Source: Pseudomonadota bacterium (lineage in GTDB: Bacteria; Pseudomonadota; Gammaproteobacteria; Xanthomonadales; SZUA-38). From it: a stretch of 64,000 nt of DNA. The first letter of the stretch is position 1. Each line of letters begins with the position of its first letter. Below the pieces are notes generated by a model. It was not told where the DNA came from. It worked only from the letters and a program-made list of their open reading frames with translations, and did not search any database. The position numbers were made by a program, and so were the translations under genes. The DNA lies in the NCBI GenBank assembly GCA_039033415.1, contig JBCCCR010000011.1, forward strand, positions 124,001 through 188,000, given 5' to 3'. Shown here piece by piece: positions 1 to 64,000 of this stretch.

Positions 1-1452
1 ATCTTCAGCCTTCCAGCGGGTCAGCGCCAGGCGGGCATAGCCCAGCGCTTTCTCTTCGACGGATTCGTCCAGTTGTTTCTCAAACCGATCTGCGGCCCAC
101 ACGGGGTCCAGCGACTTTCGCTCCTCCAGCGAGGCGCAGATCGACCGGCCCAGGCTGTCGAAGATCATGCCGTAGGCCGCTGCATGGATCACACCGCCGG
201 TGAGGGTGCCGATGCCTGGAAAAGCCTTGAAGGCATTGCCGGTCACCGCGAGGACCAGGGCGGTGGTCTTTTTGAGCCGGTCGCCGGCGAGGGTGAGAAA
301 ACGGTCGATCTCGATTTCCCGCACGGGGATTTCGTACAGCTCCCCAAGCTCTCGCAGAAAGCGCGTGGCGAGGGCAGCCTGAATCACCAGGTCGGATCCG
401 GGAGTGATGGCGGCCAAAGCTCCGATCACGGCCCGGCGCGCATATTTTTCGGTGAGGGCCTGGCCCGCCTCGCTGCGCTGGTCAGCTTCGGCGCGCTGGA
501 GTTTTTCGCTGGCCAGCTTCAGCGAGCTGCGCTCGCGCTCACCCTCAAGCTCCTGACGCGCAAGCTGGCGGTCGACGGCCTGCCACAGGGTATCAACCTG
601 GGCTGGTCGCTCCCGGGTGGTGAGCTTCTCGTTCCCACTCTCCTGCAGGACGACCTGCTCTTCGCCGCCGGCACTGACGGTGACGACCGACGCAACGTCG
701 GCACCGCTGCGTTCGGCCAGCCGCTCGGACAACGCCGCCAGTTCCTCGGCGGTGTACCGATCGGATTTGTTGAGTGCAACAATCACGGGCTTGCCATAGC
801 CGGCCAGGCGTTTGAGCTCAACCCCATCATTGCGGTCGAGGTCGCCGTCAGCCACGTAGATCACCAGGTGCGCCCGAATCGCCTCATCCCGGGCCGCGTC
901 CATCAACTCCTCCGTCGCCGCGTGGCCAAACCCGGGAACATCAGCCAGCTGCACCGGCCGGCCTGCGCGGTCGCCCGCGTAGTGGGCAATGCGGCGGGTC
1001 GTACCCAGGGTCACGCCGGCGGTCAATTGATGCTGTGGGAGCAGGGCTTCAATCAGCGAGCTTTTGCCGGCTGACGCGCCGCCGAACATGGCCAGATACA
1101 CCTCGCCACTGTCCTTGCGCTGATCCAGGCGACGAAGCTCTGCCTGAGCCGTGCCGATCGCGACACCTCGCTGGTCCGCGTGGTCGATTCGCTCGCGCAG
1201 CGTTTCGGCATCCACCACCGAGGGCGAGGGAGGTTGAGAGTGCGCCGGGCCGCGCAGCAGCCGGATTCCGACCAGCGTGCCAGCACCGGCAAAGAGCACC
1301 ATGACTGCAGCAAAGGCCGGCGGTGCCCAGGGCCCTACCTCACGCAGCCGCTCCCACACCGACAGCAGGAGATCGGCCGACATCATCAGCGCGATCATGA
1401 GCAGCAGCACCAACAGGCCAACGAGAATGGCTGCCAGGGAACGAACGGTCAT
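1..1452 (-). CDS. GTPase with DUF697 (YcjF-like) C-terminal region, 3' end cut by window
   Basis: The frame is open from an ATG at 1452 to the window edge, so 484 codons are present and the C-terminus is missing. The first 65 residues contain two hydrophobic segments (about 5-30 and 42-60), so the protein is probably anchored in the inner membrane. A G domain follows: Walker A GGASAGKSS, G3 DVPGFGH and G4 NKSD. The region after it has a helical stretch and an Ala/Gly-rich segment (ITPGSDLVIQAAL, then GIGTLTGGVIHAAAYG) typical of DUF697 GTPases. The exact cellular role of this family is poorly known; envelope stress or membrane remodelling has been suggested for relatives. It is transcribed away from the HD-GYP gene start, in the same direction as that gene. 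Confidence 0.85.
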   Translation of the reverse strand, partial: MTVRSLAAILVGLLVLLLMIALMMSADLLLSVWERLREVGPWAPPAFAAVMVLFAGAGTLVGIRLLRGPAHSQPPSPSVVDAETLRERIDHADQRGVAIGTAQAELRRLDQRKDSGEVYLAMFGGASAGKSSLIEALLPQHQLTAGVTLGTTRRIAHYAGDRAGRPVQLADVPGFGHAATEELMDAARDEAIRAHLVIYVADGDLDRNDGVELKRLAGYGKPVIVALNKSDRYTAEELAALSERLAERSGADVASVVTVSAGGEEQVVLQESGNEKLTTRERPAQVDTLWQAVDRQLARQELEGERERSSLKLASEKLQRAEADQRSEAGQALTEKYARRAVIGALAAITPGSDLVIQAALATRFLRELGELYEIPVREIEIDRFLTLAGDRLKKTTALVLAVTGNAFKAFPGIGTLTGGVIHAAAYGMIFDSLGRSICASLEERKSLDPVWAADRFEKQLDESVEEKALGYARLALTRWKAED

Positions 1453-1567
1453 GGCCCATTATCGCATGAGCCGGCGGCACATCGGGTTTGCGGGTAGCAA
1501 GCGTGTCAACCGCGGGCGGCACAACCTGGCCGAGGAAACACGGGGCAGGGCCGGACGGCCCGTGGGA

Positions 1568-2926
1568 TCAGCCGAAGGCGAGCTTTCGCCAGGTCGGCCG
1601 CTGAGCCTCGTAGGCCTCCATAATCACGTTGGGGTCGAGGCCAAACTCGCCCGAGGCAAGGCCGCGGTTGATGCTGACCGGCTTGTCCTCGTGGGTGCTG
1701 TTGTAGTTTCGCAGATCGACTCGCTCCAGCTTGTCCAGCGGCCGCTTGTCGCTTCCCAGCACCATCAGAACCACCGGCTGAATTCGCTGTGACACGTTTT
1801 GCTCTTTGATCAAAGCAACCTCGCCGGTGCACAGCTCGACCAGCGTGCCGGTCGGGTAGATGCCTAGGGCCTGAATAAACTCCTCGACCAGCTGGCCCTG
1901 AAACAGCACTTCCCGATGGTCATAAAGGAAGTCGGTCGCCTCAGCCGCGGTATAGACCTTGTCGGTGTGAGGTCGCAGGCTGGTCATCGCGTCGTAGGTA
2001 TCCGTCAGACCGGCGATACGACCGAGCAGCGGGATCTGATCCCCGAACTTACCTTCAGGATAGCCGGACCCGTCGAAACGCTCGTGGTGGTTTTCCACCA
2101 CTTCGATGACGTCATCACCGATGCCGACACAGCGATCCAGGATTTCAACGCCGTCGGTCACGTGGGCACGCAGCCGCGCGATTTCTTCGTCGGCCAAGGT
2201 GCCCTTTTTGTCGAGCAGCCGACGCGGAACCTTCGCCTTGCCAACCTCGCAAAGCAGGGCGCCGAGCGCCAGCCGGTCCAGCTGATGTTCCGACAGCCCA
2301 AGATGCCGCCCGAGGACCGCCGACAAGACGGCCATGCGCACGGAGTGGCCATAGGAGTAGGCGTCACGGTCACGCAGCTTGATCATCCAGACAAACGCGT
2401 CCGGGTGGCGGATCACGCTTTGCACCATTTCCTGGGTGGTGCGACGAACCCCTCGGACACTCAAGGCGCGGCCGACGCGAATATCGTCCACCACGCCCGC
2501 CACTTCGCGAGACAGGTCTAGGTGGAACTGTTGCGCGCGCTTCATTTCGCGGCGGAAGCGGCGGGGCGAACGATAGAAGTCTGGCCGGACCTTGATCGGC
2601 ACCGAGCTGATGCCATAGAGATCCTGGTCTTTACCCAGCCGGCGATTCGGCGTGGGGATGTTCAGCAGCTCTGCGCTGGTGTCTTCAACCTCGGTGGCCT
2701 GGCGCCAAGGCCGGTTGAGCGCCGAACCGGCTTTCGGCGGCACGCCACGTAGGACGTCAACGTAGACAAACTGGCAATATTTACGCAGGGCGGCGATATC
2801 ACGTTCGCCGCGGACGACAAAACCCTGGAAGGGAAACGGTGTGGACAGCCATGGCCGATCAAGCTGGCACACATACATGCCTTTGATCAGGTTTTCGACT
2901 TCAACTTGGACCTGTTCTGTCCGCAC
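1568..2926 (-). CDS. DUF3391 / HD-GYP domain protein with altered HD dyad
   Basis: This 452-residue protein starts at a GTG with a purine-rich ribosome site (AAGGA) just upstream. Residues 1-60 match the DUF3391 N-terminal module. An HD-GYP domain lies at about 165-370. HD-GYP proteins usually hydrolyse cyclic di-GMP. The signature HHERFDGSGYP is intact at 280-290, and H194 and H255 are plausible metal ligands. The defining HD pair, however, reads C226-E227 within LCEVGK, where active members have HDIGK. It may therefore bind rather than cleave the nucleotide, or use different metals. It is divergently arranged with a giant histidine kinase across a 325-base gap, so a shared signalling role is possible but not shown. 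Confidence 0.9.
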   Translation of the reverse strand: MRTEQVQVEVENLIKGMYVCQLDRPWLSTPFPFQGFVVRGERDIAALRKYCQFVYVDVLRGVPPKAGSALNRPWRQATEVEDTSAELLNIPTPNRRLGKDQDLYGISSVPIKVRPDFYRSPRRFRREMKRAQQFHLDLSREVAGVVDDIRVGRALSVRGVRRTTQEMVQSVIRHPDAFVWMIKLRDRDAYSYGHSVRMAVLSAVLGRHLGLSEHQLDRLALGALLCEVGKAKVPRRLLDKKGTLADEEIARLRAHVTDGVEILDRCVGIGDDVIEVVENHHERFDGSGYPEGKFGDQIPLLGRIAGLTDTYDAMTSLRPHTDKVYTAAEATDFLYDHREVLFQGQLVEEFIQALGIYPTGTLVELCTGEVALIKEQNVSQRIQPVVLMVLGSDKRPLDKLERVDLRNYNSTHEDKPVSINRGLASGEFGLDPNVIMEAYEAQRPTWRKLAFG

Positions 2927-3251
2927 TGCTTCCTTACTCTCCCTTTGCTAGCGGCGTGTCCCTCGACGATCGCCAATTCGCCGACACCTTCGCCTCCCTA
3001 CCATAGGATCGAACGGGTGTTCGGTTCTGCGAACTGGATCACAACCGCGCCGCCCTCAAGCGGCAATTCTGCTCTCGGCTCCCTGCCGAGCGCACGGCCG
3101 ACGCCCTCACTGGCTGGCCACGAAAGAGCGGTTATCGACATCTTCCATGTCTGCCTTTACCGCATCTCCCGGGAAAAAGGTAACCTATCTATCCGTGCTC
3201 GTCTATCGACGGGAGCGCCCAAGTTGCTGAATTAACATTGGTTTAACGATC
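2927..3251. other. Divergent intergenic region between HD-GYP and histidine kinase genes
   Basis: There are 325 bases with no plausible gene. The region must carry the promoters for both flanking genes, but I see no convincing -35/-10 pair and no strong hairpin. The kinase start has no Shine-Dalgarno sequence in front of it. An in-frame TGA at 3228 rules out a longer kinase N-terminus from an upstream ATG. Confidence 0.5.
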
Positions 3252-6200
3252 TTGAAACACGCTTTTGCTTTCGCGGCCGCCGTATTGGTCGCCGTACTCA
3301 CGCTCGTTGCCCCGGCAGGCCTGCTGGCAAGCCAGGTGGTCGACGTGCTGACCGTTGAGGATGGCCTGCCCGCCAACGCGGTCACCGCGCTGGCCCAAGA
3401 CGCAGAAGGGTTCCTGTGGATCGGCAGCAGCGACGGGCTGGCACGCTTTGACGGGACGGACTTCACCCTGTTTCGTAACGATCCGTCCGACCCCGGTTCG
3501 CTGCCGGGCAACGGGGTGCAGGCGCTGCTCGTAGACCGCAGCAATCAGCTCTGGGTCGCCCTGGAGGGAGCCGGTCTGGCGGTGCTGAGCCCCGGACAAC
3601 GCCGGGTGAGCAAACTCGAGCTCGACGTACCCGAGGGATCCGGCAGCTTCGACGTTTTTGCGCTTGCCGACGATCAGGCGGGAGACGTCTGGGTTGGGCT
3701 CTACAAGGCAGGCCTGCGCCGTTTTCGGGGCACGCCGCCACAGCCTGAGTCGTTTGCCGCCGCCGGGCAGCTGAGGAGTCAGACCGTCTTCGCGCTAGCC
3801 CCCGACGCTGTCGGCGGCATCTATCTCGGCACGATCGGCGACGGTCTTCAGCGCCTCGATGCGGACGGGTCACGGCTGCGACCGAGCCGCCTGGCGGCAA
3901 AGAATATCTGGGCGCTGGCGACTCAAGGTGGGCTGCTCCGGGTGGCGCCTGAAGGGCAGGCGGGCACCTTCGACTTTGAGGGCGGACAGTTTGCCGCGCT
4001 GCCACCGTTGGCCAATCAGGTCACCACGATCGCACCGCTGGCTGACGGCCGCGCCTGGCTGGGGAGTTACGCCGGTCTGGCGCTGGTGGACCCCGACTGG
4101 CAGTCGATCAGCCGAACGCTGTCCGCGCAGCCCGCGCTGCGCGACGCGCTGCCCAGCAACCAGGTCAATGCTTTACTGCTCGATCGGGAAGGCTCCCTGT
4201 GGATCGGCACCAGCGACGGTTTGGCCCGGCTGCCCGCGGGCTGGGACAACTTCACGCTGTATCGCCATGACCCGTTGGCGGATCAATCCATCAGCGCCAG
4301 CCCGAGGGTGGCGGTAGGGACGGCGACATCGATCTGGGTCGGCGGGGTGTCCGGCTGGCTGGATCGCATCGATCGCGCGAGCGGTCTGGCGCAGCGGCTC
4401 GCGAGGCCTGAACGCGAGGGGATGCCGACCACCGGCGGCGTATGGTCGATTCTCGCGGAAAGTGACGAGCGGCTGTGGCTCGGTCTGACCGGCGGCGTGG
4501 CGCGCTTTGAGCCGTCAACCTCGGCACTGCGGTTTGTGCCGGTTGCGCCTCGGGAAAACGCCAGCGGACCGGTGCGCGTTGAACACATTGCGCGCGACCG
4601 CCGCGGCAACCTCTGGCTCGGCGCGACCGAACGCGGGCTGCTGCGGCTCGATGCCGAATCGCTGACGCTGGAGGATTTCAGCGACCGCATCAGCGGCGCT
4701 TTTGTAGAGCAGCTCTCACTGGCGCCGGACGGCACGCTCTGGATTGCCAGCGACGGGGGACTCGATCAGCTGGATCCGCAGCGCGGGACGGTGGCCGCGA
4801 TGCTGCCGAGCGGTGAATACACCCTGAGCTTGGCACACGGTCTGAATCAGGACCTCTGGGTGGGTCACCTGGACGGGCTCGTGCATTATCAGAAAACCGC
4901 CGGCGGGCTCGAACGCGTCAGGCAATTCACCGAGGCGCAGGGTATACCTCAGATCCGCTTCGGAGGGATTGCCGTTGATACCAGCGGGGACGTTTGGCTG
5001 ACCAGCCAGCGGGGCCTGTTTCGCTACCGGCCGGCGAGTGGCCTGACGCAGTCCTTTGGCCGCCCAGACGGGCTCGTCAGCAATGAGTTTCGCGAGCGCC
5101 CGCTGTCCCGGATGGCCGGTGGTGAGCTGCTCGCCACCAGCGCGCGGGGCATCCTGGCCTTTGATCCGCTGCAGGTGTCGGTGACCGGGTCACCGCCGCC
5201 GGTGGTCATCACCGAGGTACGGGTAGCCAATCAGCCCGTCATGCGGCTTGAAGAGGCATGGCAGACCATCGCGCTGGAACATTCGGGCGGCGATATATCG
5301 TTTCATTTCGCGGGCCTGTCGCTGGTCAATCCGGCGGCCAACCAGTACGCCTATCAACTGGAGGGGCTCGACGAAAACTGGATCTACGCGGGAAATGCTC
5401 GCTCCAGGACCTATAACAATCTAGCGCCGGGAAACTATCGGTTTATGGTTAAGGCGGCGGACGCCCGCGGTTTTTGGAACGAAACGCCGGCGACGCTCGC
5501 GCTGAGTGTTCCCTATCCGCCGTGGCGGACCGGCTGGGCTTATCTTGGTTACGTGCTCGGTGGATTGGGGCTGCTGGCCTGGTCCGGCCTGGGTTTTCGC
5601 CAGCGGCTTCGGCGTGGCCACGAGCTCGATCGCGCCCGCGAGCGCCAAACCTGGGCGGAAACCCAGCGCGACATGACGCTGTCGCTCACCTCTTCGCTGG
5701 AGGTGACAGAAATCCTCAAGCGACTGCTGCGTGGACTGTCGGAGGTGGTCAAATCCGACCGCGCTGTGGTCAGCGTCGACTGCGCTGGGCTGCCCCGAGC
5801 GCAGGTACACGACGGTTACCGCGCCGCGGACCTGCCAAACTTTCGGGACATCCGAAACACGATCCTTCAGCTGTCCCAGCCCGCCGTCGACGAGCCGACC
5901 ACGCTTTCGGCGATGGGGCAGCTCGGCGGCAGCATCACGGTGCCGGTGGCGGCGGGTGATCGGGTCATGGGTGTGGTCACGCTGAACCGGGAAGATGCTC
6001 AGGGCTACGTCGAGCGCGACCGAATGATGGCCGCCACCTACGCTCGTCAGGCGGGCGTCGCGCTGGAGAATGCCCGGCTCTTTCGCGAGGTCAAGAAGCT
6101 CGCCGATGAGGCCGAATCAGCCAACCAGGCGAAGTCTGATTTTCTCGCCAAGATGAGCCACGAGATTCGCACGCCGATGAATGGTGTCCTGGGCATGACC

Positions 6201-7649
6201 GAGATGCTGCTGGAAACATCACTGAGCGGCGATCAGCGGAACTACGCCCAGGCGGTGCAGGATTCGGGCAACGTGCTGCTCAACATCATCAACGACATAT
6301 TGGATCTATCCAAGATCGAGGCGGGTCGCCTCGAGCTTGAGACCATCGACGTTCACCTGGGGCAGCTAGTCGAGCAAACGGTCAAGCTGTTCAGCGGCGC
6401 GGCGGCCAAAAAGGGGATCGAGCTCGGCTACCTGATCGATCCCAACCTGAATCGCCACTTTCTCGGCGATCCGGTGCGGATTCGGCAGGTGTTGATGAAC
6501 CTTCTGAACAACGCGCTAAAGTTTACCGAACGTGGACGGGTCCGGGTCGACGTAAGCCCGGGTGCCGACAACACCGTACGGTTTGTCGTCAAGGACACGG
6601 GTATCGGGATGGACACCGGCGCCTACCGACAGCTTTTCCAGCCGTTTACGCAGGCTGATCAGTCGACCAGCCGGCGCTATGGCGGCACGGGGCTAGGGCT
6701 GGCGATCTGCCGGCAGCTGGTCGACAAGATGGGCGGCTCGATCGACGCGGTGACCAAACCGGGTCACGGGAGCCTGTTTTGGTTCGAGCTGCCGCTGGCG
6801 CAGGTTCGCGAGGCGGTTGAGCCGCGTCTGCCCGGCACGGACTGGCTGGAGCAGGGTTACTGCCTGCTGCTCATGCGTCCCAGCATCGCGCGCGAGGCGA
6901 TTTTGGCTTTTCTGACCCACCAGCGAATTAAGGTTGAGGTCAGCACGGGTTCACCCGCCGAACCGCTGCCTGCGTCCCCGCCGGTACTCATCATCGCCCA
7001 GGCGGCGGCGTGGTCAGCGGAGCTCGCCCGGCAGCTCGCCAAGCCGCACCAGCCGATCGGCGTGTTGTGGGTGGTGGACGACGGTCAGGCACCCTCGTTG
7101 CCCGCCGGTCTCAAGCTCGCCGGCAACCCGCTTCGGCCGCCAGTCTTTGAGTCGGAGCTGATGCTGCGGCTGATGGAAGCCTCGACGGACTCAGCGCCGC
7201 CGGCGGCAGCCAGCGAGACGCCCGTTGCCAGCGGCAAACACCTGCTGGTGGTGGAAGACAACCCGATGAACCAGGCGGTCGTGCTGGAGATGCTCGACGG
7301 GCTGGGGCACACGGTGGACGTGGTGGACAGCGCTCCCGAGTGCCTGTCACAGCTCGCTTCGACGCGCTACGACCTCATCTTGATGGACTGCGAGCTGCCG
7401 GGTCAGGACGGCATCGAACTGACCCGGACCCTGCGTCGGGATACACGTCCCCACGTGGCGCGGCTACCCATTGTCGCGCTGACGGCTCACGCCGGGGCCG
7501 ATTACCACCGTCGCTGTATGGACGCCGGCATGGATGCCTTTCTGGACAAGCCGATCAGCAAAGCGCGCTTACGCGATGCCCTGGAGGCCGCGCTTGGCGG
7601 CACCCGCCGGCCGGACGCCGAAACCGGCTCAGCGCCTGATACCGCTTAG
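3252..7649 (+). CDS. Hybrid two-component sensor histidine kinase with periplasmic beta-propellers
   Basis: This is a 1465-residue protein with a TTG start; an in-frame stop at 3228 leaves little choice. A signal peptide (1-26) is followed by at least twelve Reg_prop-type repeats of the form V-ALA-D--G-LWIGT-DGL-R-D, to about residue 640. These would make two seven-bladed propellers as in HTCS sensors. A Y_Y_Y domain lies at about 685-755, a transmembrane helix near 762-785 and a GAF domain near 815-945. The HisKA domain has phospho-acceptor H970 ([15 protein letters not shown]). The ATPase domain has [15 protein letters not shown] and [14 protein letters not shown] degenerate receiver without the Asp sits near 1195-1305. 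A true receiver near 1330-1445 has acceptor D1379 and the conserved Lys in DKPIS. No output DNA-binding domain is present, so it needs a partner. The ligand is unknown, perhaps a glycan by analogy with HTCS. Confidence 0.92.
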
Positions 7650-7670
7650 GCGCGCCGCACCCGGCGTCGA

Positions 7671-8729
7671 TCAGGTGCGTTGGCTTGCCTGGTGGACGTG
7701 CTCGACTAAAACGCCCAGGTGTTCGGGATTGATGTCCGGCGTGATGCCATGCCCGAGGTTGAAGACGTGGCCGGGGCCGTCGCCGTAGCTCCTTAGCACC
7801 TTTTCCGCTTCGGCTTTGATCACCTCCGGGCCGGCCGCCAGCAGCGCTGGATCAAGATTGCCCTGCAGCGCCACCCGGTCACCCGTATACAGCCGCGCAT
7901 CCTGCAGATCGGTGGTCCAATCCACGCCCAGCGCGTCGCAGCCGCTGTCGGCCAATTGCGCCAACCGCGGCCCGGCGTTCTTGGTGAAGAGCACAATCGG
8001 CACCTCGCGACCCTCCGCCTCGCGGGTCAGGTTATCCACGATCCGCGTCATGTAGTTCAGCGAAAACTCCTGGTAAAGCGCGGGGCTCAGCGCACCGCCC
8101 CAGGTGTCGAACACCATCAGCGCCTGGGCGCCGGCGGCAATCTGCGCGTTCAGGTACTCAACCACCGAGTCGGCCAGCACGGAGAGCAGCTGGTGGGCCG
8201 CGGCGGTTTCTTCGACCAGCATCGCTTTGGTGCGAGAAAAGTTTTTGCTGCTACCGCCCTCCACCATGTACGTCGCGAGTGTCCAGGGGCTGCCGGAAAA
8301 CCCGATCAGCGGCACCTTGCCGTCCAGCTCCCGGCGGATCAGGCTGACCGCGTCGGTTACATAACGCAGATCCGAGCCCATATCCGGAACCGCCAGCGTC
8401 GCGATGTCGGCCGGCGACCTGACCGGCCGCTCGAAGCGCGGGCCTTCGCCTTCGGAGAAATAGAGGCCGCGACCCATGGCGTCCGGGATGGTCAGAATGT
8501 CGCTGAACAAGATCGCGGCGTCGAGCGCAAAGCGTCGCAGGGGCTGAAGCGTTACTTCGCAGGCGAGGTCGGGGTTCTGGCATAAACTCATGAAGTCGCC
8601 GGCCTGCGCTCGTACCTTGCGATACTCGGGCAGATAGCGCCCGGCCTGGCGCATGATCCAGATCGGCGTGTAGTTGGTCGGCTGACGCAGCAGCGCTCGC
8701 AGCAGCGTGTCGTTTCTCAATTCGGTCAA
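7671..8729 (-). CDS. hemE: Uroporphyrinogen decarboxylase
   Basis: HemE removes four carboxyl groups from uroporphyrinogen III to give coproporphyrinogen III in haem synthesis, in the cytoplasm. The protein has 352 residues, the usual family length. It shows the N-terminal signature [12 protein letters not shown] (about 26-37), the [12 protein letters not shown] segment carrying the catalytic Asp, and the C-terminal [15 protein letters not shown]. The start is TTG at 8729 with AAGGAA about eight bases upstream. It is the last gene of the minus-strand run aroK-aroB-WGR-SPOR-hemE and converges on the kinase gene with 21 bases between the stops. Confidence 0.97.
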
Positions 8730-8795
8730 CGTTGTGGTTCCTTCAGCTTCCGCGGTCTTGCTGCCATCGGCCTGGCCGGGCAGCGGTTGCTTTTC

Positions 8796-10400
8796 TCAGG
8801 GTTGATTCAGTGCCTTTTGCAGCGGCGCCACCGTGCGAATCCAGGGTGATCGAATGCTAGCCGGCAGCTCGGTCAACGCGGCTTCCGCGCTGGCCAGCGA
8901 ATTGTACCCGCCTTTCAGCAGCAGGACGCGGGTCCCGGCCCCTTCGTCCAGCGAAATCGCGATGAGCTGCTGGGCCGAGAGTTCATGGCGCCGCAGGTAC
9001 AGTCCCAGCAGCTCGGGTTTTGACAGGCTGGTGAGCTGGATGACGAAGGCGCCTGGTTCCAGGGTCGACAGCGCGTCGGCGCCCGCAAGCTTGGGGGCTG
9101 GCGGGGCCGTCACCGCGGCGGCGGGCGGGCGGGCGGACTGTTCGCGGGCTGCGGTCTCCCGGAGGACGTTTGCCCGGGACGAGCGACTGGGTACCGAATC
9201 GGCGCGGGTCGGTTGCGGTGCGGGCTGCGGCCGTTTCTCGACGGCTGGCTCGGCGGCCGCCCTCGTGGCTGGCGCTGAGGTGCCGCTAGGCTCAATGGGC
9301 GCCGGCGGTTCCTCAGCGCGGGTAGACTCCGCGATCGATGGCTGCGTCACCGGCGCCGGCCGGGCGCCGGCTGCCGCCGCGGCTTTCGGCTCGGTCGCTG
9401 TCGGGGTTTGAGGCTCAGTCGCTGCAGCACCTAGCGTCGTCGGCGGCGCCGGGTCAGCGGGCTCCGCCGGGGCCATGGTCGGCGCCTCGGCGAGCGCCGG
9501 CGCAGGGTTCGTCGCGAGAGCGGGTTCGCTTTCGTCAGCGGCGGTGGTTTTCCCCGGGACGTCCGCCACCAACCGGTCGGCGTTCTCTTCGTTGGTCACC
9601 GGCGACACCTCAGCGATCGGCTCCCGCGTTACGGGCGGGTTCTCCACGGGTGCCCTGGTCGGTGCAGGGCGTTCTGCCGGACCGGCTGTGGGACTGGCTG
9701 TCGCACCAGCCGCCGGGCGTGGCGGAGCGGTGGCGGCGACCAGCGGCTCGATCGGTGTTTCCCCGGCCGCGAGCGAGCCATAGTCGTACAGCTGCCCGGT
9801 CAGCTTTGCGACCTCGGCGATTTGGGGGCGCATCGCCTGCACCGCATTAGGCATGGCCACAACCGCCCTCGACGCCTGTGCCGGCGTCACGAAGCTGCCC
9901 CAAAGGATGAGCTGGCGCGCCTTGTCGCCCTCGATCACCGCCATATAACGAACGAGTGCCGGATCGAGGCCGAAGCTATCCACGAAGCCAGGGATTTCGT
10001 CCACCTCGGAGACGCTGGCGATCTTGAGCGTAAAGACATCGCGCGCGCGTTGATTGGCGGGTGTGACCACAGGTGCCGCGGGCATCGGCATGAGTGCGTC
10101 GATCGGCGAAACGGTCTGCGTGGGATCGTCCGCGGGGTCAGGGAGCCGAAAAACGTCCGGAGTGGGGACGGCGGCCTGGGTAGGTTTCAGCTCGGGCAGC
10201 GGGGCCGCCTCGGGTGCGGTGCCGTCCCGGCTGCAGCGCCAGGCCTTTTGGTCGCCTGCAACGCAGGTGACCGTACCGTCCGTCTGGGCCGCGGCGCCGG
10301 CCGCCGTCAGCAGCAGCAGCGCGGCGGCGATGAGGAGGCCCGGTTGGCTGGCGGCCGCAGGTTTATCCGTCGGGTTCACAGGTTTGTCCCTAGGGTTCAT
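8796..10400 (-). CDS. SPOR-domain envelope protein with two SPOR-like domains
   Basis: The 534-residue protein has one N-terminal hydrophobic segment (about 20-38, ending AGAAAQ) that could be an uncleaved anchor or a signal peptide. A first SPOR-like fold lies at about 118-200 (DVFTLKIASVSEVDEI to LILWGSFVTPAQASRAVVAM). A Pro/Ala/Thr/Glu-rich linker of about 240 residues follows. A clear C-terminal SPOR domain lies at about 448-530 (GAFVIQLTSLSKPELLG to VLLLKGGYNSLASAEAAL). SPOR domains bind denuded glycan strands at the division septum. The place after aroB matches DamX of enterobacteria and similar division proteins elsewhere, so septal peptidoglycan binding is a fair inference. The start is ATG, with six bases between it and the WGR gene stop. 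Confidence 0.88.
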   Translation of the reverse strand: MNPRDKPVNPTDKPAAASQPGLLIAAALLLLTAAGAAAQTDGTVTCVAGDQKAWRCSRDGTAPEAAPLPELKPTQAAVPTPDVFRLPDPADDPTQTVSPIDALMPMPAAPVVTPANQRARDVFTLKIASVSEVDEIPGFVDSFGLDPALVRYMAVIEGDKARQLILWGSFVTPAQASRAVVAMPNAVQAMRPQIAEVAKLTGQLYDYGSLAAGETPIEPLVAATAPPRPAAGATASPTAGPAERPAPTRAPVENPPVTREPIAEVSPVTNEENADRLVADVPGKTTAADESEPALATNPAPALAEAPTMAPAEPADPAPPTTLGAAATEPQTPTATEPKAAAAAGARPAPVTQPSIAESTRAEEPPAPIEPSGTSAPATRAAAEPAVEKRPQPAPQPTRADSVPSRSSRANVLRETAAREQSARPPAAAVTAPPAPKLAGADALSTLEPGAFVIQLTSLSKPELLGLYLRRHELSAQQLIAISLDEGAGTRVLLLKGGYNSLASAEAALTELPASIRSPWIRTVAPLQKALNQP

Positions 10401-10406
10401 ATGACA

Positions 10407-10649
10407 CTAATCCCCCTGGATGAACATGACCTGGTAGCCCCGTCCCAGCTGGCGATCGCGCTGCCAGATCAGCGCCGCCTGGGCTTCGTCCATCGACTGA
10501 AAATGCTCTTTTCGCAGGGTCCCGCGGCTACCCAGTGGACCCCACTGGCGCACCAGCGACCAGCCGCCCAGAAGATCTTCCTGGAGAAGAAGCTGGTAAT
10601 AGCGCAAAGCCTGGTCCGGCTGCGGTCGGGTTTGCATATAGATACGCAT
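10407..10649 (-). CDS. Small WGR-domain protein
   Basis: This 80-residue protein is nearly all WGR domain: W29 (GGWSLVRQWGPLGSRG) begins the motif and the core continues to the C-terminus. WGR domains are known in PARPs, where they touch DNA ends, and as short stand-alone proteins in bacteria whose function is unclear. It lies between aroB and the SPOR gene on the same strand, six bases before the latter, so it is co-transcribed with them. I would not assign a more precise function. Confidence 0.85.
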   Translation of the reverse strand: MRIYMQTRPQPDQALRYYQLLLQEDLLGGWSLVRQWGPLGSRGTLRKEHFQSMDEAQAALIWQRDRQLGRGYQVMFIQGD

Positions 10650-10685
10650 GGTAACCCTCGATTCTATCGCAGCGCTGCGGTGGGC

Positions 10686-11777
10686 CTAAAGCTTCCGCAG
10701 ATCGCTCAGGGTCTTCAGGACCTGCGACCTGGCCACGTCATCGCGCAGCCGCGCGTCCCCAAGCTGGTTCAACAGCACCAGCCTCAGGCGCCCCGCCAGG
10801 TTTTTCTTGTCGAGCGCCATAATCTTGAGCAGGGCCTCCGGTTCGCTGTCGCGCGGAAGCCGGGTTGGCAGTTCGGCTCGATCGATGAGCCTTTCCACGC
10901 GATCTACGTCGGCGGCGGTCAGGTCTCCGAGGTCTGCCGACAGTGACGCGGCGCACACCATTCCCATCGCTACCGCTTCACCGTGCAGCACCTCGCCATA
11001 GCCGCTGCTCGCCTCCACGGCGTGTCCGAAGGTGTGTCCGAGGTTGAGAAGCGCCCGGCTGCCCTGTTCGGTCTCGTCCCGGGCCACCACCTGCGCTTTG
11101 TGCTCGACGGAAACCTGAACCGCATGCAGGAGCGCGGCGGGCTCAAGCGCGAGCAGATCCGCAACGTGCTGTTCCAGCCAGGCAATAAAATCTCGATCGC
11201 CGATGAGTCCGTACTTGATGACCTCAGCCAGACCGGCTCGCAGTTCCCTGGCCGGCAGCGTACGCAGCGTATCCAGGTCGATCAGGACACCGCGCGGCTG
11301 ATAAAAAGCACCAACCAGATTCTTGCCCGCCGGCAGATTGATGCCGGTCTTGCCGCCCACCGAGGAATCCACCTGTGCCAGCAGGCTCGTCGGTATCTGC
11401 ACAAAACTCACGCCGCGCATATAGGTGGCTGCCGCGAACCCGGCCAGATCACCGACCACTCCGCCTCCCAGCGCAATGACCGTGGCGTCGCGCTGCGCCC
11501 CGGCGTCCACCAGCGCCTGGTGGACCCGCTGCCAGCCGTCGACACACTTTTGAGCCTCGCCGGCGGGGATCACAAGATGATGTGTTGGTCCAGCGTCAAG
11601 CGCGCTGCGCACCGCGTCGAGATAGAGCGGACCGACATTCTCGTCGGTCACAATCAGGCTGACCCCGGTACTCAGCCAGGACTGCAGCAGGTCGTGCCGC
11701 TGCAGCAGGCCGCTGCCGATGTGGATCGGGTAGCTGCGCGCCCCCAGCTCGATGTCGACGTGAGACTCAGCGGACAT
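10686..11777 (-). CDS. aroB: 3-dehydroquinate synthase
   Basis: AroB converts DAHP to 3-dehydroquinate in the shikimate pathway, using NAD and a divalent metal. Visible motifs are GGGVVGDLAGFAAATYMRG (NAD/substrate site), the KTGIN and KNLVGAFYQP segment, and the metal-binding NLGHTFGHAVE. I chose ATG at 11777 (363 residues, close to the usual length), which overlaps the aroK stop by 11 bases. A TTG at 11792 in the same frame would add five residues and cannot be excluded. It is coupled to aroK directly upstream. Confidence 0.96.
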   Translation of the reverse strand: MSAESHVDIELGARSYPIHIGSGLLQRHDLLQSWLSTGVSLIVTDENVGPLYLDAVRSALDAGPTHHLVIPAGEAQKCVDGWQRVHQALVDAGAQRDATVIALGGGVVGDLAGFAAATYMRGVSFVQIPTSLLAQVDSSVGGKTGINLPAGKNLVGAFYQPRGVLIDLDTLRTLPARELRAGLAEVIKYGLIGDRDFIAWLEQHVADLLALEPAALLHAVQVSVEHKAQVVARDETEQGSRALLNLGHTFGHAVEASSGYGEVLHGEAVAMGMVCAASLSADLGDLTAADVDRVERLIDRAELPTRLPRDSEPEALLKIMALDKKNLAGRLRLVLLNQLGDARLRDDVARSQVLKTLSDLRKL

Positions 11778-12297
11778 AATCGGACTGCTCAATCTGATCC
11801 AGCACCCGCCGCGCCATCTGACTGACGCTGATCGCCTCGGACTGCACCGTCAGGTCGGCCAGGTCTTCGTAGATCGGGTTTCGGTCGCGGGCCATGTCAG
11901 CCAGCACCTGATCCCGATTGGGCGCGCTGAGCAGCGGTCGGCGTTTGTCCTGTCGCAGGCGCTGCAGCTGGCGTTCGACCGGCGTTGCGAGGTAGACGAT
12001 AAAGCCGCTGCTCCTCATGATCTGCCGGTTGTCCTCCGCCACCACCGCGCCGCCACCGGTGGCCAGCAGCACGCCGCCCCGGCTGCCGAGCGATTTCAGC
12101 ATGTTGGTCTCCCTGCGTCGAAAACCCGCCTCGCCCTCGATATCAAAGATCAGCGGAATGTCGGCGCCGGTCTGGCTCTCAATCTCGTGATCCAGGTCCA
12201 GAAACAGCAGCCCAAAATGCTGCGCGACCCGCTTGCCCACGGTGGTTTTGCCGGCTCCGGTCGGGCCGATAAAAATGAGGTTCCTCGCAAGCGCCAT
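11767..12297 (-). CDS. aroK: Shikimate kinase
   Basis: AroK phosphorylates shikimate at the 3-OH using ATP. The Walker A loop GPTGAGKTT is at residues 11-19 from the chosen start, followed by FLDLDHEIE (substrate Asp), GFRRRE and ATGGGAV. The chosen ATG (12297) gives 176 residues and an N-terminus (MALARNLIFIGPTGAGKT) that matches the family. The frame extends 22 codons further upstream with a composition unlike coding sequence. It heads the aro-hemE minus-strand operon; the 113-base gap to the divergent exosortase gene must hold its promoter. Confidence 0.96.
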   Translation of the reverse strand: MALARNLIFIGPTGAGKTTVGKRVAQHFGLLFLDLDHEIESQTGADIPLIFDIEGEAGFRRRETNMLKSLGSRGGVLLATGGGAVVAEDNRQIMRSSGFIVYLATPVERQLQRLRQDKRRPLLSAPNRDQVLADMARDRNPIYEDLADLTVQSEAISVSQMARRVLDQIEQSDYVR

Positions 12298-12410
12298 GCG
12301 CCGATGGTACCAGCGTTGGGGGCCTGACGCGGCGCCGGTCGAACGACTGGGGGAAAGGCTCACTTTGACGCATAATATGGCGGTTACCCGAATGTCGGAT
12401 TAGCCGTTTC

Positions 12411-12935
12411 ATGACCCGATTTCTGATCCTGTTTTTGGTCCTGCTCAGCACCCTGTTTTCGGTGCAGATTATTCAGAGCGTGCAGGACGCCGTGATCTTG
12501 CCGTTTACCGCGGTGATTGCTGATGTAAGCGTGGCGATCGTCCGTGCGTTCGACCCGGATGTGGCTGCGTCCGGCAAGATCATTCGCAGTCTGTCGAACA
12601 ACTTCGCCGTTTCGATCGAGCCCGGCTGCAACGGCGTGGAGGCGCTGATCGTCCTGTTTTCGGCGATCTTCGCCTTTCCTGCCCCGATCAAACACAAGCT
12701 GGTTGGCTTTGCGATTGGGTTTTTTGCCATCCAGGGCCTCAATCTGGTACGCATCATTTCCCTGTTTTATCTGGGACAGTGGAGCCTGAGCGCGTTCAAC
12801 TTCTTCCACCTTTATCTCTGGCAGGCGCTGATTATTCTCGACGCGCTGGTCGTGTGGCTGATCTGGCTGCGGTACCTGCCGCCGGCGCCCGGTCCTGACG
12901 ATCCCGACCAGCCGCCGGCGCCGGTGGCCGCCTGA
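12411..12935 (+). CDS. xrtH: Exosortase H-type transpeptidase
   Basis: The 174-residue protein has about five hydrophobic segments and the exosortase catalytic triad: C73 in EPGCNGVEAL, R114 in GLNLVRII and H133 in FFHLYLWQA. Exosortases are inner-membrane enzymes that cleave and sort proteins bearing C-terminal tripartite signals. The short single-domain form, with a Pro-rich tail after the last helix, resembles exosortase H, which acts on IPTLxxWG-CTERM substrates. No protein in the window ends with such a signal, so substrates must lie elsewhere. It is alone on its strand upstream of the YeeZ-like gene by 26 bases. Confidence 0.85.
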   Translation: MTRFLILFLVLLSTLFSVQIIQSVQDAVILPFTAVIADVSVAIVRAFDPDVAASGKIIRSLSNNFAVSIEPGCNGVEALIVLFSAIFAFPAPIKHKLVGFAIGFFAIQGLNLVRIISLFYLGQWSLSAFNFFHLYLWQALIILDALVVWLIWLRYLPPAPGPDDPDQPPAPVAA

Positions 12936-12961
12936 GTCCTGCTGGGCTCAGCAACTTAACG

Positions 12962-13795
12962 ATGGCAAACCCCAGGACGCTCATCGCCGGCATGGGGCGG
13001 CTCGGTGAGGCGGCGGCGAGCCAGCTCTTGGCGGCCGGTCATGAGGTCATAGGGATTAACCGCCGCGGCACCTGCGAGCTGTCGCTGGTCCGCATGCTGG
13101 CGCTGGATTTGACGCAGCCGATCCGTGAGCCTCTGCCCGCAATCGATAACGTGGTCATTGCACTGGCGCCCGGCGCGCGTGACCCAGAGACCTATCGTGA
13201 AACCTACCTGGGTGGCGTCACCCATCTGCTGACGGGTCTGGCGCCGGCCAGCGGCAGACTGCTGTATGTTTCCAGCACGGTGGTCTATCCCCAGGATGAC
13301 GGCGGCTGGATCGATGAGGAGAGCCCGGTTGCCGCACATAACGCCCGCGCCGAGGTTCAGCTCGCGGCCGAGGCGATGGTCCGCGAGGCTGGTAACCGGT
13401 TTGCCGCCGGCGCCGTGTTGCTGCGGTTGGGTGGCATCTATGGTCCCGATCGCCTCGGGCTCCTGCGCCGGGTACGCAGCGGTGAGCCGCTGCCGGCCGC
13501 AGCGACGGCCTACAGCAACCGGATCAGCGAGCACGACGCGGCGCGCCTGCTGGTCCATCTGCTGGACCCCAAACTGGCAGCGGGCTGCTATCTGGGAGTG
13601 GATCAGGAACCGGCCCTCATGCAGGACGTGGTCGGTTGGCTGGCGCGCGAGCTGGGTGTACCCGAACCGGGACCGTCGGACGCGGCGCCGCGGGGAAAAC
13701 GCATCAGCAGCCAGCGGGTGCAGGCGTCAGGTTTTCGCTTCACCTATCCGACCTACCGAGAAGGCTATCGAGAGCTGTTTCCGCTGCTGACGTGA
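12962..13795 (+). CDS. NAD(P)-dependent epimerase/dehydratase-family protein (YeeZ-like)
   Basis: This 277-residue SDR-fold protein has an N-terminal nucleotide-binding loop (IAGMGRLGEAAASQL), a TLLYVSST strand and the SSTVVYP...Y stretch where extended SDRs keep their catalytic Ser/Thr-Tyr pair. It resembles E. coli YeeZ, whose substrate is unknown. It starts with ATG and lies 26 bases after the exosortase gene, so the two may be co-transcribed. The link could be chance. Confidence 0.8.
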   Translation: MANPRTLIAGMGRLGEAAASQLLAAGHEVIGINRRGTCELSLVRMLALDLTQPIREPLPAIDNVVIALAPGARDPETYRETYLGGVTHLLTGLAPASGRLLYVSSTVVYPQDDGGWIDEESPVAAHNARAEVQLAAEAMVREAGNRFAAGAVLLRLGGIYGPDRLGLLRRVRSGEPLPAAATAYSNRISEHDAARLLVHLLDPKLAAGCYLGVDQEPALMQDVVGWLARELGVPEPGPSDAAPRGKRISSQRVQASGFRFTYPTYREGYRELFPLLT

Positions 13796-13867
13796 GCCAA
13801 AATTTTCCGCGGACCGTAACCCGATTGAGCAGGTTTCCCGGGCGCGGTTCCTGCTAGACTCCCGCCC

Positions 13868-14458
13868 ATGCAGGACAATCTCTATCTGGAAGCGATCGAT
13901 ACCCTGAGACAGTGGGTGGAAGAAGCCCGCGAAGCGGGTGAGGTGGAGCCGACGGCGATGACGCTGGCCACCGTTAACGAGGCTGGGCAGCCTAGCGCCC
14001 GGGTGGTGCTTTTGAAGGCGCTCGATGCCGAAGGACCGGTGTTTTACACCAACCTCCACAGCCGCAAGGGTGGCGAACTAAGAGGACAGCCGAAGGTAGC
14101 GCTGTGCTTTTATTTTACCCGTCTCGACCGGCAGGTTCGCGTCGAGGGGACGGCGTCGATTGTCACCGACGAACAGGCGGACGCCTACTTCGCCAGCCGG
14201 GATCGGGGCAGCCAGCTCGGCGCCTGGGCGTCTCAGCAGTCGCAGCCGCTGGCCTCTCGGCAGGAGCTGGAGGATCGTATCGCGTCGCTCGATCAGCAAT
14301 ACGAGGGCCAGCCGGTGCCTCGACCGCCCCACTGGAGCGGTGTGCGGGTGACGCCGGTCGCCATGGAGGTCTGGCAGGGTCGCGCGCATCGGGTCCACGA
14401 GCGATGGCGCTATGAGGCCGGCTCTGACGGCTGGCGAAAGTCGCTCCTGCAGCCATGA
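13868..14458 (+). CDS. pdxH: Pyridoxamine 5'-phosphate oxidase
   Basis: PdxH oxidises PNP or PMP to pyridoxal 5'-phosphate using FMN and O2. The 196-residue protein carries RVVLLK, YTNLHSRKGGELRGQP (FMN phosphate site) and the C-terminal segment ending HRVHERWRY and W-KSLLQP. It is slightly shorter at the N-terminus than the E. coli enzyme. Its stop overlaps the start of yjbQ (ATGA), so translation of the pair is coupled. Confidence 0.96.
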   Translation: MQDNLYLEAIDTLRQWVEEAREAGEVEPTAMTLATVNEAGQPSARVVLLKALDAEGPVFYTNLHSRKGGELRGQPKVALCFYFTRLDRQVRVEGTASIVTDEQADAYFASRDRGSQLGAWASQQSQPLASRQELEDRIASLDQQYEGQPVPRPPHWSGVRVTPVAMEVWQGRAHRVHERWRYEAGSDGWRKSLLQP

Positions 14459-14871
14459 CGGTGCGGCATCACCAGCTGCTGGTAGCTACAGCCGGCAGGG
14501 GTTTTACCGAGATCAGCGCCGATCTCCGGGACGCGGTGGCCGAAGCGGGCGAGCGCGAGGCGCTCTGCCATTGTTTCCTCCACCATACGAGCGCGTCGCT
14601 GATCGTGATGGAAAATGCTGACCCCGACGTGCTCCACGACCTCGAAGGATTTATGGGCCGGCTGGTCATCGACGGTGACCCCCACTTTAAGCACGTGGCG
14701 GAAGGTGATGATGACATGTCGGCTCATATCCGCATGGCCCTGACCCATACCTCACTGACGATTCCCGTTCGGGAAGGCAAGCTGGACCTGGGCACCTGGC
14801 AAGGGGTCTATCTTTGGGAGCATCGGGAAGCGGGCCATCGACGGCGCATTACCGTGACGATCAGCGCATGA
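14455..14871 (+). CDS. yjbQ: YjbQ-family protein (UPF0047)
   Basis: The 138-residue protein matches the YjbQ family throughout: FLHHTSASLIVMENADP (metal-binding His pair), DDMSAHI and GTWQGVYLWEHR near the end. YjbQ of E. coli has weak thiamin phosphate synthase activity in vitro; the physiological role is open. It is joined by ATGA overlaps to pdxH before it and trmH after it. Confidence 0.93.
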   Translation: MTVRHHQLLVATAGRGFTEISADLRDAVAEAGEREALCHCFLHHTSASLIVMENADPDVLHDLEGFMGRLVIDGDPHFKHVAEGDDDMSAHIRMALTHTSLTIPVREGKLDLGTWQGVYLWEHREAGHRRRITVTISA

Positions 14872-15530
14872 CGCCGGAACGCTTTGCGCTGGTGCAGCAA
14901 AAGCTCGCGCTGCGCCAGCCTGACCTGACCGTGCTCCTGGAGCAGGTTCACAAGTCGCACAACTTTTCGGCCATCCTGCGAAGCTGTGATGCGGTCGGCG
15001 TCTTCGAGGCCAACGTGGTCCCTCCGGAAGGCGGAACGCCGCTGTCAAACCATACCGCGCAGGGGGCGGAAAAGTGGGTGCAGGTTCGGCGCTTTCCGGC
15101 CATGGAAAGCGCACAGGATCAGCTCAGGTCTGAGGGGTTTCAGCTCCTGGCGGCGCACCTGGACCACCGCGCGGTCGACTATCGCGACGTCGACTATACG
15201 CGGCCCACGGCCGTGGTCCTGGGGGCTGAACGGGACGGTGTCAGCGAGGGGACGCTCGAACGCTGTGACGCCACCATTTTTATCCCCATGCAGGGTATGG
15301 TGCAGTCGCTGAACGTGTCGGTAGCCTGTGCGCTGATTTTGTTTGAAGCGCAGCGTCAACGCATGGCTAGCGGGCATTATGAGTCTCGACGATTGACCGG
15401 CCTGCGTTACGACAAAACGCGATTTGAATGGCTGCACCCGACCATCGCCCGCTATTGCCGACAGCAGGGACGCCGCTACCCGCCGCTGGATGAAAATGGC
15501 GAGCTCTTAGAACACCCGGTAAAAACCTGA
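14868..15530 (+). CDS. trmH: tRNA (guanosine-18-2'-O)-methyltransferase
   Basis: TrmH methylates G18 in the D-loop of tRNA with S-adenosylmethionine. The 220-residue protein starts at the ATG that overlaps the yjbQ stop; a longer frame begins inside yjbQ and is not needed. The N-terminus MTPERFALVQQKLALRQPDL and the following HKSHNFSAILRSCDAVGV match the family. The SPOUT knot motifs VVLGAERDGVS and IPMQGMVQSLNVSVA are complete. Confidence 0.96.
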   Translation: MTPERFALVQQKLALRQPDLTVLLEQVHKSHNFSAILRSCDAVGVFEANVVPPEGGTPLSNHTAQGAEKWVQVRRFPAMESAQDQLRSEGFQLLAAHLDHRAVDYRDVDYTRPTAVVLGAERDGVSEGTLERCDATIFIPMQGMVQSLNVSVACALILFEAQRQRMASGHYESRRLTGLRYDKTRFEWLHPTIARYCRQQGRRYPPLDENGELLEHPVKT

Positions 15531-15542
15531 AGAAAGCCTGGC

Positions 15543-15986
15543 ATGAAAAAAGTCTGGAAAGAAATCAAAAACGCCTTCAAAACCGAAGTGGCCGACGAAG
15601 ACGAAGAGGTCGCCCACGTCGCCGCCGCGGCGCTGATGATCGAAATGTGTGAGGCGGATCTTGAGACCACCCCCGAAGAGCTAGAGGCTGTCGCGCGGGT
15701 GCTTGGTGAAGTGTTCAAGCTGGATCAGGCCGTGGTGGCCGATCTGGTTGCGCAAGCGCGCAGCAATAACGATCAGGAGATCTCCTATTTCCCGCACGTT
15801 GAGATCGTCAACCGCGTTTGCGGCGCGGCGGAAAAGGCCGAGATTGTCCGCAGCCTGTGGGAGGTTGCAGCGGCTGACGGCAAGGTTGACCGCTACGAGG
15901 AGCACTACCTGCGGCGACTGTGCGAACTCATCCACGTACCGCATCGGGTTTTTGTCAAAACCCGCAACGAGATTCTTCGGCTGTAG
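15543..15986 (+). CDS. TerB-like (tellurite-resistance type) helical protein
   Basis: This 147-residue soluble protein has an acidic N-terminal half and the TerB-like pattern of paired helical repeats: AALMIEMCEADLETTPEE and SLWEVAAADGKVDRYEE, each with an acidic turn. Such proteins are often annotated as TerB family; a function in tellurite resistance is not implied for isolated copies. It follows trmH by 12 bases on the same strand and converges on fis. Confidence 0.85.
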   Translation: MKKVWKEIKNAFKTEVADEDEEVAHVAAAALMIEMCEADLETTPEELEAVARVLGEVFKLDQAVVADLVAQARSNNDQEISYFPHVEIVNRVCGAAEKAEIVRSLWEVAAADGKVDRYEEHYLRRLCELIHVPHRVFVKTRNEILRL

Positions 15987-16060
15987 CTGACGGTCCAGCG
16001 AAAACGCCGTTCTATGACAGCCTGCTACCCCGCGAGGCTGCCACCAGCTTGGCGGCCGGG

Positions 16061-16351
16061 CTACTGGAGCCCGTAGTGTTGGATGCGCTTGCGGAGCGTC
16101 CCTCGGCTGACCCCCAGGATCTCGGCGCTACGGCACTGGTTGCCGCCGGTGAATCGCAGCACTTCCTCAAGCAGAGGCTTCTCAACCTCCTCCAGCACCA
16201 GCTTGCGCAGATCTTCGGGCTGGTTGTCCCCATAGCGTTTGAGGAACGTCTTAACAGAATTTCTCACCGTCTTGCGGATGTCGTCGTGGCTTGGATTGTC
16301 GTCGTTTGGACGATCGGGATTGTTGTTATCTGATGTATCGCGGAACGTCAT
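16061..16351 (-). CDS. fis: Fis-family nucleoid-associated regulator
   Basis: The 96-residue protein has a polar N-terminus rich in Asn, Asp and Pro, a central helical dimerisation part, and a C-terminal helix-turn-helix (GNQCRSAEILGVSRGTLRKR) typical of Fis. Fis bends DNA and modulates transcription, recombination and replication. In many gammaproteobacteria it follows dusB; in Xanthomonadales it usually sits next to the prmA/DUF3426 genes and before purH. Here it follows the DUF3426 gene with a 250-base gap, while purH-purD are about 38 kb away. It has its own likely promoter. Confidence 0.93.
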   Translation of the reverse strand: MTFRDTSDNNNPDRPNDDNPSHDDIRKTVRNSVKTFLKRYGDNQPEDLRKLVLEEVEKPLLEEVLRFTGGNQCRSAEILGVSRGTLRKRIQHYGLQ

Positions 16352-16440
16352 AGCTGTGTCGCCTGCCCCTGCCCGGCGGCTCCCTCTTTCCCCTTTATTT
16401 TATGACCGGCGGTGCCGGCGCGTTTGTAAGCAGGGCAACC

Positions 16441-16469
16441 ACTATACGCCTGGGGTTTACTTTTGCCAG
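16441..16469 (-). promoter_or_regulatory. Likely sigma-70 promoter of fis
   Basis: On the minus strand CTGGCA (16464-16469) and TATAGT (16441-16446) are 17 bases apart. They match four and five of six consensus bases. The -10 lies about 90 bases upstream of the fis ATG. Seen by eye only. Confidence 0.5.
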
Positions 16470-16568
16470 ATGCGACTTTGTACAGTAGTTATGAGATTTT
16501 GCTATCTGCCCCGGCAGCTTGCGTGCGCTTTCTCATCGACCGCCGGACTTTGCGCCTGTAAGTGAGCT

Positions 16569-16604
16569 TAGTGTCCTGCGGCGTTAATTCGCCGCAGGAC
16601 ACTA
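16569..16604. repeat. Perfect inverted repeat, 15-base arms, over the DUF3426 gene stop codon
   Basis: Arms 16569-16583 (TAGTGTCCTGCGGCG) and 16590-16604 are exact reverse complements around the loop TTAATT. The stop codon of the DUF3426 gene (16602-16604) is part of the arm. There is no T-run on either side, so it is not a standard intrinsic terminator. It could be a REP-like element, a processing or 3' stability hairpin, or a protein-binding palindrome. Confidence 0.85.
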
Positions 16605-18011
16605 GCGAAAGTCGAACTCGAACGCGACGGCACTGCTACCCGGATCGATCACCTCAAACACCAGCGGGAGCAAATGGCCCGGCACCATGCCCGCCGGGTC
16701 GGGGTTTTCCAGATACTCGACGGGCGTAAAGCGCCGCATGGCCACCGCCCGCCCTGACAGATCGGCCATCGTGATTTCGACCACTGGATGAGGCTGATTG
16801 AACTCCGCCTGGTTCTGAAGCGTGGCGCTGATCAGCAGCGCGCCCTCCACCGATGGGTGCGGCTCGATGCTGCGACTCGTGAGCTGGATCCGCGCCAGAT
16901 CGCTGGGCAGCTCAAGCTGGCACCTAAGGAACTCGCAGGCTTTGCTGACCCAGGGCCTTAGCGTTGCGTCGCGGGCCAGCCGATCGTGTTCCAGTGCAAA
17001 CCACTGGCCGCCCAGCGCCAGCAGCGCAAAGCCGCTCCAGAGTCCCCAGAGCCAGGTGCTGCGCGTTCGGTTACGCGCCGCGCGGTCCGCGGCAAGTTCC
17101 ATCGCCACACCCGACAGCGGCATTGCGACGTCAGGTGGTTCCGTCGGTGCGTCATCGTCGTCGCTCGGATCCTCGCTCGGCGACTTGGCCCGGGTAAACA
17201 CTTCAGGCAGCGGTTCGTTCGGATCGGGCTCTTGCGGCGTCGCCTTTGGTCCGATGGGCTCGATCGCTTCCAGCGTATCGACTTCATCGCTAAGCGAAAT
17301 CGCGTGGTCCTTTTCGGTTTCGTCGGTGCTCGATTCCTGGGGTTCGATCGAGGGTGCAGGAGGCGCCGCCTCCGTCACGGGTGCCTCGTCGGCTTCCTCG
17401 CTCGACGCCAGGGGGCGGCTTGCTTCGGTCGGCGGTCCGTAGCGATGGGCGACCCAGGCTTCCCCGTCCGCTGCCACCTCGCTGTCCGGCCCCGGTTTGC
17501 CGGACGGATCACCGGCTGGCGTCGGCCCGGGCGTATCGTTATGCGCCGCAGGCTGTGGACTGTCCTCGGGAGTGTCCGGCTCGTTGATCAGCCGATCAAA
17601 TTCGCGCTCCAAGGCTTCGTCATCCGAGAGGTCGAGCGGTGGCGGATTGTCGTCCGTCGCCGCCGGCTCGGCGGCAGCGGGCGTTGGATCCGCAGGGTTG
17701 GGTTCGTTGGGCGGTGGCCGGGCTGGCGTCTCGGCATGCTCGGAGCCCTGCGGCTCTCGTGATGGCGGCGGCGCGGGCCAGAAGAGGTCGTCGATGGGCG
17801 GCGCGTCGGAGCCCGGGTCACTGAGTGTCGGCGGATGATCGCTATGAAAACAGGTGGGGATCTGGCCATCTTCGTCCAGCGAATCGGACAAGGACTGAAC
17901 CGCAAAAAACACCGCGCCGCAGGCGCCGCAGCGGACATTGCCCCCCGAAATGGACAGCGCGTCGGCGCTGACCGGGAAAACCGTGGCGCATTCCGGGCAT
18001 TGGGTAAACAT
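16602..18011 (-). CDS. Zinc-ribbon (MJ0042-type) and DUF3426 membrane protein
   Basis: The 469-residue protein starts at ATG 18011, one base after the prmA stop; the longer frame runs back into prmA. Residues 1-40 form a zinc ribbon (QCPECATVFPV and VRCGACGAVF, two CxxC pairs). An acidic, Pro-rich linker of roughly 270 residues follows. A single transmembrane helix lies near residues 320-340 (TWLWGLWSGFALLALGGQ), then a C-terminal DUF3426 domain (about 355-469). The family is common in proteobacteria next to prmA; its function is unknown. The topology suggests a cytoplasmic sensor-like N-terminus and a periplasmic DUF3426 domain. Confidence 0.88.
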   Translation of the reverse strand: MFTQCPECATVFPVSADALSISGGNVRCGACGAVFFAVQSLSDSLDEDGQIPTCFHSDHPPTLSDPGSDAPPIDDLFWPAPPPSREPQGSEHAETPARPPPNEPNPADPTPAAAEPAATDDNPPPLDLSDDEALEREFDRLINEPDTPEDSPQPAAHNDTPGPTPAGDPSGKPGPDSEVAADGEAWVAHRYGPPTEASRPLASSEEADEAPVTEAAPPAPSIEPQESSTDETEKDHAISLSDEVDTLEAIEPIGPKATPQEPDPNEPLPEVFTRAKSPSEDPSDDDDAPTEPPDVAMPLSGVAMELAADRAARNRTRSTWLWGLWSGFALLALGGQWFALEHDRLARDATLRPWVSKACEFLRCQLELPSDLARIQLTSRSIEPHPSVEGALLISATLQNQAEFNQPHPVVEITMADLSGRAVAMRRFTPVEYLENPDPAGMVPGHLLPLVFEVIDPGSSAVAFEFDFR

Positions 18012-18012
18012 G

Positions 18013-18894
18013 TCAGCTTCGTGCGGCCGCCAGCAGGAGCACCCAGCCGTCGCGCCCCTGAACCGCAAAGTCGGAGAAGGCGTCGGCATAGGCAGCGGTG
18101 ACCGACTCCGCCTGTGCTTCGAGAATGCCGGACAGCATCAGCCGCGTACCGGGCCTGGCAAGCTTGCCCAAAATGTCGGCGTAGTCGATCAGCGTCCCGG
18201 AGAGGATGTTCGCGACAATCAGATCAAAGGGCCCTGCCGCTTGCTCGAGGGACGGCGCAACCGTCACCGCCAGGCCGTTGCGACGGGCGTTTTCGCCGGT
18301 CGCCAGCAGCGCCTGCGGGTCGTTGTCGACGGCGACCACTGACGCTGCTCCGCGCAGCGCGGCGGCCAGCGCAAGGATGCCCGACCCGCAGCCGAGGTCG
18401 AGGACAGCCTGGTCTTCGAGCTTCAGGTCCGCCAGCTGATCCAGGCACAGGGCCGTGGTGGCGTGGCTCCCGGTGCCGAAGGCCAGTCCTGGGTCCATAA
18501 ACAGGACGTCACCCGCCGGCGTTGGCTCGTAGTGCCAGGGGCAGATACAAAGGTTGTCGGCAGCACCAAAGTGCACCGGTTCGAAATGGTCTAGCCAGAC
18601 CCGTTCCCAGGGCTGATCGGCGAGCGCCGTGAGGGCCATGCTGCGCGCCTCGTCCGGCTGTAGCTGTGGTCCCAGGGCCAGCCGGAGCAAAGCGCCATCC
18701 AGGTCGGCGGCAAAGAGTCCGCGCGCGATGAGTGTCTCCCAGAGCGGCGTGGCGGCCGGGGCCGGCTCCAGCACCGGCGCCGCCTGTTCGTTGGGGACCA
18801 GCGTGACCGCCTGCGCGCCCGCTTCCATCATCAGCATTTCGACCGCCTCAGCTCGCTCCGGCGCCACTGATATCGACAGCTCTTGCCAGCTCAC
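18013..18894 (-). CDS. prmA: Ribosomal protein L11 methyltransferase
   Basis: PrmA trimethylates lysines and the N-terminus of ribosomal protein L11. The 293-residue protein has the N-terminal substrate-recognition domain (WQELSISVAPERAEAVEMLM) and the SAM motifs GTGSHATTALCL and VLDLGCGSGILALAA, then FDLIVANILSGTL (catalytic NI motif). It starts with GTG. It lies 29 bases after accC and one base before the DUF3426 gene, a conserved order. Confidence 0.96.
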   Translation of the reverse strand: MSWQELSISVAPERAEAVEMLMMEAGAQAVTLVPNEQAAPVLEPAPAATPLWETLIARGLFAADLDGALLRLALGPQLQPDEARSMALTALADQPWERVWLDHFEPVHFGAADNLCICPWHYEPTPAGDVLFMDPGLAFGTGSHATTALCLDQLADLKLEDQAVLDLGCGSGILALAAALRGAASVVAVDNDPQALLATGENARRNGLAVTVAPSLEQAAGPFDLIVANILSGTLIDYADILGKLARPGTRLMLSGILEAQAESVTAAYADAFSDFAVQGRDGWVLLLAAARS

Positions 18895-18923
18895 TCAGGT
18901 TGCGCTCTTATGGCTGCGGCCCA

Positions 18924-20279
18924 CTAGCTCGCTTCGCGGATTTCCGCCAGCCGCTTTTCGAGGTAGTGAATGTTACAGCCGCCGCCTTGGAACCCCTTAT
19001 CGGCCATGATGCGCTGCAGCAGCGGTATGTTGGTATTCACGCCGGTAACCAGCGTCTCGGCCAATGCCCCGCGCATGCGGGCGATCGCAATCTCCCGGTC
19101 TTCGCCGTAGGAGATAAGCTTGCCGATCATCGAATCATAGTTCGGAGGAACGCGGTAGCCGTCATACAGGTGCGAATCGACGCGGATTCCCGGTCCGCCG
19201 GGCGGATGGAACTGCTCGACGAGCCCCGGACTCGGCATGAAGTTGACCGAGTCCTCGGCGTTGACCCGACATTCGACAGCGTGTCCGCGCCAGCTGATAT
19301 CGTCCTGGGTAAACCGCAGCTTCTCGCCCGCGGCCACCCGGATCTGCTGGCTGATCAGGTCGATGCCGGTCACCCGCTCGGTCACCGGATGCTCAACCTG
19401 GATCCGTGTGTTCATCTCGATGAAGTAAAACTCACCTTCGTCGTACAGGAACTCGAACGTCCCGACACCACGGTAGTCAATCCGGTGGCAGGCGGCCACG
19501 CAGGCTTCGCCGATCGCCTGGCGCTGCTCCGGCGTGATGCCGGGTGCTGGCGCCTCCTCCACCACTTTCTGGTGTCGCCGCTGCATGGAGCAATCGCGTT
19601 CCCCGAGGTGGATGGCGTTACCGTGTTGATCTGCCAGCACCTGGATTTCGATATGACGCGGGTTGGTCAGAAACTTCTCCATATAGACCACCTCGTTGCC
19701 GAAGGCCGCCCGGGCTTCGGACTGGGTCATGGCGATGGAGTTGTGGAGCGCCGCTTCGGTATGGACCACGCGCATCCCCCGACCGCCGCCGCCGCCGGCG
19801 GCTTTGACGATAATCGGGTAACCGATGCGCTTGGCGGTAGCAGCGTTTTTCTCCCGATCGTTGCCGAGCGGGCCGTCCGAGCCCGGCACGGTCGGCACGC
19901 CGGCCTCGCGCATGGCGGCGATGGCGGCCACTTTGTCACCCATCAGCCGAATCGTATCGGGCTGTGGGCCGATAAAAATAAACCCACTCTCTTCAACTCG
20001 CTCGGCGAAGTCGGCGTTTTCCGATAGGAAGCCGTAGCCCGGATGAATGGCCGAGGCGTCCGTGACCTCTGCGGCGGCGATGAGTGCCGGAACATTCAGA
20101 TAGCTTTCACCCGGGGGGGCCGCTCCGATGCAGACCGATTCGTCCGCCATAGCAACATGCTTCAGGTTTCGATCCACGGTGGAATGAGCGGCAACCGTCT
20201 TGATACCTAGGGCGTTACAGGCACGCAGCACCCGCAGCGCAATCTCGCCGCGGTTGGCGATCAGAATTTTCTCAATCAT
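18924..20279 (-). CDS. accC: Acetyl-CoA carboxylase, biotin carboxylase subunit
   Basis: AccC carboxylates the biotin on AccB with bicarbonate and ATP, the first half-reaction of fatty acid synthesis. The chosen ATG at 20279 overlaps the accB stop (ATGA) and gives 451 residues starting [19 protein letters not shown], as in the family. The upstream 42 codons in frame lie inside accB. ATP-grasp motifs [24 protein letters not shown] and [14 protein letters not shown] are present. Confidence 0.98.
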
Positions 20280-20743
20280 CAGCGCACAATCATCAGAGGT
20301 TGATCGAATTCCACCGGCTGGCCGGTTTCCACGAGCATCGAAATGACTTTGCCGTCGACGTCCGATTCGATCTGGTTGAACATCTTCATCGCCTCGACGA
20401 TACAAACCACGTCACCGGCTCGGATTTCCTGTCCCACCCGCACAAACGGGTCCGACTCAGGGTTGGGTGAAGCGTAAAACGTACCGACCATCGGCGATCG
20501 GATGACGTGTCCTTCGGGTTCCGGCTCGACGTCACCGCCGGCCGGTGCTGCGCTCTCTGCGGGCGCCGGGGCCGCTGGCGCCACTGCCGCCGGCGCTACC
20601 GGCGGCGGGGCGTAGGCAGGGACGGGCATGTTGGCCGGCAGCCGGCTTAGACGAACCGATTCATCGTTCTCCGATATCTCGATTTCCGCCAGGTCCGAAT
20701 CCTCCAGCAGTTCGACCAGCTTTTTTATTTTTCTGATGTCCAT
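20279..20743 (-). CDS. accB: Acetyl-CoA carboxylase, biotin carboxyl carrier protein
   Basis: The 154-residue protein has a helical N-terminus ([17 protein letters not shown]), a Pro/Ala linker at about 35-75 and a C-terminal biotinyl domain. The biotinylation site is K120 in [11 protein letters not shown]. It is coupled to accC by an ATGA overlap. The 46-base gap to aroQ leaves room for readthrough from aroQ. Confidence 0.97.
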
Positions 20744-20789
20744 CGTTTGCTCCCCTCTGTCGTCGCAATCAGGACGGCCGCTGTTGTCG

Positions 20790-21245
20790 TCAGGCGTTGG
20801 CGGCCGAAGTCTCTATGAGTCCAGCAATGGCGCGGAGTCCCAGCTCATAGCCGAGGGCCCCAAAGCCACAGATCCGGCCGCTGGCCAGGTCGCTGAAAAG
20901 GTTGGTTTTTCGGAATGGTTCCCGGCTGTCCGGGTTGGAAAGATGAATCTCGACAAATCGCAGCGCGCTGGCGCTCAGCGCGTCCCGCAACGCGACGCTG
21001 GTGTGCGTGAAGGCGGCAGGGTTGATCAGCAGCCAGGCAACCCCGCTGTCGCCCGCCTGGTGCACCCGGTCGACCAGCTCGTGTTCCGCATTACTCTGAT
21101 AGTGCTCTAACGCCAGGCCGAGCTGTCTGGCGAGGTCATCCAATGTCGCTGTGATGGCAGCCAGTGTGGTGTGACCATAGATTTCCGGCTCCCGGCTACC
21201 CAGCCGGTCCAGGTTCGGGCCATGCATCACCAGGACCCGAGTCAC
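20790..21245 (-). CDS. aroQ: Type II 3-dehydroquinate dehydratase
   Basis: AroQ dehydrates 3-dehydroquinate to 3-dehydroshikimate; type II enzymes form dodecamers. The 151-residue protein begins MTRVLVMHGPNLDRLGSREP (GTG start) and carries QSNAEHELVDRVHQA, the INPAAFTHTSVALRDAL segment and VEIHLSN. It precedes accB, a common pairing in proteobacteria. Confidence 0.97.
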   Translation of the reverse strand: MTRVLVMHGPNLDRLGSREPEIYGHTTLAAITATLDDLARQLGLALEHYQSNAEHELVDRVHQAGDSGVAWLLINPAAFTHTSVALRDALSASALRFVEIHLSNPDSREPFRKTNLFSDLASGRICGFGALGYELGLRAIAGLIETSAANA

Positions 21246-21342
21246 GGAAAAACCTTTGCGCAGCGGCCAGCCATGGGCGAAGTGTGCCTAAGCCAGGTCA
21301 CCCTGTCCAGTTTCGCGCTTTTTTTCGGGGGATAACGGGAGA

Positions 21343-21362
21343 TCGCGGCGATTTCGCCGCGA
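21343..21362. repeat. Perfect 9-base-arm palindrome downstream of the tlpA-like gene
   Basis: TCGCGGCGA (21343-21351) and its exact complement (21354-21362) flank a two-base loop. It lies 17 bases past the stop of the tlpA-like gene and about 100 bases before aroQ. No T-run follows on the minus strand, so termination would need Rho or may not occur. Confidence 0.7.
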
Positions 21363-21378
21363 CTTTCTGGTGGCCTCG

Positions 21379-21945
21379 TTAGCCGCTGGCCTCTGAGAGC
21401 GCCGCCGCTCGGCGACGGATTTCGCTTTCTTCCATGACCCCGACTTTGACCTGCCGGATCACCCCCGCCGCATCGACAAACAGGGTGTACGGCAGGACGC
21501 CCTGACGATTGCCCATGTCGCGGGCGAGGCGCATCCCCTCCGCGGTTTCGGTGATGGCGATCGGGTACACCACGGGTGTGTCGGCCAGAAACTCGGCGAC
21601 GCGTCCGGGTTGATCGAGCGCAATCCCCAAAACCTGGAGTCCTTCCGGCGCCAGCTCTTCAGCCAGCAGGCTCAGATCCGGCATCTCCTTCCGGCACGGC
21701 TCACACCAGGTCGCCCAGAGGTTCACGATCAGCGGCCGACCGGCAAACCGCTCGCGGCTGAGCGTGTCGCCGGCCAGCGATATCAGCGCGAAGTCCGGCA
21801 GCGGCTGGCCGATGACCGATGTCGGCGTCAGCGCGCCGGCTGGTGCCGGTTCGTCGGAACTGAGCCAGCGTTGGACGCCGAAGCCGCCGGCCCCGGCCAG
21901 TGCCGAAACGGCGAGGATCAGCAGAAAAGACTGAAAGCGGCTCAT
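21379..21945 (-). CDS. TlpA/ResA-like membrane-anchored thioredoxin
   Basis: From ATG 21945 the protein has 188 residues. An N-terminal anchor (about 4-22, RFQSFLLILAVSALAGAGG) is followed by a periplasmic thioredoxin fold with active site WCEPC in LWATWCEPCRKEMPDL. The cis-Pro region is GVLPYTLFVDA. The longer frame begins inside dsbD. It follows dsbD by 13 bases, so it probably draws electrons from DsbD for a periplasmic thiol-reduction task such as cytochrome c maturation. Confidence 0.92.
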   Translation of the reverse strand: MSRFQSFLLILAVSALAGAGGFGVQRWLSSDEPAPAGALTPTSVIGQPLPDFALISLAGDTLSRERFAGRPLIVNLWATWCEPCRKEMPDLSLLAEELAPEGLQVLGIALDQPGRVAEFLADTPVVYPIAITETAEGMRLARDMGNRQGVLPYTLFVDAAGVIRQVKVGVMEESEIRRRAAALSEASG

Positions 21946-21958
21946 CTTGGGTGACTCG

Positions 21959-24229
21959 TCAGCGGGGGCCGAAGGCCGCCTCAACGTGGCGCGCGAAGGT
22001 CGCTGGACGCTGATAGCCCACGACGCGGTACTGCGGCAGCTCCTGCCCGTCCGCGTCAAAAAACAGGATGGCGGGCGGGCCGATGATGTTGAAAGCGCGC
22101 ATGAGCTCCTGATCGACATCGTCGTTGGCCGTAACGTCCGCCTTGAGGGCCTGGCCAGCGACGAGCGCCCGCTGCACCTCCGGGGTCGGGAAGCTGTACT
22201 TGTCCATGCGTTTGCAGTCGACGCACCAGTCGGCGTAGAAATCCAGCAGCACCGGCTTATCGCTGGAAGCCAGCGTCTGCTTAAGTTCGGCGAGGGATTT
22301 GATCCGCGCGAACTTCACCGGCTGACTGCCGGGCGCGGGGGCTCCACTGGCGAACACGCCTTTCAGTGGCTGCATCCAGTCCTGGCCGCCGGCGGCGGCA
22401 CCGATCAGCTGCATGCCGCCGAACATGACCAGCAGCACGCCCAGCGACTTCCACAGTCGAGGCCAGCCGGTCTGCTCGTCTTTCAGCCGCTCAAATGCAC
22501 CGAGGTAGACCCCGCTGGACACCGCGAGCGCGCCCCAGGCAAGCATGATCCACCCCGGAGCCAGCACCCGCTCGAGCATCCAGATGGCCAGCGCGAGCAG
22601 CGCAACGCCAAAGACGGCTTTGACGGCATTCATCCACGGTCCCGCGTGCGGCAGGAGCTTGCCGGCTGAGGTGCCGATAACCAGCAACGGCACGCCCATG
22701 CCGAGCGCCAGCGCAAACAGCGCCAGGCCGCCCAGGAGCGCGTCGCCCGTCTGGCCGATGTAGATCAGCGCAGCGGCGAGCGGCGGCGCCACGCACGGGC
22801 CAACAATCAGCGCAGAAAGAACGCCCATAACGCCGGTGCCGAGGGCAGTGCCGCCCTCCTGGCGGTTGCTCATCTGATTGAGTCGGGACTGCAGCGCGTT
22901 GGGCAGCTGCAGCTCGTAAAACCCGAACATCGACAGCGACAGGAGCACAAACAGGCCGGCAAAAGACACCAGCACCCAGCTTTTCTGGAACCAGGCCTGC
23001 AGATTCTCCCCGAACAGTCCGGCGACGACGCCGGCTGCCGTGTAGGTGAGCGCCATGGCGAGCACGTAGATCAGCGACAGCGTGAAGGCGCGGCGGGTGG
23101 TGATGCTGTCGCCCTGGCCAGCGATGATCCCGGAGAGAATGGGGATCATCGGAAACACGCAGGGCGTAAAGGCGAGCAGCAGGCCGAAACCAAAAAACGT
23201 GGCCAGCGTCAGCAGCTTGTCCGTGCTGAGCGCCGCGGCGAGACGATCCTGTTCCGGCAGCAGCGGGGTATCGCTGGCGTTTGCGGACCCGTCAGCCTGG
23301 CCCGCCAGAGTGCCGGCAAGCCCACCGACCGCCTGCGGGAGCGCTACGGCCAGCGTGCGGCTCACCGGGGGGTAGCAGATGCCTGCCTCCTTGCAGCCCT
23401 GGTAGCTGGCCTCGACGTTGAGCACCCCGGCAGCGGCCCCGGTCCGTGCGAGCTGGATCGGCACCTCGACCTGTCCGTAATACACGAAGGTATCGCCGAA
23501 ATGCTCGTCACGCTTGGCCTGCCCGGGGGGTAGCTCGACATCGCGCCGGGTGGCCCGCTCGTTGGTCTGGATGTCGAGATTGATCTGGTCCCGATAGAGA
23601 TAGTAGCCGTCAGCGATTGTCCAGCGTGCCAGCAGCTTGTCGGCGCTGACGGCGATGGTCTCAAAGCGAAACGCCTGGTCGACCGGCAGCGCGTCGTCCT
23701 GACCGAGGAAGCTTGGCGTGGGGGTGCTCGACGCGTCGCCGAAGAGCGACACACCCGCGCTGCCCGCCAGCCCGGGCTCTGCCGGCGGCGCGGTCAGCGT
23801 CAGCGTCTGTCGGTGGGGTGGATAGCAGACCCCGAGGTCCGCACAGCCTTGGGACCGGAGCTGGAGGTCAAGCTGCGCACCGGCAGGTGCGGTGATTGGA
23901 ACAAAAGCCTCAACCGTGCCGCGGTAGGTCTCCTGGAGACCAAAAAACTCGTCGTCCTTTTCCTTGCCTTTGGGCAGCAAGGGCTCGCCAAGGATCACGC
24001 CGGGCGTTTCGCTCGAAAAGCCCAGGCGACTCTTATATAGGTAGTAGCCCTCAGCCACCTCCCAGCGCACCAGCAGTTCGTCGGGGCCCGCGAAGCTGGC
24101 GGAGACGGCGAAAGCCTCCTCCACCGGCAGCAGCTCGTCTTCGTCGACAGCGTGAGCCAGCGCAGGCGCAAGCAGGGCTGTAAGCAGCAGCGTGGCGAGG
24201 GCCGGAAATCTGTTCGTTTTTGTCGTCAT
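21959..24229 (-). CDS. dsbD: Thiol:disulfide interchange protein DsbD with tandem N-terminal domains
   Basis: DsbD carries electrons from cytoplasmic thioredoxin across the inner membrane to periplasmic partners. The 756-residue protein has a signal peptide (1-27) and two copies of the nDsbD immunoglobulin-like domain, each with the paired Cys motif: QGCADLGVCYPP (about residue 130) and QGCKEAGICYPP (about 285). A transmembrane domain (about 340-610) follows with TPCVFPMIP and VGPCVAPPL. The C-terminal thioredoxin domain has YADWCVDCKRMD. E. coli DsbD has about 565 residues and a single N-terminal domain, so the extra copy is notable. It precedes the tlpA-like gene. Confidence 0.94.
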   Translation of the reverse strand: MTTKTNRFPALATLLLTALLAPALAHAVDEDELLPVEEAFAVSASFAGPDELLVRWEVAEGYYLYKSRLGFSSETPGVILGEPLLPKGKEKDDEFFGLQETYRGTVEAFVPITAPAGAQLDLQLRSQGCADLGVCYPPHRQTLTLTAPPAEPGLAGSAGVSLFGDASSTPTPSFLGQDDALPVDQAFRFETIAVSADKLLARWTIADGYYLYRDQINLDIQTNERATRRDVELPPGQAKRDEHFGDTFVYYGQVEVPIQLARTGAAAGVLNVEASYQGCKEAGICYPPVSRTLAVALPQAVGGLAGTLAGQADGSANASDTPLLPEQDRLAAALSTDKLLTLATFFGFGLLLAFTPCVFPMIPILSGIIAGQGDSITTRRAFTLSLIYVLAMALTYTAAGVVAGLFGENLQAWFQKSWVLVSFAGLFVLLSLSMFGFYELQLPNALQSRLNQMSNRQEGGTALGTGVMGVLSALIVGPCVAPPLAAALIYIGQTGDALLGGLALFALALGMGVPLLVIGTSAGKLLPHAGPWMNAVKAVFGVALLALAIWMLERVLAPGWIMLAWGALAVSSGVYLGAFERLKDEQTGWPRLWKSLGVLLVMFGGMQLIGAAAGGQDWMQPLKGVFASGAPAPGSQPVKFARIKSLAELKQTLASSDKPVLLDFYADWCVDCKRMDKYSFPTPEVQRALVAGQALKADVTANDDVDQELMRAFNIIGPPAILFFDADGQELPQYRVVGYQRPATFARHVEAAFGPR

Positions 24230-24245
24230 GGGGTTAGGGACCGGG

Positions 24246-24566
24246 TTAAGCGCCCGGCGCTTGCGCGGTTTGCTGCAAAACCCAGTTCAGATAACCTTCA
24301 GCGGTCTTTCCGGCTTCCAGCGCGATGAGCTCAGGAACGTCGTATGGGTGGTGTTCGGACATCCATTCGGCCAGCGCGTTCCAGCGGTTGGCCGTGGTTT
24401 TGATCATTAGCACCATTTCGTGGTCATGCTGCACGTCATCGTCCCACCGGTAGATCGACTGAACGGGGCCCAGAAGCTTGACGCACGCCGCGAGGCGCTG
24501 CTCCACCAGCTTCGTGGCCAACGATTCGGCGTGGGCCGGAGGGCAGGAGCTCAGAATCACCTGCAT
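24246..24566 (-). CDS. cutA: Divalent-cation tolerance protein CutA
   Basis: CutA forms a very stable trimer resembling PII proteins; a role in copper tolerance is reported but unclear. The protein has VEQRLAACVKLLGPVQSIYRW and the C-terminal HHPYDVPELIALEAG segment typical of the family. The ATG at 24566 gives 106 residues; a TTG at 24581 in frame would add five. Neither has a clear ribosome site. It heads the minus-strand run through dsbD and is divergent from groESL. Confidence 0.93.
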   Translation of the reverse strand: MQVILSSCPPAHAESLATKLVEQRLAACVKLLGPVQSIYRWDDDVQHDHEMVLMIKTTANRWNALAEWMSEHHPYDVPELIALEAGKTAEGYLNWVLQQTAQAPGA

Positions 24567-24651
24567 CTTGCGGGAAGACAACCGATTTTCATGGCGCGAA
24601 TGTTAGCACCGCGCACGAGACGAATTCGTGGAGATTTTTTTGCCCTCAGGC

Positions 24652-24680
24652 CTTGAATTGAGGTGGGCAGCCCTCATTTA
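24652..24680 (+). promoter_or_regulatory. Heat-shock (sigma-32 type) promoter of groESL
   Basis: CTTGAA at 24652-24657 and CCCTCATTTA from 24671 are 13 bases apart, which fits sigma-32 (CTTGAAA, 11-16 bases, CCCCATnT) with one or two differences. An overlapping sigma-70 reading (TTGAAT, 16 bases, CATTTA) is also possible. The CIRCE operator starts within its -10 region. Confidence 0.6.
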
Positions 24681-24704
24681 GCACTCCCGTATGGAGAGTG
24701 CCAA
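24678..24704 (+). promoter_or_regulatory. CIRCE operator (HrcA-binding site)
   Basis: TTAGCACTC, nine bases, then GAGTGCCAA. The consensus is TTAGCACTC-N9-GAGTGCTAA, so only one base differs. It lies at the expected transcription start, about 125 bases upstream of groES. HrcA repressor binding here would add negative control to the heat-shock promoter. hrcA is not in the window. Confidence 0.93.
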
Positions 24705-24829
24705 GGCGCCGTCAGCCTTGGGAGGGGTCCGGCTCAAGCGATTTGGGGGCTAAAGGACTTGTCTCGGTCAGCGTCGGCGATTCGGCCCAAATTGTTTGTT
24801 GCAACACCATTTTTGGAGGAAAACCATTC

Positions 24830-25120
24830 ATGAATATCCGTCCGCTGCATGATCGCGTGATCGTCAGACGCATGGAAGAGGAGCGCACCTCTCCCGGCGG
24901 CATCGTAATCCCAGACAACGCCACCGAAAAGCCGATCAAAGGGGAAGTCCTGGCTGTCGGCAACGGCAAAATCCTGGAAAACGGCGAAGTCCGTTCCCTG
25001 GACCTCAAGTCTGGTGACAAGGTGCTTTTCGGGAAATATTCCGGTACCGAAGTCAAGGTTGACGGTGAAGAGCTGCTGGTGATGCGTGAAGACGACATCA
25101 TGGCGGTCATCGAAGGCTAA
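24830..25120 (+). CDS. groES: Co-chaperonin GroES
   Basis: GroES caps the GroEL barrel. The protein has 96 residues from the ATG at 24830, which follows a strong TTGGAGGA ribosome site. It starts [19 protein letters not shown] and has the mobile-loop region [17 protein letters not shown] longer frame from 24698 would run through the operator and is not real. groEL follows after 54 bases. Confidence 0.99.
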
Positions 25121-25168
25121 TCGGCCTGCTCGCAACCTGTCCCACCAAATATCTTAATTAAGGAATAG

Positions 25169-26818
<1,650 letters not shown>

Positions 26819-26841
26819 GACAGCGCCCTAGCTGTTAGTAG

Positions 26842-26870
26842 AAAGCCCCGGCTTGCCGGGGCTTTTTTTT
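26842..26870 (+). terminator. Intrinsic terminator of groESL
   Basis: An 11-base perfect stem (AAAGCCCCGGC with its complement, two-base loop) is followed by a run of Ts to 26870. It lies 24 bases after the groEL stop. Confidence 0.95.
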
Positions 26871-26901
26871 GGGTGCAGGAATTTGGGATCGCGTACGTCA
26901 G

Positions 26902-27363
26902 TCAGCGCGCTTTCGCGGGATCCGGGAGACCAGAGGTTAACCACCAGCGCTCCCGCTCTTCATCCCAGCGCCAGACCTGCCGATCCTGCAGGACCTTTTC
27001 GCGCATCGTGTGCCGATTGATCAGATTGATCTGAATCGTCTGCACGAAGTCACCGTCAGCCGAAAAGCTGCCTGGCCCCATCGCCTGATAGATGGTGACC
27101 TGAAACTGTTCCAGGCGATTGATCTGAAACCCAAGCTGCCGCTCAGCGGGGCGTTCCTCCGGGTGCAGAAACTGAGCGGCCGTTAGCGGCGCTTCCCAGC
27201 GTATCGTTTTGCGGTAAGCATCTAGCGTGTCGTTGAGCGCCATGGCGCGACCGTCGGTTGCGCAGCCGCCGACGAGGAGGACGGTGAGCAGAATCGATGC
27301 GCCGGTGGCCAGCGTGCCGACTGACCGCCGCCGGTCCACAGCGGCGAAGATGCAGAATCTCAT
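26902..27363 (-). CDS. Putative lipoprotein of unknown function
   Basis: This 153-residue protein has an Arg-rich n-region, a hydrophobic stretch and the lipobox LLVGGC (Cys34), so it is probably a lipoprotein. The mature part contains QINLINRHTMREKVLQDRQ and a Trp-rich C-terminus (VWRWDEERERWWLTSG). I do not recognise the family. Its start overlaps the stop of the thioesterase-like gene (ATGA), so the two are translationally coupled. Confidence 0.75.
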   Translation of the reverse strand: MRFCIFAAVDRRRSVGTLATGASILLTVLLVGGCATDGRAMALNDTLDAYRKTIRWEAPLTAAQFLHPEERPAERQLGFQINRLEQFQVTIYQAMGPGSFSADGDFVQTIQINLINRHTMREKVLQDRQVWRWDEERERWWLTSGLPDPAKAR

Positions 27364-27836
27364 GCTGAGGCTTCCTCCATTTTTGCGACAAATCGTCCGG
27401 TCATCCGGACGTTGGGTTCACTCGCCTGGCCGATCCAGCTGCTGAGCGTTATTCTCGCGACGCGCTTTTGCTCAAGCCGATCCAAAAACGTTTCGTAGTC
27501 CTGAGCCGGGGGCTTTTCGCAGCAGGCAAACAGATCGCCGGTGGATGGCCGGTGGTAGCGAATTTCGCTGTCCTGAACCACGATGTCCGCGTTGAGCTCC
27601 GCTCGTCGGAGGGCGTTGAACAGCCAGCCCCAGCCCGCCATAAAGAGCAGGCTAGCCAAGCTGCCGCCGAAACCCGTGTTTTTGTCATTCTTGTTGGGCG
27701 GCAGGGGCGCGCGCAGCAGAACCTGCTGCGCGCTGACCTCAGCGACGCTCACCTCCATGAAGCGGGAAATCGGCAGCTCGCGATGCAGATAGGTTTCGAA
27801 GTACTCCTGCTCGGACTGAGCGTCGTTGGCATTCAT
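27360..27836 (-). CDS. Hotdog-fold thioesterase-like protein (YiiD C-terminal domain)
   Basis: The 158-residue protein resembles the C-terminal domain of E. coli YiiD, a putative acyl-CoA thioesterase: LRAPLPPNKNDKNTGFGGSL with the helix that follows (ASLLFMAGWGWLFNAL), and VVQDSEIRYHRPSTGD. The acyltransferase half of YiiD is absent. The substrate is not known. It is first in a two-gene minus-strand unit with the lipoprotein gene. Confidence 0.82.
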   Translation of the reverse strand: MNANDAQSEQEYFETYLHRELPISRFMEVSVAEVSAQQVLLRAPLPPNKNDKNTGFGGSLASLLFMAGWGWLFNALRRAELNADIVVQDSEIRYHRPSTGDLFACCEKPPAQDYETFLDRLEQKRVARITLSSWIGQASEPNVRMTGRFVAKMEEASA

Positions 27837-27974
27837 GCAGCTATTGTAGCGGTCTACCCACCTGCTGCCACGTCACCGGCGTACGACTAGTGAGGCGCCT
27901 GCCTCTGGGCGAGGCGCCGGTGGTCGAGGAGTATGAGTCCAGCCTGTTTGTTCGAGCCAGCGAGGATGCTGACG

Positions 27975-28418
27975 ATGAAACTCTGTCTTTTTTTTCTGCT
28001 GCTAACCGGCTCCGTTGTTCTGTCGGCCGCCACTGCCGCTGAACGGCAGCCGGTCTATCGCGGCGTCGCCCCCGACGGAACGGTGCTGTTTGCGGATCGC
28101 CCTTCCAGCGCATCCTCGCGCGGGTCGTCGGGCTCCGGCCGTGTGTGGCTCCCACCGGCGAACGTCATGCCGCCTACGTCCATGATGCCAGCGGCGGAGG
28201 TCGCTGAGCCGCCCACCGGCGAGGAGCCGGTTTCGACCGAAGTCCTGGCCGCGCCTGAGGAGGGTGAGCGTGAGACCTGCCGGCAGCTGCGGACCGCGCT
28301 CGCCGCGCTGTGGCAGGAACGGCGCCACGGCTATGCAGCGGATCGGGGGCCGGAGCTCAAGGCCCGCATTCGAGACCTGCAGACGCGTCGGAAAGAGGCC
28401 TGCGGGCACTGGCGCTAG
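27975..28418 (+). CDS. Exported DUF4124-like protein
   Basis: From ATG 27975 (GAGGA nine bases upstream) the product has 147 residues. A signal peptide (1-23, LFFLLLTGSVVLSAATAAE) is followed by a short motif, VYRGVAPDGTVLFADRPSS, that resembles the DUF4124 beta-hairpin. A low-complexity Ser/Pro/Glu middle and a charged helical C-terminus follow. The 14 extra upstream codons do not look coding. Function unknown; periplasmic by prediction. Confidence 0.75.
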   Translation: MKLCLFFLLLTGSVVLSAATAAERQPVYRGVAPDGTVLFADRPSSASSRGSSGSGRVWLPPANVMPPTSMMPAAEVAEPPTGEEPVSTEVLAAPEEGERETCRQLRTALAALWQERRHGYAADRGPELKARIRDLQTRRKEACGHWR

Positions 28419-28511
28419 TCACTTTTTTGAGGTGCTGCTTCCGGAGTCCATCGATCGGGACACGGCTGTCGGTCGTCGGCCGTATAATGTCGCGGTCAGT
28501 GGAGAGAAGCT

Positions 28512-30287
28512 ATGCAGCGAAGGCAGAATTTGCGCGCCGTCACGTTATTTGTCATCTGCCTGTGCCCGCTAGGTATCTGGGCTCAGGAGCAAGCCCGCCC
28601 CGCGGCTGAGCGCTTTCGTGAGCTCTACGAGGCCGAGTGGGAATTCCGTCTCACCGAGAGTCCGCTGCTGGCGAGCTGGGTAGGAGACAAACGCTTCAAT
28701 AACCGCCTCGCCCGGCAAACCCCGGTCGATATTCAGCGCCGGCATCGGTACTGGCAGGGGGTGCTGAAGCAGCTCGAGGAGATTGATCGAGCCGAGCTGG
28801 ACCGCGAAGGGCAGGTCAACTATGCCATCTTTGAGCGTCAGATTCGCAGCTTTGTCGACGGCGTCGACAACCTGGGTTATCTGATGCCGTTTAACAGCGA
28901 CTCGGGTTTTTACTCGAGTCTGGCGCGGTTGCCGAAGACCACCGCCTTTGCCACACCCGCCGACTACAACAACTATCTGGATCGTCTGGCGCTGGTGCCG
29001 GCGGTCGTCGACGACAATATCGCGCTGATGAAAGAGGGGCTCCGGGTTGGCATGACTCAGCCGGCGGTGGTGCTGGAAGGGCGCGATAAGGCCATCCTTG
29101 CCCACATTGTCGAGCGGGCGGAGGACAGTGTCTTCTACCAACCGCTGATCGATCCGTCTCCGACCCTCAGCGAGACGGCGCGCACCCAGGTTCAGGCACG
29201 AGGTCGCGAGCTGGTGGAAACCGGTATTGTGCCGGCCTACCAGCGACTGCTCACCTTCTTCAACGGCGCATATGCTGAGGGCGCCCGTGAGAGCATCGGT
29301 GCACATCAACTGCCCGGCGGCGAGCGGTTTTACGACGATCAGATTCGCTACTACACCACGCTGGACCTCAGCGCCCGGGAAATCCACGACGTGGGCCTGA
29401 GTGAGGTGGCCAGAATTCGGGCGGCGATGGAGCTGATCATCGAGGAGCTGGAATTTGAGGGTAGCTTTGCCGACTTCATCGAGTACCTGCGCTCGGACTC
29501 TGCATTTTATGCGGAGTCGCCCCGCGAGCTGCTGATGGTGGCCAGCTACTACGCCAAAAAGATGGACGGTGCGCTGCCTCGCTTTTTTGCCCGACTGCCT
29601 CGGCAGTCGTACGGCGTGGAGCCGGTGCCGGCAGACCTGGCGCCGTTTTACACCAGCGGCCGGTACGCCGGCGCGCCGGTCGAATCCACGCGACCCGGGC
29701 TCTACTGGGTCAATACCTACAATCTGGCGAGCCGCCCGCTTTACGCGATTCCGGCCCTGACGCTGCACGAGGCGGTGCCGGGTCATCATCTTCAGGGTGC
29801 CCTGGCCAAGGAGCTTGGAGAGCAGCCGCCGTTCCGGCGTCACGATTACATCTCCGCCTACGGTGAAGGTTGGGGACTGTATGCGGAGTATCTGGGTGTT
29901 GAGGCGGGCATCTACGAAACCCCTTACGACCATTTCGGTCGGCTGACCTACGAAATGTGGCGTGCCTGCCGGCTGGTGGTGGACACCGGGATGCACGCGT
30001 TTGGGTGGAGCCGCGAGCGGGCGCTGGACTATCTGGCGGACAACACGGCCCTGTCGATGCACGAGATCACGACAGAAATCGATCGCTACATCTCCTGGCC
30101 CGGCCAGGCGCTGTCTTACAAGCTGGGTGAGCTGAAGATCAAAGAGCTACGGCAGCGCGCTGAGGAGAACCTGGGTGAGCGGTTCGATCTGCGCGCCTTT
30201 CATGACGTGCTGCTGGCTCAGGGCTCCGTGCCGCTGGCAGTGCTCGAACAGGCCGTCGACCGATACCTCGAGGAACAGCAACTATGA
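28512..30287 (+). CDS. DUF885-family metallopeptidase-like protein, exported
   Basis: The 591-residue protein starts with a signal peptide (about 1-25, LFVICLCPLGIWAQ) and matches DUF885 (COG4805) over its length. The zinc motif HEAVPGHH is at 419-426, followed downstream by the conserved YGEGWGLYAEYL that supplies the third ligand. Family members are thought to be zinc peptidases of the gluzincin type; substrates are unknown. A GGAGAGAAG ribosome site and a TATAAT box (28483-28488) precede the ATG. The next gene overlaps by four bases. Confidence 0.92.
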   Translation: MQRRQNLRAVTLFVICLCPLGIWAQEQARPAAERFRELYEAEWEFRLTESPLLASWVGDKRFNNRLARQTPVDIQRRHRYWQGVLKQLEEIDRAELDREGQVNYAIFERQIRSFVDGVDNLGYLMPFNSDSGFYSSLARLPKTTAFATPADYNNYLDRLALVPAVVDDNIALMKEGLRVGMTQPAVVLEGRDKAILAHIVERAEDSVFYQPLIDPSPTLSETARTQVQARGRELVETGIVPAYQRLLTFFNGAYAEGARESIGAHQLPGGERFYDDQIRYYTTLDLSAREIHDVGLSEVARIRAAMELIIEELEFEGSFADFIEYLRSDSAFYAESPRELLMVASYYAKKMDGALPRFFARLPRQSYGVEPVPADLAPFYTSGRYAGAPVESTRPGLYWVNTYNLASRPLYAIPALTLHEAVPGHHLQGALAKELGEQPPFRRHDYISAYGEGWGLYAEYLGVEAGIYETPYDHFGRLTYEMWRACRLVVDTGMHAFGWSRERALDYLADNTALSMHEITTEIDRYISWPGQALSYKLGELKIKELRQRAEENLGERFDLRAFHDVLLAQGSVPLAVLEQAVDRYLEEQQL

Positions 30288-30508
30288 ACAAGCTTGTGCT
30301 GGGCGTTTTGATCGTGACCCTTGGCGGGTGCCAGGTCTATCAGACTCGCGGTCCTGCTAATCCTACGCGGGTCAAAGACTTTACGCCGGTGTGCTACGAG
30401 GGCAGGACCTTGCGACTCGAACGCGACGAACAGGTTCGCAAGCACCTGGCCAACGGGGCCACGCTGGGCCAGTGCCCGCGTCCCGAAGACGATTCGAGCG
30501 ACGGCTAG
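30284..30508 (+). CDS. Small lipoprotein
   Basis: The 74-residue protein has a hydrophobic signal and the lipobox TLGGC (Cys16), so it is a likely lipoprotein with a mature part of 59 residues. The mature part has two more Cys and is highly charged. Its ATG overlaps the stop of the DUF885 gene (ATGA), which supports that it is translated. No family is recognised. Confidence 0.75.
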   Translation: MNKLVLGVLIVTLGGCQVYQTRGPANPTRVKDFTPVCYEGRTLRLERDEQVRKHLANGATLGQCPRPEDDSSDG

Positions 30509-30527
30509 TCGCAGCAGTCGTCCGCTG

Positions 30528-33287
30528 ATGGACGTCGCCCGTGATTTGCCGCAGGAGCTTGGCGACCTGGCGGCGGCTGATTCCGCGTTTGCTGAGCGTC
30601 TAAATCCGCTTCTCGCCTACAGCAGTTACGCCCTGAGGGTTCTCGAAACGGAGGGCGCCTGGGTCCGGTCTCAGTGGTTAGGCGATGGGCTCGAGCAGCC
30701 GCTCGACATTCGGGCACTCCAGGTCCAGCTGAGCCTGCATGCGCCGGCAGCCGAGTTGGTAGAGCTTCCGGACACGGACTTTATGCATTCACTGCGCCGG
30801 CTCCGCCATCGCGCCCTGTTTTCGATTCTCTGGCGGGATTTCTCGGGGGAGGACCCGGTTGCGCACACCCTGGCGGGCCTGTCGGAAACGGCCCGCGTCC
30901 TGATTGGCCTGGCGGTTGATCGGGCCGCGGGTGAACTCGCGAAAAAGCACGGAACACCGCGAAACCAGGAAGGCGCAGCGCAGGACCTGGTGGTGCTTGC
31001 CCTGGGGAAGTTGGGTGGCGGCGAACTCAACTTTTCGTCGGACGTCGATCTCATGTTTGCGTTCGGCGAAGCTGGCGAAAGCGACGGCCGACGAGCCTTG
31101 AGCAACGAAGACTTTTTTGCCCGGGTGGTTCGGCGGACGCTGAAGCTGCTCGAAGCGGTGACGGAGCTCGGCTTCGTATACCGCGTGGACCTCCGACTGC
31201 GTCCTTTCGGCGATGCGGGGCGCCTGGCGCTGAGCTTTGCCGCCACCGAGCAGTATTACCTTCGTGAAGGTCGTGACTGGGAGCGCTATGCGCTCCAGAA
31301 AGCTACCCCCATTGCCGGCAACCTGAGCCTAGGCCGGGAGCTACTTCGCTCCCTGAGCCCCTTTATCTATCGCCGCTATGTGGACTACGGCGTGTTCGAT
31401 TCCCTGCGGGATATCAAGACGCTGATCCGGGAAAGCGGTCGGGAGCAGCAGGCCAACCTGAAGCTCGGGCCCGGTGGCATTCGGGAGATCGAGTTTCTAA
31501 CGCAGGCGTTTCAGCTGGTGCGCGGGGGCCGGGAAGCGACGCTTCGCGAACCCAGTCTGATAGCTGCACTAAGGGCCGTAGGCCAGCTCGGGCTGCTGCC
31601 TGCGGCGGAAGTGGCGGAGCTACAGGACGCCTATTTCCTGCTGCGTCGGGTCGAAAATCGGCTGCAGCAGAAAGCTGATCAGCAGGTGCACAGTTTGCCC
31701 GACGCGCCGGATGCGCTGCGGTCGCTGGCCGCCAGCTGCGGGTTTTCGGGCGAGCGGGAGCTGGGAGAGCAGCTACAAACCGTTCGTGACCGGGTCCACC
31801 AGATCTTCAGCCGGACGTTCGCGCCGGCTCAATCAGCGGCGGCGGATCAGTGGGAATGGCAGGCTTGGCAGTTCCGCCATAGCGAAACGAAGGCGATCCA
31901 AGCGCTCGCCGAGCTTGGCTATCCGGAACCGGAGGCCGCCAGCGACGTGCTGCAGCGCTTCCAGCATCACTCGGCCGTGCACGCCGCCGGCGTCCGGGGC
32001 CGCGCACTGGTGGACCAGCTGCTGCCCCTGCTGCTCAAGCAGGTGGCGGAAGTGGGAGGGCGGCCGCAGCTCCTCGACAGCGTCCTGAAGATCATCGCTG
32101 GCATCTGCCGCCGAACCGCCTACCTGGCGCTGCTGGTGGAGCAGCCGCAGGTCCGTGAACGACTCATCTGGGTTTGCGGCCATAGTCGCTGGCTCACGGA
32201 ACGCTTAAGTGAGCACGCGGCGCTATTGGACGATCTCATCGCGCCAGCCCCAATCGAGGACTCGGCGGACCTCGACCGTCAGCTGCAGCTGGTATTGCGG
32301 TCTGCCGAAGGTGATCCCGAACAGGAGCTGCTGGCGCTTTGCCAGTTTCAGCAGCGCGAAATGGTCACGCTGGCGATGGCGTTTCTGAGCGGCAGCCTGG
32401 ACGCGCTGACGGCTGGGCGGCTTCTCACTCAGCTGGCGGAAGGCCTTTTGGGCCGAGTGCTTCAGCTTACGGTGTCCGAGCTTGCCGGTCGCTTCGGAAG
32501 CCCCGGTCCTATTCCGTTTGGTGTGATTGGCTACGGCACGCTCGGTACCCGGGAGATGCGCTTCGATTCGGACCTGGATCTCGTATTCCTGACCGGATCA
32601 CTCGACGAGAGCGCGGAGACCGATGGACCCAAGCCGCTTCCTGTGCGGCAGTACTACACGAGGTTGGTCCGCAGGCTGATCAGTCTGCTAACCCTCCGAA
32701 CGCCGTTTGGCAGACTCTATGAAGTGGACACGCGATTGCGGCCCAACGGAGGAGCAGGCTTTCTAGTTTCAACGCTTGCGGCCTATGAGACCTATCAAAA
32801 CAAGAGCGCCTGGGTTTGGGAATGGCAGGCCCTGGTCCGGGCGCGCCCGGTATCTGGCAGTCGCGAAGTAGGTCGAGAATTCTCCCGTATCCGGCACGCG
32901 GCGCTGGCGCGTCCGCGCGAAGTCAATCCGTTGCGGCTGGATATCCTGAACATGCGGGAAAAGATGCAGCAGGAGGCTGCAACAGCGGGCGAACGCTTCA
33001 AGTTCCGCCCCGGCGCCCGGCTGGACATCGAGTTTTTGAGCCAATATTTATGTTTGGCGTATGCTGAGGCCCATCCGGCCCTGCTGAACGTTGTGGGGAC
33101 GCCCGAGCTGCTACGGGTCATGGCGTCGGCGGGTCTGCTGTCGGACAGGCAGGCCGACACGCTGGTGGCCGGCTATCGGTCGTCGGCTGATTCTGAGCTT
33201 CGCCTATCGCTGGGCGCAAAGCTGGAGCCAGACGCGTCAGTTCATGAAGCGGCCGTGCGAGAGCTATGGCGGGAGATGATGGAATAG
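30528..33287 (+). CDS. glnE: Glutamine synthetase adenylyltransferase/adenylyl-removing enzyme
   Basis: GlnE adds and removes AMP on glutamine synthetase in response to PII, tuning nitrogen assimilation. From ATG 30528 the protein has 919 residues, near the E. coli length. Both nucleotidyltransferase domains are visible: ELNFSSDVDLMFAF (about residue 168) for AMP removal and EMRFDSDLDLVFL (about 678) for addition. The frame is open to 30321, but that part lies over the small lipoprotein gene and reads as shadow. No clear ribosome site precedes the ATG. Confidence 0.96.
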   Translation: MDVARDLPQELGDLAAADSAFAERLNPLLAYSSYALRVLETEGAWVRSQWLGDGLEQPLDIRALQVQLSLHAPAAELVELPDTDFMHSLRRLRHRALFSILWRDFSGEDPVAHTLAGLSETARVLIGLAVDRAAGELAKKHGTPRNQEGAAQDLVVLALGKLGGGELNFSSDVDLMFAFGEAGESDGRRALSNEDFFARVVRRTLKLLEAVTELGFVYRVDLRLRPFGDAGRLALSFAATEQYYLREGRDWERYALQKATPIAGNLSLGRELLRSLSPFIYRRYVDYGVFDSLRDIKTLIRESGREQQANLKLGPGGIREIEFLTQAFQLVRGGREATLREPSLIAALRAVGQLGLLPAAEVAELQDAYFLLRRVENRLQQKADQQVHSLPDAPDALRSLAASCGFSGERELGEQLQTVRDRVHQIFSRTFAPAQSAAADQWEWQAWQFRHSETKAIQALAELGYPEPEAASDVLQRFQHHSAVHAAGVRGRALVDQLLPLLLKQVAEVGGRPQLLDSVLKIIAGICRRTAYLALLVEQPQVRERLIWVCGHSRWLTERLSEHAALLDDLIAPAPIEDSADLDRQLQLVLRSAEGDPEQELLALCQFQQREMVTLAMAFLSGSLDALTAGRLLTQLAEGLLGRVLQLTVSELAGRFGSPGPIPFGVIGYGTLGTREMRFDSDLDLVFLTGSLDESAETDGPKPLPVRQYYTRLVRRLISLLTLRTPFGRLYEVDTRLRPNGGAGFLVSTLAAYETYQNKSAWVWEWQALVRARPVSGSREVGREFSRIRHAALARPREVNPLRLDILNMREKMQQEAATAGERFKFRPGARLDIEFLSQYLCLAYAEAHPALLNVVGTPELLRVMASAGLLSDRQADTLVAGYRSSADSELRLSLGAKLEPDASVHEAAVRELWREMME

Positions 33288-33360
33288 ATTCCACCGCTGG
33301 CGTGGGTCAGCGGGTGAAATCGGCAGAAACAACGACGGGAGACACGCCCGAAGAACAGGC

Positions 33361-33388
33361 AAAAAGAAGGGGAGCCGAGGCTCCCCTT
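33361..33388 (-). terminator. Minus-strand intrinsic terminator
   Basis: On the minus strand a perfect 10-base stem (AAGGGGAGCC and its complement, loop TC) is followed by CTTTTT. On the plus strand the hairpin has no T-run, so it ends transcription arriving from the right, where no protein gene exists. It could also stall glnE readthrough only weakly. Confidence 0.75.
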
Positions 33389-33830
33389 CCGAGAAGTTGT
33401 GCTAGTTCCTGCTCGTCCACGCCCTGCAGTGCGCTTCCCGTCGAGCTTTTCCTAACTTTGCGGGGCTTCGCTCCCAGCTATTGATAAATGGCTGCTCGCG
33501 TCTTCCTCGCTTCGGACCGCTTCGCGTCCGCCTTTCTTTTTCGACGTCGCCGGCGCTTTCGCGTCGCCTGGCGTCTATCTCAGAGGAGAGCTACTCCTCC
33601 TCGCACCTGCCGCGGTGGTTGTCGGTCGGTCGCCTTCCCGGTTTCCCGCTGGGCGCCGCCTTGCGGCAGAACGTCTCCTTACCACCTGAGACGCCTCGCT
33701 TTGGCTGGTTTCCTGACCCTGAATTCCTGGTGGGGCTTTCAGCGCCGGGCCTGACCGTTGCGTTGGAATTAAAGCTACTCCTGTGCCCCCGATTCGGTCA
33801 ACGCTCACGGCGGCTCCGTCAAAATATCAG
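33361..33830 (-). ncRNA. Candidate structured noncoding RNA of about 450-470 nt (or hairpin/REP-like cluster)
   Basis: No frame here gives a credible protein on either strand. Read on the minus strand the sequence is purine-rich and holds a series of short stems with GAA, GAAA or AAG loops: 33655-33667 (GCCGC-AAG-GCGGC), 33583-33599 (six-base arms), 33513-33530 (CGGAC...GTCCG around GCGAAGC), 33462-33475 (GGGAGCGAAGCCCC), plus GGCGACGCGAAAGCGCC near 33551-33567. It ends in the terminator at 33361-33388. Compared from memory it does not look like RNase P RNA, tmRNA, 6S RNA or a group II intron domain V. The 5' end is not defined. An alternative is a cluster of REP-like elements tied to the adjacent RAYT gene. 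Confidence 0.4.
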
Positions 33831-34205
33831 AGAAAATGTCGATATTCTGGATTTAGGGGTCGGGTTTGTGGTTTGTGCATATTCTGATGAATCTTACGTA
33901 TTAGCAGGCCTTCATCACAAGAGTTTCACGCATATGGGGCCAGGTTTGTTGTTATTGTTCAAAAAAGGTACAAACGAAATTGTTGTTGAAGCTGCTTGTC
34001 GGTGACGCTCAAATAATATGATTAGATTCAGTGATCTATAAGAATAATTCGGGATTTTTCTTTTTGTCATTCATGCAGCAGTATTTTGCGAAAAGCACCA
34101 TAGTGACGCTGCTTTCCTCAGGTTCGTGATCTAAGTGATGGAAAAATCGATAAATCTGCGTTTGTTCGGTCCTCGCCAAAAATTGGTGTAGGCTCGAACC
34201 GGCGC
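33830..34205. other. AT-rich noncoding island upstream of the RAYT gene
   Basis: GC content falls sharply: hand counts of three 60-base blocks (33841-33900, 33961-34020, 34021-34080) give 64 of 180 bases, about 36 percent, against about 60 percent or more in flanking genes. An open plus-strand frame ends at 34005 but has no credible start or family. The inverted repeat AATATC/GATATT flanks 33823-33846. The contrast suggests acquired DNA or a remnant. Confidence 0.6.
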
Positions 34206-34217
34206 TGGAGGAAAGAT

Positions 34218-35165
34218 TTGGCTAGATCGAACCGAGTAGAAACCGCGGGTGGTTGGTACCACGTCTCCAATCGCGGTGCGGGAAGGCAGCGAATTTTTCG
34301 CAACGATGAGCACCGGGTGAGCTTTCTGGAGCTGCTCGGCAGCCTGCGGGAGCAGCACCGGGTGGAAGTTCACGCGTACTGCATGATGACCAACCGGTAC
34401 GATCTGATTCTCAGAACCCTTCGCGCCAACCTTTCGATGGCGATGCGCCACCTCGGCGGGGTTTACACGCAGCGCTATAACCGTATGACCGGACGCGATG
34501 GTCCGCTGTTTCGCGGGCGATATCGCGCGGTGCTCTTTGAGCCGGAGACGACACTCCTGGCGGTTTCCCGGCACCTTCATCGGCGGCCGTTGGTCACCGG
34601 CACCGTCCAGCGACTGGATCGATACCGCTGGTCCAGCTATCCGAGCTACGTCACTACACGACGACAGCCACTATGGCTCCAGCGGTCCGCCATCCTCGAA
34701 ATGACGGATGGGAACGCCCGCAGCTACCGGCAGTACGTTGAACGCGAAGGAGAGAGCAACGAGCTGGTCCGACGCTTTTATCGCCAAAGTCGACCGGGGT
34801 CGATACTCGGCAGCGACGCCTTCAAGCGCCAGATGGTCCAGGCGGGGGAGCCGGCAGGCGGCGGAACGTCGGAGGTCGTCGATGCCCCGATACCTCCCCG
34901 CAGAATTATCCGGCTGACGGCGGACTACTTTGACGTCACGCGTCGCAGTCTGCTCACCTCAACCCGCGGTCGACTGAACCGCCCCCGAATGGCGGCACTG
35001 TGGCTTTGCCGGCGCCACAGCCGCCAAACGCTGGAGCAGCTCGCCGAGCTCTTCCGGGTAAGCAGCTTCGGCACCGTGTCAGCCGCGCTGCATCGGGCCA
35101 AAGCCGCGATGGGTGATGAGTTCTGGCGAGACGTCCGCGCCATTGAGCGACAGCTCCAGTCGTAG
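34218..35165 (+). CDS. REP-associated tyrosine transposase (RAYT) relative, HUH motif lost, DnaA-like C-terminus
   Basis: The 315-residue protein starts at TTG after a strong GGAGGAAAG site. The Y1_Tnp fold is clear: GGWYHVSNRGAGRQRIFRND, then ANLSMAMRHLGGVYTQRYNR and GPLFRGRYRAVLFE. The metal-binding HUH motif, normally NHYHLL, reads NRYDLI, so R60 and D62 replace both histidines. A Tyr-containing segment (SYRQYVERE) remains. The C-terminal 90 residues form a DnaA-type helix-turn-helix (DYFDVTRRSLL to SSFGTVSAALHRAKAAM). Intact RAYTs cut and move REP sequences; this one is probably not a nuclease. The unbroken frame argues for a retained DNA-binding role, but recent decay is possible. Confidence 0.9.
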   Translation: MARSNRVETAGGWYHVSNRGAGRQRIFRNDEHRVSFLELLGSLREQHRVEVHAYCMMTNRYDLILRTLRANLSMAMRHLGGVYTQRYNRMTGRDGPLFRGRYRAVLFEPETTLLAVSRHLHRRPLVTGTVQRLDRYRWSSYPSYVTTRRQPLWLQRSAILEMTDGNARSYRQYVEREGESNELVRRFYRQSRPGSILGSDAFKRQMVQAGEPAGGGTSEVVDAPIPPRRIIRLTADYFDVTRRSLLTSTRGRLNRPRMAALWLCRRHSRQTLEQLAELFRVSSFGTVSAALHRAKAAMGDEFWRDVRAIERQLQS

Positions 35166-35193
35166 ACGCCGGGCGGTGAAGACTGGTCCAGGA

Positions 35194-37071
35194 CTACGCT
35201 CTCCTACCTGGTGCTGGCACCGTGTGTCCCCGCCGCAGCTCGCGCAGCAGAAAGCGGCTGGTCGATACCGCCAGCGCCAGGTCCCGCGGCAGGGGCCAGG
35301 GGTCACCCACCAGCATGCTGGCAAGCCATTCTCCCAGCAGCGGCCCGGTGGTAAAGCCACGGGCGCCGAGGCCAGCCACGACATACAGACCGGGTAGCCA
35401 CGGCGCAGCGTCGCCGACGCGCCCTCCTCGCACCCAGCGCAGCTTTTCTGCCGCGGTCGTCATATCCAGCACCGGGCCCGCCGCCGGAAGCCGATCCGGC
35501 GTCGCAAGTCGCCAGCCGGACCATTCACCGGACGCCTCTGTCGACAAACTGAGGCTCGGAAAGGCGCTGAGCACCGGGGGCGTCAGCGGCGCTGGCGGTG
35601 TCGCGTCGTCCCGCTCAAAGCTGGCGCCGGCCCAGTGGCGCCCGCCGCTGGGTGGATGCAAATATTTGGCGGCGAAGATGGCGCAGCGGAGCGACCGGGA
35701 GGCTCCCGTTGCCGGAAGGCTGATCGCCCGGCCTCGCCATCGCTCCACGGGGAGACCGGTAGCGGGGCCAAGCGCATCAGCGCCGGTCGCCAAGACCACC
35801 GTTGGGTGATCGGTCATGCCGCTGCTGGTCGCCACCCGCCAACCGGTTTCATGACGGTCCACCGCATGGACATGCCGCTGAGCGACCGCGCCCCGCGCAT
35901 AGTCCCGCACGATACCTGCCTCGGGAAACCACAAACCTCCCGGCGCGTCGAGGCTTAAGAGGCCGCTTGCGGCGCGGACACCCTGGGTGTCCAGCAGAGT
36001 GAGGTGACCGTCACCCGCGCGCCACAGGTCGACGACACGCTGAAAGCGGGTGAGGTCATGGCCGGAACCAGCCAGGAGCAGGGCCCCACAGGGGTGAAAC
36101 TCAGCGCGTTGCCCCCAGTAGGAAAGGGCATAGCGGTAGGCGTGCCAGAAAAACCGCCCGGCGGGACCGCTGCCGGCCTCCAGCCTCGGCATCACCGAGA
36201 CCGACGGGTTGCTGGACGCCGCCGGCCCTGCGTCGAGGATTTCGACCGAGCGCTGTCGGCGCCGCAGCGCGGAGGCCAGGCACTGTCCCCCCACGCCGCC
36301 GCCAACGATGGTTACCGGACCGTCCGGCACCGGGAGCGGCGGCGCAAACCAGCCCGGGCACGCTGATGCGGGCTGACCGACGTATACCCCCATCAGCCGT
36401 TCACGTTTGCTGCCGAAGCCCGGCGCGCGGTTGAGTGAAAAGCCCACCCGGGCCAGGTCTTCGCGGACCTGCGTAGCCGTGGTGAAGGTGGCCAGCCGGC
36501 CGTCCGTCGCGGTTAAACGCGCGACTTGGGTCAGCACTTCCGAGCGCCACATCTGAGGGTTGCGCGAGGGAGAGAAGCCGTCAAGAAACCAGGAGTCCAC
36601 GACCGCTTCGAGCTGCGTCAGCTGCTCCAGCACCTCACCGAGCATCAGCGTCAGCGTCACGTTGTCGGGTAGGTGCACGCGGTGGTAGCCCGGCGTCAAA
36701 GCCGGGTAGTGGCGCAGCAGCTCGGCGCTGTACACCTGAAGCGCGGGCCAGCGCTGATGAATGTCCCTGAGCTGTTCCGCCGTGGCGGGATGGGCCTCGA
36801 CCGCAAGATAGTGCAAATGCTGGTGAGGCCGGCGATGCCGCCGCCACAGGCGCCAGGTCTCCAGAAAGGTGAGTCCGGTGCCGAAACCGGTCTCACCCAC
36901 CGTATGGCGCCGCTGCCCCCGCCAGCGCTCCGGCAACGAGCAGCCGGTAAGGAACACCAGCCGCTTTTCGTCCGGCGCCCCTCGTCGTTGAAAGTAGATG
37001 TCGCCGTAGCGGTCTGAGCGCACGGCGCCGTCAGCGTCTGGCGCGAGCTTCGGGTCGGTTAGCTCAAACAT
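35194..37071 (-). CDS. mnmC: Bifunctional tRNA wobble-uridine enzyme MnmC
   Basis: MnmC completes mnm5s2U34 in tRNA: the C-terminal FAD domain removes carboxymethyl groups and the N-terminal domain methylates. The 625-residue protein has the methyltransferase motifs VGETGFGTGLTFL and WFLDGFSPSRNPQMW in the first 240 residues. The FAD-binding motif VTIVGGGVGGQCLASALRRR is near residue 254, and GARGFTTGPLLGEWLA lies near the end. It converges on the RAYT gene with 28 bases between. Confidence 0.95.
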   Translation of the reverse strand: MFELTDPKLAPDADGAVRSDRYGDIYFQRRGAPDEKRLVFLTGCSLPERWRGQRRHTVGETGFGTGLTFLETWRLWRRHRRPHQHLHYLAVEAHPATAEQLRDIHQRWPALQVYSAELLRHYPALTPGYHRVHLPDNVTLTLMLGEVLEQLTQLEAVVDSWFLDGFSPSRNPQMWRSEVLTQVARLTATDGRLATFTTATQVREDLARVGFSLNRAPGFGSKRERLMGVYVGQPASACPGWFAPPLPVPDGPVTIVGGGVGGQCLASALRRRQRSVEILDAGPAASSNPSVSVMPRLEAGSGPAGRFFWHAYRYALSYWGQRAEFHPCGALLLAGSGHDLTRFQRVVDLWRAGDGHLTLLDTQGVRAASGLLSLDAPGGLWFPEAGIVRDYARGAVAQRHVHAVDRHETGWRVATSSGMTDHPTVVLATGADALGPATGLPVERWRGRAISLPATGASRSLRCAIFAAKYLHPPSGGRHWAGASFERDDATPPAPLTPPVLSAFPSLSLSTEASGEWSGWRLATPDRLPAAGPVLDMTTAAEKLRWVRGGRVGDAAPWLPGLYVVAGLGARGFTTGPLLGEWLASMLVGDPWPLPRDLALAVSTSRFLLRELRRGHTVPAPGRRA

Positions 37072-37104
37072 GGTTCTTGGTGTACGGGCGACTTGGGCGC
37101 CTCG

Positions 37105-38943
37105 CTAAAACCCGAACAGGTGATCGATGCTGAAGCGGGTTTCTGCGCCGGTACCGGTGGTCAGGCCGTGATAGCCAAACAGGCGGCAGCGCGTATCGCG
37201 AATCAACAGCTGGTGGGGTTCGGCGAGCAGATGCGGGTCAAAAAACTGGTCGAGCGAGAACTGGGCTGAACCGTTTTCCGCGATCGGCACCTGCGATTCC
37301 GCCAGCGGCTGTCCGCGCCCGTCCAGCAGGTGAAGCTGGGTGTCCGACTGCGGGTGCCAGGCGCGGGAGCTTGGGTAGATCAGGCTGAAGAACCCGCGGG
37401 TTCCGGGCAGGGCGGGGCGACCAAAAAGGCGTGTAGTGAGCCCGGGCGGCGGACCGCTGTAGCTCTGCGGTTCAGATCGATAGGTGTTGAGCAAATTGAA
37501 CATGTGGCTACCGAAACTGGTTTCGCTGCGGTGGCCGGAGCGGCGATGGTGGTAACGGAAAATGGCGTGCAGCCAGCCGTCAACCGGTCCTGCTCGTTCG
37601 GCGTCATAGCTCAGCTCCAGGTGCCCCGGCGCCGTATGGCTAACCGTGTGCCACGACCGGACCCCGTCCACCGCATCCGGCAGGGTTTCGCTGCTGCCAA
37701 TTCGGCCATTTAGATCGTAAGTCTGCAGCGTCAGGCGCGCCTCATCGCCGAGACTGGACATGGGCGTGATCAGCAGCTGACAGTCGTAGTTTTCCGGCGG
37801 CAGCAGCGGCGCGACCAGCAGGTAGCCGCGACCCAGGTGCTCGCCGGCTTGCCAGTAGTCCGGATCGGCGGTGAGGTCCTCGCGAACAACGTTGGCGTGG
37901 GCCACGTGGGTCCGACCTGCGCGCACCACCTGGTAGCGGGGTCGCAGCAGCTGAAAGGCGCTGTGCAGGGTGCCCTGCGTTGCGCCGTCCCGGCTCGGCA
38001 ACCGCCAGCGCCGCGTTGCGAGTGGCGGCACGTCAAACGGCAGGGGCAGCTGGTCTCGCGAGGGGATCTCCAGGGTCAGCGCGCCAGCCGGAATCGTCCG
38101 GTGATGCGGGTTTTGGATGAGAAGCTCAACCTGTTCAGAGTCGTTTTGCGGCAGCGGGATTCCGCCGTAGCGCGCCGCGGGCCACGTGTTGGCGTCATGG
38201 GTGGTGGTGAGATCGCCGCTGGTGTCTGCATAGTCGCAGACGTATTTCAGCACGTCATGACCGGCCGCTCCCACCGCGTGCATCAGCAGCTGCCCGGTGA
38301 ATGAGGGGAGCCCCAGCGCATCGGCGATCGCATGACTGGTGATCTCGATCAGCTGCCCCGGATCGGTGAGGGGATAGTCCAACGTGCCAAGCTGCATGCC
38401 GTCAGCGTCCAGCGCGACACAGCGAAGCGCACCGCCGCTTGCGCCATAACGCGCCCAGTAGTTTGCGGTTGTGATCCGGCTGGTCACCCCGTCGCCGTGG
38501 TTGAACAGGGCCAGATCAAAGACAAAATTGAAGGGTGATAGATAGCGGTCCGGGCGCGTCAGCCAATCCGGCGGCAGCTTGAGTGCCTCCAGCCCAAACG
38601 CTTCGCCGGTTGTGCTCGCCGCCAGCTGGTTCAGATGCGCCAGCTGCGGCGAATCGAAATCGAGTAGCAGCAGCGGGCCGCCCGTATAGGTGGAGATGGC
38701 CTGCTCGTCGGGCCCAAGCCGGCGTACGTCGCTCGCCAGGCGCTGCATGCCCGGCAGCGCGCTGAGCCCCAGAAAAGCATCGCAGGTGTCAAACTGGCCG
38801 TGGGGGTCATAAACCCGGAGACCCGCCAGGTCCGCTAGCTGCGCCCTAAAAGTCGCGAGCTTCGGCGCGACAAGCGGGTGGGCCAGCGCTTTATACATCA
38901 CGTTGCCGCGGCCGTCGGCGTAGGTTTTTGGGCTGAAGGTCAC
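37105..38943 (-). CDS. Unrecognised 612-residue protein coupled to the ELM1-family gene
   Basis: I do not recognise this protein. It has no signal peptide or transmembrane helix, and looks soluble and beta-rich. Residues 1-60 are helical with RVYDPHGQFDTCDAF. A stretch near 260-320 has an Ig/beta-sandwich look (EQVELLIQNPHHRTIPAGAL to LPPLATRRWRLPS). The C-terminal half is rich in Tyr, His and Arg. It starts with GTG overlapping the ELM1-family stop (GTGA), so the two are co-translated, and lies at the edge of the LPS cluster. An envelope or surface-glycan role is only an inference from position. Confidence 0.8.
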   Translation of the reverse strand: MTFSPKTYADGRGNVMYKALAHPLVAPKLATFRAQLADLAGLRVYDPHGQFDTCDAFLGLSALPGMQRLASDVRRLGPDEQAISTYTGGPLLLLDFDSPQLAHLNQLAASTTGEAFGLEALKLPPDWLTRPDRYLSPFNFVFDLALFNHGDGVTSRITTANYWARYGASGGALRCVALDADGMQLGTLDYPLTDPGQLIEITSHAIADALGLPSFTGQLLMHAVGAAGHDVLKYVCDYADTSGDLTTTHDANTWPAARYGGIPLPQNDSEQVELLIQNPHHRTIPAGALTLEIPSRDQLPLPFDVPPLATRRWRLPSRDGATQGTLHSAFQLLRPRYQVVRAGRTHVAHANVVREDLTADPDYWQAGEHLGRGYLLVAPLLPPENYDCQLLITPMSSLGDEARLTLQTYDLNGRIGSSETLPDAVDGVRSWHTVSHTAPGHLELSYDAERAGPVDGWLHAIFRYHHRRSGHRSETSFGSHMFNLLNTYRSEPQSYSGPPPGLTTRLFGRPALPGTRGFFSLIYPSSRAWHPQSDTQLHLLDGRGQPLAESQVPIAENGSAQFSLDQFFDPHLLAEPHQLLIRDTRCRLFGYHGLTTGTGAETRFSIDHLFGF

Positions 38944-40037
38944 GTCGGTCCGTCTGTTAGCGTTGCGCCGATGCGCTCGGCCACCGCTGCGGTCTCACGC
39001 AGCGGCTCGTAGCTTGGCTGGCTCGTGTCGTCGAGCGACAGCAGCCGCCCGCTGCTGACCAGGCGCTCGGCAAAGCGGGCGAAGCGCTCGTTCTTGGTTT
39101 CGGTCTGCAGACTGTGGACCGGGCACCCGGTGCCGAGTGCCTCGCTCACCATGTTGACGCTGTCCGAGCTGACAACAATGCGGTCAGCGTACGCCAGCAG
39201 GCCCGGATAGGGATTGCGTTCGCCCGGTTCGTCCGAGAAGAAAAAGTGCCGCTCCGGGCTTTGCTCGGCCAACCAGGCGGCGGCAAAGCGGCGCAGCTCG
39301 AGCGGCGTGCGGCGGGAGGTCGTCACCAGCAGCGAGCCCGCTTCAGCCAGCTTTGCTGCGCCTGCCAAGAGCCGATTCAGGTAGGCTTGATCAATGGTGT
39401 AAGCACCGTTGCTGGCGCCGATGAGCACGGCGACCCGCGGCGTGGCCAGGGATTCAAACTGCGGCCAGTCCTCCCGAGCCGTTGACAGATAGGCGTCATC
39501 CACCTCGTGGAGCGCGCCTTCGGTGCGGAGCACGTTGGCTCCCGTTAGCCGGTCGTGGTGTGGGCACACCACCCAGCTGAAGGCGGCGGGATCTACGCGG
39601 GGATTTAAGATCTGCACGGTGCAGAGCCTGCCGCGACTGCGGGCCCGGAGCATCCGTGACGCCAGCGCGGCCCGCCGGCCGCAGCTCAGCACAACACGCG
39701 GCAGAGGGTTTTGGAGTAAAGCACGCAGATCCTTCTGCCAGCGATCCGGCTCGACGGTGGTGGCAGGCTTGAGCCCGTGCTTCACACCCCCAAGGAGCCG
39801 CGGCGCGAGCGCGTCCCAAGGCTGGCGCAGGGCGATACGAAATCGGCGGGGGGCCGGCGCCTGCAGCGGTCCGGCGGAGCGGAGGTAATGGGCCAGCGCA
39901 AGGCACTGCTTCTCGTTGCCGCGGGCGCCGTCGGTGACAATCCAGCAATCAGCCTGCATGGGCGGCAAGCCTAGCAGATTTCCGCCGTCCCACCCGCTCG
40001 GATTCGCCGCTGCCGTGAGCCACTTTTCCCCGTGCAT
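38940..40037 (-). CDS. ELM1/GtrOC1-family protein (mitochondrial fission ELM1-like)
   Basis: The 365-residue protein matches the ELM1 family: DCWIVTDGARGNEKQCLALAHYL, VVLSCGRRAALASRMLRA, FSWVVCPHHD and the C-terminal VVSSDSVNMVSEALGTGCPV. Bacterial members sit in LPS and surface-glycan clusters and have a GT-B-like fold, so glycosyl transfer is plausible but unproven. The ATG at 40037 is chosen because GGGAGGAACT precedes it; the frame extends to 40292 without a ribosome site. It is divergent from the zinc-finger gene. Confidence 0.85.
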   Translation of the reverse strand: MHGEKWLTAAANPSGWDGGNLLGLPPMQADCWIVTDGARGNEKQCLALAHYLRSAGPLQAPAPRRFRIALRQPWDALAPRLLGGVKHGLKPATTVEPDRWQKDLRALLQNPLPRVVLSCGRRAALASRMLRARSRGRLCTVQILNPRVDPAAFSWVVCPHHDRLTGANVLRTEGALHEVDDAYLSTAREDWPQFESLATPRVAVLIGASNGAYTIDQAYLNRLLAGAAKLAEAGSLLVTTSRRTPLELRRFAAAWLAEQSPERHFFFSDEPGERNPYPGLLAYADRIVVSSDSVNMVSEALGTGCPVHSLQTETKNERFARFAERLVSSGRLLSLDDTSQPSYEPLRETAAVAERIGATLTDGPT

Positions 40038-40114
40038 AGTTCCTCCCCCGAGGGTCGATGTCCCTGCTATGATTCGCATCGGCGTGGCGCCACAACAACG
40101 TAAAGAGGTTAGCC

Positions 40115-40342
40115 ATGAGTCATCCAACCGACGCAGACAACCCGGAGCTTGAGCTCGCAAACGCCAAGCGCGAGTACACGGTGTCGCGTAACGACCTGCC
40201 GCTGTCCTGCCCGACGCCAGGCATGGCGCTGTGGAATTCGCACCCGCGGGTCTATCTGCCGATCGAAAAAACCGGCCGGGCGGTTTGCCCATACTGTGGT
40301 GCGGTTTACGTGCTGGAAGAACTGGCCAAAACCGGAACCTGA
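40115..40342 (+). CDS. CHCC-type zinc-finger protein
   Basis: The 75-residue protein has a CHCC zinc knuckle: C32, H43 (NSHPRVYLPI) and CPYC near residues 58-61. It belongs to the family related to mitochondrial NDUFS6 and is often encoded beside LPS or branched-chain transaminase genes in proteobacteria. Function unknown. It lies six bases before the glycosyltransferase gene. Confidence 0.9.
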   Translation: MSHPTDADNPELELANAKREYTVSRNDLPLSCPTPGMALWNSHPRVYLPIEKTGRAVCPYCGAVYVLEELAKTGT

Positions 40343-40348
40343 TTCTTC

Positions 40349-41461
40349 GTGTCCCGTCTGACGGTGATGCAGCTGCTGCCGGCGCTGGACTCCGGCGGCG
40401 TGGAGCGAGGCACCTTCGAGGTCGCCGAGGCGCTGGTCAAGGCCGGGCATCGATCGCTCGTGGTGTCCGCTGGCGGCATGCTGGTCGCGCCGCTGGAGGC
40501 GACCGGCAGCCAGCATTTCAAGCTGGCGCTGGGAAGCAAGTCGTTGCGGGTACTCGGAACGGTCCGGGCGCTGCGCGACCTCATCGCCCGCAACCGCGTC
40601 GATATCGTGCACGCGCGGTCCCGGCTCCCGGCGTGGGTTGCACTGGGCGCGCTGAAAAAGCTCGATCCGCGCCCCCGTTTTGTGACCACGCTGCATGGCC
40701 TCAACTCGGTTTCCCGCTACAGCGCCGTCATGACCCGCGGCGACCGGGTGATTGCGGTGTCGGAAAGTGCCCGCCGCTATTGGCTGGATCACTATGCCGA
40801 TCTGTCGCCCTCCCGCGTCAAGCTGATTCATCGGGGTATCGATCCCGAGGTTTTCCGCTACGGTTTTCAACCGGAGAAGGAGAAGCGTGAGCGGTTTCTG
40901 AGCCAGGCCGGCATTCCCAAAGAGCGGCGGCTGCTGATGCTCCCGGGCCGGATCACCGAAACCAAAGGTTTTGGCGGCTTTGTAAATCTCATCGCCCGGC
41001 TGGCGGTCCTCGGCCCCGACTGCCACGGCGTCATCGTTGGGGACTTCAAGCCCGGCGGAACCTATCAGGAGCGTTTGACCGAACGTATCCGGCGGCTGAA
41101 CGTTGCCGATCGCATCACCTTTACCGGCCAGCGGCAGGACATCCGGGACCTGCTGGCGATGGCCGATATCGTGTATTCACTGTCGACCAAGCCAGAATCG
41201 TTCGGTCGAACGGCCGCCGAGGGTCTTGCGCTCGGTCGTCCGGTTATCGGGTACGATCACGGCGGCGTCGGCGAAGTCCTCGGGGAGATCTTTCCCGAGG
41301 GCTTGGTGCCGCTCGACGATGAGGCGGCGGTCCTGGAAAAGACTCAGCAATTTCTGGAACGAGCGCCCGAGGTGCCAAACCGCCAGCCGTTTCTCAAGAG
41401 CCAGATGCAGGACGAGACGCTGGCGCTCTACCAGTCATTGGCCAGCAGCGTCAGCACCTGA
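40349..41461 (+). CDS. Family 4 glycosyltransferase
   Basis: The 370-residue GT-B enzyme begins VMQLLPALDSGGVERGTFEV, the donor-side Gly-rich loop of GT4, and has VIAVSESARRYWLDHY, KLIHRGIDPEVF, LPGRITETKGFGGFV and the C-terminal KPESFGRTAAEGLALGRPVI motif (ExxxE with the nucleotide-sugar pocket). It likely adds a sugar to the LPS core. GTG at 40349 is used; ATG at 40367 is an alternative. Its 3' end overlaps the convergent SGNH gene by 34 bases. Confidence 0.92.
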   Translation: MSRLTVMQLLPALDSGGVERGTFEVAEALVKAGHRSLVVSAGGMLVAPLEATGSQHFKLALGSKSLRVLGTVRALRDLIARNRVDIVHARSRLPAWVALGALKKLDPRPRFVTTLHGLNSVSRYSAVMTRGDRVIAVSESARRYWLDHYADLSPSRVKLIHRGIDPEVFRYGFQPEKEKRERFLSQAGIPKERRLLMLPGRITETKGFGGFVNLIARLAVLGPDCHGVIVGDFKPGGTYQERLTERIRRLNVADRITFTGQRQDIRDLLAMADIVYSLSTKPESFGRTAAEGLALGRPVIGYDHGGVGEVLGEIFPEGLVPLDDEAAVLEKTQQFLERAPEVPNRQPFLKSQMQDETLALYQSLASSVST

Positions 41462-42528
41462 GGCGCCAGGCGCTCGGCAATCACCCGGTTGCCAGCCTCT
41501 GACAGATGACAAAAATCCAGGAGCAGCGCCTCGGGATGGTCATCCAGCGAGCCGGTCATGTCGAAGAAAAATTCGGTTCCGCTGAGCCGCTGCGCCACCG
41601 CCTGATCGCTCGCCAGCTGGAGCTCGCGGTGGCGCGCCAGGCTGGCGTTCTCGATCCGCACCTCCACCGGCGCCTTAGCCGCTTTGCTAAACACGCTGGG
41701 CTGCCAGATAAAGGTGGTCTTGACGCCCGCGGCCGCCGCCGCGGCCGCCGTCAGCTCAACCCGAAAGGCATAGCGCTTAGCAACCTCAGCCGCCAGGGGC
41801 GCCACCGCCGGCATGGCGGGTTTAGCGTTGCGGGCCAGCAGCCGCTGGATGCCCTCCAGCACGCGCGGCGCGGCTTGCAGGTAATTGTCCAGCCCGTCGG
41901 TTACCCGGAAATCCGCCCGTCGATGGGCCTCGTTTTGGGATAACCCGGCCTCCCCGGCCTGCAGCGCCGCATAAACATCGTTCACGCCGTCGTAGAAGAC
42001 GACCAGATCGGGTGCCGGTTCGGACTCGAGACGACGCAGGACCCGAAGCTGCGACTGGCCGCTGACATACCCGCTTTCCCCGAGATTCAGCACGCGAGCC
42101 TTTATTCCTCGCTGGGCGAGCGAGCGCGCCAGTGCGGAGGGCAGCGTGTGGTCGTCGCGGGCGCCGGTGCCCCAGACGGTGGATCCGCCCGCCATCCAGA
42201 TGGTGTGGGTTGGCTCGTCCGGGCTCCAGGACCTGCGCAGCCCCGAGCCATCGATATTGATGTATTCACCTGAGAACGGCTTTCGTCGCCAATATTCCCA
42301 TGCGGACCACTCGGTCCGCCGCGCCTGTCTCAGCTCCCTGAAGTAAGCGCTGGCCCACGTGGCGTCGCCGAGCGCGGGGGAGTTCTCCTGGTTCGGTGCC
42401 GTGGCCCCGGGGAGGACCAGAGGCAGCTGAGTCTCCTCCAGCAGGCTCTTAAGCGCCGCATCGACCACCAGTAAGAGTAAGAGGCTGATGCCGGCGATCA
42501 GCCAGCTGTCCTTCAGGAACTTGAGCAT
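41428..42528 (-). CDS. SGNH/GDSL-family hydrolase, membrane-anchored
   Basis: The 366-residue protein has one N-terminal transmembrane segment (about 9-25). The SGNH blocks follow: block I MAGGSTVWGTG with the nucleophile Ser, block II NLGESGY, block III YDGVNDV, and block V DFCHLSEAGN with the catalytic Asp-His pair. Such enzymes deacetylate or de-esterify surface glycans or lipids. The position between a glycosyltransferase and the O-antigen ligase suggests a glycan substrate. Confidence 0.88.
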   Translation of the reverse strand: MLKFLKDSWLIAGISLLLLLVVDAALKSLLEETQLPLVLPGATAPNQENSPALGDATWASAYFRELRQARRTEWSAWEYWRRKPFSGEYINIDGSGLRRSWSPDEPTHTIWMAGGSTVWGTGARDDHTLPSALARSLAQRGIKARVLNLGESGYVSGQSQLRVLRRLESEPAPDLVVFYDGVNDVYAALQAGEAGLSQNEAHRRADFRVTDGLDNYLQAAPRVLEGIQRLLARNAKPAMPAVAPLAAEVAKRYAFRVELTAAAAAAAGVKTTFIWQPSVFSKAAKAPVEVRIENASLARHRELQLASDQAVAQRLSGTEFFFDMTGSLDDHPEALLLDFCHLSEAGNRVIAERLAPQVLTLLANDW

Positions 42529-42578
42529 CGGGGCTTCTCGGGAGCGGTTCAGCCGGGGTTCACGCCGGCGGGTTCACA

Positions 42579-43967
42579 GTGACGCGAATGTTACAATTTA
42601 GCGGTCCAAACGCACACCGTCTCATCCCATCCGATTCCCAACCAGCCCATGTCCGATCCGCGTTGAACGCCAATGAACCCGCCTTGACCCGGCCCGATGA
42701 GGCGGAGGTCCCATCATCCTCCGGCGGGCTGCTGTCACTGTGGCCAGCGGGCCTGATGTTCCTGGTGCTTGCCCTGCTGCCTTTTTCCCGGCTCTCGGCG
42801 CTGCCGATGCTGTGCATGCTGATCGGTGGGATTGTTGTCATGGTCAATCCGGCGGCGGGCTTTTATCGCCGCCGATCGACCCGACTGTTTCTTGGCCTTT
42901 TTGCCGCGTACTGGCTACCCGCGCTGCTCGCCAGCGTCGACGCCGTGGAGCCATCGCGTTCCTGGCAGTCGGTGCTGGCATTCCTGCGGTTCCTGCCGGT
43001 GGGTCTGTTTGTTATCCATCACCTCGCGGATGAACGGCAGCGGCGGCTGCTGTGGGCCGCCAGCGCAGCACTCGTCATGATGTGGTGTGTCGATGCGCTG
43101 ATTCAGGTCGGGTTCGGCGTCAATCTGCTGGGCATGCCCATGAGCAGCGATCGGCTCAACGGCGTGTTTGGCGAGACCAACATCAAGCTGGGCCACGTGC
43201 TGGCGGTCCTGAGTCCGCTCCCGCTGGAATACGCCCGCCGCTTTCTGCCCAAACCGTTTTTTTTGGCGACGATGCTGCTGCTGCTTGCGGTCATCGTGAT
43301 CGTGAGCACCCGGGCCGCATGGCTGATGTTCGGGCTGGTGCTGCTCGCCTATGTTTATCTCTACGCGCGCGGCCGGCCGCGGCGCTGGCTCAAGGCGAGC
43401 GTGGTTCTGCTGACCGCCGCGTCGCTGGCAATGGCGGCGGGTTACCAGCTTTCCCCGGCGCTGGCCGAGCGCCTGGATCGCTCCCTGCTGCTGCTGGAGG
43501 GTGACGCAGAGTCGGTCGACCGAGCGCTCGGCTGGAGGCTGCCGATCTGGCGGACAGCGCTGAAGATGGCGGCGGACCATCCGGTGAACGGGGTCGGGCC
43601 TCGAGGCTTTCGCTATGCCTACCCCGATTACGCCGGCACCGACGACCGCTGGCTCCGCGGCGGTCAGGAAACCGGCGCGGCTCATGCCCACCAGGTGATT
43701 TTAGAGGTGGTGACGGAAACCGGGCTGCTGGGTCTGGCAGGCCTTGCCGCGGCGCTGGTGCTGGCCTGGCGACACTGGCGCTCCCTCCCGGTCCGGCGGA
43801 AGCACAACGTGCTGCCGTTTGCGCTGGCGCTCGGTGTGATGCTGTTTCCGGTCAACACCCACCTGGCCTTTTACTCCACCTTCTGGTCTCTGCTTTGCTG
43901 GTGGCTGGTCATGGTCTACTGTGGTTTTTCCCAGTCTGACGCTGAACCGGACTCGCGCCATGCCTGA
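42579..43967 (+). CDS. O-antigen ligase-like membrane protein (Wzy_C)
   Basis: The protein has up to 462 residues, ten or more transmembrane helices and a large periplasmic loop. The C-terminal loop GVGPRGFRYAYPDYAGTD followed by H-AHQVILEVVTETGLLGLAG is the signature of the O-antigen ligase/polymerase family, with the functional His. It probably transfers polysaccharide to lipid A-core in the inner membrane. The true start is uncertain: GTG 42579 is used, but the first 40 residues are not hydrophobic and a later start is possible. Confidence 0.85.
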   Translation: MTRMLQFSGPNAHRLIPSDSQPAHVRSALNANEPALTRPDEAEVPSSSGGLLSLWPAGLMFLVLALLPFSRLSALPMLCMLIGGIVVMVNPAAGFYRRRSTRLFLGLFAAYWLPALLASVDAVEPSRSWQSVLAFLRFLPVGLFVIHHLADERQRRLLWAASAALVMMWCVDALIQVGFGVNLLGMPMSSDRLNGVFGETNIKLGHVLAVLSPLPLEYARRFLPKPFFLATMLLLLAVIVIVSTRAAWLMFGLVLLAYVYLYARGRPRRWLKASVVLLTAASLAMAAGYQLSPALAERLDRSLLLLEGDAESVDRALGWRLPIWRTALKMAADHPVNGVGPRGFRYAYPDYAGTDDRWLRGGQETGAAHAHQVILEVVTETGLLGLAGLAAALVLAWRHWRSLPVRRKHNVLPFALALGVMLFPVNTHLAFYSTFWSLLCWWLVMVYCGFSQSDAEPDSRHA

Positions 43968-44718
43968 ACTGTCGGTGTTCATCACCACCTTTAACAACGA
44001 CCGGACCCTGAAGCAGCTGCTCGACAGCGTGGCGTTTGCTGACGAGATTGTGGTGCTGGATTCATTCAGCACGGACGGCACGGTTGCGCTGGCTGAGGCA
44101 GCCGGCTGTGTCGTGTCGCAGGCCCCCTTCGCGGGCTACGGCCCGCAGAAGCAGGCGGCGCTGGAGCTGACGAGCCATCGGTGGGTCCTGCTGATGGATG
44201 CCGATGAAATGCTCACAGCGACGGGGGCTGAGACCATTCAGGCGCTCCTGCAAAGTGAACCGGCCTGCTCCGGCTACCGCCTGCCCAGAATCGAGCAGAT
44301 GTTTTGGCGGCTGCAGAGTCCGAGGTCCCGGCTCAACAACTTTCTGCGGCTGTTTGATAAAACGCGCGGGCGGGTCAGCGACATGCCGATCCATGCGGCA
44401 CCCGAGGTCGATGGGCCGGTCGCGAGACTGGACGCGCCGTTCATTCACTACGGTGAGATCAACATCCACACGAAAGTCGACAAGATCAACCATTACTCCA
44501 CCGGCCTGGTCGAGGATAAGCAGCGTCGCGGTCAGCGGTTTACCCGAGCGCGTATGTTGCTCTATCCACCCTGGTTTTTTCTCCGCGGCTACGTGTTCAA
44601 GCGACAGTTTCTTAACGGCTGGGCGGGGCTGATCAGCAGCGTTGTCGGCGCGTTCTACGTCTTTCTGAAGTACGCCAAGCTTTACGAGTCCCGACAGCCC
44701 CGGGACGAAGGCCTGTAG
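43960..44718 (+). CDS. Family 2 glycosyltransferase (WaaE/KdtX-like)
   Basis: From ATG 43960 the protein has 252 residues starting MPELSVFITTFNNDRTLKQL, with the donor-binding DSFSTDGT and the metal-binding VLLMDADEML. The later KINHYSTGLVEDKQRRGQRF and amphipathic C-terminal helices match WaaE-type LPS core glycosyltransferases. It overlaps the O-antigen ligase gene by eight bases. The upstream 13 codons in frame are within that gene. Confidence 0.88.
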   Translation: MPELSVFITTFNNDRTLKQLLDSVAFADEIVVLDSFSTDGTVALAEAAGCVVSQAPFAGYGPQKQAALELTSHRWVLLMDADEMLTATGAETIQALLQSEPACSGYRLPRIEQMFWRLQSPRSRLNNFLRLFDKTRGRVSDMPIHAAPEVDGPVARLDAPFIHYGEINIHTKVDKINHYSTGLVEDKQRRGQRFTRARMLLYPPWFFLRGYVFKRQFLNGWAGLISSVVGAFYVFLKYAKLYESRQPRDEGL

Positions 44719-44720
44719 CC

Positions 44721-45659
44721 TTGGCGTCAGCCCGAAGCGGGTCTGCCTGGCATCCCGCCAACTGGACGATGGCAGCTGGCCTCGCGTTGATGAAGCTATC
44801 GGTCCTGCTGCCGCAGCGTTTGCGGCTCTGGCTGGGCGCGCGGCTGGGCGACCTCGCCTGGCTGGTGCTGCCCCAGCGTCGGCTGGTGGTGAAGACCAAT
44901 CTTGCGGCGTGTTTTCCGGAGCTTCAGCCGGCGGCCCGGGCGGCACTGGAGCGAGAGCATTTTCGTGAGGTCGGGCGAGGTGTGCTGGAAACGCCGCTCG
45001 CGCTTTGGGGCTCCCGGGATCGGCTGGCTGGCCTGGTGGAGTTTGAGGGTGTCGAACACCTCGAGCGGGCGCGCGCGGAAGGGGCCTGCCTGCTGTTGAT
45101 CGCCCACGTCACGATGGTCGAGCTCATCGGTGCGATGGTGCATTTGATCAGTGCGCCAGCGCCAGCCTCAATCACCCGGGATCACAAGAACGCTCTGCTG
45201 GACCGGGAAATGCGCCGCGGCCGCGGGCGCTACGTCGGTCAGACGCTGGAAAAGAAAGATACTCGCGGCATGATCCGCTGGCTTCGCGGCGGCGGCGCCT
45301 TGTTTTACGCGCCCGATCAGGATTTCAGCTTCGGTGCCGAGTTTGTGCCGTTTTTCGGCGTCCCGGCGGCCACCACCACGGCCACCGTCAGGCTGCTATC
45401 CAAGCTTGACTGTTCGCTGCTGCCGATCTGGCTGCGTCGGACGCGCCAAGGCCGCTACCAGCTCAAGGTTTTTCCGCCGCCGCCGGGCCTGCCTTCCGGC
45501 GACGTGTCGGCCGACACGGCCTGGATCAATCGCTGGATCGAGGAGCAGGTCCGTGAAGCGCCGGCGCAGTACCTGTGGATGCACCGACGGTTCCGCAACC
45601 GCCCGCCGGGTGAGCCGCCGTTTTATCCGCCCAAAGCGCGCCGGCGTAAGCACCGCTAA
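44721..45659 (+). CDS. Lipid A biosynthesis acyltransferase (LpxL/HtrB family)
   Basis: The 312-residue protein has the conserved HX4E acyltransferase motif (IAHVTMVELIG), a membrane-associated N-terminus and YLWMHRRFRNRPPGEPPFYP near the end. It adds a secondary acyl chain to Kdo2-lipid A at the cytoplasmic face. The start is TTG at 44721, two bases after the preceding stop. It closes a three-gene plus-strand LPS unit. Which position it acylates cannot be told here. Confidence 0.93.
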   Translation: MASARSGSAWHPANWTMAAGLALMKLSVLLPQRLRLWLGARLGDLAWLVLPQRRLVVKTNLAACFPELQPAARAALEREHFREVGRGVLETPLALWGSRDRLAGLVEFEGVEHLERARAEGACLLLIAHVTMVELIGAMVHLISAPAPASITRDHKNALLDREMRRGRGRYVGQTLEKKDTRGMIRWLRGGGALFYAPDQDFSFGAEFVPFFGVPAATTTATVRLLSKLDCSLLPIWLRRTRQGRYQLKVFPPPPGLPSGDVSADTAWINRWIEEQVREAPAQYLWMHRRFRNRPPGEPPFYPPKARRRKHR

Positions 45660-45704
45660 AGCTCGAACGGCCGCAGCGTGCCGACTTGACGGGGCCGCGG
45701 GCGA

Positions 45705-47291
45705 TCAGCGCAGATCGCGGACAATCTCCCGCGCCGCGTTATGGCCCGGCGCGCCGGTCACGCCGCCGCCCGGGTGCGCGCCCGAGCCGCAGTGGTACAA
45801 GCCCGCCAGCGGGCCGCGGTAGGCGCCGTGTCCAAGCAGCGGCCGAGCGCTGTAGAGCTGATCGAGCCCCAGCGCCCCGTGAAAGATATCGCCGCCGATG
45901 AGTCCGAAACGTTCCTCCAGGTCCGCCGGTGACAGCACCTGTCGTCCGACAATGGAGGCCTTGAAGTTGGGGGCCCAGCGATCGACGGTGTCGATGATGT
46001 GATCGGCTGCCGCCAGCCGTTCCTCCGGCCAGGTGCGCGGCGCCGGAAGCTCCGGCGAAAAGTGCTGGCAAAAAAGGCTGGCAACGTGCTGGCCCGGCGG
46101 TGCCAGCGAGTCGTCGACCGTTGAGGGAATCAGCATCTCGACCACGGGCTCGCGAGACCAACCGTCGGTTCGCGCGTCGAGATAAGCTCGCTCCAGGTAT
46201 TCCATCGTCGGACCCATCACAATGCCCGCCTGGTGATGAAGCTGCAGCTCCGAACCCGGGCGGCAGGTAAAGGCGGGAAGCTCGCGCAAGGCAACGTTCA
46301 TACGGAACGTTCCGGAGCCGCAGCGGTAGCCGTTGATGGCCCGGAGGAAGTCCGGGTCCAGGTGTTCCGGGCTGATCAGTTGCTGATAGAGCAGGCGGGG
46401 ATTGACGTTGGCCGCTACGGCTCGAGCCGTGATCTCCTCGCCGCTGGCCAGCACCACGCCGGCGCAGCGGTCGGGGCTGCTGATGACCGATCCAACGGCC
46501 GCCTCCGTGCGGATCGTGACGCCCAGCTCTCGGGCTCGGGCCGCCATGGCCTGCGTGATGGCCCCCATGCCGCCGACCGCATGGCCCCACGCGCCGCTGC
46601 GGCCATCGACCTCACCAAAAACGTGATGCAGCAGCACATAGGCGCTCCCCGGCGTTGAGGGGGCGGCGAAGTTGCCTACCACGGCGTCAAAGGCAAACGC
46701 CGCTTTGATCCGCGAGTCTTGAAACCACTGGTCGAGCACCTCGGCCGCGCTTTTGCTGAACAGCCCCATGAGGTCGCGCTGTCGCTGGGGGCTGAGCTTG
46801 CCGAAGCGGCGGGACAGGCCAAGCACGTCCAGCCACTGACGCAGCGGCCCGCCCGGTGTCGGCGGCGTCTTGAGCACCAGCTCCCGCAGCACCTGGGCCA
46901 CGTCCTCGAGCATTTCGTAGTAGGCCGGGAGTGTCGCGGCGTCCGCGGCATTAATCCGGGCAAATTCGGCTTGGGTCTGCTCGAGGCTATTGTGGATGAG
47001 CAGGCCTGACCCCTCGGGGTGGGGTAGAAAGTTCGAGGCGGGCCGGGGCTTGATGACCAGCCCATGGTCCGCGAGCTTGAGGTCTCGGATGACCTTGGGA
47101 TTCAGCAGGCTGACGGTGTAGCTGGCCACCGAATTCCGAAAACCGGGATGAAACTCTTCGGTCACCGCGGCGCCGCCGACGACCGGCAGGCGCTCGAGGA
47201 CCGTCACCTTCAGGCCGGCCTCAGCCAGATAGCACGCGCAGGTCAGGCCGTTGTGGCCCGCGCCGATGATGACAACATCAGGGTTTCTCAT
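45705..47291 (-). CDS. FAD-dependent oxidoreductase of the phytoene desaturase/PYROXD2 type
   Basis: The 528-residue protein has a dinucleotide-binding motif (VVIIGAGHNGLTCACYLAEAG) at the N-terminus and the C-terminal FAD motif GAHPGGGVTGAPGHNAA. The middle part (AWGHAVGGMGAITQAMAARA) matches the carotenoid-desaturase-like family. Substrates for bacterial members are mostly unknown; no carotenoid genes are nearby. It is a single-gene unit convergent with the lipid A acyltransferase gene and divergent from mutM. Confidence 0.9.
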   Translation of the reverse strand: MRNPDVVIIGAGHNGLTCACYLAEAGLKVTVLERLPVVGGAAVTEEFHPGFRNSVASYTVSLLNPKVIRDLKLADHGLVIKPRPASNFLPHPEGSGLLIHNSLEQTQAEFARINAADAATLPAYYEMLEDVAQVLRELVLKTPPTPGGPLRQWLDVLGLSRRFGKLSPQRQRDLMGLFSKSAAEVLDQWFQDSRIKAAFAFDAVVGNFAAPSTPGSAYVLLHHVFGEVDGRSGAWGHAVGGMGAITQAMAARARELGVTIRTEAAVGSVISSPDRCAGVVLASGEEITARAVAANVNPRLLYQQLISPEHLDPDFLRAINGYRCGSGTFRMNVALRELPAFTCRPGSELQLHHQAGIVMGPTMEYLERAYLDARTDGWSREPVVEMLIPSTVDDSLAPPGQHVASLFCQHFSPELPAPRTWPEERLAAADHIIDTVDRWAPNFKASIVGRQVLSPADLEERFGLIGGDIFHGALGLDQLYSARPLLGHGAYRGPLAGLYHCGSGAHPGGGVTGAPGHNAAREIVRDLR

Positions 47292-47400
47292 AGCGGGGGC
47301 ACGTTACTACAGCCCGCGGCCATGAGATACCGGTTCGAGTAGAGAAAAGTTAGACGCCGCCGGCACGCCGCGCTGCTGGCGAATTCGGTAGTATGGCCAA

Positions 47401-48216
47401 ATGCCTGAGCTACCCGAAGTTGAGACGACCCGCCGCGGCATAGCGCCCTACATCGAGGGTCAGATGGTGTCCTCGGTGGTGGTCCGGCAGCCGCAGCTGC
47501 GCTGGCCGATTCCCCACGATCTGGCCCAGCGCTGGGTGGGTCAGCGCGTAAGCAGCGTCGGGCGACGAGCCAAATATCTGCTGCTGCGCAGCGGTACCGG
47601 CACGGCGCTGATCCACCTGGGGATGTCCGGCAGTCTACGGGTGCTGTCTGAACAACGATCGCCCGGCACGCACGACCACGTCGATGTGGGCTTCGCCAAT
47701 GGCATCACCCTGCGGCTCAATGACCCTCGACGCTTCGGGGCGGTGTTATGGGCTGAACCGAACCCCTTTAACCATCCGTTGCTGGCGGGGCTGGGACCTG
47801 AACCGCTCGCCGACGACTTTGCGTCCGGCCATCTCTATCGACTGTCCCGAGGACGACGCGGAGCCGTGAAGAACTTCATTATGGATGGCCGGGTGGTCGT
47901 GGGAGTTGGCAACATCTACGCCAGTGAAGCGTTGTTTCGGGCGGGTATTCATCCGCTGCGAGCCGCCGGGCGCATCTCGGCAAAACGGTACAAGCTGCTG
48001 CAAGAGAGCATCCGTGCCACCCTGGGCGCGGCGATTAAGGCCGGTGGCACCACGCTGCGAGATTTTGTCGACGGCAGCGGGCAGCCCGGCTACTTTGGCC
48101 AGTCGCTTACGGTATACGGTCGAGCGGGCGAGGTCTGCGTACGCTGTGGCGATACCGTCAAGCAGCGAGTGATCGGACAGCGGGCGAGCTACTATTGCAG
48201 TGGGTGTCAGCACTGA
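47401..48216 (+). CDS. mutM: Formamidopyrimidine-DNA glycosylase
   Basis: MutM excises 8-oxoguanine and other oxidised bases. The 271-residue protein begins [12 protein letters not shown] with the catalytic Pro2/Glu3 and has the helix-two-turn-helix ([21 protein letters not shown]). The C-terminal zinc finger is CVRCGD...YYCSGCQ. Length and start are typical. Confidence 0.98.
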
Positions 48217-48229
48217 TGCCGAGGGGGCT

Positions 48230-48257
48230 TTGCATTTTGCCCTAGGGCCGCTACAAT
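48230..48257 (+). promoter_or_regulatory. Likely promoter of rpmB-rpmG
   Basis: TTGCAT (48230-48235) and TACAAT (48252-48257) are 16 bases apart, and lie about 57 bases before rpmB and 14 bases after the mutM stop. Confidence 0.55.
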
Positions 48258-48313
48258 GCGCGGCTGTTTTTCGCCCGGCACGCCTGGGCGCTGTTTATTT
48301 GGAGTTTTTCGAC

Positions 48314-48550
48314 ATGTCCAGAGTATGTCAGGTGACCGGGGTGGGCCCCGCCGTTGGCAACAACGTCTCCCACGCCAACAACAAAACGCGGCGTCGGTTT
48401 CTGCCAAACCTGCAGAGCCACCGCTTCTGGGTGGAAAGCGAAAACCGCTTTGTCCGTCTGAAAGTCTCCAGCAAAGGCATGCGCATTATCGACAAGCGCG
48501 GTATCGATGCCGTGCTGGCCGACATTCGCGGCCGCGGCGAAAAAGTTTAG
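48314..48550 (+). CDS. rpmB: 50S ribosomal protein L28
   Basis: The 78-residue protein starts [20 protein letters not shown] at the ATG at 48314 and carries [19 protein letters not shown], as in L28. TTTGGAGTT precedes it. A longer frame begins inside mutM and is not used. rpmG follows after 12 bases. Confidence 0.98.
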
Positions 48551-48562
48551 GGAGGCCGGTAG

Positions 48563-48718
48563 ATGAGAGACAAAATCAAATTAGTGTCCAGCGCCGGTAC
48601 AGGTCACTATTACACTACGGACAAAAATAAGAAAAACACGCCGGATAAGATCGAAATAAAAAAGTACGACCCGGTTGTCCGCAAGCACGTGATCTACAAG
48701 GAAGCGAAAATCAAGTAA
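48563..48718 (+). CDS. rpmG: 50S ribosomal protein L33
   Basis: The 51-residue product ([20 protein letters not shown]...) is L33, with [17 protein letters not shown] at the end. A GGGAGG site precedes the ATG. This form lacks the CxxC zinc pairs, like the E. coli type. It is co-transcribed with rpmB and ends before a terminator. Confidence 0.97.
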
Positions 48719-48750
48719 AGCAACAACAAAGATTTTCGCAAATGCCCGTT

Positions 48751-48779
48751 AAAAGCCCGCGCTCTGCGCGGGCTTTTTT
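48751..48779 (+). terminator. Intrinsic terminator of rpmB-rpmG
   Basis: AAAAGCCCGCGC, loop TCT, then the exact complement and a T-run to 48779. It may also serve the convergent thymidine kinase gene. Confidence 0.95.
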
Positions 48780-48848
48780 ATGTCCGAGCGGGCCGGGCGG
48801 GTCATTCTATTTCCCAGCAAACATGTCGGGCGATAGGCCCGCAAACCC

Positions 48849-49481
48849 TCAGTCCAGACCCGGTTTCAGCGGCAGCGGCACCTGCGCCGGCTTAACGTTG
48901 CTCTGGTCGTTAAAGACGCGTTTGAACTCCCGCCGGCTGACCGACAAATAGCGGTTATTTCCGCCGATCTCCACCTGGGCACCGGACGTCACGGCGCGCC
49001 CCTGATCATCGACTCGAACCACCATTGTGGCTTTCCGACCCGTGTGGCAGATGGTCTTAAGCTCCCGAAGCTCGTCTGCCCAAGCCAGGAGGTGCTGGCT
49101 CCCGGCAAACAGCTCGCCGCGAAAGTCGGTTCGAAGCCCATAAGCCAGCACCGAAATGTCAAGCTGGTCCACCACGTCGGTCAGCTGGTAGACCTGGCTG
49201 CGGGTGAGAAACTGCGCCTCGTCGACCAGCACACAGGAGAGCGGCGCCTGCTCGTGGTTGTCGGCGACCAGGGCCAGCAGGTCTTCTTCGTCCGAGAACG
49301 CCAGCGCCGGCGAGCTGACGCCAATCCGAGAAGAAACCCGGTCCACGCCGTCCCGGTCGTCGATCTTCGGGGTCAGGATCAGCGTGTTCATGCCGCGTTC
49401 CCGGTAGTTGTAGCTGGACTGCAGCAGGTGGGTGGACTTTCCGGCGTTCATCGCCGAATAGTAGAAGTAAAGTTTGGCCAT
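48849..49481 (-). CDS. tdk: Thymidine kinase, type II, with three zinc ligands replaced
   Basis: Tdk phosphorylates thymidine with ATP in the salvage pathway. The 210-residue protein has the P-loop [19 protein letters not shown] with the catalytic Glu, and the thymidine lasso region [17 protein letters not shown]. Family enzymes hold a structural zinc with three Cys and a His; here only C145 remains, and T147, S182 and E185 occupy the other positions. The enzyme may be stable without zinc, as the rest is intact. Confidence 0.94.
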
Positions 49482-49615
49482 TCCCTATCGTAACGCCGGA
49501 AACCCGGCTCGGGGTGTTCCTCTTGAAATTTCTTTGGGGAGACCCATCTATGCCCTAGGGAGTGGGTGCGTTTGGCCGGCGCATACTGGATACCGGCCGA
49601 GGTGACAGCTACACC

Positions 49616-51022
49616 ATGGATTTCCTGGATGCCACCCTGCTGGCCCGGATACAGTTCGCGTTCACCATCGCGTTTCACATCATTTTTCCCGCGTTTTCCA
49701 TTGGTTTGGCCAGCTACCTGGCGGTCCTGGAAGGCCTGCATCTCAAAACGGGTCGACAGGTCTATCTTAGGCTCTTTAAATACTGGATGAAGGTCTTTGC
49801 CGTCGTGTTTGGCATGGGCGTTGTTTCCGGCATTGTGATGAGCTACCAGTTCGGCACGAACTGGAGCGTGTTCTCCGATCGCACCGGACCGATCCTTGGG
49901 CCCTTGATGGGCTACGAGGTGTTGACCGCATTTTTTCTCGAGGCTGGATTCCTGGGCGTCATGCTTTTTGGCATGGGCCGGGTTGGCCCGCGGCTTCACT
50001 ATATGGCCACACTGATGGTTGCCATCGGCACGCTGATCTCGGCGTTCTGGATCCTGTCGGTCAACAGCTGGATGCACACCCCCGCGGGCTTCAGCGTCAA
50101 CGAGGCCGGCCAGTACGTGCCCGAAAACTGGTTCGAAGTGGTTTTCAATCCGTCCTTTCCCTATCGGCTGGTGCACATGGTGCTGGCGGCGTACCTCACC
50201 ACCGCTTTTGCGGTGGGTGCGGCGGGCGCCTACCACCTGCTCCGAGATAAAAGGAATGCGGCGGCCCGGGTGATGTTCTCGATGGCGCTGTGGATGGCGG
50301 CGCTGGTCACGCCGCTGCAGATTGCCGCTGGCGACCTGCACGGCCTGAATACCTTCGAGTATCAGCCGGCCAAAATCGCCGCCATGGAAGGGCACTTTGC
50401 GACGCAGCGGGGCGCGCCGCTGATCCTTTTTGGTGTCCCGGATACCGAGGCGGGGGAAACCAAACTGGCGCTCGAGATCCCCAGACTCGGCAGCCTCATC
50501 CTCACGCATGAGCTCGACGGCGAAGTCAGGGGTCTCGATGCGTTTCCGCGTGAGGACTGGCCGAATGTGCCCATTGTCTTCTACAGCTTTCGGATCATGA
50601 TCGGGATTGGGATGCTGATGCTGCTGGTTGGCGTGGTCAGCCTCTGGCTGCGTTACCGCAAATTGCTCTATGACACTCGTGCCTTCCAGCGCATGGTGCT
50701 TTGGATGGGGCCGTCCGGATTTATCGCCGTGCTGGCCGGCTGGATCACCACAGAAGTCGGCCGTCAGCCCTACACGGTCTATGGTCTGCTGAGGACCGCG
50801 GACTCGGTGTCGCCGATCGGAGCCCCGGCAACGATGGCCTCGCTGCTGGCGTTTGTGGTGGTCTATCTGCTCGTGTTCGGGATGGGGACCTGGTACGTCC
50901 TCCGTATGCTGCGCCGCCCGCCGCTGCCAGGCGAGGAGCCGGTGGCGTCCCACGAGCCCACCCGCGTTGCGCCGGCGGCGGCCACCGCACGGGAATTTGA
51001 CGGCGGGGCGGTCGCGCAGTGA
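49616..51022 (+). CDS. cioA: Cytochrome bd-type quinol oxidase subunit I, cyanide-insensitive (CioA) type
   Basis: This subunit carries the haems and oxidises quinol while reducing O2. From ATG 49616 (GAGGTGAC upstream) it has 468 residues. H21 (FTIAFHIIFPAF), the Glu-containing GYEVLTAFFLEAGFLG, SFPYRLVHM and GRQPYTVYG match the haem ligand regions of the family. The Q-loop between helices 6 and 7 is short, so it is the S-type seen in cyanide-insensitive oxidases rather than the long E. coli CydA loop. It overlaps cioB by four bases (GTGA). Confidence 0.94.
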   Translation: MDFLDATLLARIQFAFTIAFHIIFPAFSIGLASYLAVLEGLHLKTGRQVYLRLFKYWMKVFAVVFGMGVVSGIVMSYQFGTNWSVFSDRTGPILGPLMGYEVLTAFFLEAGFLGVMLFGMGRVGPRLHYMATLMVAIGTLISAFWILSVNSWMHTPAGFSVNEAGQYVPENWFEVVFNPSFPYRLVHMVLAAYLTTAFAVGAAGAYHLLRDKRNAAARVMFSMALWMAALVTPLQIAAGDLHGLNTFEYQPAKIAAMEGHFATQRGAPLILFGVPDTEAGETKLALEIPRLGSLILTHELDGEVRGLDAFPREDWPNVPIVFYSFRIMIGIGMLMLLVGVVSLWLRYRKLLYDTRAFQRMVLWMGPSGFIAVLAGWITTEVGRQPYTVYGLLRTADSVSPIGAPATMASLLAFVVVYLLVFGMGTWYVLRMLRRPPLPGEEPVASHEPTRVAPAAATAREFDGGAVAQ

Positions 51023-52020
51023 CCGATCTGGCACTGATCTGGGCCGGTGTGCTGACGCTAGCCGTCCTGCTGTACGTGATCATGGACGGGTTCGACCTGG
51101 GTATCGGTATCGTGTTTCCGATGCTCGACGTTGGGGACGACCGTGATCGCGCGATGAACTCCATCGCCCCGGTGTGGGACGGCAACGAAACCTGGCTGGT
51201 GCTGGGCGGCGGCGGCCTGTTTGCCGCGTTCCCGCTGGCCTACGGCGTGCTGATGACCGCTTTTTATGCGCCGCTGACGGCGATGCTGCTGGGGCTGGTC
51301 TTCCGCGGTGTGGCGTTTGAGTTTCGCTGGCGTGACCCCGACCACCGGGCGCTCTGGGACTTCAGCTTTACCGCGGGGTCCCTGCTGGCAGCCTTTTGTC
51401 AGGGACTGATCCTGGGCGCTTTTGTGCAGGGCATCGAGGTGGATAACCGATCTTACGGCGGCGGCTGGTTTGACTGGCTGACACCTTTTAGCGTGATGAC
51501 CGGGGTAGCCGTGAGCGTTGGGTATGCGCTGCTCGGGTCGGGCTGGCTGATCATGAAATCTGACGGAGCGCTTCGCCAGCGCGCCTACCAGATGGCGCTG
51601 CCGCTGGCGGTGGGCATGCTGGCGCTGATCGGCACGGTGAGCCTGTGGACGCCGATGCAGAGTCAGGAAATCGCCGACCGGTGGTTCAGCTCGGAAAACC
51701 TGCTGCACCTGTGGCCGATTCCGCTCCTGGTCGCGGTCCTGGCGATCCTGCTGCTCGAAGGCTTGCGCAAGCAGCGCGATTGGTGGCCGTTCAGCGCAAC
51801 GCTGGGACTGTTTCTCGCCAGCTACGCCGGCCTGGCGGTCAGCCTCTTTCCCTACGTGGTGCCCCGCTCGCTGACGATCTGGGACGCGGCTGCACCCGAC
51901 TCGTCGCTGCGGTTTCTGCTGATCGGGACCGTGATCCTGCTGCCGATGATCCTCGCCTACACGGGCTACGCCTACTGGGTGTTCCGAGGCAAACTCAAAG
52001 CTGGCGAGGGGTATCACTGA
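51019..52020 (+). CDS. cioB: Cytochrome bd-type quinol oxidase subunit II (CioB)
   Basis: The 333-residue, eight- or nine-helix subunit starts with GTG overlapping the cioA stop. It has VLLYVIMDGFDLGIGIVFPM and WDGNETWLVLGGGGLFAAFP, the family signatures. It stabilises the haems bound by subunit I. Confidence 0.95.
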   Translation: MTDLALIWAGVLTLAVLLYVIMDGFDLGIGIVFPMLDVGDDRDRAMNSIAPVWDGNETWLVLGGGGLFAAFPLAYGVLMTAFYAPLTAMLLGLVFRGVAFEFRWRDPDHRALWDFSFTAGSLLAAFCQGLILGAFVQGIEVDNRSYGGGWFDWLTPFSVMTGVAVSVGYALLGSGWLIMKSDGALRQRAYQMALPLAVGMLALIGTVSLWTPMQSQEIADRWFSSENLLHLWPIPLLVAVLAILLLEGLRKQRDWWPFSATLGLFLASYAGLAVSLFPYVVPRSLTIWDAAAPDSSLRFLLIGTVILLPMILAYTGYAYWVFRGKLKAGEGYH

Positions 52021-52127
52021 TGAGCGGTCGGGGCACCCGGCTAGCCTGGTTCGCCGGACTCTGGCTCGCCGGCGTGCTGGTGCTCAGTGCGGTGGCCGCC
52101 TTTCTGCGTTGGCTCATGGGGATATAA
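52020..52127 (+). CDS. Small DUF2474 protein of the bd oxidase
   Basis: The 35-residue product is one transmembrane helix (LAWFAGLWLAGVLVLSAVAA followed by FLRWLM), as in DUF2474 proteins encoded at the end of CIO-type operons. It overlaps the cioB stop by one base (TGATG). By analogy with CydX it may be a third subunit; this is inference. Confidence 0.88.
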   Translation: MSGRGTRLAWFAGLWLAGVLVLSAVAAFLRWLMGI

Positions 52128-52167
52128 TGTGCCGTTCCTCAAGTAAAAACGTTAGGGGAGATCCAAC

Positions 52168-53070
52168 ATGTTCACCCGTAGACAGCTCCTGGCAGCGGGC
52201 GGCGCCGCCGCGAGCCTGAGCCTCAGCTCGTCTGGCTTTGCTTCAGACGGCCTGATTTCACGAACGATCCCGGCCAGCGGCGAGCAGCTGGTGGCCATGG
52301 GGATTGGCACCAACCGCTACGGCGTCACCGGCGCGGAGGCCAAAGCGCCGCTCAAGGCCACGTTGGCCGAGTTCGTCCGGCTGGGCGGGCAGCTGATCGA
52401 TACCGCGCCGTCCTACGGCAAAGGGGTCTCCGAATCGGTCCTCGGCGAACTGACCGACGAGCTGGGCATCCGGGACGAGCTGTTCTTTGCCACCAAGGTT
52501 GACGGCCGTATGGACGGGCCCCGCCAAATGGCCACCTCGCTGGAAAAGCTCAAGACCGATCAGGCCGAGCTGATCCAGGTCCACAACCTGCGCGCGCTGG
52601 ATACGCTGCTGCCGGCGCTGCGGGAGGCGCAGACCGACGGATTGATCAAGTACGTCGGCGTCACCACCTCGCGGCACGAGCAGTTCGAACAGCTGGAAAA
52701 CGTGTTGCGTAGCGAGCCGCTGGACTTTGTCCAGCTAAACTATTCGCTGGACGATCGCCAGGCCGCCGATCGGCTTCTCCCGATGGCTCAGGAACGGGGC
52801 ATCGCGGTCTTGGTGAACCTGCCGTTCGGTCGAGGCCGCCTGTTTGAAAAAACCGCTGGTCAGGCGTTGCCCGAGTGGGCCGCCGAGTTTGATTGCCAGA
52901 CCTGGGGCCAGTTTTTCCTGAAGTACCTGCTAGGCCACCCCGCGGTGACCTGCCCAATTCCGGGCACACGAAAAACCAAGCACGTCGTCGACAACATGGG
53001 TGCAGCCATGGGCGCGGTGCCTGACGAGGCGATGCGCAAGCGCCAGGAGGCGTTGATCGACGCTCTTTAA
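52168..53070 (+). CDS. Tat-exported aldo/keto reductase
   Basis: The 300-residue protein has a twin-arginine signal (FTRRQLLAAGGAAASL) at the N-terminus and an aldo/keto reductase TIM barrel. Catalytic residues appear as the Asp-Tyr pair in LIDTAPSYG, the Lys in FATKVDG and the His in IQVHNL. The substrate is unknown. It starts after AGGGGAG; the stop shares TTAA with the convergent purD. Confidence 0.9.
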   Translation: MFTRRQLLAAGGAAASLSLSSSGFASDGLISRTIPASGEQLVAMGIGTNRYGVTGAEAKAPLKATLAEFVRLGGQLIDTAPSYGKGVSESVLGELTDELGIRDELFFATKVDGRMDGPRQMATSLEKLKTDQAELIQVHNLRALDTLLPALREAQTDGLIKYVGVTTSRHEQFEQLENVLRSEPLDFVQLNYSLDDRQAADRLLPMAQERGIAVLVNLPFGRGRLFEKTAGQALPEWAAEFDCQTWGQFFLKYLLGHPAVTCPIPGTRKTKHVVDNMGAAMGAVPDEAMRKRQEALIDAL

Positions 53071-54344
53071 GAGGCGTTCAACGCTCGGTGGCCGATGTCG
53101 CTGCGATACTGGCAGTCGGTCCAGCGGATGGCGTCTACGGCGCCGTAGGCGGCGTCTCGCGCTTCAGCGACCGACCCGCCCAGGCCACAGACGCACAGCA
53201 CCCGCCCGCCCGCCGTGACGGTTTGCTCACCCTGCCGGCTCGTGCCGGCGTGGAAGACCTTGGTCGGTAGCTGGACGTCATCCAGCCCGTGGATAACCTG
53301 GCCGGTCGGGTAGCTCCCGGGATAGCCGCTAGCTGCCATTACCACACCGAGACAGGTCTGCGGGGCCCACTGGATGGGCGTGTTCTGCAGGTCGCCGTCC
53401 AGGGCGTCATTGCAGTGGGCGGCGAGGCTGGACTGAAGCCGCATCATGACCGGCTGGGTTTCTGGGTCGCCGAAGCGGACATTAAACTCCAGCACCCGCA
53501 GCTCGCCGGCGGGCGTGATCATCACGCCGGCGTAGAGGAAGCCGACAAACGGCTGGCCTTCCTCAGCCATGCCCTTCAGCGTCGGGGTGATCACCTCATC
53601 CATAATCTTGTGATGCAGCGCCGCGGTGACCACCGGCGCGGGGGAGTAGGCGCCCATGCCGCCGGTGTTGGGGCCGGTGTCGCCGTCGAAGGCCGCTTTG
53701 TGATCCTGTGAGGTGGCGAGCGGCAGGGCGTTGCTGCCGTCACAAAGGGCGATGAAGCTGGCCTCCTCACCCTGGACAAACTCCTCGATCACCACACGGT
53801 GGCCGGCGGCGCCGAAGCGATTTCCAGCGAGCATGTCGCGGACCGCCGTCTCGGCCTGCTCGAGCGATTGGGCAACGACCACCCCCTTACCCGCCGCCAG
53901 CCCGTCCGCTTTCACCACAACCGGCGCGCCGACCGCTTCGAGATAGGCCAACGCCGGCTCCAGCGCTTCGAAGGTCTGGAATGCGGCCGTCGGGATGTGG
54001 TGGCGCTGCATAAAGGCTTTGCTAAAGGCTTTGGAGCCTTCGAGCTTTGCTGCAGCGGCGCTGGGTCCAAAGCAGCGTAGCCCAGCGTCCTGGAAGGCAT
54101 CGACGACACCGGCGACCAGCGGTTGCTCCGGCCCAATGATCGTGAGATCAACCAGTTCTCGGCTGGCCAGCGCAATCAGGCCTGCTATATCGTCGCTGGC
54201 GACGTCCACGTTCCGAATTTTGGGCTCCCCCTCGGTGCCCGCGTTCCCGGGCGCAACGAGTACGCGATCGACCGATTCATCCTGCGCGCAACGCCAGGCC
54301 AGCGCGTGCTCCCTTCCTCCGCTGCCGACAACCAGAACCTTCAT
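53067..54344 (-). CDS. purD: Phosphoribosylamine-glycine ligase
   Basis: PurD makes GAR from phosphoribosylamine and glycine with ATP. The 425-residue ATP-grasp protein starts [19 protein letters not shown] and has KADGLAAGKGVVV, DHKAAFDGDTGPNTGGMGA and EFNVRFGDPETQP. Its ATG overlaps the purH stop by one base (TGATG). Confidence 0.98.
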   Translation of the reverse strand: MKVLVVGSGGREHALAWRCAQDESVDRVLVAPGNAGTEGEPKIRNVDVASDDIAGLIALASRELVDLTIIGPEQPLVAGVVDAFQDAGLRCFGPSAAAAKLEGSKAFSKAFMQRHHIPTAAFQTFEALEPALAYLEAVGAPVVVKADGLAAGKGVVVAQSLEQAETAVRDMLAGNRFGAAGHRVVIEEFVQGEEASFIALCDGSNALPLATSQDHKAAFDGDTGPNTGGMGAYSPAPVVTAALHHKIMDEVITPTLKGMAEEGQPFVGFLYAGVMITPAGELRVLEFNVRFGDPETQPVMMRLQSSLAAHCNDALDGDLQNTPIQWAPQTCLGVVMAASGYPGSYPTGQVIHGLDDVQLPTKVFHAGTSRQGEQTVTAGGRVLCVCGLGGSVAEARDAAYGAVDAIRWTDCQYRSDIGHRALNAS

Positions 54345-55909
54345 CAGTGGCGAAAATGACGCATGCCGGTGAAGACCATCGCGAGGCCGTGCTCGTTGGC
54401 CGCATCGATCACTTCGGTGTCCCTCATCGAGCCACCCGGCTGGATCACGGCGCTGATGCCCGCTGTCGCCGCTGCGTCGATGCCGTCACGGAAGGGAAAA
54501 AAGGCGTCTGACGCCATCACGGCGCCGGGCACTTCCAGGCCCTCCTGCTCGGCCTTCAGCCCGGCGATCTTGGCGCTGATGACCCGGCTCATCTGACCGG
54601 CACCCACGCCGACAGTCTGCAGATCCCGCGCATAAACGATGGCGTTCGATTTGACAAATTTGCCGACCCGCCAGGCGAACAGCAAATCTCCCAGCTGGGC
54701 CGCCGTCGGGGCCTTTTCCGTGACAACCTTGAGCTCAGCCTCTGAGACCTGCCCGGCGTCCACGTCCTGTATGATCAGCCCGCCGCCGACCGGGCGGAAA
54801 TCGTAGCCGGCTGGCGGCGAGTCCGGCCATCGTCCGGTCGCAAGAACCCGAACGTTTGGCTTGCGTTTGAGGGCTTCCTCCGCACCTTCGCTAAAGGCGG
54901 GCGCAATGATGACTTCCACAAACTGCTGGTCCAGGATTTCTTCGACCAGCGGCTGTTCGACGGTCTGATTGAAGGCGATGATTCCCCCAAACGCCGACGT
55001 CGGGTCCGTGGCAAACGCGCGCCCGTAGGCGGTCGACAGGTCCTCTGCGACCGCCACACCGCACGGGTTGGCGTGTTTCACGATGACGCAGACGGCCGGT
55101 GCCTCGACGAACGCCTGGGCGCACTGGAGCGCCGCGTCAGCGTCACCCAGATTGTTGTACGAAAGGGCTTTGCCCTGGATCAGTTCCGCCGCGGCCAGGC
55201 TGCCGGCCGGCGGGTGGTTCTGCCGATAGAAGGCCCCCTGCTGATGGGGATTCTCGCCGTAACGCAGGATTTCACCGTGACGGTAGCCCAGGGTCAGAGT
55301 CGAGGGAAACCGCTGGCCACTTTCACCGTTCAGCCAGCCGGCGATGGCGCTGTCGTAGGCGGCCGTATGCGCGTAGGCGGTGGCGGCCAGCCGGCGCCGC
55401 AGGGTTTCGCTGGTGGCGCCATGCTCCTTGAGCTCGGTGACCACGTCACCATAGTCGGCCGGGTCGACGACAATGCTCACGGCCGCGTGGTTTTTGGCCG
55501 CCGCCCGGACCATGGCCGGTCCACCGATATCGATCTGTTCCACCGCTTCTGCGTAATCCGCACCCGCGGCGATGGTTGCTTCGAACGGGTAAAGGTTGAC
55601 CACCACAACGTCGATCGGGTCGATCTCCATATCGGCCATCACCTGTGCATCCTGCTCGCGCCGCCCCAGGATGCCGCCATGAATCTTCGGGTGCAGCGTC
55701 TTGACGCGCCCTCCCATAATCTCCGGAAAGCCGGTGTGGTCACCCACCTGAGTGACGGGAATGCCTGCGTCCGCCAAGGTCCGGGCGGTGCCGCCGGTGG
55801 ACAGAATCGACAGGCCCAGGTCGCTGAGCTCCCGGGCCAGGTCGACGATGCCGGTTTTGTCAGAGACGCTGATGAGTGCGCGACGGGTGGATGTAGAGGC
55901 TGAGGTCAT
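54344..55909 (-). CDS. purH: Bifunctional AICAR formyltransferase/IMP cyclohydrolase
   Basis: PurH performs the last two steps of IMP synthesis. From ATG 55909 it has 521 residues. The N-terminal cyclohydrolase part has [16 protein letters not shown] and the C-terminal formyltransferase has KHANPCGVA and RYGENPHQ. The frame extends 57 codons upstream without family resemblance. A TATACT box at 55936-55941 on the minus strand may be its -10. Confidence 0.97.
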
Positions 55910-56091
55910 GACGGCTCGCTGACGCAAAGCGCGGCAGTATACCAGCGCGGTCGGGTCAGCTGCGGACGTCGGGCGGTGCTGAGCCCAGACAGGGCCGGTG
56001 GCTGGCGAAGATCCGCGCGACTCCCGGTTCTCATACTCTCCGCAACTGCGTAAAATTAATGCACCGGACGTTTTCGACACGCCCCCCCGAG

Positions 56092-57291
56092 ATGCCCAAT
56101 ACGTTGATTACCCCTGACGAAGTCACCCGAATTATCGCCGCTGCCATGCCCCAGGGACGGGTGGCTCAGGTACCCCTGGAGCGGGCCTACGGGCGCCGCC
56201 TGGCCGAAACGGTGGCGGCTGACCGCGATCAGCCGCCTTTCGACCGCGTCACGATGGACGGCATTGCGCTGCGCTCGGAGGCGGTGGCGGCGGGACAGGT
56301 GAGTTTTCCGGTCGGCGGCGTCCATGGCGCCGGGCAGCCGCAGCCCGAGCTGACGGCACCCGACCATTGCCTCGAGGTGATGACCGGTTCTGTCATGCCG
56401 CGGGGCTGCGACAGCGTGGTACCGGTTGAAGACATCACGCTGAAAGATGGTGTTGCCACGCTGGGCAGTCCGGAGGACATTTCGCCCTGGCGCTTTGTCC
56501 ACCGCCGCGGCACCGATTACCCCATCGGACAGGTTCTCCTGCAGCCCGGCACGCTCATCCGGGGGCCAGAGCTCGCGGTGCTGGCGTCCGTGGGTCGCGG
56601 CGAGGTCAGCGTTCGGCGCTGGCCCAGCGCGCTGGTGGTGGCCACCGGCGACGAGCTGGTCGAACCCGGAAACCCCGTGGCGGCACATCAGATCCGCATG
56701 GCGAACGATTACGCGATCGCCGGCCGGCTCACGGGTATGGGCCTGACCGAAGTGTCCCGCGTCCACCTGCGCGACGACCCTGAGTTGATCGCCGCCGAGC
56801 TGGCGCGCGGTCTCGAAGACTTTGACCTGATCATCCTGACCGGCGGCGTATCCCGGGGGCGTTTTGACCATGTGCCGGGGGTGCTGGAAAACCTGGGCGT
56901 CAAAAAGCAGTTCCACCGCGTCAACCAGAAGCCGGGCAAACCGATGTGGTTTGGTGTGGGTCCCACGGGTCAGCCGGTCTTTGCGCTTCCGGGCAATCCG
57001 GTGTCGGCGCTCGTCTGCTTTCACCGCTACGTCGAGCCCGCGCTGCGGGCCATGAGCGATGAGGTGATGCCGCCGCGCCGGGTGGAGCTGGCTTCCAGTC
57101 TCAGCTTCAGCAACGATATGACGCGTTTTGTGCCAGTCAACCTGCTGCCTGGGAGCGCCCAGGCCAAGCCCCTCGAACTCAACACCTCGGGAGACTTTTT
57201 TGCGCTCGCGGGCAGCTCTGGGTTCTGCGAACTACCGTCTGAACAGCGGGTGTTTAAGGCCGGCGTCGAGCTCGCCTTTTTTCCATGGTAG
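56092..57291 (+). CDS. moeA: Molybdopterin molybdotransferase
   Basis: MoeA inserts molybdate into adenylated molybdopterin. The protein has 399 residues from ATG 56092 ([11 protein letters not shown]); an in-frame ATG at 56059 would add 11. Motifs include [16 protein letters not shown], the [13 protein letters not shown] loop and [15 protein letters not shown]. It starts the plus-strand moeA-moaA-moaD-moaE unit and overlaps moaA by seven bases. Confidence 0.95.
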
Positions 57292-58304
57292 TGCACGACA
57301 CGCGGCGTCGCCCGCTGCGGGATTTACGCATCTCACTGATCGACCGCTGTAACTTTCGCTGCCCCTACTGCATGCCGGCGGAGCTGTTTACCGAGGACTA
57401 CCGGTTCATCGACCGAAGTCTGCGGCTGACGGCCGAGGAGATTACCCGCGTTGCGCGGGTGATGGTGGACCTGGGCGTGGAAAAGATCCGCCTCACCGGC
57501 GGCGAGCCGCTCCTGCGGCGGGACCTGGAGGAGATCATCCGGGGCGTGAGCGCGATCGATGAGCTCGCGGACTTGGCGCTCACCACCAACGGGGTGCTGC
57601 TGGCGGCGCGCGCCCAGGCGCTTAAGGAGGCGGGCCTCCGGCGGATTACGGTGAGCCTGGACAGCGTCGACCCGGAGGTGTTCACCAGCATGTCGGGCGG
57701 TCGCGGGGACCTCGAGAAGGCGCTGGCTGGAATCCGCGCGGCGCTGGCGGTGGGCCTGGCGCCGGTCAAGGTCAACGCGGTTGTGCAGAAAGGCGTGAAC
57801 GATCACGGCGTGCTGGATCTGCTGGATCATTTTCGAGGCACCGGCGTCGTGGTCCGGATGATCGAATACATGGACGTTGGGACCCGCAACGGCTGGGTGA
57901 AAGACGAGGTGGTCTCCAGTGCCGAACTGCTCGAGCAAATTGCTGAGCGGTGGCCGGTCGAGGCGCTGGACGCCCGGTATCGTGGCGAGGTCGCGCGGCG
58001 TTTCCGTTACGCCGACGGGGCCGGCGAATTTGGCCTGATCAGTTCGGTCAGCCAGCCCTTCTGCGGCGACTGCAACCGGGCTCGTCTGTCGTCGGATGGT
58101 GGGCTTTACACCTGCCTTTTTGCCACCCACGGGGCACCGCTGCGACCGATGCTGCGCAACGGTGTCAGCGACGACGAGCTGCGTGAAGCCATCAGCGTTA
58201 TCTGGCGTCGCCGGGCCGATCGCTACAGCGAGATTCGCAGCGCCCAGGCGGAGCCGGAACTTGAGGGTGACGGCAAAGTGGAAATGTACCGAATCGGAGG
58301 ATAA
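57285..58304 (+). CDS. moaA: GTP 3',8-cyclase
   Basis: MoaA is a radical-SAM enzyme that starts molybdopterin synthesis from GTP. The 339-residue protein has the N-terminal cluster CNFRCPYC and the C-terminal cluster FCGDCNRARLSSDGGLYTC. It ends MYRIGG, keeping the GG tail that activity requires. Confidence 0.97.
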   Translation: MVVHDTRRRPLRDLRISLIDRCNFRCPYCMPAELFTEDYRFIDRSLRLTAEEITRVARVMVDLGVEKIRLTGGEPLLRRDLEEIIRGVSAIDELADLALTTNGVLLAARAQALKEAGLRRITVSLDSVDPEVFTSMSGGRGDLEKALAGIRAALAVGLAPVKVNAVVQKGVNDHGVLDLLDHFRGTGVVVRMIEYMDVGTRNGWVKDEVVSSAELLEQIAERWPVEALDARYRGEVARRFRYADGAGEFGLISSVSQPFCGDCNRARLSSDGGLYTCLFATHGAPLRPMLRNGVSDDELREAISVIWRRRADRYSEIRSAQAEPELEGDGKVEMYRIGG

Positions 58305-58306
58305 CG

Positions 58307-58546
58307 ATGGAGCTCTCTGTCAGCTATTTTGCGCTGTACCGTGACGTCACGGGCAGCGACACCGAGGCGGTCAGCACCGAAGCGTCCAGTCCCGCCGAGC
58401 TGTTTGCCGAGTGTCAGGCGCGCTATCCGGGCCTGGAGCGGTTTGAGGCGTCGCTGGTGGCCATCAACGACGAGATGGCGAGCTGGGAGGCGCCGCTAAG
58501 CCGTGGCGATAGGGTGCTGTTTTTTCCACCGGTTGCGGGAGGCTGA
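58307..58546 (+). CDS. moaD: Molybdopterin synthase sulfur-carrier subunit
   Basis: The 79-residue ubiquitin-like protein ends in PPVAGG, the Gly-Gly tail that is adenylated by MoeB and then carries sulfur. It lies two bases after moaA and two before moaE. Confidence 0.95.
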   Translation: MELSVSYFALYRDVTGSDTEAVSTEASSPAELFAECQARYPGLERFEASLVAINDEMASWEAPLSRGDRVLFFPPVAGG

Positions 58547-58548
58547 GC

Positions 58549-58992
58549 ATGTTTGAGATCGCTGAAGGCCCGCTGCAACCGCAGGAGCTCGCCGCGCGGC
58601 TGGCGAATCCGACCTGCGGCGGCTATGTGTCGTTTGAGGGCTGGGTGCGCAACCATCAGGACGGCCGCCAGGTGCAGGCGCTCGAATACGAGGTCTATCG
58701 CCCGCTGGCGCAAAGTGAGGGCGAGAAGGTGCTGGCCGAGGCCCGGGAACGATTCGAGGTGGTCGACGTGGCGGCGGTGCATGCGGCCGGCCATCTCGCC
58801 ATCGGCGGCCTGGCGGTCTGGGTCGGCGCCGTGGCGCATCATCGAGCCGCGGCCTTCGACGCCTGCCGCTACGCCATCGACCAGATCAAGGTGCGCCTGC
58901 CGATCTGGAAAAAGGAGTTCTATCAGGAAGGCGATTCCGGCTGGGTCAACTGCGAACAGAGCGCGGCAGACGGCCCACCAGACCCAAGCTGA
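58549..58992 (+). CDS. moaE: Molybdopterin synthase catalytic subunit
   Basis: The 147-residue subunit pairs with MoaD to put the dithiolene on cyclic pyranopterin. It has GGYVSFEGWVRNHQDGRQVQ, HAAGHLAIGGLAVWVG and KVRLPIWKKEFYQEGDSGWV with the catalytic lysines. Confidence 0.96.
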   Translation: MFEIAEGPLQPQELAARLANPTCGGYVSFEGWVRNHQDGRQVQALEYEVYRPLAQSEGEKVLAEARERFEVVDVAAVHAAGHLAIGGLAVWVGAVAHHRAAAFDACRYAIDQIKVRLPIWKKEFYQEGDSGWVNCEQSAADGPPDPS

Positions 58993-59009
58993 TCCGCTCA
59001 CCGAGCCGG

Positions 59010-59585
59010 CTACGCGTCGCCGGTCAGTCGCGCCCAGTCTCCGGGTGTATCGATGTCCAGCAGCGCTTCGGGCATCGGGATTCGGAGCTGCGTCAGCGTC
59101 GCATCGCTTAGCAAATCCCGCGCGCCGCGGTCGCCGCTCAAGCTCAAAAGCCGTTCTCGCAGATGCGCCGGAAAGACCGCCGGGACGCCAGCTCGATCGC
59201 CGTAGTCGGCGGCGACAATGCTTGCCGGCTGACGCCGGTGCGCCCTCAATAACTTCTCCAGCTGCTCAGCGCCGACGGCCGGCTGGTCGCACAGGGTGAT
59301 CAGCGTGCTGGCCGCTGACGGTACCTCCTGCAGTCCGGCCACGAGCGAGCTGGCCATGCCGTCCCGCCACCGCTCGTGGAGCACCGTGAGGCAGGGCAGG
59401 GGCGTCGGCGGCTGCCAGGCGCCAAGGACGCAGACGACTCGGTCTCCGACCACCTCCTGCGCGGCCGTCACGGCTCGCTCCAGGAGGGTCAGTCCATTCA
59501 GCTCCAGCGCCTGCTTGGGTCTACCCAGCCGGTTGGAGCCACCAGCCGCCACCACAACCGCCCAGAGTTCGGATTCAGCAGACAC
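59010..59585 (-). CDS. Molybdenum-cofactor nucleotidyltransferase (MocA/MobA-like)
   Basis: The 191-residue protein has the NTP-transferase loop AAGGSNRLGRPKQAL and LITLCDQPAVG, as in MocA, which makes MCD from Moco and CTP (MobA uses GTP). GTG at 59585 is chosen; it overlaps moeB by 11 bases. The frame runs to 59618 inside moeB. Partnership with xdhC suggests it supplies cofactor for xanthine-dehydrogenase-type enzymes. Confidence 0.85.
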   Translation of the reverse strand: MSAESELWAVVVAAGGSNRLGRPKQALELNGLTLLERAVTAAQEVVGDRVVCVLGAWQPPTPLPCLTVLHERWRDGMASSLVAGLQEVPSAASTLITLCDQPAVGAEQLEKLLRAHRRQPASIVAADYGDRAGVPAVFPAHLRERLLSLSGDRGARDLLSDATLTQLRIPMPEALLDIDTPGDWARLTGDA

Positions 59586-60309
59586 GGCAATCGGGATCGC
59601 GCGCCAGCGCCACCCCACGCCAGCGCAGCGAGTTGCCGTCGAACAGCTGAAGCCCTCGCGGCGTCGGCGCCCCGATCAGATGATTGATGGCAAGCTGCGC
59701 GGCCGCCAGGCCCACACTGCCCGCGACGGTCGACAGCACACCCGCACCGGCACAATCGTCCATCGTGTTGGCCGCCCTGCCATAGATGCAGGCGTAGCAG
59801 GCCTCGTTGGGTCCCAGGTCCGGTCGAAACAGCGCCAGCTGACCCTCCCGGCGGACGGCTGCGGCCATCACCCAGGGAGTCCGACAGCGCAGCGCGGCTT
59901 CATTGATGGCCATTCGGGTTGCCCAGCTGTCGCTGGTATCCAGCCAAAGGGTACAGTCGCCACCGATGTCGGCGGCCTTGTCCGTGTCGATACGTTGTCG
60001 GGTTGTGGTGATCTTGATCGTTGGATTGAGCGCCTTGAGCGCTTCGCTCGCCGCTTCGGTTTTGGGCCGGTCCACGTCCTGCTGACGGTAGAGGAGCTGG
60101 CGACTGAGATTGCTTTCGCTGACCCGATCAAAATCGCAGATTCGCAGCTCGCCGATCCCCGCTGCCGCTAGGTACTGCACGGCGGGGCTACCCACGCCGC
60201 CCAGTCCCACCAGCAGCACCCGAGCCTGGCTAAGGCGTTCCTGCGACCTTTCGTCAAAGCCGTCGAGAGCCAGGTGGCCGTGATAGCGGGTGGTCCCGTC
60301 GGATGTCAC
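59575..60309 (-). CDS. moeB: MoaD-adenylating enzyme (MoeB/HesA/ThiF family)
   Basis: The 244-residue E1-like enzyme has the ATP loop LLVGLGGVGSPAVQYL, the Asp in ICDFDRVSESNLSRQ, and two Cys pairs (CYAC and CRVC at the extreme C-terminus) for zinc. It should activate MoaD. ThiF is a paralogue, but the moa context favours MoeB. GTG start overlaps the xdhC stop (GTGA). Confidence 0.92.
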   Translation of the reverse strand: MTSDGTTRYHGHLALDGFDERSQERLSQARVLLVGLGGVGSPAVQYLAAAGIGELRICDFDRVSESNLSRQLLYRQQDVDRPKTEAASEALKALNPTIKITTTRQRIDTDKAADIGGDCTLWLDTSDSWATRMAINEAALRCRTPWVMAAAVRREGQLALFRPDLGPNEACYACIYGRAANTMDDCAGAGVLSTVAGSVGLAAAQLAINHLIGAPTPRGLQLFDGNSLRWRGVALARDPDCRVC

Positions 60310-61289
60310 CCGCCGGGACCGCTGTCGGCGCCGCCCGCCAGCGACTGGCCGCTGCGGCTCAGCCGGAATGCCTGCAGCTGGCTCACCACCGAAAGGGCAA
60401 TTTCTTCGGGCAGATCACCCCCGAGATCGAGGCCTACCGGGCCGACAAGCCGCGCCGCGAAGCCGTCCGGCACGCTGGTCATTTCTTCCAGCAGCCGCTC
60501 GCGCCGCGCCGCCGGACCCAAGGAACCGATAAACGGAACGCCGAGCTCGGCCACCGCGTTGAGAAAGCGGCGATCGGCGTCAAAGTTGTGGCTCATCACC
60601 AGCAGCGCCTGACAGCGGGACGCGTCCTCCACCTCGAAATCTTCGAAGGGGGCGACCTTGGCGGCCAGCGGAAATCGTTCGGGCTTCGCTTTGCCGGGAC
60701 GGTGATCCCAAAGCGTCACGTGCCAGTCCAGCTGGTCTGCCAGCTGGACGAGAGGAATGACGTCTGATCCGGTGCCAAAAATCCCCAGCCGAAAACGCGG
60801 CGGGATGTGCGCGGTGTAGATCTCGCGATCGTCCTGATGTGATAACCCCGGCGTAGCCTCCGCGGAGTCTTCCCAGCAGTCGCCGCTCTCAAGGCAGGTG
60901 CTCACCACGCCCCCGGGTTCGGCCAGCCGGGTGAGCAGCTCGATGATCGGGTGATCGGTGCGCACCGGCTGCAGGAATACGCGAACCGCCCCGTTGCAGC
61001 CCATGCCGAGGCCCCAGAGCACGTCGTCGTCGGCGCGCATGTCGTAGAACGCTACCTTGCACTGACCGCTGCCGGCCACCTCGCGGGCGTGCTCGATCAG
61101 ATCGTCATCAAAACAACCGCCGCCGACAATGCCGGTCAGGCGGTGCTCGGCCAGATCGATGAGCATACGGGCGCCCGGCTTGCGGTAGCTCGACCCCTGG
61201 GTGTCGATGACCGTCGCCAGCACCACCTCGCGGTCTGGCGGCAGCTGGTCCAGCGCCGCCAGGAGGGCGCTGAGCCCGTGGGTGGTCAT
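60306..61289 (-). CDS. XdhC-family molybdenum-cofactor insertion/maturation protein
   Basis: The 327-residue protein has the N-terminal XdhC domain (VVLATVIDTQGSSYRKPGARML, GIVGGGCFDDDL) and a C-terminal Rossmann domain (LGIFGTGSDVIPLVQLA). XdhC binds Moco, directs its sulfuration and loads it into xanthine-dehydrogenase-type enzymes, none of which is in the window. It is coupled to moaC by an ATGA overlap. Confidence 0.92.
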   Translation of the reverse strand: MTTHGLSALLAALDQLPPDREVVLATVIDTQGSSYRKPGARMLIDLAEHRLTGIVGGGCFDDDLIEHAREVAGSGQCKVAFYDMRADDDVLWGLGMGCNGAVRVFLQPVRTDHPIIELLTRLAEPGGVVSTCLESGDCWEDSAEATPGLSHQDDREIYTAHIPPRFRLGIFGTGSDVIPLVQLADQLDWHVTLWDHRPGKAKPERFPLAAKVAPFEDFEVEDASRCQALLVMSHNFDADRRFLNAVAELGVPFIGSLGPAARRERLLEEMTSVPDGFAARLVGPVGLDLGGDLPEEIALSVVSQLQAFRLSRSGQSLAGGADSGPGG

Positions 61290-61792
61290 TTCGCCTGCTC
61301 GAGCATCTGGCGAGCGAAGTCGTCCAGGCCGTCGGGATGAATCCATTCCCCTGACTTACCGCCGGACTTGTAGCGCAGGGTGACGGCCTCGATCCCAAGC
61401 GCCGGCTCCAGCGGTTTGGCCAGGTCCCACACGGTCAGAAGCGCCACGCTGGCGCCGGTGAGCGCTTCCATTTCAACGCCGGTCCGCTCGGCGATTTCCG
61501 CCAGGCAGTAGATACCTACCGCTTTTTCGTCGGGCAGGGCCCGGTGCCGAACGATCACGCGATTGAGGTTGATCGGATGGCAGAGTGGAATCAGGGAAGG
61601 CGTCTGCTTGGCCCCCTGAATACCGGCAATTTCTGCCAGCGTGAGCGCGTCTCCCTTGGGCAGCGTCCGGCTCACCACCGGCTCGTAGGCATGGGGGCCG
61701 AGCACAATTCGGCCCATGGCCAGCGCCCGGCGGGTGGTGACGGCCTTGCCGCTAACGTCCGCCATGGCGAAATCCCCGGTGCGTTCAGCCAC
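61286..61792 (-). CDS. moaC: Cyclic pyranopterin monophosphate synthase
   Basis: MoaC forms cPMP after MoaA. The GTG at 61792 follows GGAGGT by five bases and gives 168 residues, so the TTG frame start at 61807 is unlikely. Motifs are MADVSGKA, IAGIQGAKQTPSLIPLCHPI and EMEALTGASVALLTVWDL with the catalytic Asp and Lys. Confidence 0.96.
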   Translation of the reverse strand: MAERTGDFAMADVSGKAVTTRRALAMGRIVLGPHAYEPVVSRTLPKGDALTLAEIAGIQGAKQTPSLIPLCHPINLNRVIVRHRALPDEKAVGIYCLAEIAERTGVEMEALTGASVALLTVWDLAKPLEPALGIEAVTLRYKSGGKSGEWIHPDGLDDFARQMLEQAK

Positions 61793-61878
61793 TGAGTACC
61801 TCCACAAAGTTGCAGGGCCGGCTACCGCTGTCCGGCTGTTGTTTCAAGATCAGGTTCCAGACGGTTGCTAGCTTGGGA

Positions 61879-62322
61879 TCAGTCAACGAAAAACTGCTGG
61901 CTGAACGCCACCGCAACCGGCTCGCTGCTGCCCTCCGGCCGAACGTCGAGGGAAAAGTCCAGCGTATCGCGGTCCGCGACACGAACGATGCCAACATAGG
62001 AGACGGTGCCCGCGTCGGCCATGCGGCGCATTGCGATGTTCTGCCGAGCTCCGGTGGAGTTGATGGCGCTCGCTTTGACCTGGCCTTCGATTGCCTGGCC
62101 CAGCCCGGAGTCCGCATCCATCCGCAACACCGACACATGCAGGAGCGCCTGATTTTTGGCGCGCTTGAGTCCAAGCGAGCTGGCCATGGCGGCGGGAAGA
62201 TTGGCGGCGCTCACGGCGCTGTAGTGAACCTGGATCCCGTCCGCTGCGACAAACTGTTCGGACTTAACGGGCTGCAGAAAACACACGCCAAGCGCGGCGA
62301 GGAGCAGAAAAACGGTTCTCAC
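61879..62322 (-). CDS. Exported DUF4426 protein
   Basis: The 147-residue protein has a signal peptide (1-21) and a domain beginning FVAADGIQVHYSAVSAANLP, as in DUF4426 proteins encoded beside yggT and proC in gammaproteobacteria. Function unknown, periplasmic by prediction. It closes the yggS-proC-yggT-DUF4426 cluster. Confidence 0.88.
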   Translation of the reverse strand: MRTVFLLLAALGVCFLQPVKSEQFVAADGIQVHYSAVSAANLPAAMASSLGLKRAKNQALLHVSVLRMDADSGLGQAIEGQVKASAINSTGARQNIAMRRMADAGTVSYVGIVRVADRDTLDFSLDVRPEGSSEPVAVAFSQQFFVD

Positions 62323-62396
62323 GATAATCTCCGCTGAAATCGGACGAAGATATTACTCCGCCCCTCGACCGGGCGCCACGGCCCGCAACTCGCCTC

Positions 62397-62966
62397 TCAC
62401 AGGGCTCTTGCCAGATCCATCAGCGGCGCCACCACCAGCATGCGGGCGAGCTGCAGCACCACAATCGCTAGGACTGGAGAAAGATCGAGGCCGCCGATCA
62501 GCGGAACGATGCGCCTGGCAGGGTTCAGAATCGGCGCGGAAAGCTGGTAGAGCAGCGGCAGGACCGGGTTGTCCCCTTGAGGCGCGACCCAGCTCAGGAT
62601 CACCCGAATAAAAATAACGACGAGAAAAATGGTGATGACGAGGTCCAGCAGCTCGACAGCGGCGATGGCCACGATGTTCAGCGCGGGAGCTGATGAGCCC
62701 AAGATGCCCAGCACGATGACCGTTTGCAGCGATTTCAGCAGCCAGGCCAGCAGGATGGCGGACAGCTCTACCCGCCCCCAGTTCGGAATGATGCGGCGCA
62801 GCGGCATCAGCACCGGATTGGTGATCTTGACCAGAAACTGGCAAACCGGATTAAAAAAGTTGGCGCGGACCAGCTGCAGCAACACCCGCAGCAGCAGCAC
62901 CGCGATAAAAAAACCGAACACGATGTTGACCAGGAACACCCCAGCGTTGCCGAAGTAACCACCCAT
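62397..62966 (-). CDS. yggT: YggT-family integral membrane protein
   Basis: From ATG 62966 the product has 189 residues and is a duplication of the YggT unit, each half with paired helices and an NP-L-PLRRIIP-like loop (NPVLMPLRRIIPNWG, NPARRIVPLIGGLDLSP). Function is uncertain; osmotic and division roles are proposed. It lies one base after proC. Confidence 0.93.
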   Translation of the reverse strand: MGGYFGNAGVFLVNIVFGFFIAVLLLRVLLQLVRANFFNPVCQFLVKITNPVLMPLRRIIPNWGRVELSAILLAWLLKSLQTVIVLGILGSSAPALNIVAIAAVELLDLVITIFLVVIFIRVILSWVAPQGDNPVLPLLYQLSAPILNPARRIVPLIGGLDLSPVLAIVVLQLARMLVVAPLMDLARAL

Positions 62967-62967
62967 G

Positions 62968-63795
62968 TCAGTCTTCCATGTCTTCGGCAAGCTCGCGGCC
63001 GCGAATAGCCGCGCCGACCACAGCCTCCTGGAACAGGCTCTCAAAACCCCCGTGACGCAGGATGTCCAGCGCTCGCTCCGTGGTGCCGCCCGGCGAGGTG
63101 ACCCGCTCACGCAGGATCGCAGGAGACTGGCCGGTCTGGTCGATCATCCGGGCGGCGCCAAGCGCCGTGGCGCTGGCCAGGCGCGCCGCGGTGTTGGGAT
63201 CAAGCCCAAGCTCCTGTGCCGTTCGCTGGAGAACTTCGGTCAAAAGAAAGTAGTAGGCCGGCCCGCTGCCGGAGACCGCGGTCACCACGTCCATCAGCGC
63301 GTCCTCGGGAATCCACACGGCGTCCCCGGCCGCCATGCCAAAATCGTAGGCCACCTGACGCTGCTGTTCGCTAGCGTCGGGAGTGACGAACACGCCCGAG
63401 ATACCTGCGCCGAGCTGCGCCGGCGTGTTGGGCATCACGCGGGCCACCGACCACTGCTCGCCGAGCAGCTTCTTAAGAGTGCTCGTACGCACCCCCGCGG
63501 CCACCGAAATGACGAGCGGCGGACTTGCCATGTCGGTGGTTTCAAGTTCCTCTAAAACCTCTTCGAGCATTTGGGGTTTCACCGCCAGCACCACCGCATC
63601 CACGGCTTGGAGCAACGTTTGGTTGCTGTCAGCCACGGAGACGCCGAGTATGTCGCGCAAAGCCCCGCAGCGGTCAGCATCCGGGTCAAAGACGGCCGCG
63701 CGGGTTGCGGGGTAGCCGCCCCGGGCGAGTCCCTGCAGCATAAATTCTGCCGCCGTGCCGGCGCCGATAAAGCCCAGCCTGATGGAATGGTCCAT
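62968..63795 (-). CDS. proC: Pyrroline-5-carboxylate reductase
   Basis: ProC makes proline from P5C with NAD(P)H. The 275-residue protein has GFIGAGTAAEFMLQGL, VLAVKPQMLEEVL, VMPNTPAQLGAGISG and the C-terminal VTSPGGTTERALDIL. Its usual partner yggS lies just upstream. Confidence 0.97.
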   Translation of the reverse strand: MDHSIRLGFIGAGTAAEFMLQGLARGGYPATRAAVFDPDADRCGALRDILGVSVADSNQTLLQAVDAVVLAVKPQMLEEVLEELETTDMASPPLVISVAAGVRTSTLKKLLGEQWSVARVMPNTPAQLGAGISGVFVTPDASEQQRQVAYDFGMAAGDAVWIPEDALMDVVTAVSGSGPAYYFLLTEVLQRTAQELGLDPNTAARLASATALGAARMIDQTGQSPAILRERVTSPGGTTERALDILRHGGFESLFQEAVVGAAIRGRELAEDMED

Positions 63796-63910
63796 GAATC
63801 TCCCGAAAGCGGTGAATCAGAGGGTTCAGTCTATGTGTTTCACCGCAGGCAAAAAAGACCTGCGAACCGCGGGTTGGGGCGGTCTCCCGGCCAAACCTTA
63901 GCTCCCATGG

Positions 63911-64000
63911 TCAGGTTCTCGGTCCGAACAGCGCCGTGCCGATGCGGACCATGGTGGCGCCTTCGGCGATGGCCGCTTCCAGATCGCCGCTCATGCCCAT
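63911..64000 (-). CDS. yggS: YggS-family PLP-binding protein, C-terminal end only
   Basis: Only the last 29 residues lie in the window: SGDLEAAIAEGATMVRIGTALFG, then the stop TGA at 63911. This is the C-terminal signature of the YggS/PLPBP family, which buffers pyridoxal phosphate. The 115 bases to proC hold no gene. Confidence 0.9.
   Translation of the reverse strand: MGMSGDLEAAIAEGATMVRIGTALFGPRT

Follow-up and report, generated by a model that had tools for sequence, protein, structure and literature searches.

Large, highly structured bacterial RNAs with an unassigned function are few. The nearest described kind that we found for the RNA reported here is the smtA motif, a structured RNA of more than 350 nt from Thioalkalivibrio ('Soda Lake RNA', HRC-65-1), as characterized in the description given in PMC11109978. 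It is like our RNA in being large, complex, supported by covariation, limited to a lineage, and carried by a Gram-negative host, but according to that description it occurs in Thioalkalivibrio only, upstream of smtA, and it is by description that we set it apart. OLE RNA is likewise large, intricately folded, and an orphan, and it dimerizes with a kissing loop; it differs in its length of about 600 nt, its Gram-positive hosts, and its profile in Rfam (as outlined in PMC12286853), whereas our RNA matches no Rfam family. The raiA motif/ModT is a stand-alone structured RNA with tertiary structure and is found in many species (as summarized in PMC11706538 and PMC12286853), but it measures 205 nt in the form used in PMC12286853 and belongs to other phyla; it is also set apart by description. 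Some orphan large RNAs (OLE, ROOL, and GOLLD) proved to form unexpected RNA particles, and the same account presents them as homo-oligomers with kissing loops (PMC12286853). Our RNA belongs loosely among these orphan large RNAs, and no description of it was found among the literature matches listed.

The minus strand from position 33767 to 33361 of the window (the whole 64,000-nt stretch of DNA analyzed here) is very probably a gene for an intricately folded RNA of about 400 bases (Table 1). The product of the minus-strand gene beyond the neighboring RAYT-like gene is one that we take to be MnmC-like. A preliminary description of this DNA, made from its letters alone, had proposed an unknown structured RNA ending in a terminator, and conservation and covariation among relatives, together with the lack of an Rfam match, bear this out. 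The minus strand had been called purine-rich, and its purine share over the RNA is indeed 60.4%, which is reached by 0.07% of the 407-nt stretches of the whole window (both strands). Stems capped by loops of GAAA, GAAG, and GCAA can be drawn on the minus strand, in agreement with the short GAA-, GAAA-, or AAG-loop stems listed earlier. The view that no protein gene fits there also held: none of the three ORFs scanned across the RNA (174 and 88 aa on the plus strand, 77 aa on the minus strand) matched Pfam at an E value of 0.1, and the 174-aa frame shrinks to 96 aa in the nearest relative. The extent up to 33830 had to be shortened, as the RNA begins near 33767 and positions 33772-33801 are the promoter. 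Single-sequence folding energies (z of -1.89 on the minus strand and -2.28 on the plus strand) are weak evidence and were therefore not used as proof, which was taken from relatives instead. Compared with the congeneric genome G001, the RNA shows 98.0% identity over an ungapped 407 nt, versus 75.5% for the last 900 nt of glnE, 80.2% for the RAYT gene, and 54.5% and 73.6% for the two spacers; the DNA match to G001 stops at the T-run of the RNA. Among 30 extracted sequences, the RNA ranges from 362 to 616 nt, and the length variation is located in the 5' domain and within helix Pe.

Table 1 Features of the RNA gene and its flanks in window coordinates
Feature	Position	Strand	Remarks
glnE (flanking)	30321-33287	plus	GlnE domains
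RNA gene	33361..33767	minus	about 407 nt; ends predicted from the promoter (5') and the T-run (3')
Intrinsic terminator, hairpin and T-run	33361..33389	minus	7 of 11 pairs changed on both sides (21 sequences)
PK2 3' strand, ACUUCU	33392..33397	minus	directly before the terminator
Hairpin Ph	33411..33446	minus	palindromic CUGCAG loop
Hairpin Pf (CGGAC/GUCCG)	33513..33530	minus	loop is the PK2 5' strand
Helix Pe, GACG/CGUC	33543..33575	minus	four main pairs invariant, support is conservation only; long insertions in some species
Signature sequence GAGAUAGACG	33572..33581	minus	invariant
Hairpin Pd	33582..33600	minus	5 of 6 counted pairs changed on both sides; self-complementary loop tetramer, AGCU here
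PK1 3' strand, ACCACC	33614..33619	minus	98% of cells paired, almost no variation
Hairpin Pa	33672..33693	minus	GUGGUA loop; 7 of 8 pairs changed on both sides
PK1 5' strand, GGUGGUA	33680..33686	minus	loop of Pa
5' domain	33694..33767	minus	length varies by species; helices partly worked out, excluded from pair counts
-10 box, TAGCTT	33772..33777	minus	18-nt spacer here, mostly 17 nt in relatives
-35 box, TTGACC	33796..33801	minus	TTGAC-type box in relatives
RAYT-like gene (flanking)	34218-35165	plus	
Gene beyond the RAYT-like gene	35194-37071	minus	Pfam Methyltransf_30 and DAO

A covariance search against Rfam, put forward earlier as a check, matched no family: the models of Rfam 15 gave no match at the gathering threshold in the whole window, and when the window locus and 11 homologous loci were scanned permissively, all matches fell below the gathering scores. 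Such scores, like the restriction of the smtA motif to Thioalkalivibrio in its authors' description (PMC11109978), speak against our RNA being a far-diverged representative of some known class; the smtA motif, as an example of one, is similar in size and has a single complex fold and an unassigned role, and we nonetheless regard such membership as very unlikely. The preliminary description had set the RNA apart from RNase P RNA, tmRNA, and 6S RNA, and was right in this. Both 6S RNA (RF00013) and type A RNase P RNA (RF00010) offer a likeness as housekeeping RNA genes with one match per genome (13 of 13 carrier genomes), but both are located elsewhere in these genomes, with none in the window. 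No tmRNA or tRNA was found by ARAGORN in 12 homologous loci, and no tmRNA by Rfam in the window. Protein sponges of the CsrB/RsmZ type carry many GGA hairpin loops; the Pf loops of our RNA vary and are often devoid of GGA. The new RNA class is to be understood as one for which no homolog was detected in the searches made, and its mechanism is not claimed to be new.

The carriers fall into the family of the window (f1) and a second family (f7), both in Lysobacterales. A DNA search found the RNA region in a single copy in its own genome and in 3 of 100 other genomes, namely G001 (same genus), G003 (f1), and G081 (f7). An exact motif search added G195, and all four carriers are Lysobacterales MAGs. 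Covariance model R1 (the conserved core, built from five sequences) matches 32 of 39 f7 genomes and 21 of the 22 that are of high quality, while model R2 (with structure, built from 24 sequences) matches 36 of the 398 genomes searched in the order: 33 in f7, 3 in f1, and none in other families. Nearly every f7 genome of good quality thus carries a conserved, structured RNA bounded by a promoter and a terminator. Three of the four f1 genomes seen carry it; neither the f1 genome G002 (92% complete) nor the f7 genome G041 (96%) gave a match. There is mostly one copy per carrier genome, and G131 and G199 have two separate copies each by R2, three of these four lying at contig ends. The RNA is thus kept mostly single-copy in two families and therefore probably has an important job. 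Under strict scoring, R2 matched the genome of the window alone in overlapping samples of the class (369 genomes) and the phylum (349 genomes); it should be noted that the order, class, and phylum searches scored few candidates per genome and overlap in part, and that weak homologs may be missed. The RNA was not found in the E. coli genomes searched. L114 and L116, carriers found later, entered the synteny comparison only.

Several searches returned matches that were set aside by eye as chance. With E values of up to 1 accepted for R2, 9 of 36 genomes gave matches, all judged to be chance. An exact-motif scan of genome contigs gave 33 records, which were the 4 known carriers and 29 chance matches (judged in 40 nt of context). 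Each of two viral scans produced one chance match, the second within a long open frame. An order-wide exact pattern occurred in 7 of 299 genomes, with G169 and G281 judged to be chance, and its reversed control matched one genome.

From these sequences, we infer that the RNA gene has a sigma70-type promoter of its own, which drives its transcription, and a terminator of its own, which frees the transcript. Upstream of the RNA, a TTGAC-type box and, 15-19 nt further on, a -10-like hexamer are present at 30 of 32 homologous loci, versus 2 of 32 for the reverse strand of the same stretches and a mean of 2.5 (maximum 7) for shuffles; a promoter scan of the window sequence alone does not report TTGACC/TAGCTT. 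At the opposite end, the perfect hairpin followed by a T-run that had been noticed earlier is present. Its minus-strand stem GAAGGGGAGC/GCTCCCCTTC (33389-33366) encloses the loop CTCG and is followed by TTTTT to 33361, and the terminator scan, which accepts G-U, counts 11 pairs. The number of terminator-like sites (2, versus 1.3 expected) is no excess in itself. A strong hairpin with a T-run occurs in 30 of the 31 sequences examined, the remaining one being cut by a contig end.

Compensatory changes in relatives, whose absence would have counted against the RNA in the preliminary description, are plentiful. The 82-pair structure comprises 15 helices including long-range contacts; across 21 sequences reaching the 3' end, 87.7% of its cells are paired and 44 of its pairs are changed on both sides. 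Its covariation is 0.308 versus 0.167 when shuffled (0 of 500) and at most 0.110 when slid, figures that ignore shared descent. For the 42-pair core including PK1, which covers 24 sequences, 90.3% of pairs are formed and 22 are changed on both sides, and the covariation, again ignoring shared descent, is 0.286 versus 0.147 when shuffled (0 of 500) and at most 0.094 when slid. Alignments A3 and A4 leave out sequences with insertions (L061, L068, L070, L071, L072, L076, L077, L079, and L080), and A4 additionally L054, L058, and L066. The 30 extracted RNAs exclude L054 and L058, which lack a promoter match (a contig end truncates L054), and L066, the end of which is missing. Pb, Pg, and PK3 are a poor fit for the sequences from f1 and G081. 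In some f7 genera (L061, L068, L070, L071, and L076), helix Pe contains a long array of small hairpins; the cores with Pe insertions measure 360-428 nt versus about 170 nt otherwise, and we liken the insertion to an rRNA expansion segment. In a first RNAalifold model from four sequences, the 3' end was joined to the block AGGAGTAGCT; this pairing was rejected because AGGAGTAGCT overlaps the -10 region.

The best-tested long-range contact is PK2, for which cognate pairing supports an anchoring of the 3' end at hairpin Pf. In the window it is short, with GAAG/CUUC pairs only; examples from relatives are UGGAAGA/UCUUCCA (G034), GUAGUC/GACUAC (G096), and CGGUAAG/UUUACCG (G136). Ignoring descent, cognate loops and tails of 30 sequences pair at -6.57 kcal/mol versus -5.09 kcal/mol when permuted (0 of 5000), and the 27 distinct pairs at -6.47 versus -4.69 (0 of 10000). 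PK1 and PK3 are less certain candidates for further long-range contacts, with conserved complementarity and little covariation. The PK1 strands (the GUGGUA loop with UACCAY) are complementary nearly everywhere and hardly vary, which is complementarity without covariation. PK3 would join the Pb loop with the Pg loop; the two are complementary in most f7 sequences compared, and one pair changes from U-A to C-G in four sequences, but its permutation test was not significant (5283 of 10000, 19 sequences). An earlier, unfocused PK3 test (22 of 5000) was set aside and is not relied on because the tested segments included other helices.

The genes around the RNA differ between lineages. In f1, the RNA and glnE converge head-on at all three loci, so that the RNA leads into no gene there; it also points away from the RAYT gene. 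At 27 of 32 f7 loci, a frame with the Walker A motif of an ABC ATPase follows no more than about 1 kb from the RNA signature and runs the same way; for the two such frames tested, the best NCBIfam match was MlaF (320 and 308 bits against a cut-off of 441). The gene after the MlaF-like gene in G081 belongs to the MlaE family (Pfam MlaE). The flank is too short to judge at two further f7 loci. The three loci of genus g56 yielded no Walker A frame, and their longest downstream frame is on the opposite strand, although shorter same-direction frames of up to 139 aa exist. The upstream opposite-strand frame at these loci is presumably aspartokinase-like, and the downstream one we assume to be YchF-like in two of the three.

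These contexts bear on whether the RNA could be a cis-acting leader, riboswitch-like or an attenuator, of the downstream lipid-transport Mla-like genes, with the f1 copy a stray. The frequent same-direction Walker A frame, MlaF-like in the two cases tested, and the terminator at the end of the RNA are what such a leader would have. However, a leader lies upstream of the gene it regulates, and this fails at the three f1 loci, for which the reading is largely refuted, and apparently at the three g56 loci; moreover, conservation of the RNA reaches 98% in f1 though no Mla-like gene follows, and it has its own promoter and, in all but one truncated sequence, a terminator. A leader is thus highly improbable. 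As the f1 and g56 contexts differ from the rest, the RNA is not the leader of one particular gene, and as an MlaF-like gene follows in most of f7 whereas the RNA faces glnE in f1, it very likely acts in trans. The function is not readable from the neighboring genes.

Our preferred explanation is a stand-alone gene for a structured RNA with its own promoter and terminator, which we hold with considerable confidence to act in trans, probably as an RNA machine or RNP scaffold and possibly as a homodimer. The transcript would fold into about a dozen helices, with PK2 tying the 3' end to hairpin Pf and PK1 and PK3 adding two long-range contacts. Most likely, it would serve as a housekeeping-type machine or scaffold that is always needed by the cell, rather than as a switch for a neighboring gene. 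With more than 30 sequences, deep covariation, a conserved promoter and terminator, near-universal presence in good f7 genomes, and a very high degree of conservation, the function is directly testable by deletion and pull-down.

Two self-complementary loops might join such an RNA to a second copy of itself. CUGCAG occurs near the 3' end of 27 of the 30 sequences, and the Pd loop contains CGCG, UGCA, or AGCU in 27 of 30 (26 by script and one by hand; the exceptions are G003, G081, and G116). That three different tetramers in Pd are all self-complementary is suggestive of dimerization, and a homodimer held through CUGCAG and the CGCG, UGCA, or AGCU loops is speculative. A second CTGCAG is present in 3 of 30 RNAs; in the g56 genomes L072 and L079 it adjoins the PK1 3' strand, and the Ph loop could therefore pair intramolecularly there. 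A bolder proposal is a new class of large RNA machine that would be constitutive, pseudoknotted, homodimeric or larger through two palindromic loops, and catalytic or scaffolding. We offer it tentatively, as possible but on balance doubtful; if true, its role would be important enough for conservation far above that of the surrounding protein genes.

The neighboring RAYT had been described as nuclease-dead, and its HUH site is indeed lost: it reads NRYD in all three f1 carriers, versus NHVH or NHIH in nine other RAYT members compared (some with stop codons). The protein also has a DnaA-C-terminal-like HTH. A close ortholog is confined to the RNA locus in the three f1 carriers (100, 85, and 58% identity), and G002 has neither an RNA match nor a RAYT match. 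The conservation of this nuclease-dead-looking protein suggests a domesticated, non-nuclease role. In a search of 12 f7 genomes, 5 had no RAYT match and the other 7 had matches of at most 35% identity; no RAYT match was found around the f7 RNAs (30 loci, about 1.6-3.1 kb, two of these also over 19.5 and 14.4 kb). The RAYT is incidental to the RNA and unrelated to its wider distribution.

Two REP-like direct repeats, at 33856-33880 (GGGGTCGGGTTTGT...) and 33936-33960 (GGGGCCAGGTTTGT...), lie between the RNA and the RAYT gene and are also recognizable in G001. They are the only exact sites of their 14-base pattern in the genome, and with one mismatch the pattern has 10 sites, as many as in the reversed control. 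The main alternative in the preliminary description, a REP-type array of hairpins, or what remains of one, linked to the HUH-less RAYT, draws on these repeats and on the linkage of RNA and RAYT in the three f1 carriers, but its probability is next to nil, since REP/REPIN elements are dispersed, multi-copy short palindromes and only one copy of the RNA was found in its own genome, the 14-base pattern is at control level, and in f7, where the RNA is kept, no RAYT match turned up in the stretches searched around it or, for 5 of 12 genomes, at all. In L055 (G034), the stretch separating the RNA from the MlaF-like gene contains, at about 1740-1834, a long inverted repeat with GGGTCAGAGTAAA, which we take to be a RAYT-type repeat. 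In the window, the block AGGTTCGTGATCTAAGTGATGGAAAAATCG (34120-34149), which lies upstream of the RAYT gene, is part of a 51-nt stretch that is 90% identical in G001, and it is perhaps the promoter or operator of the RAYT gene.
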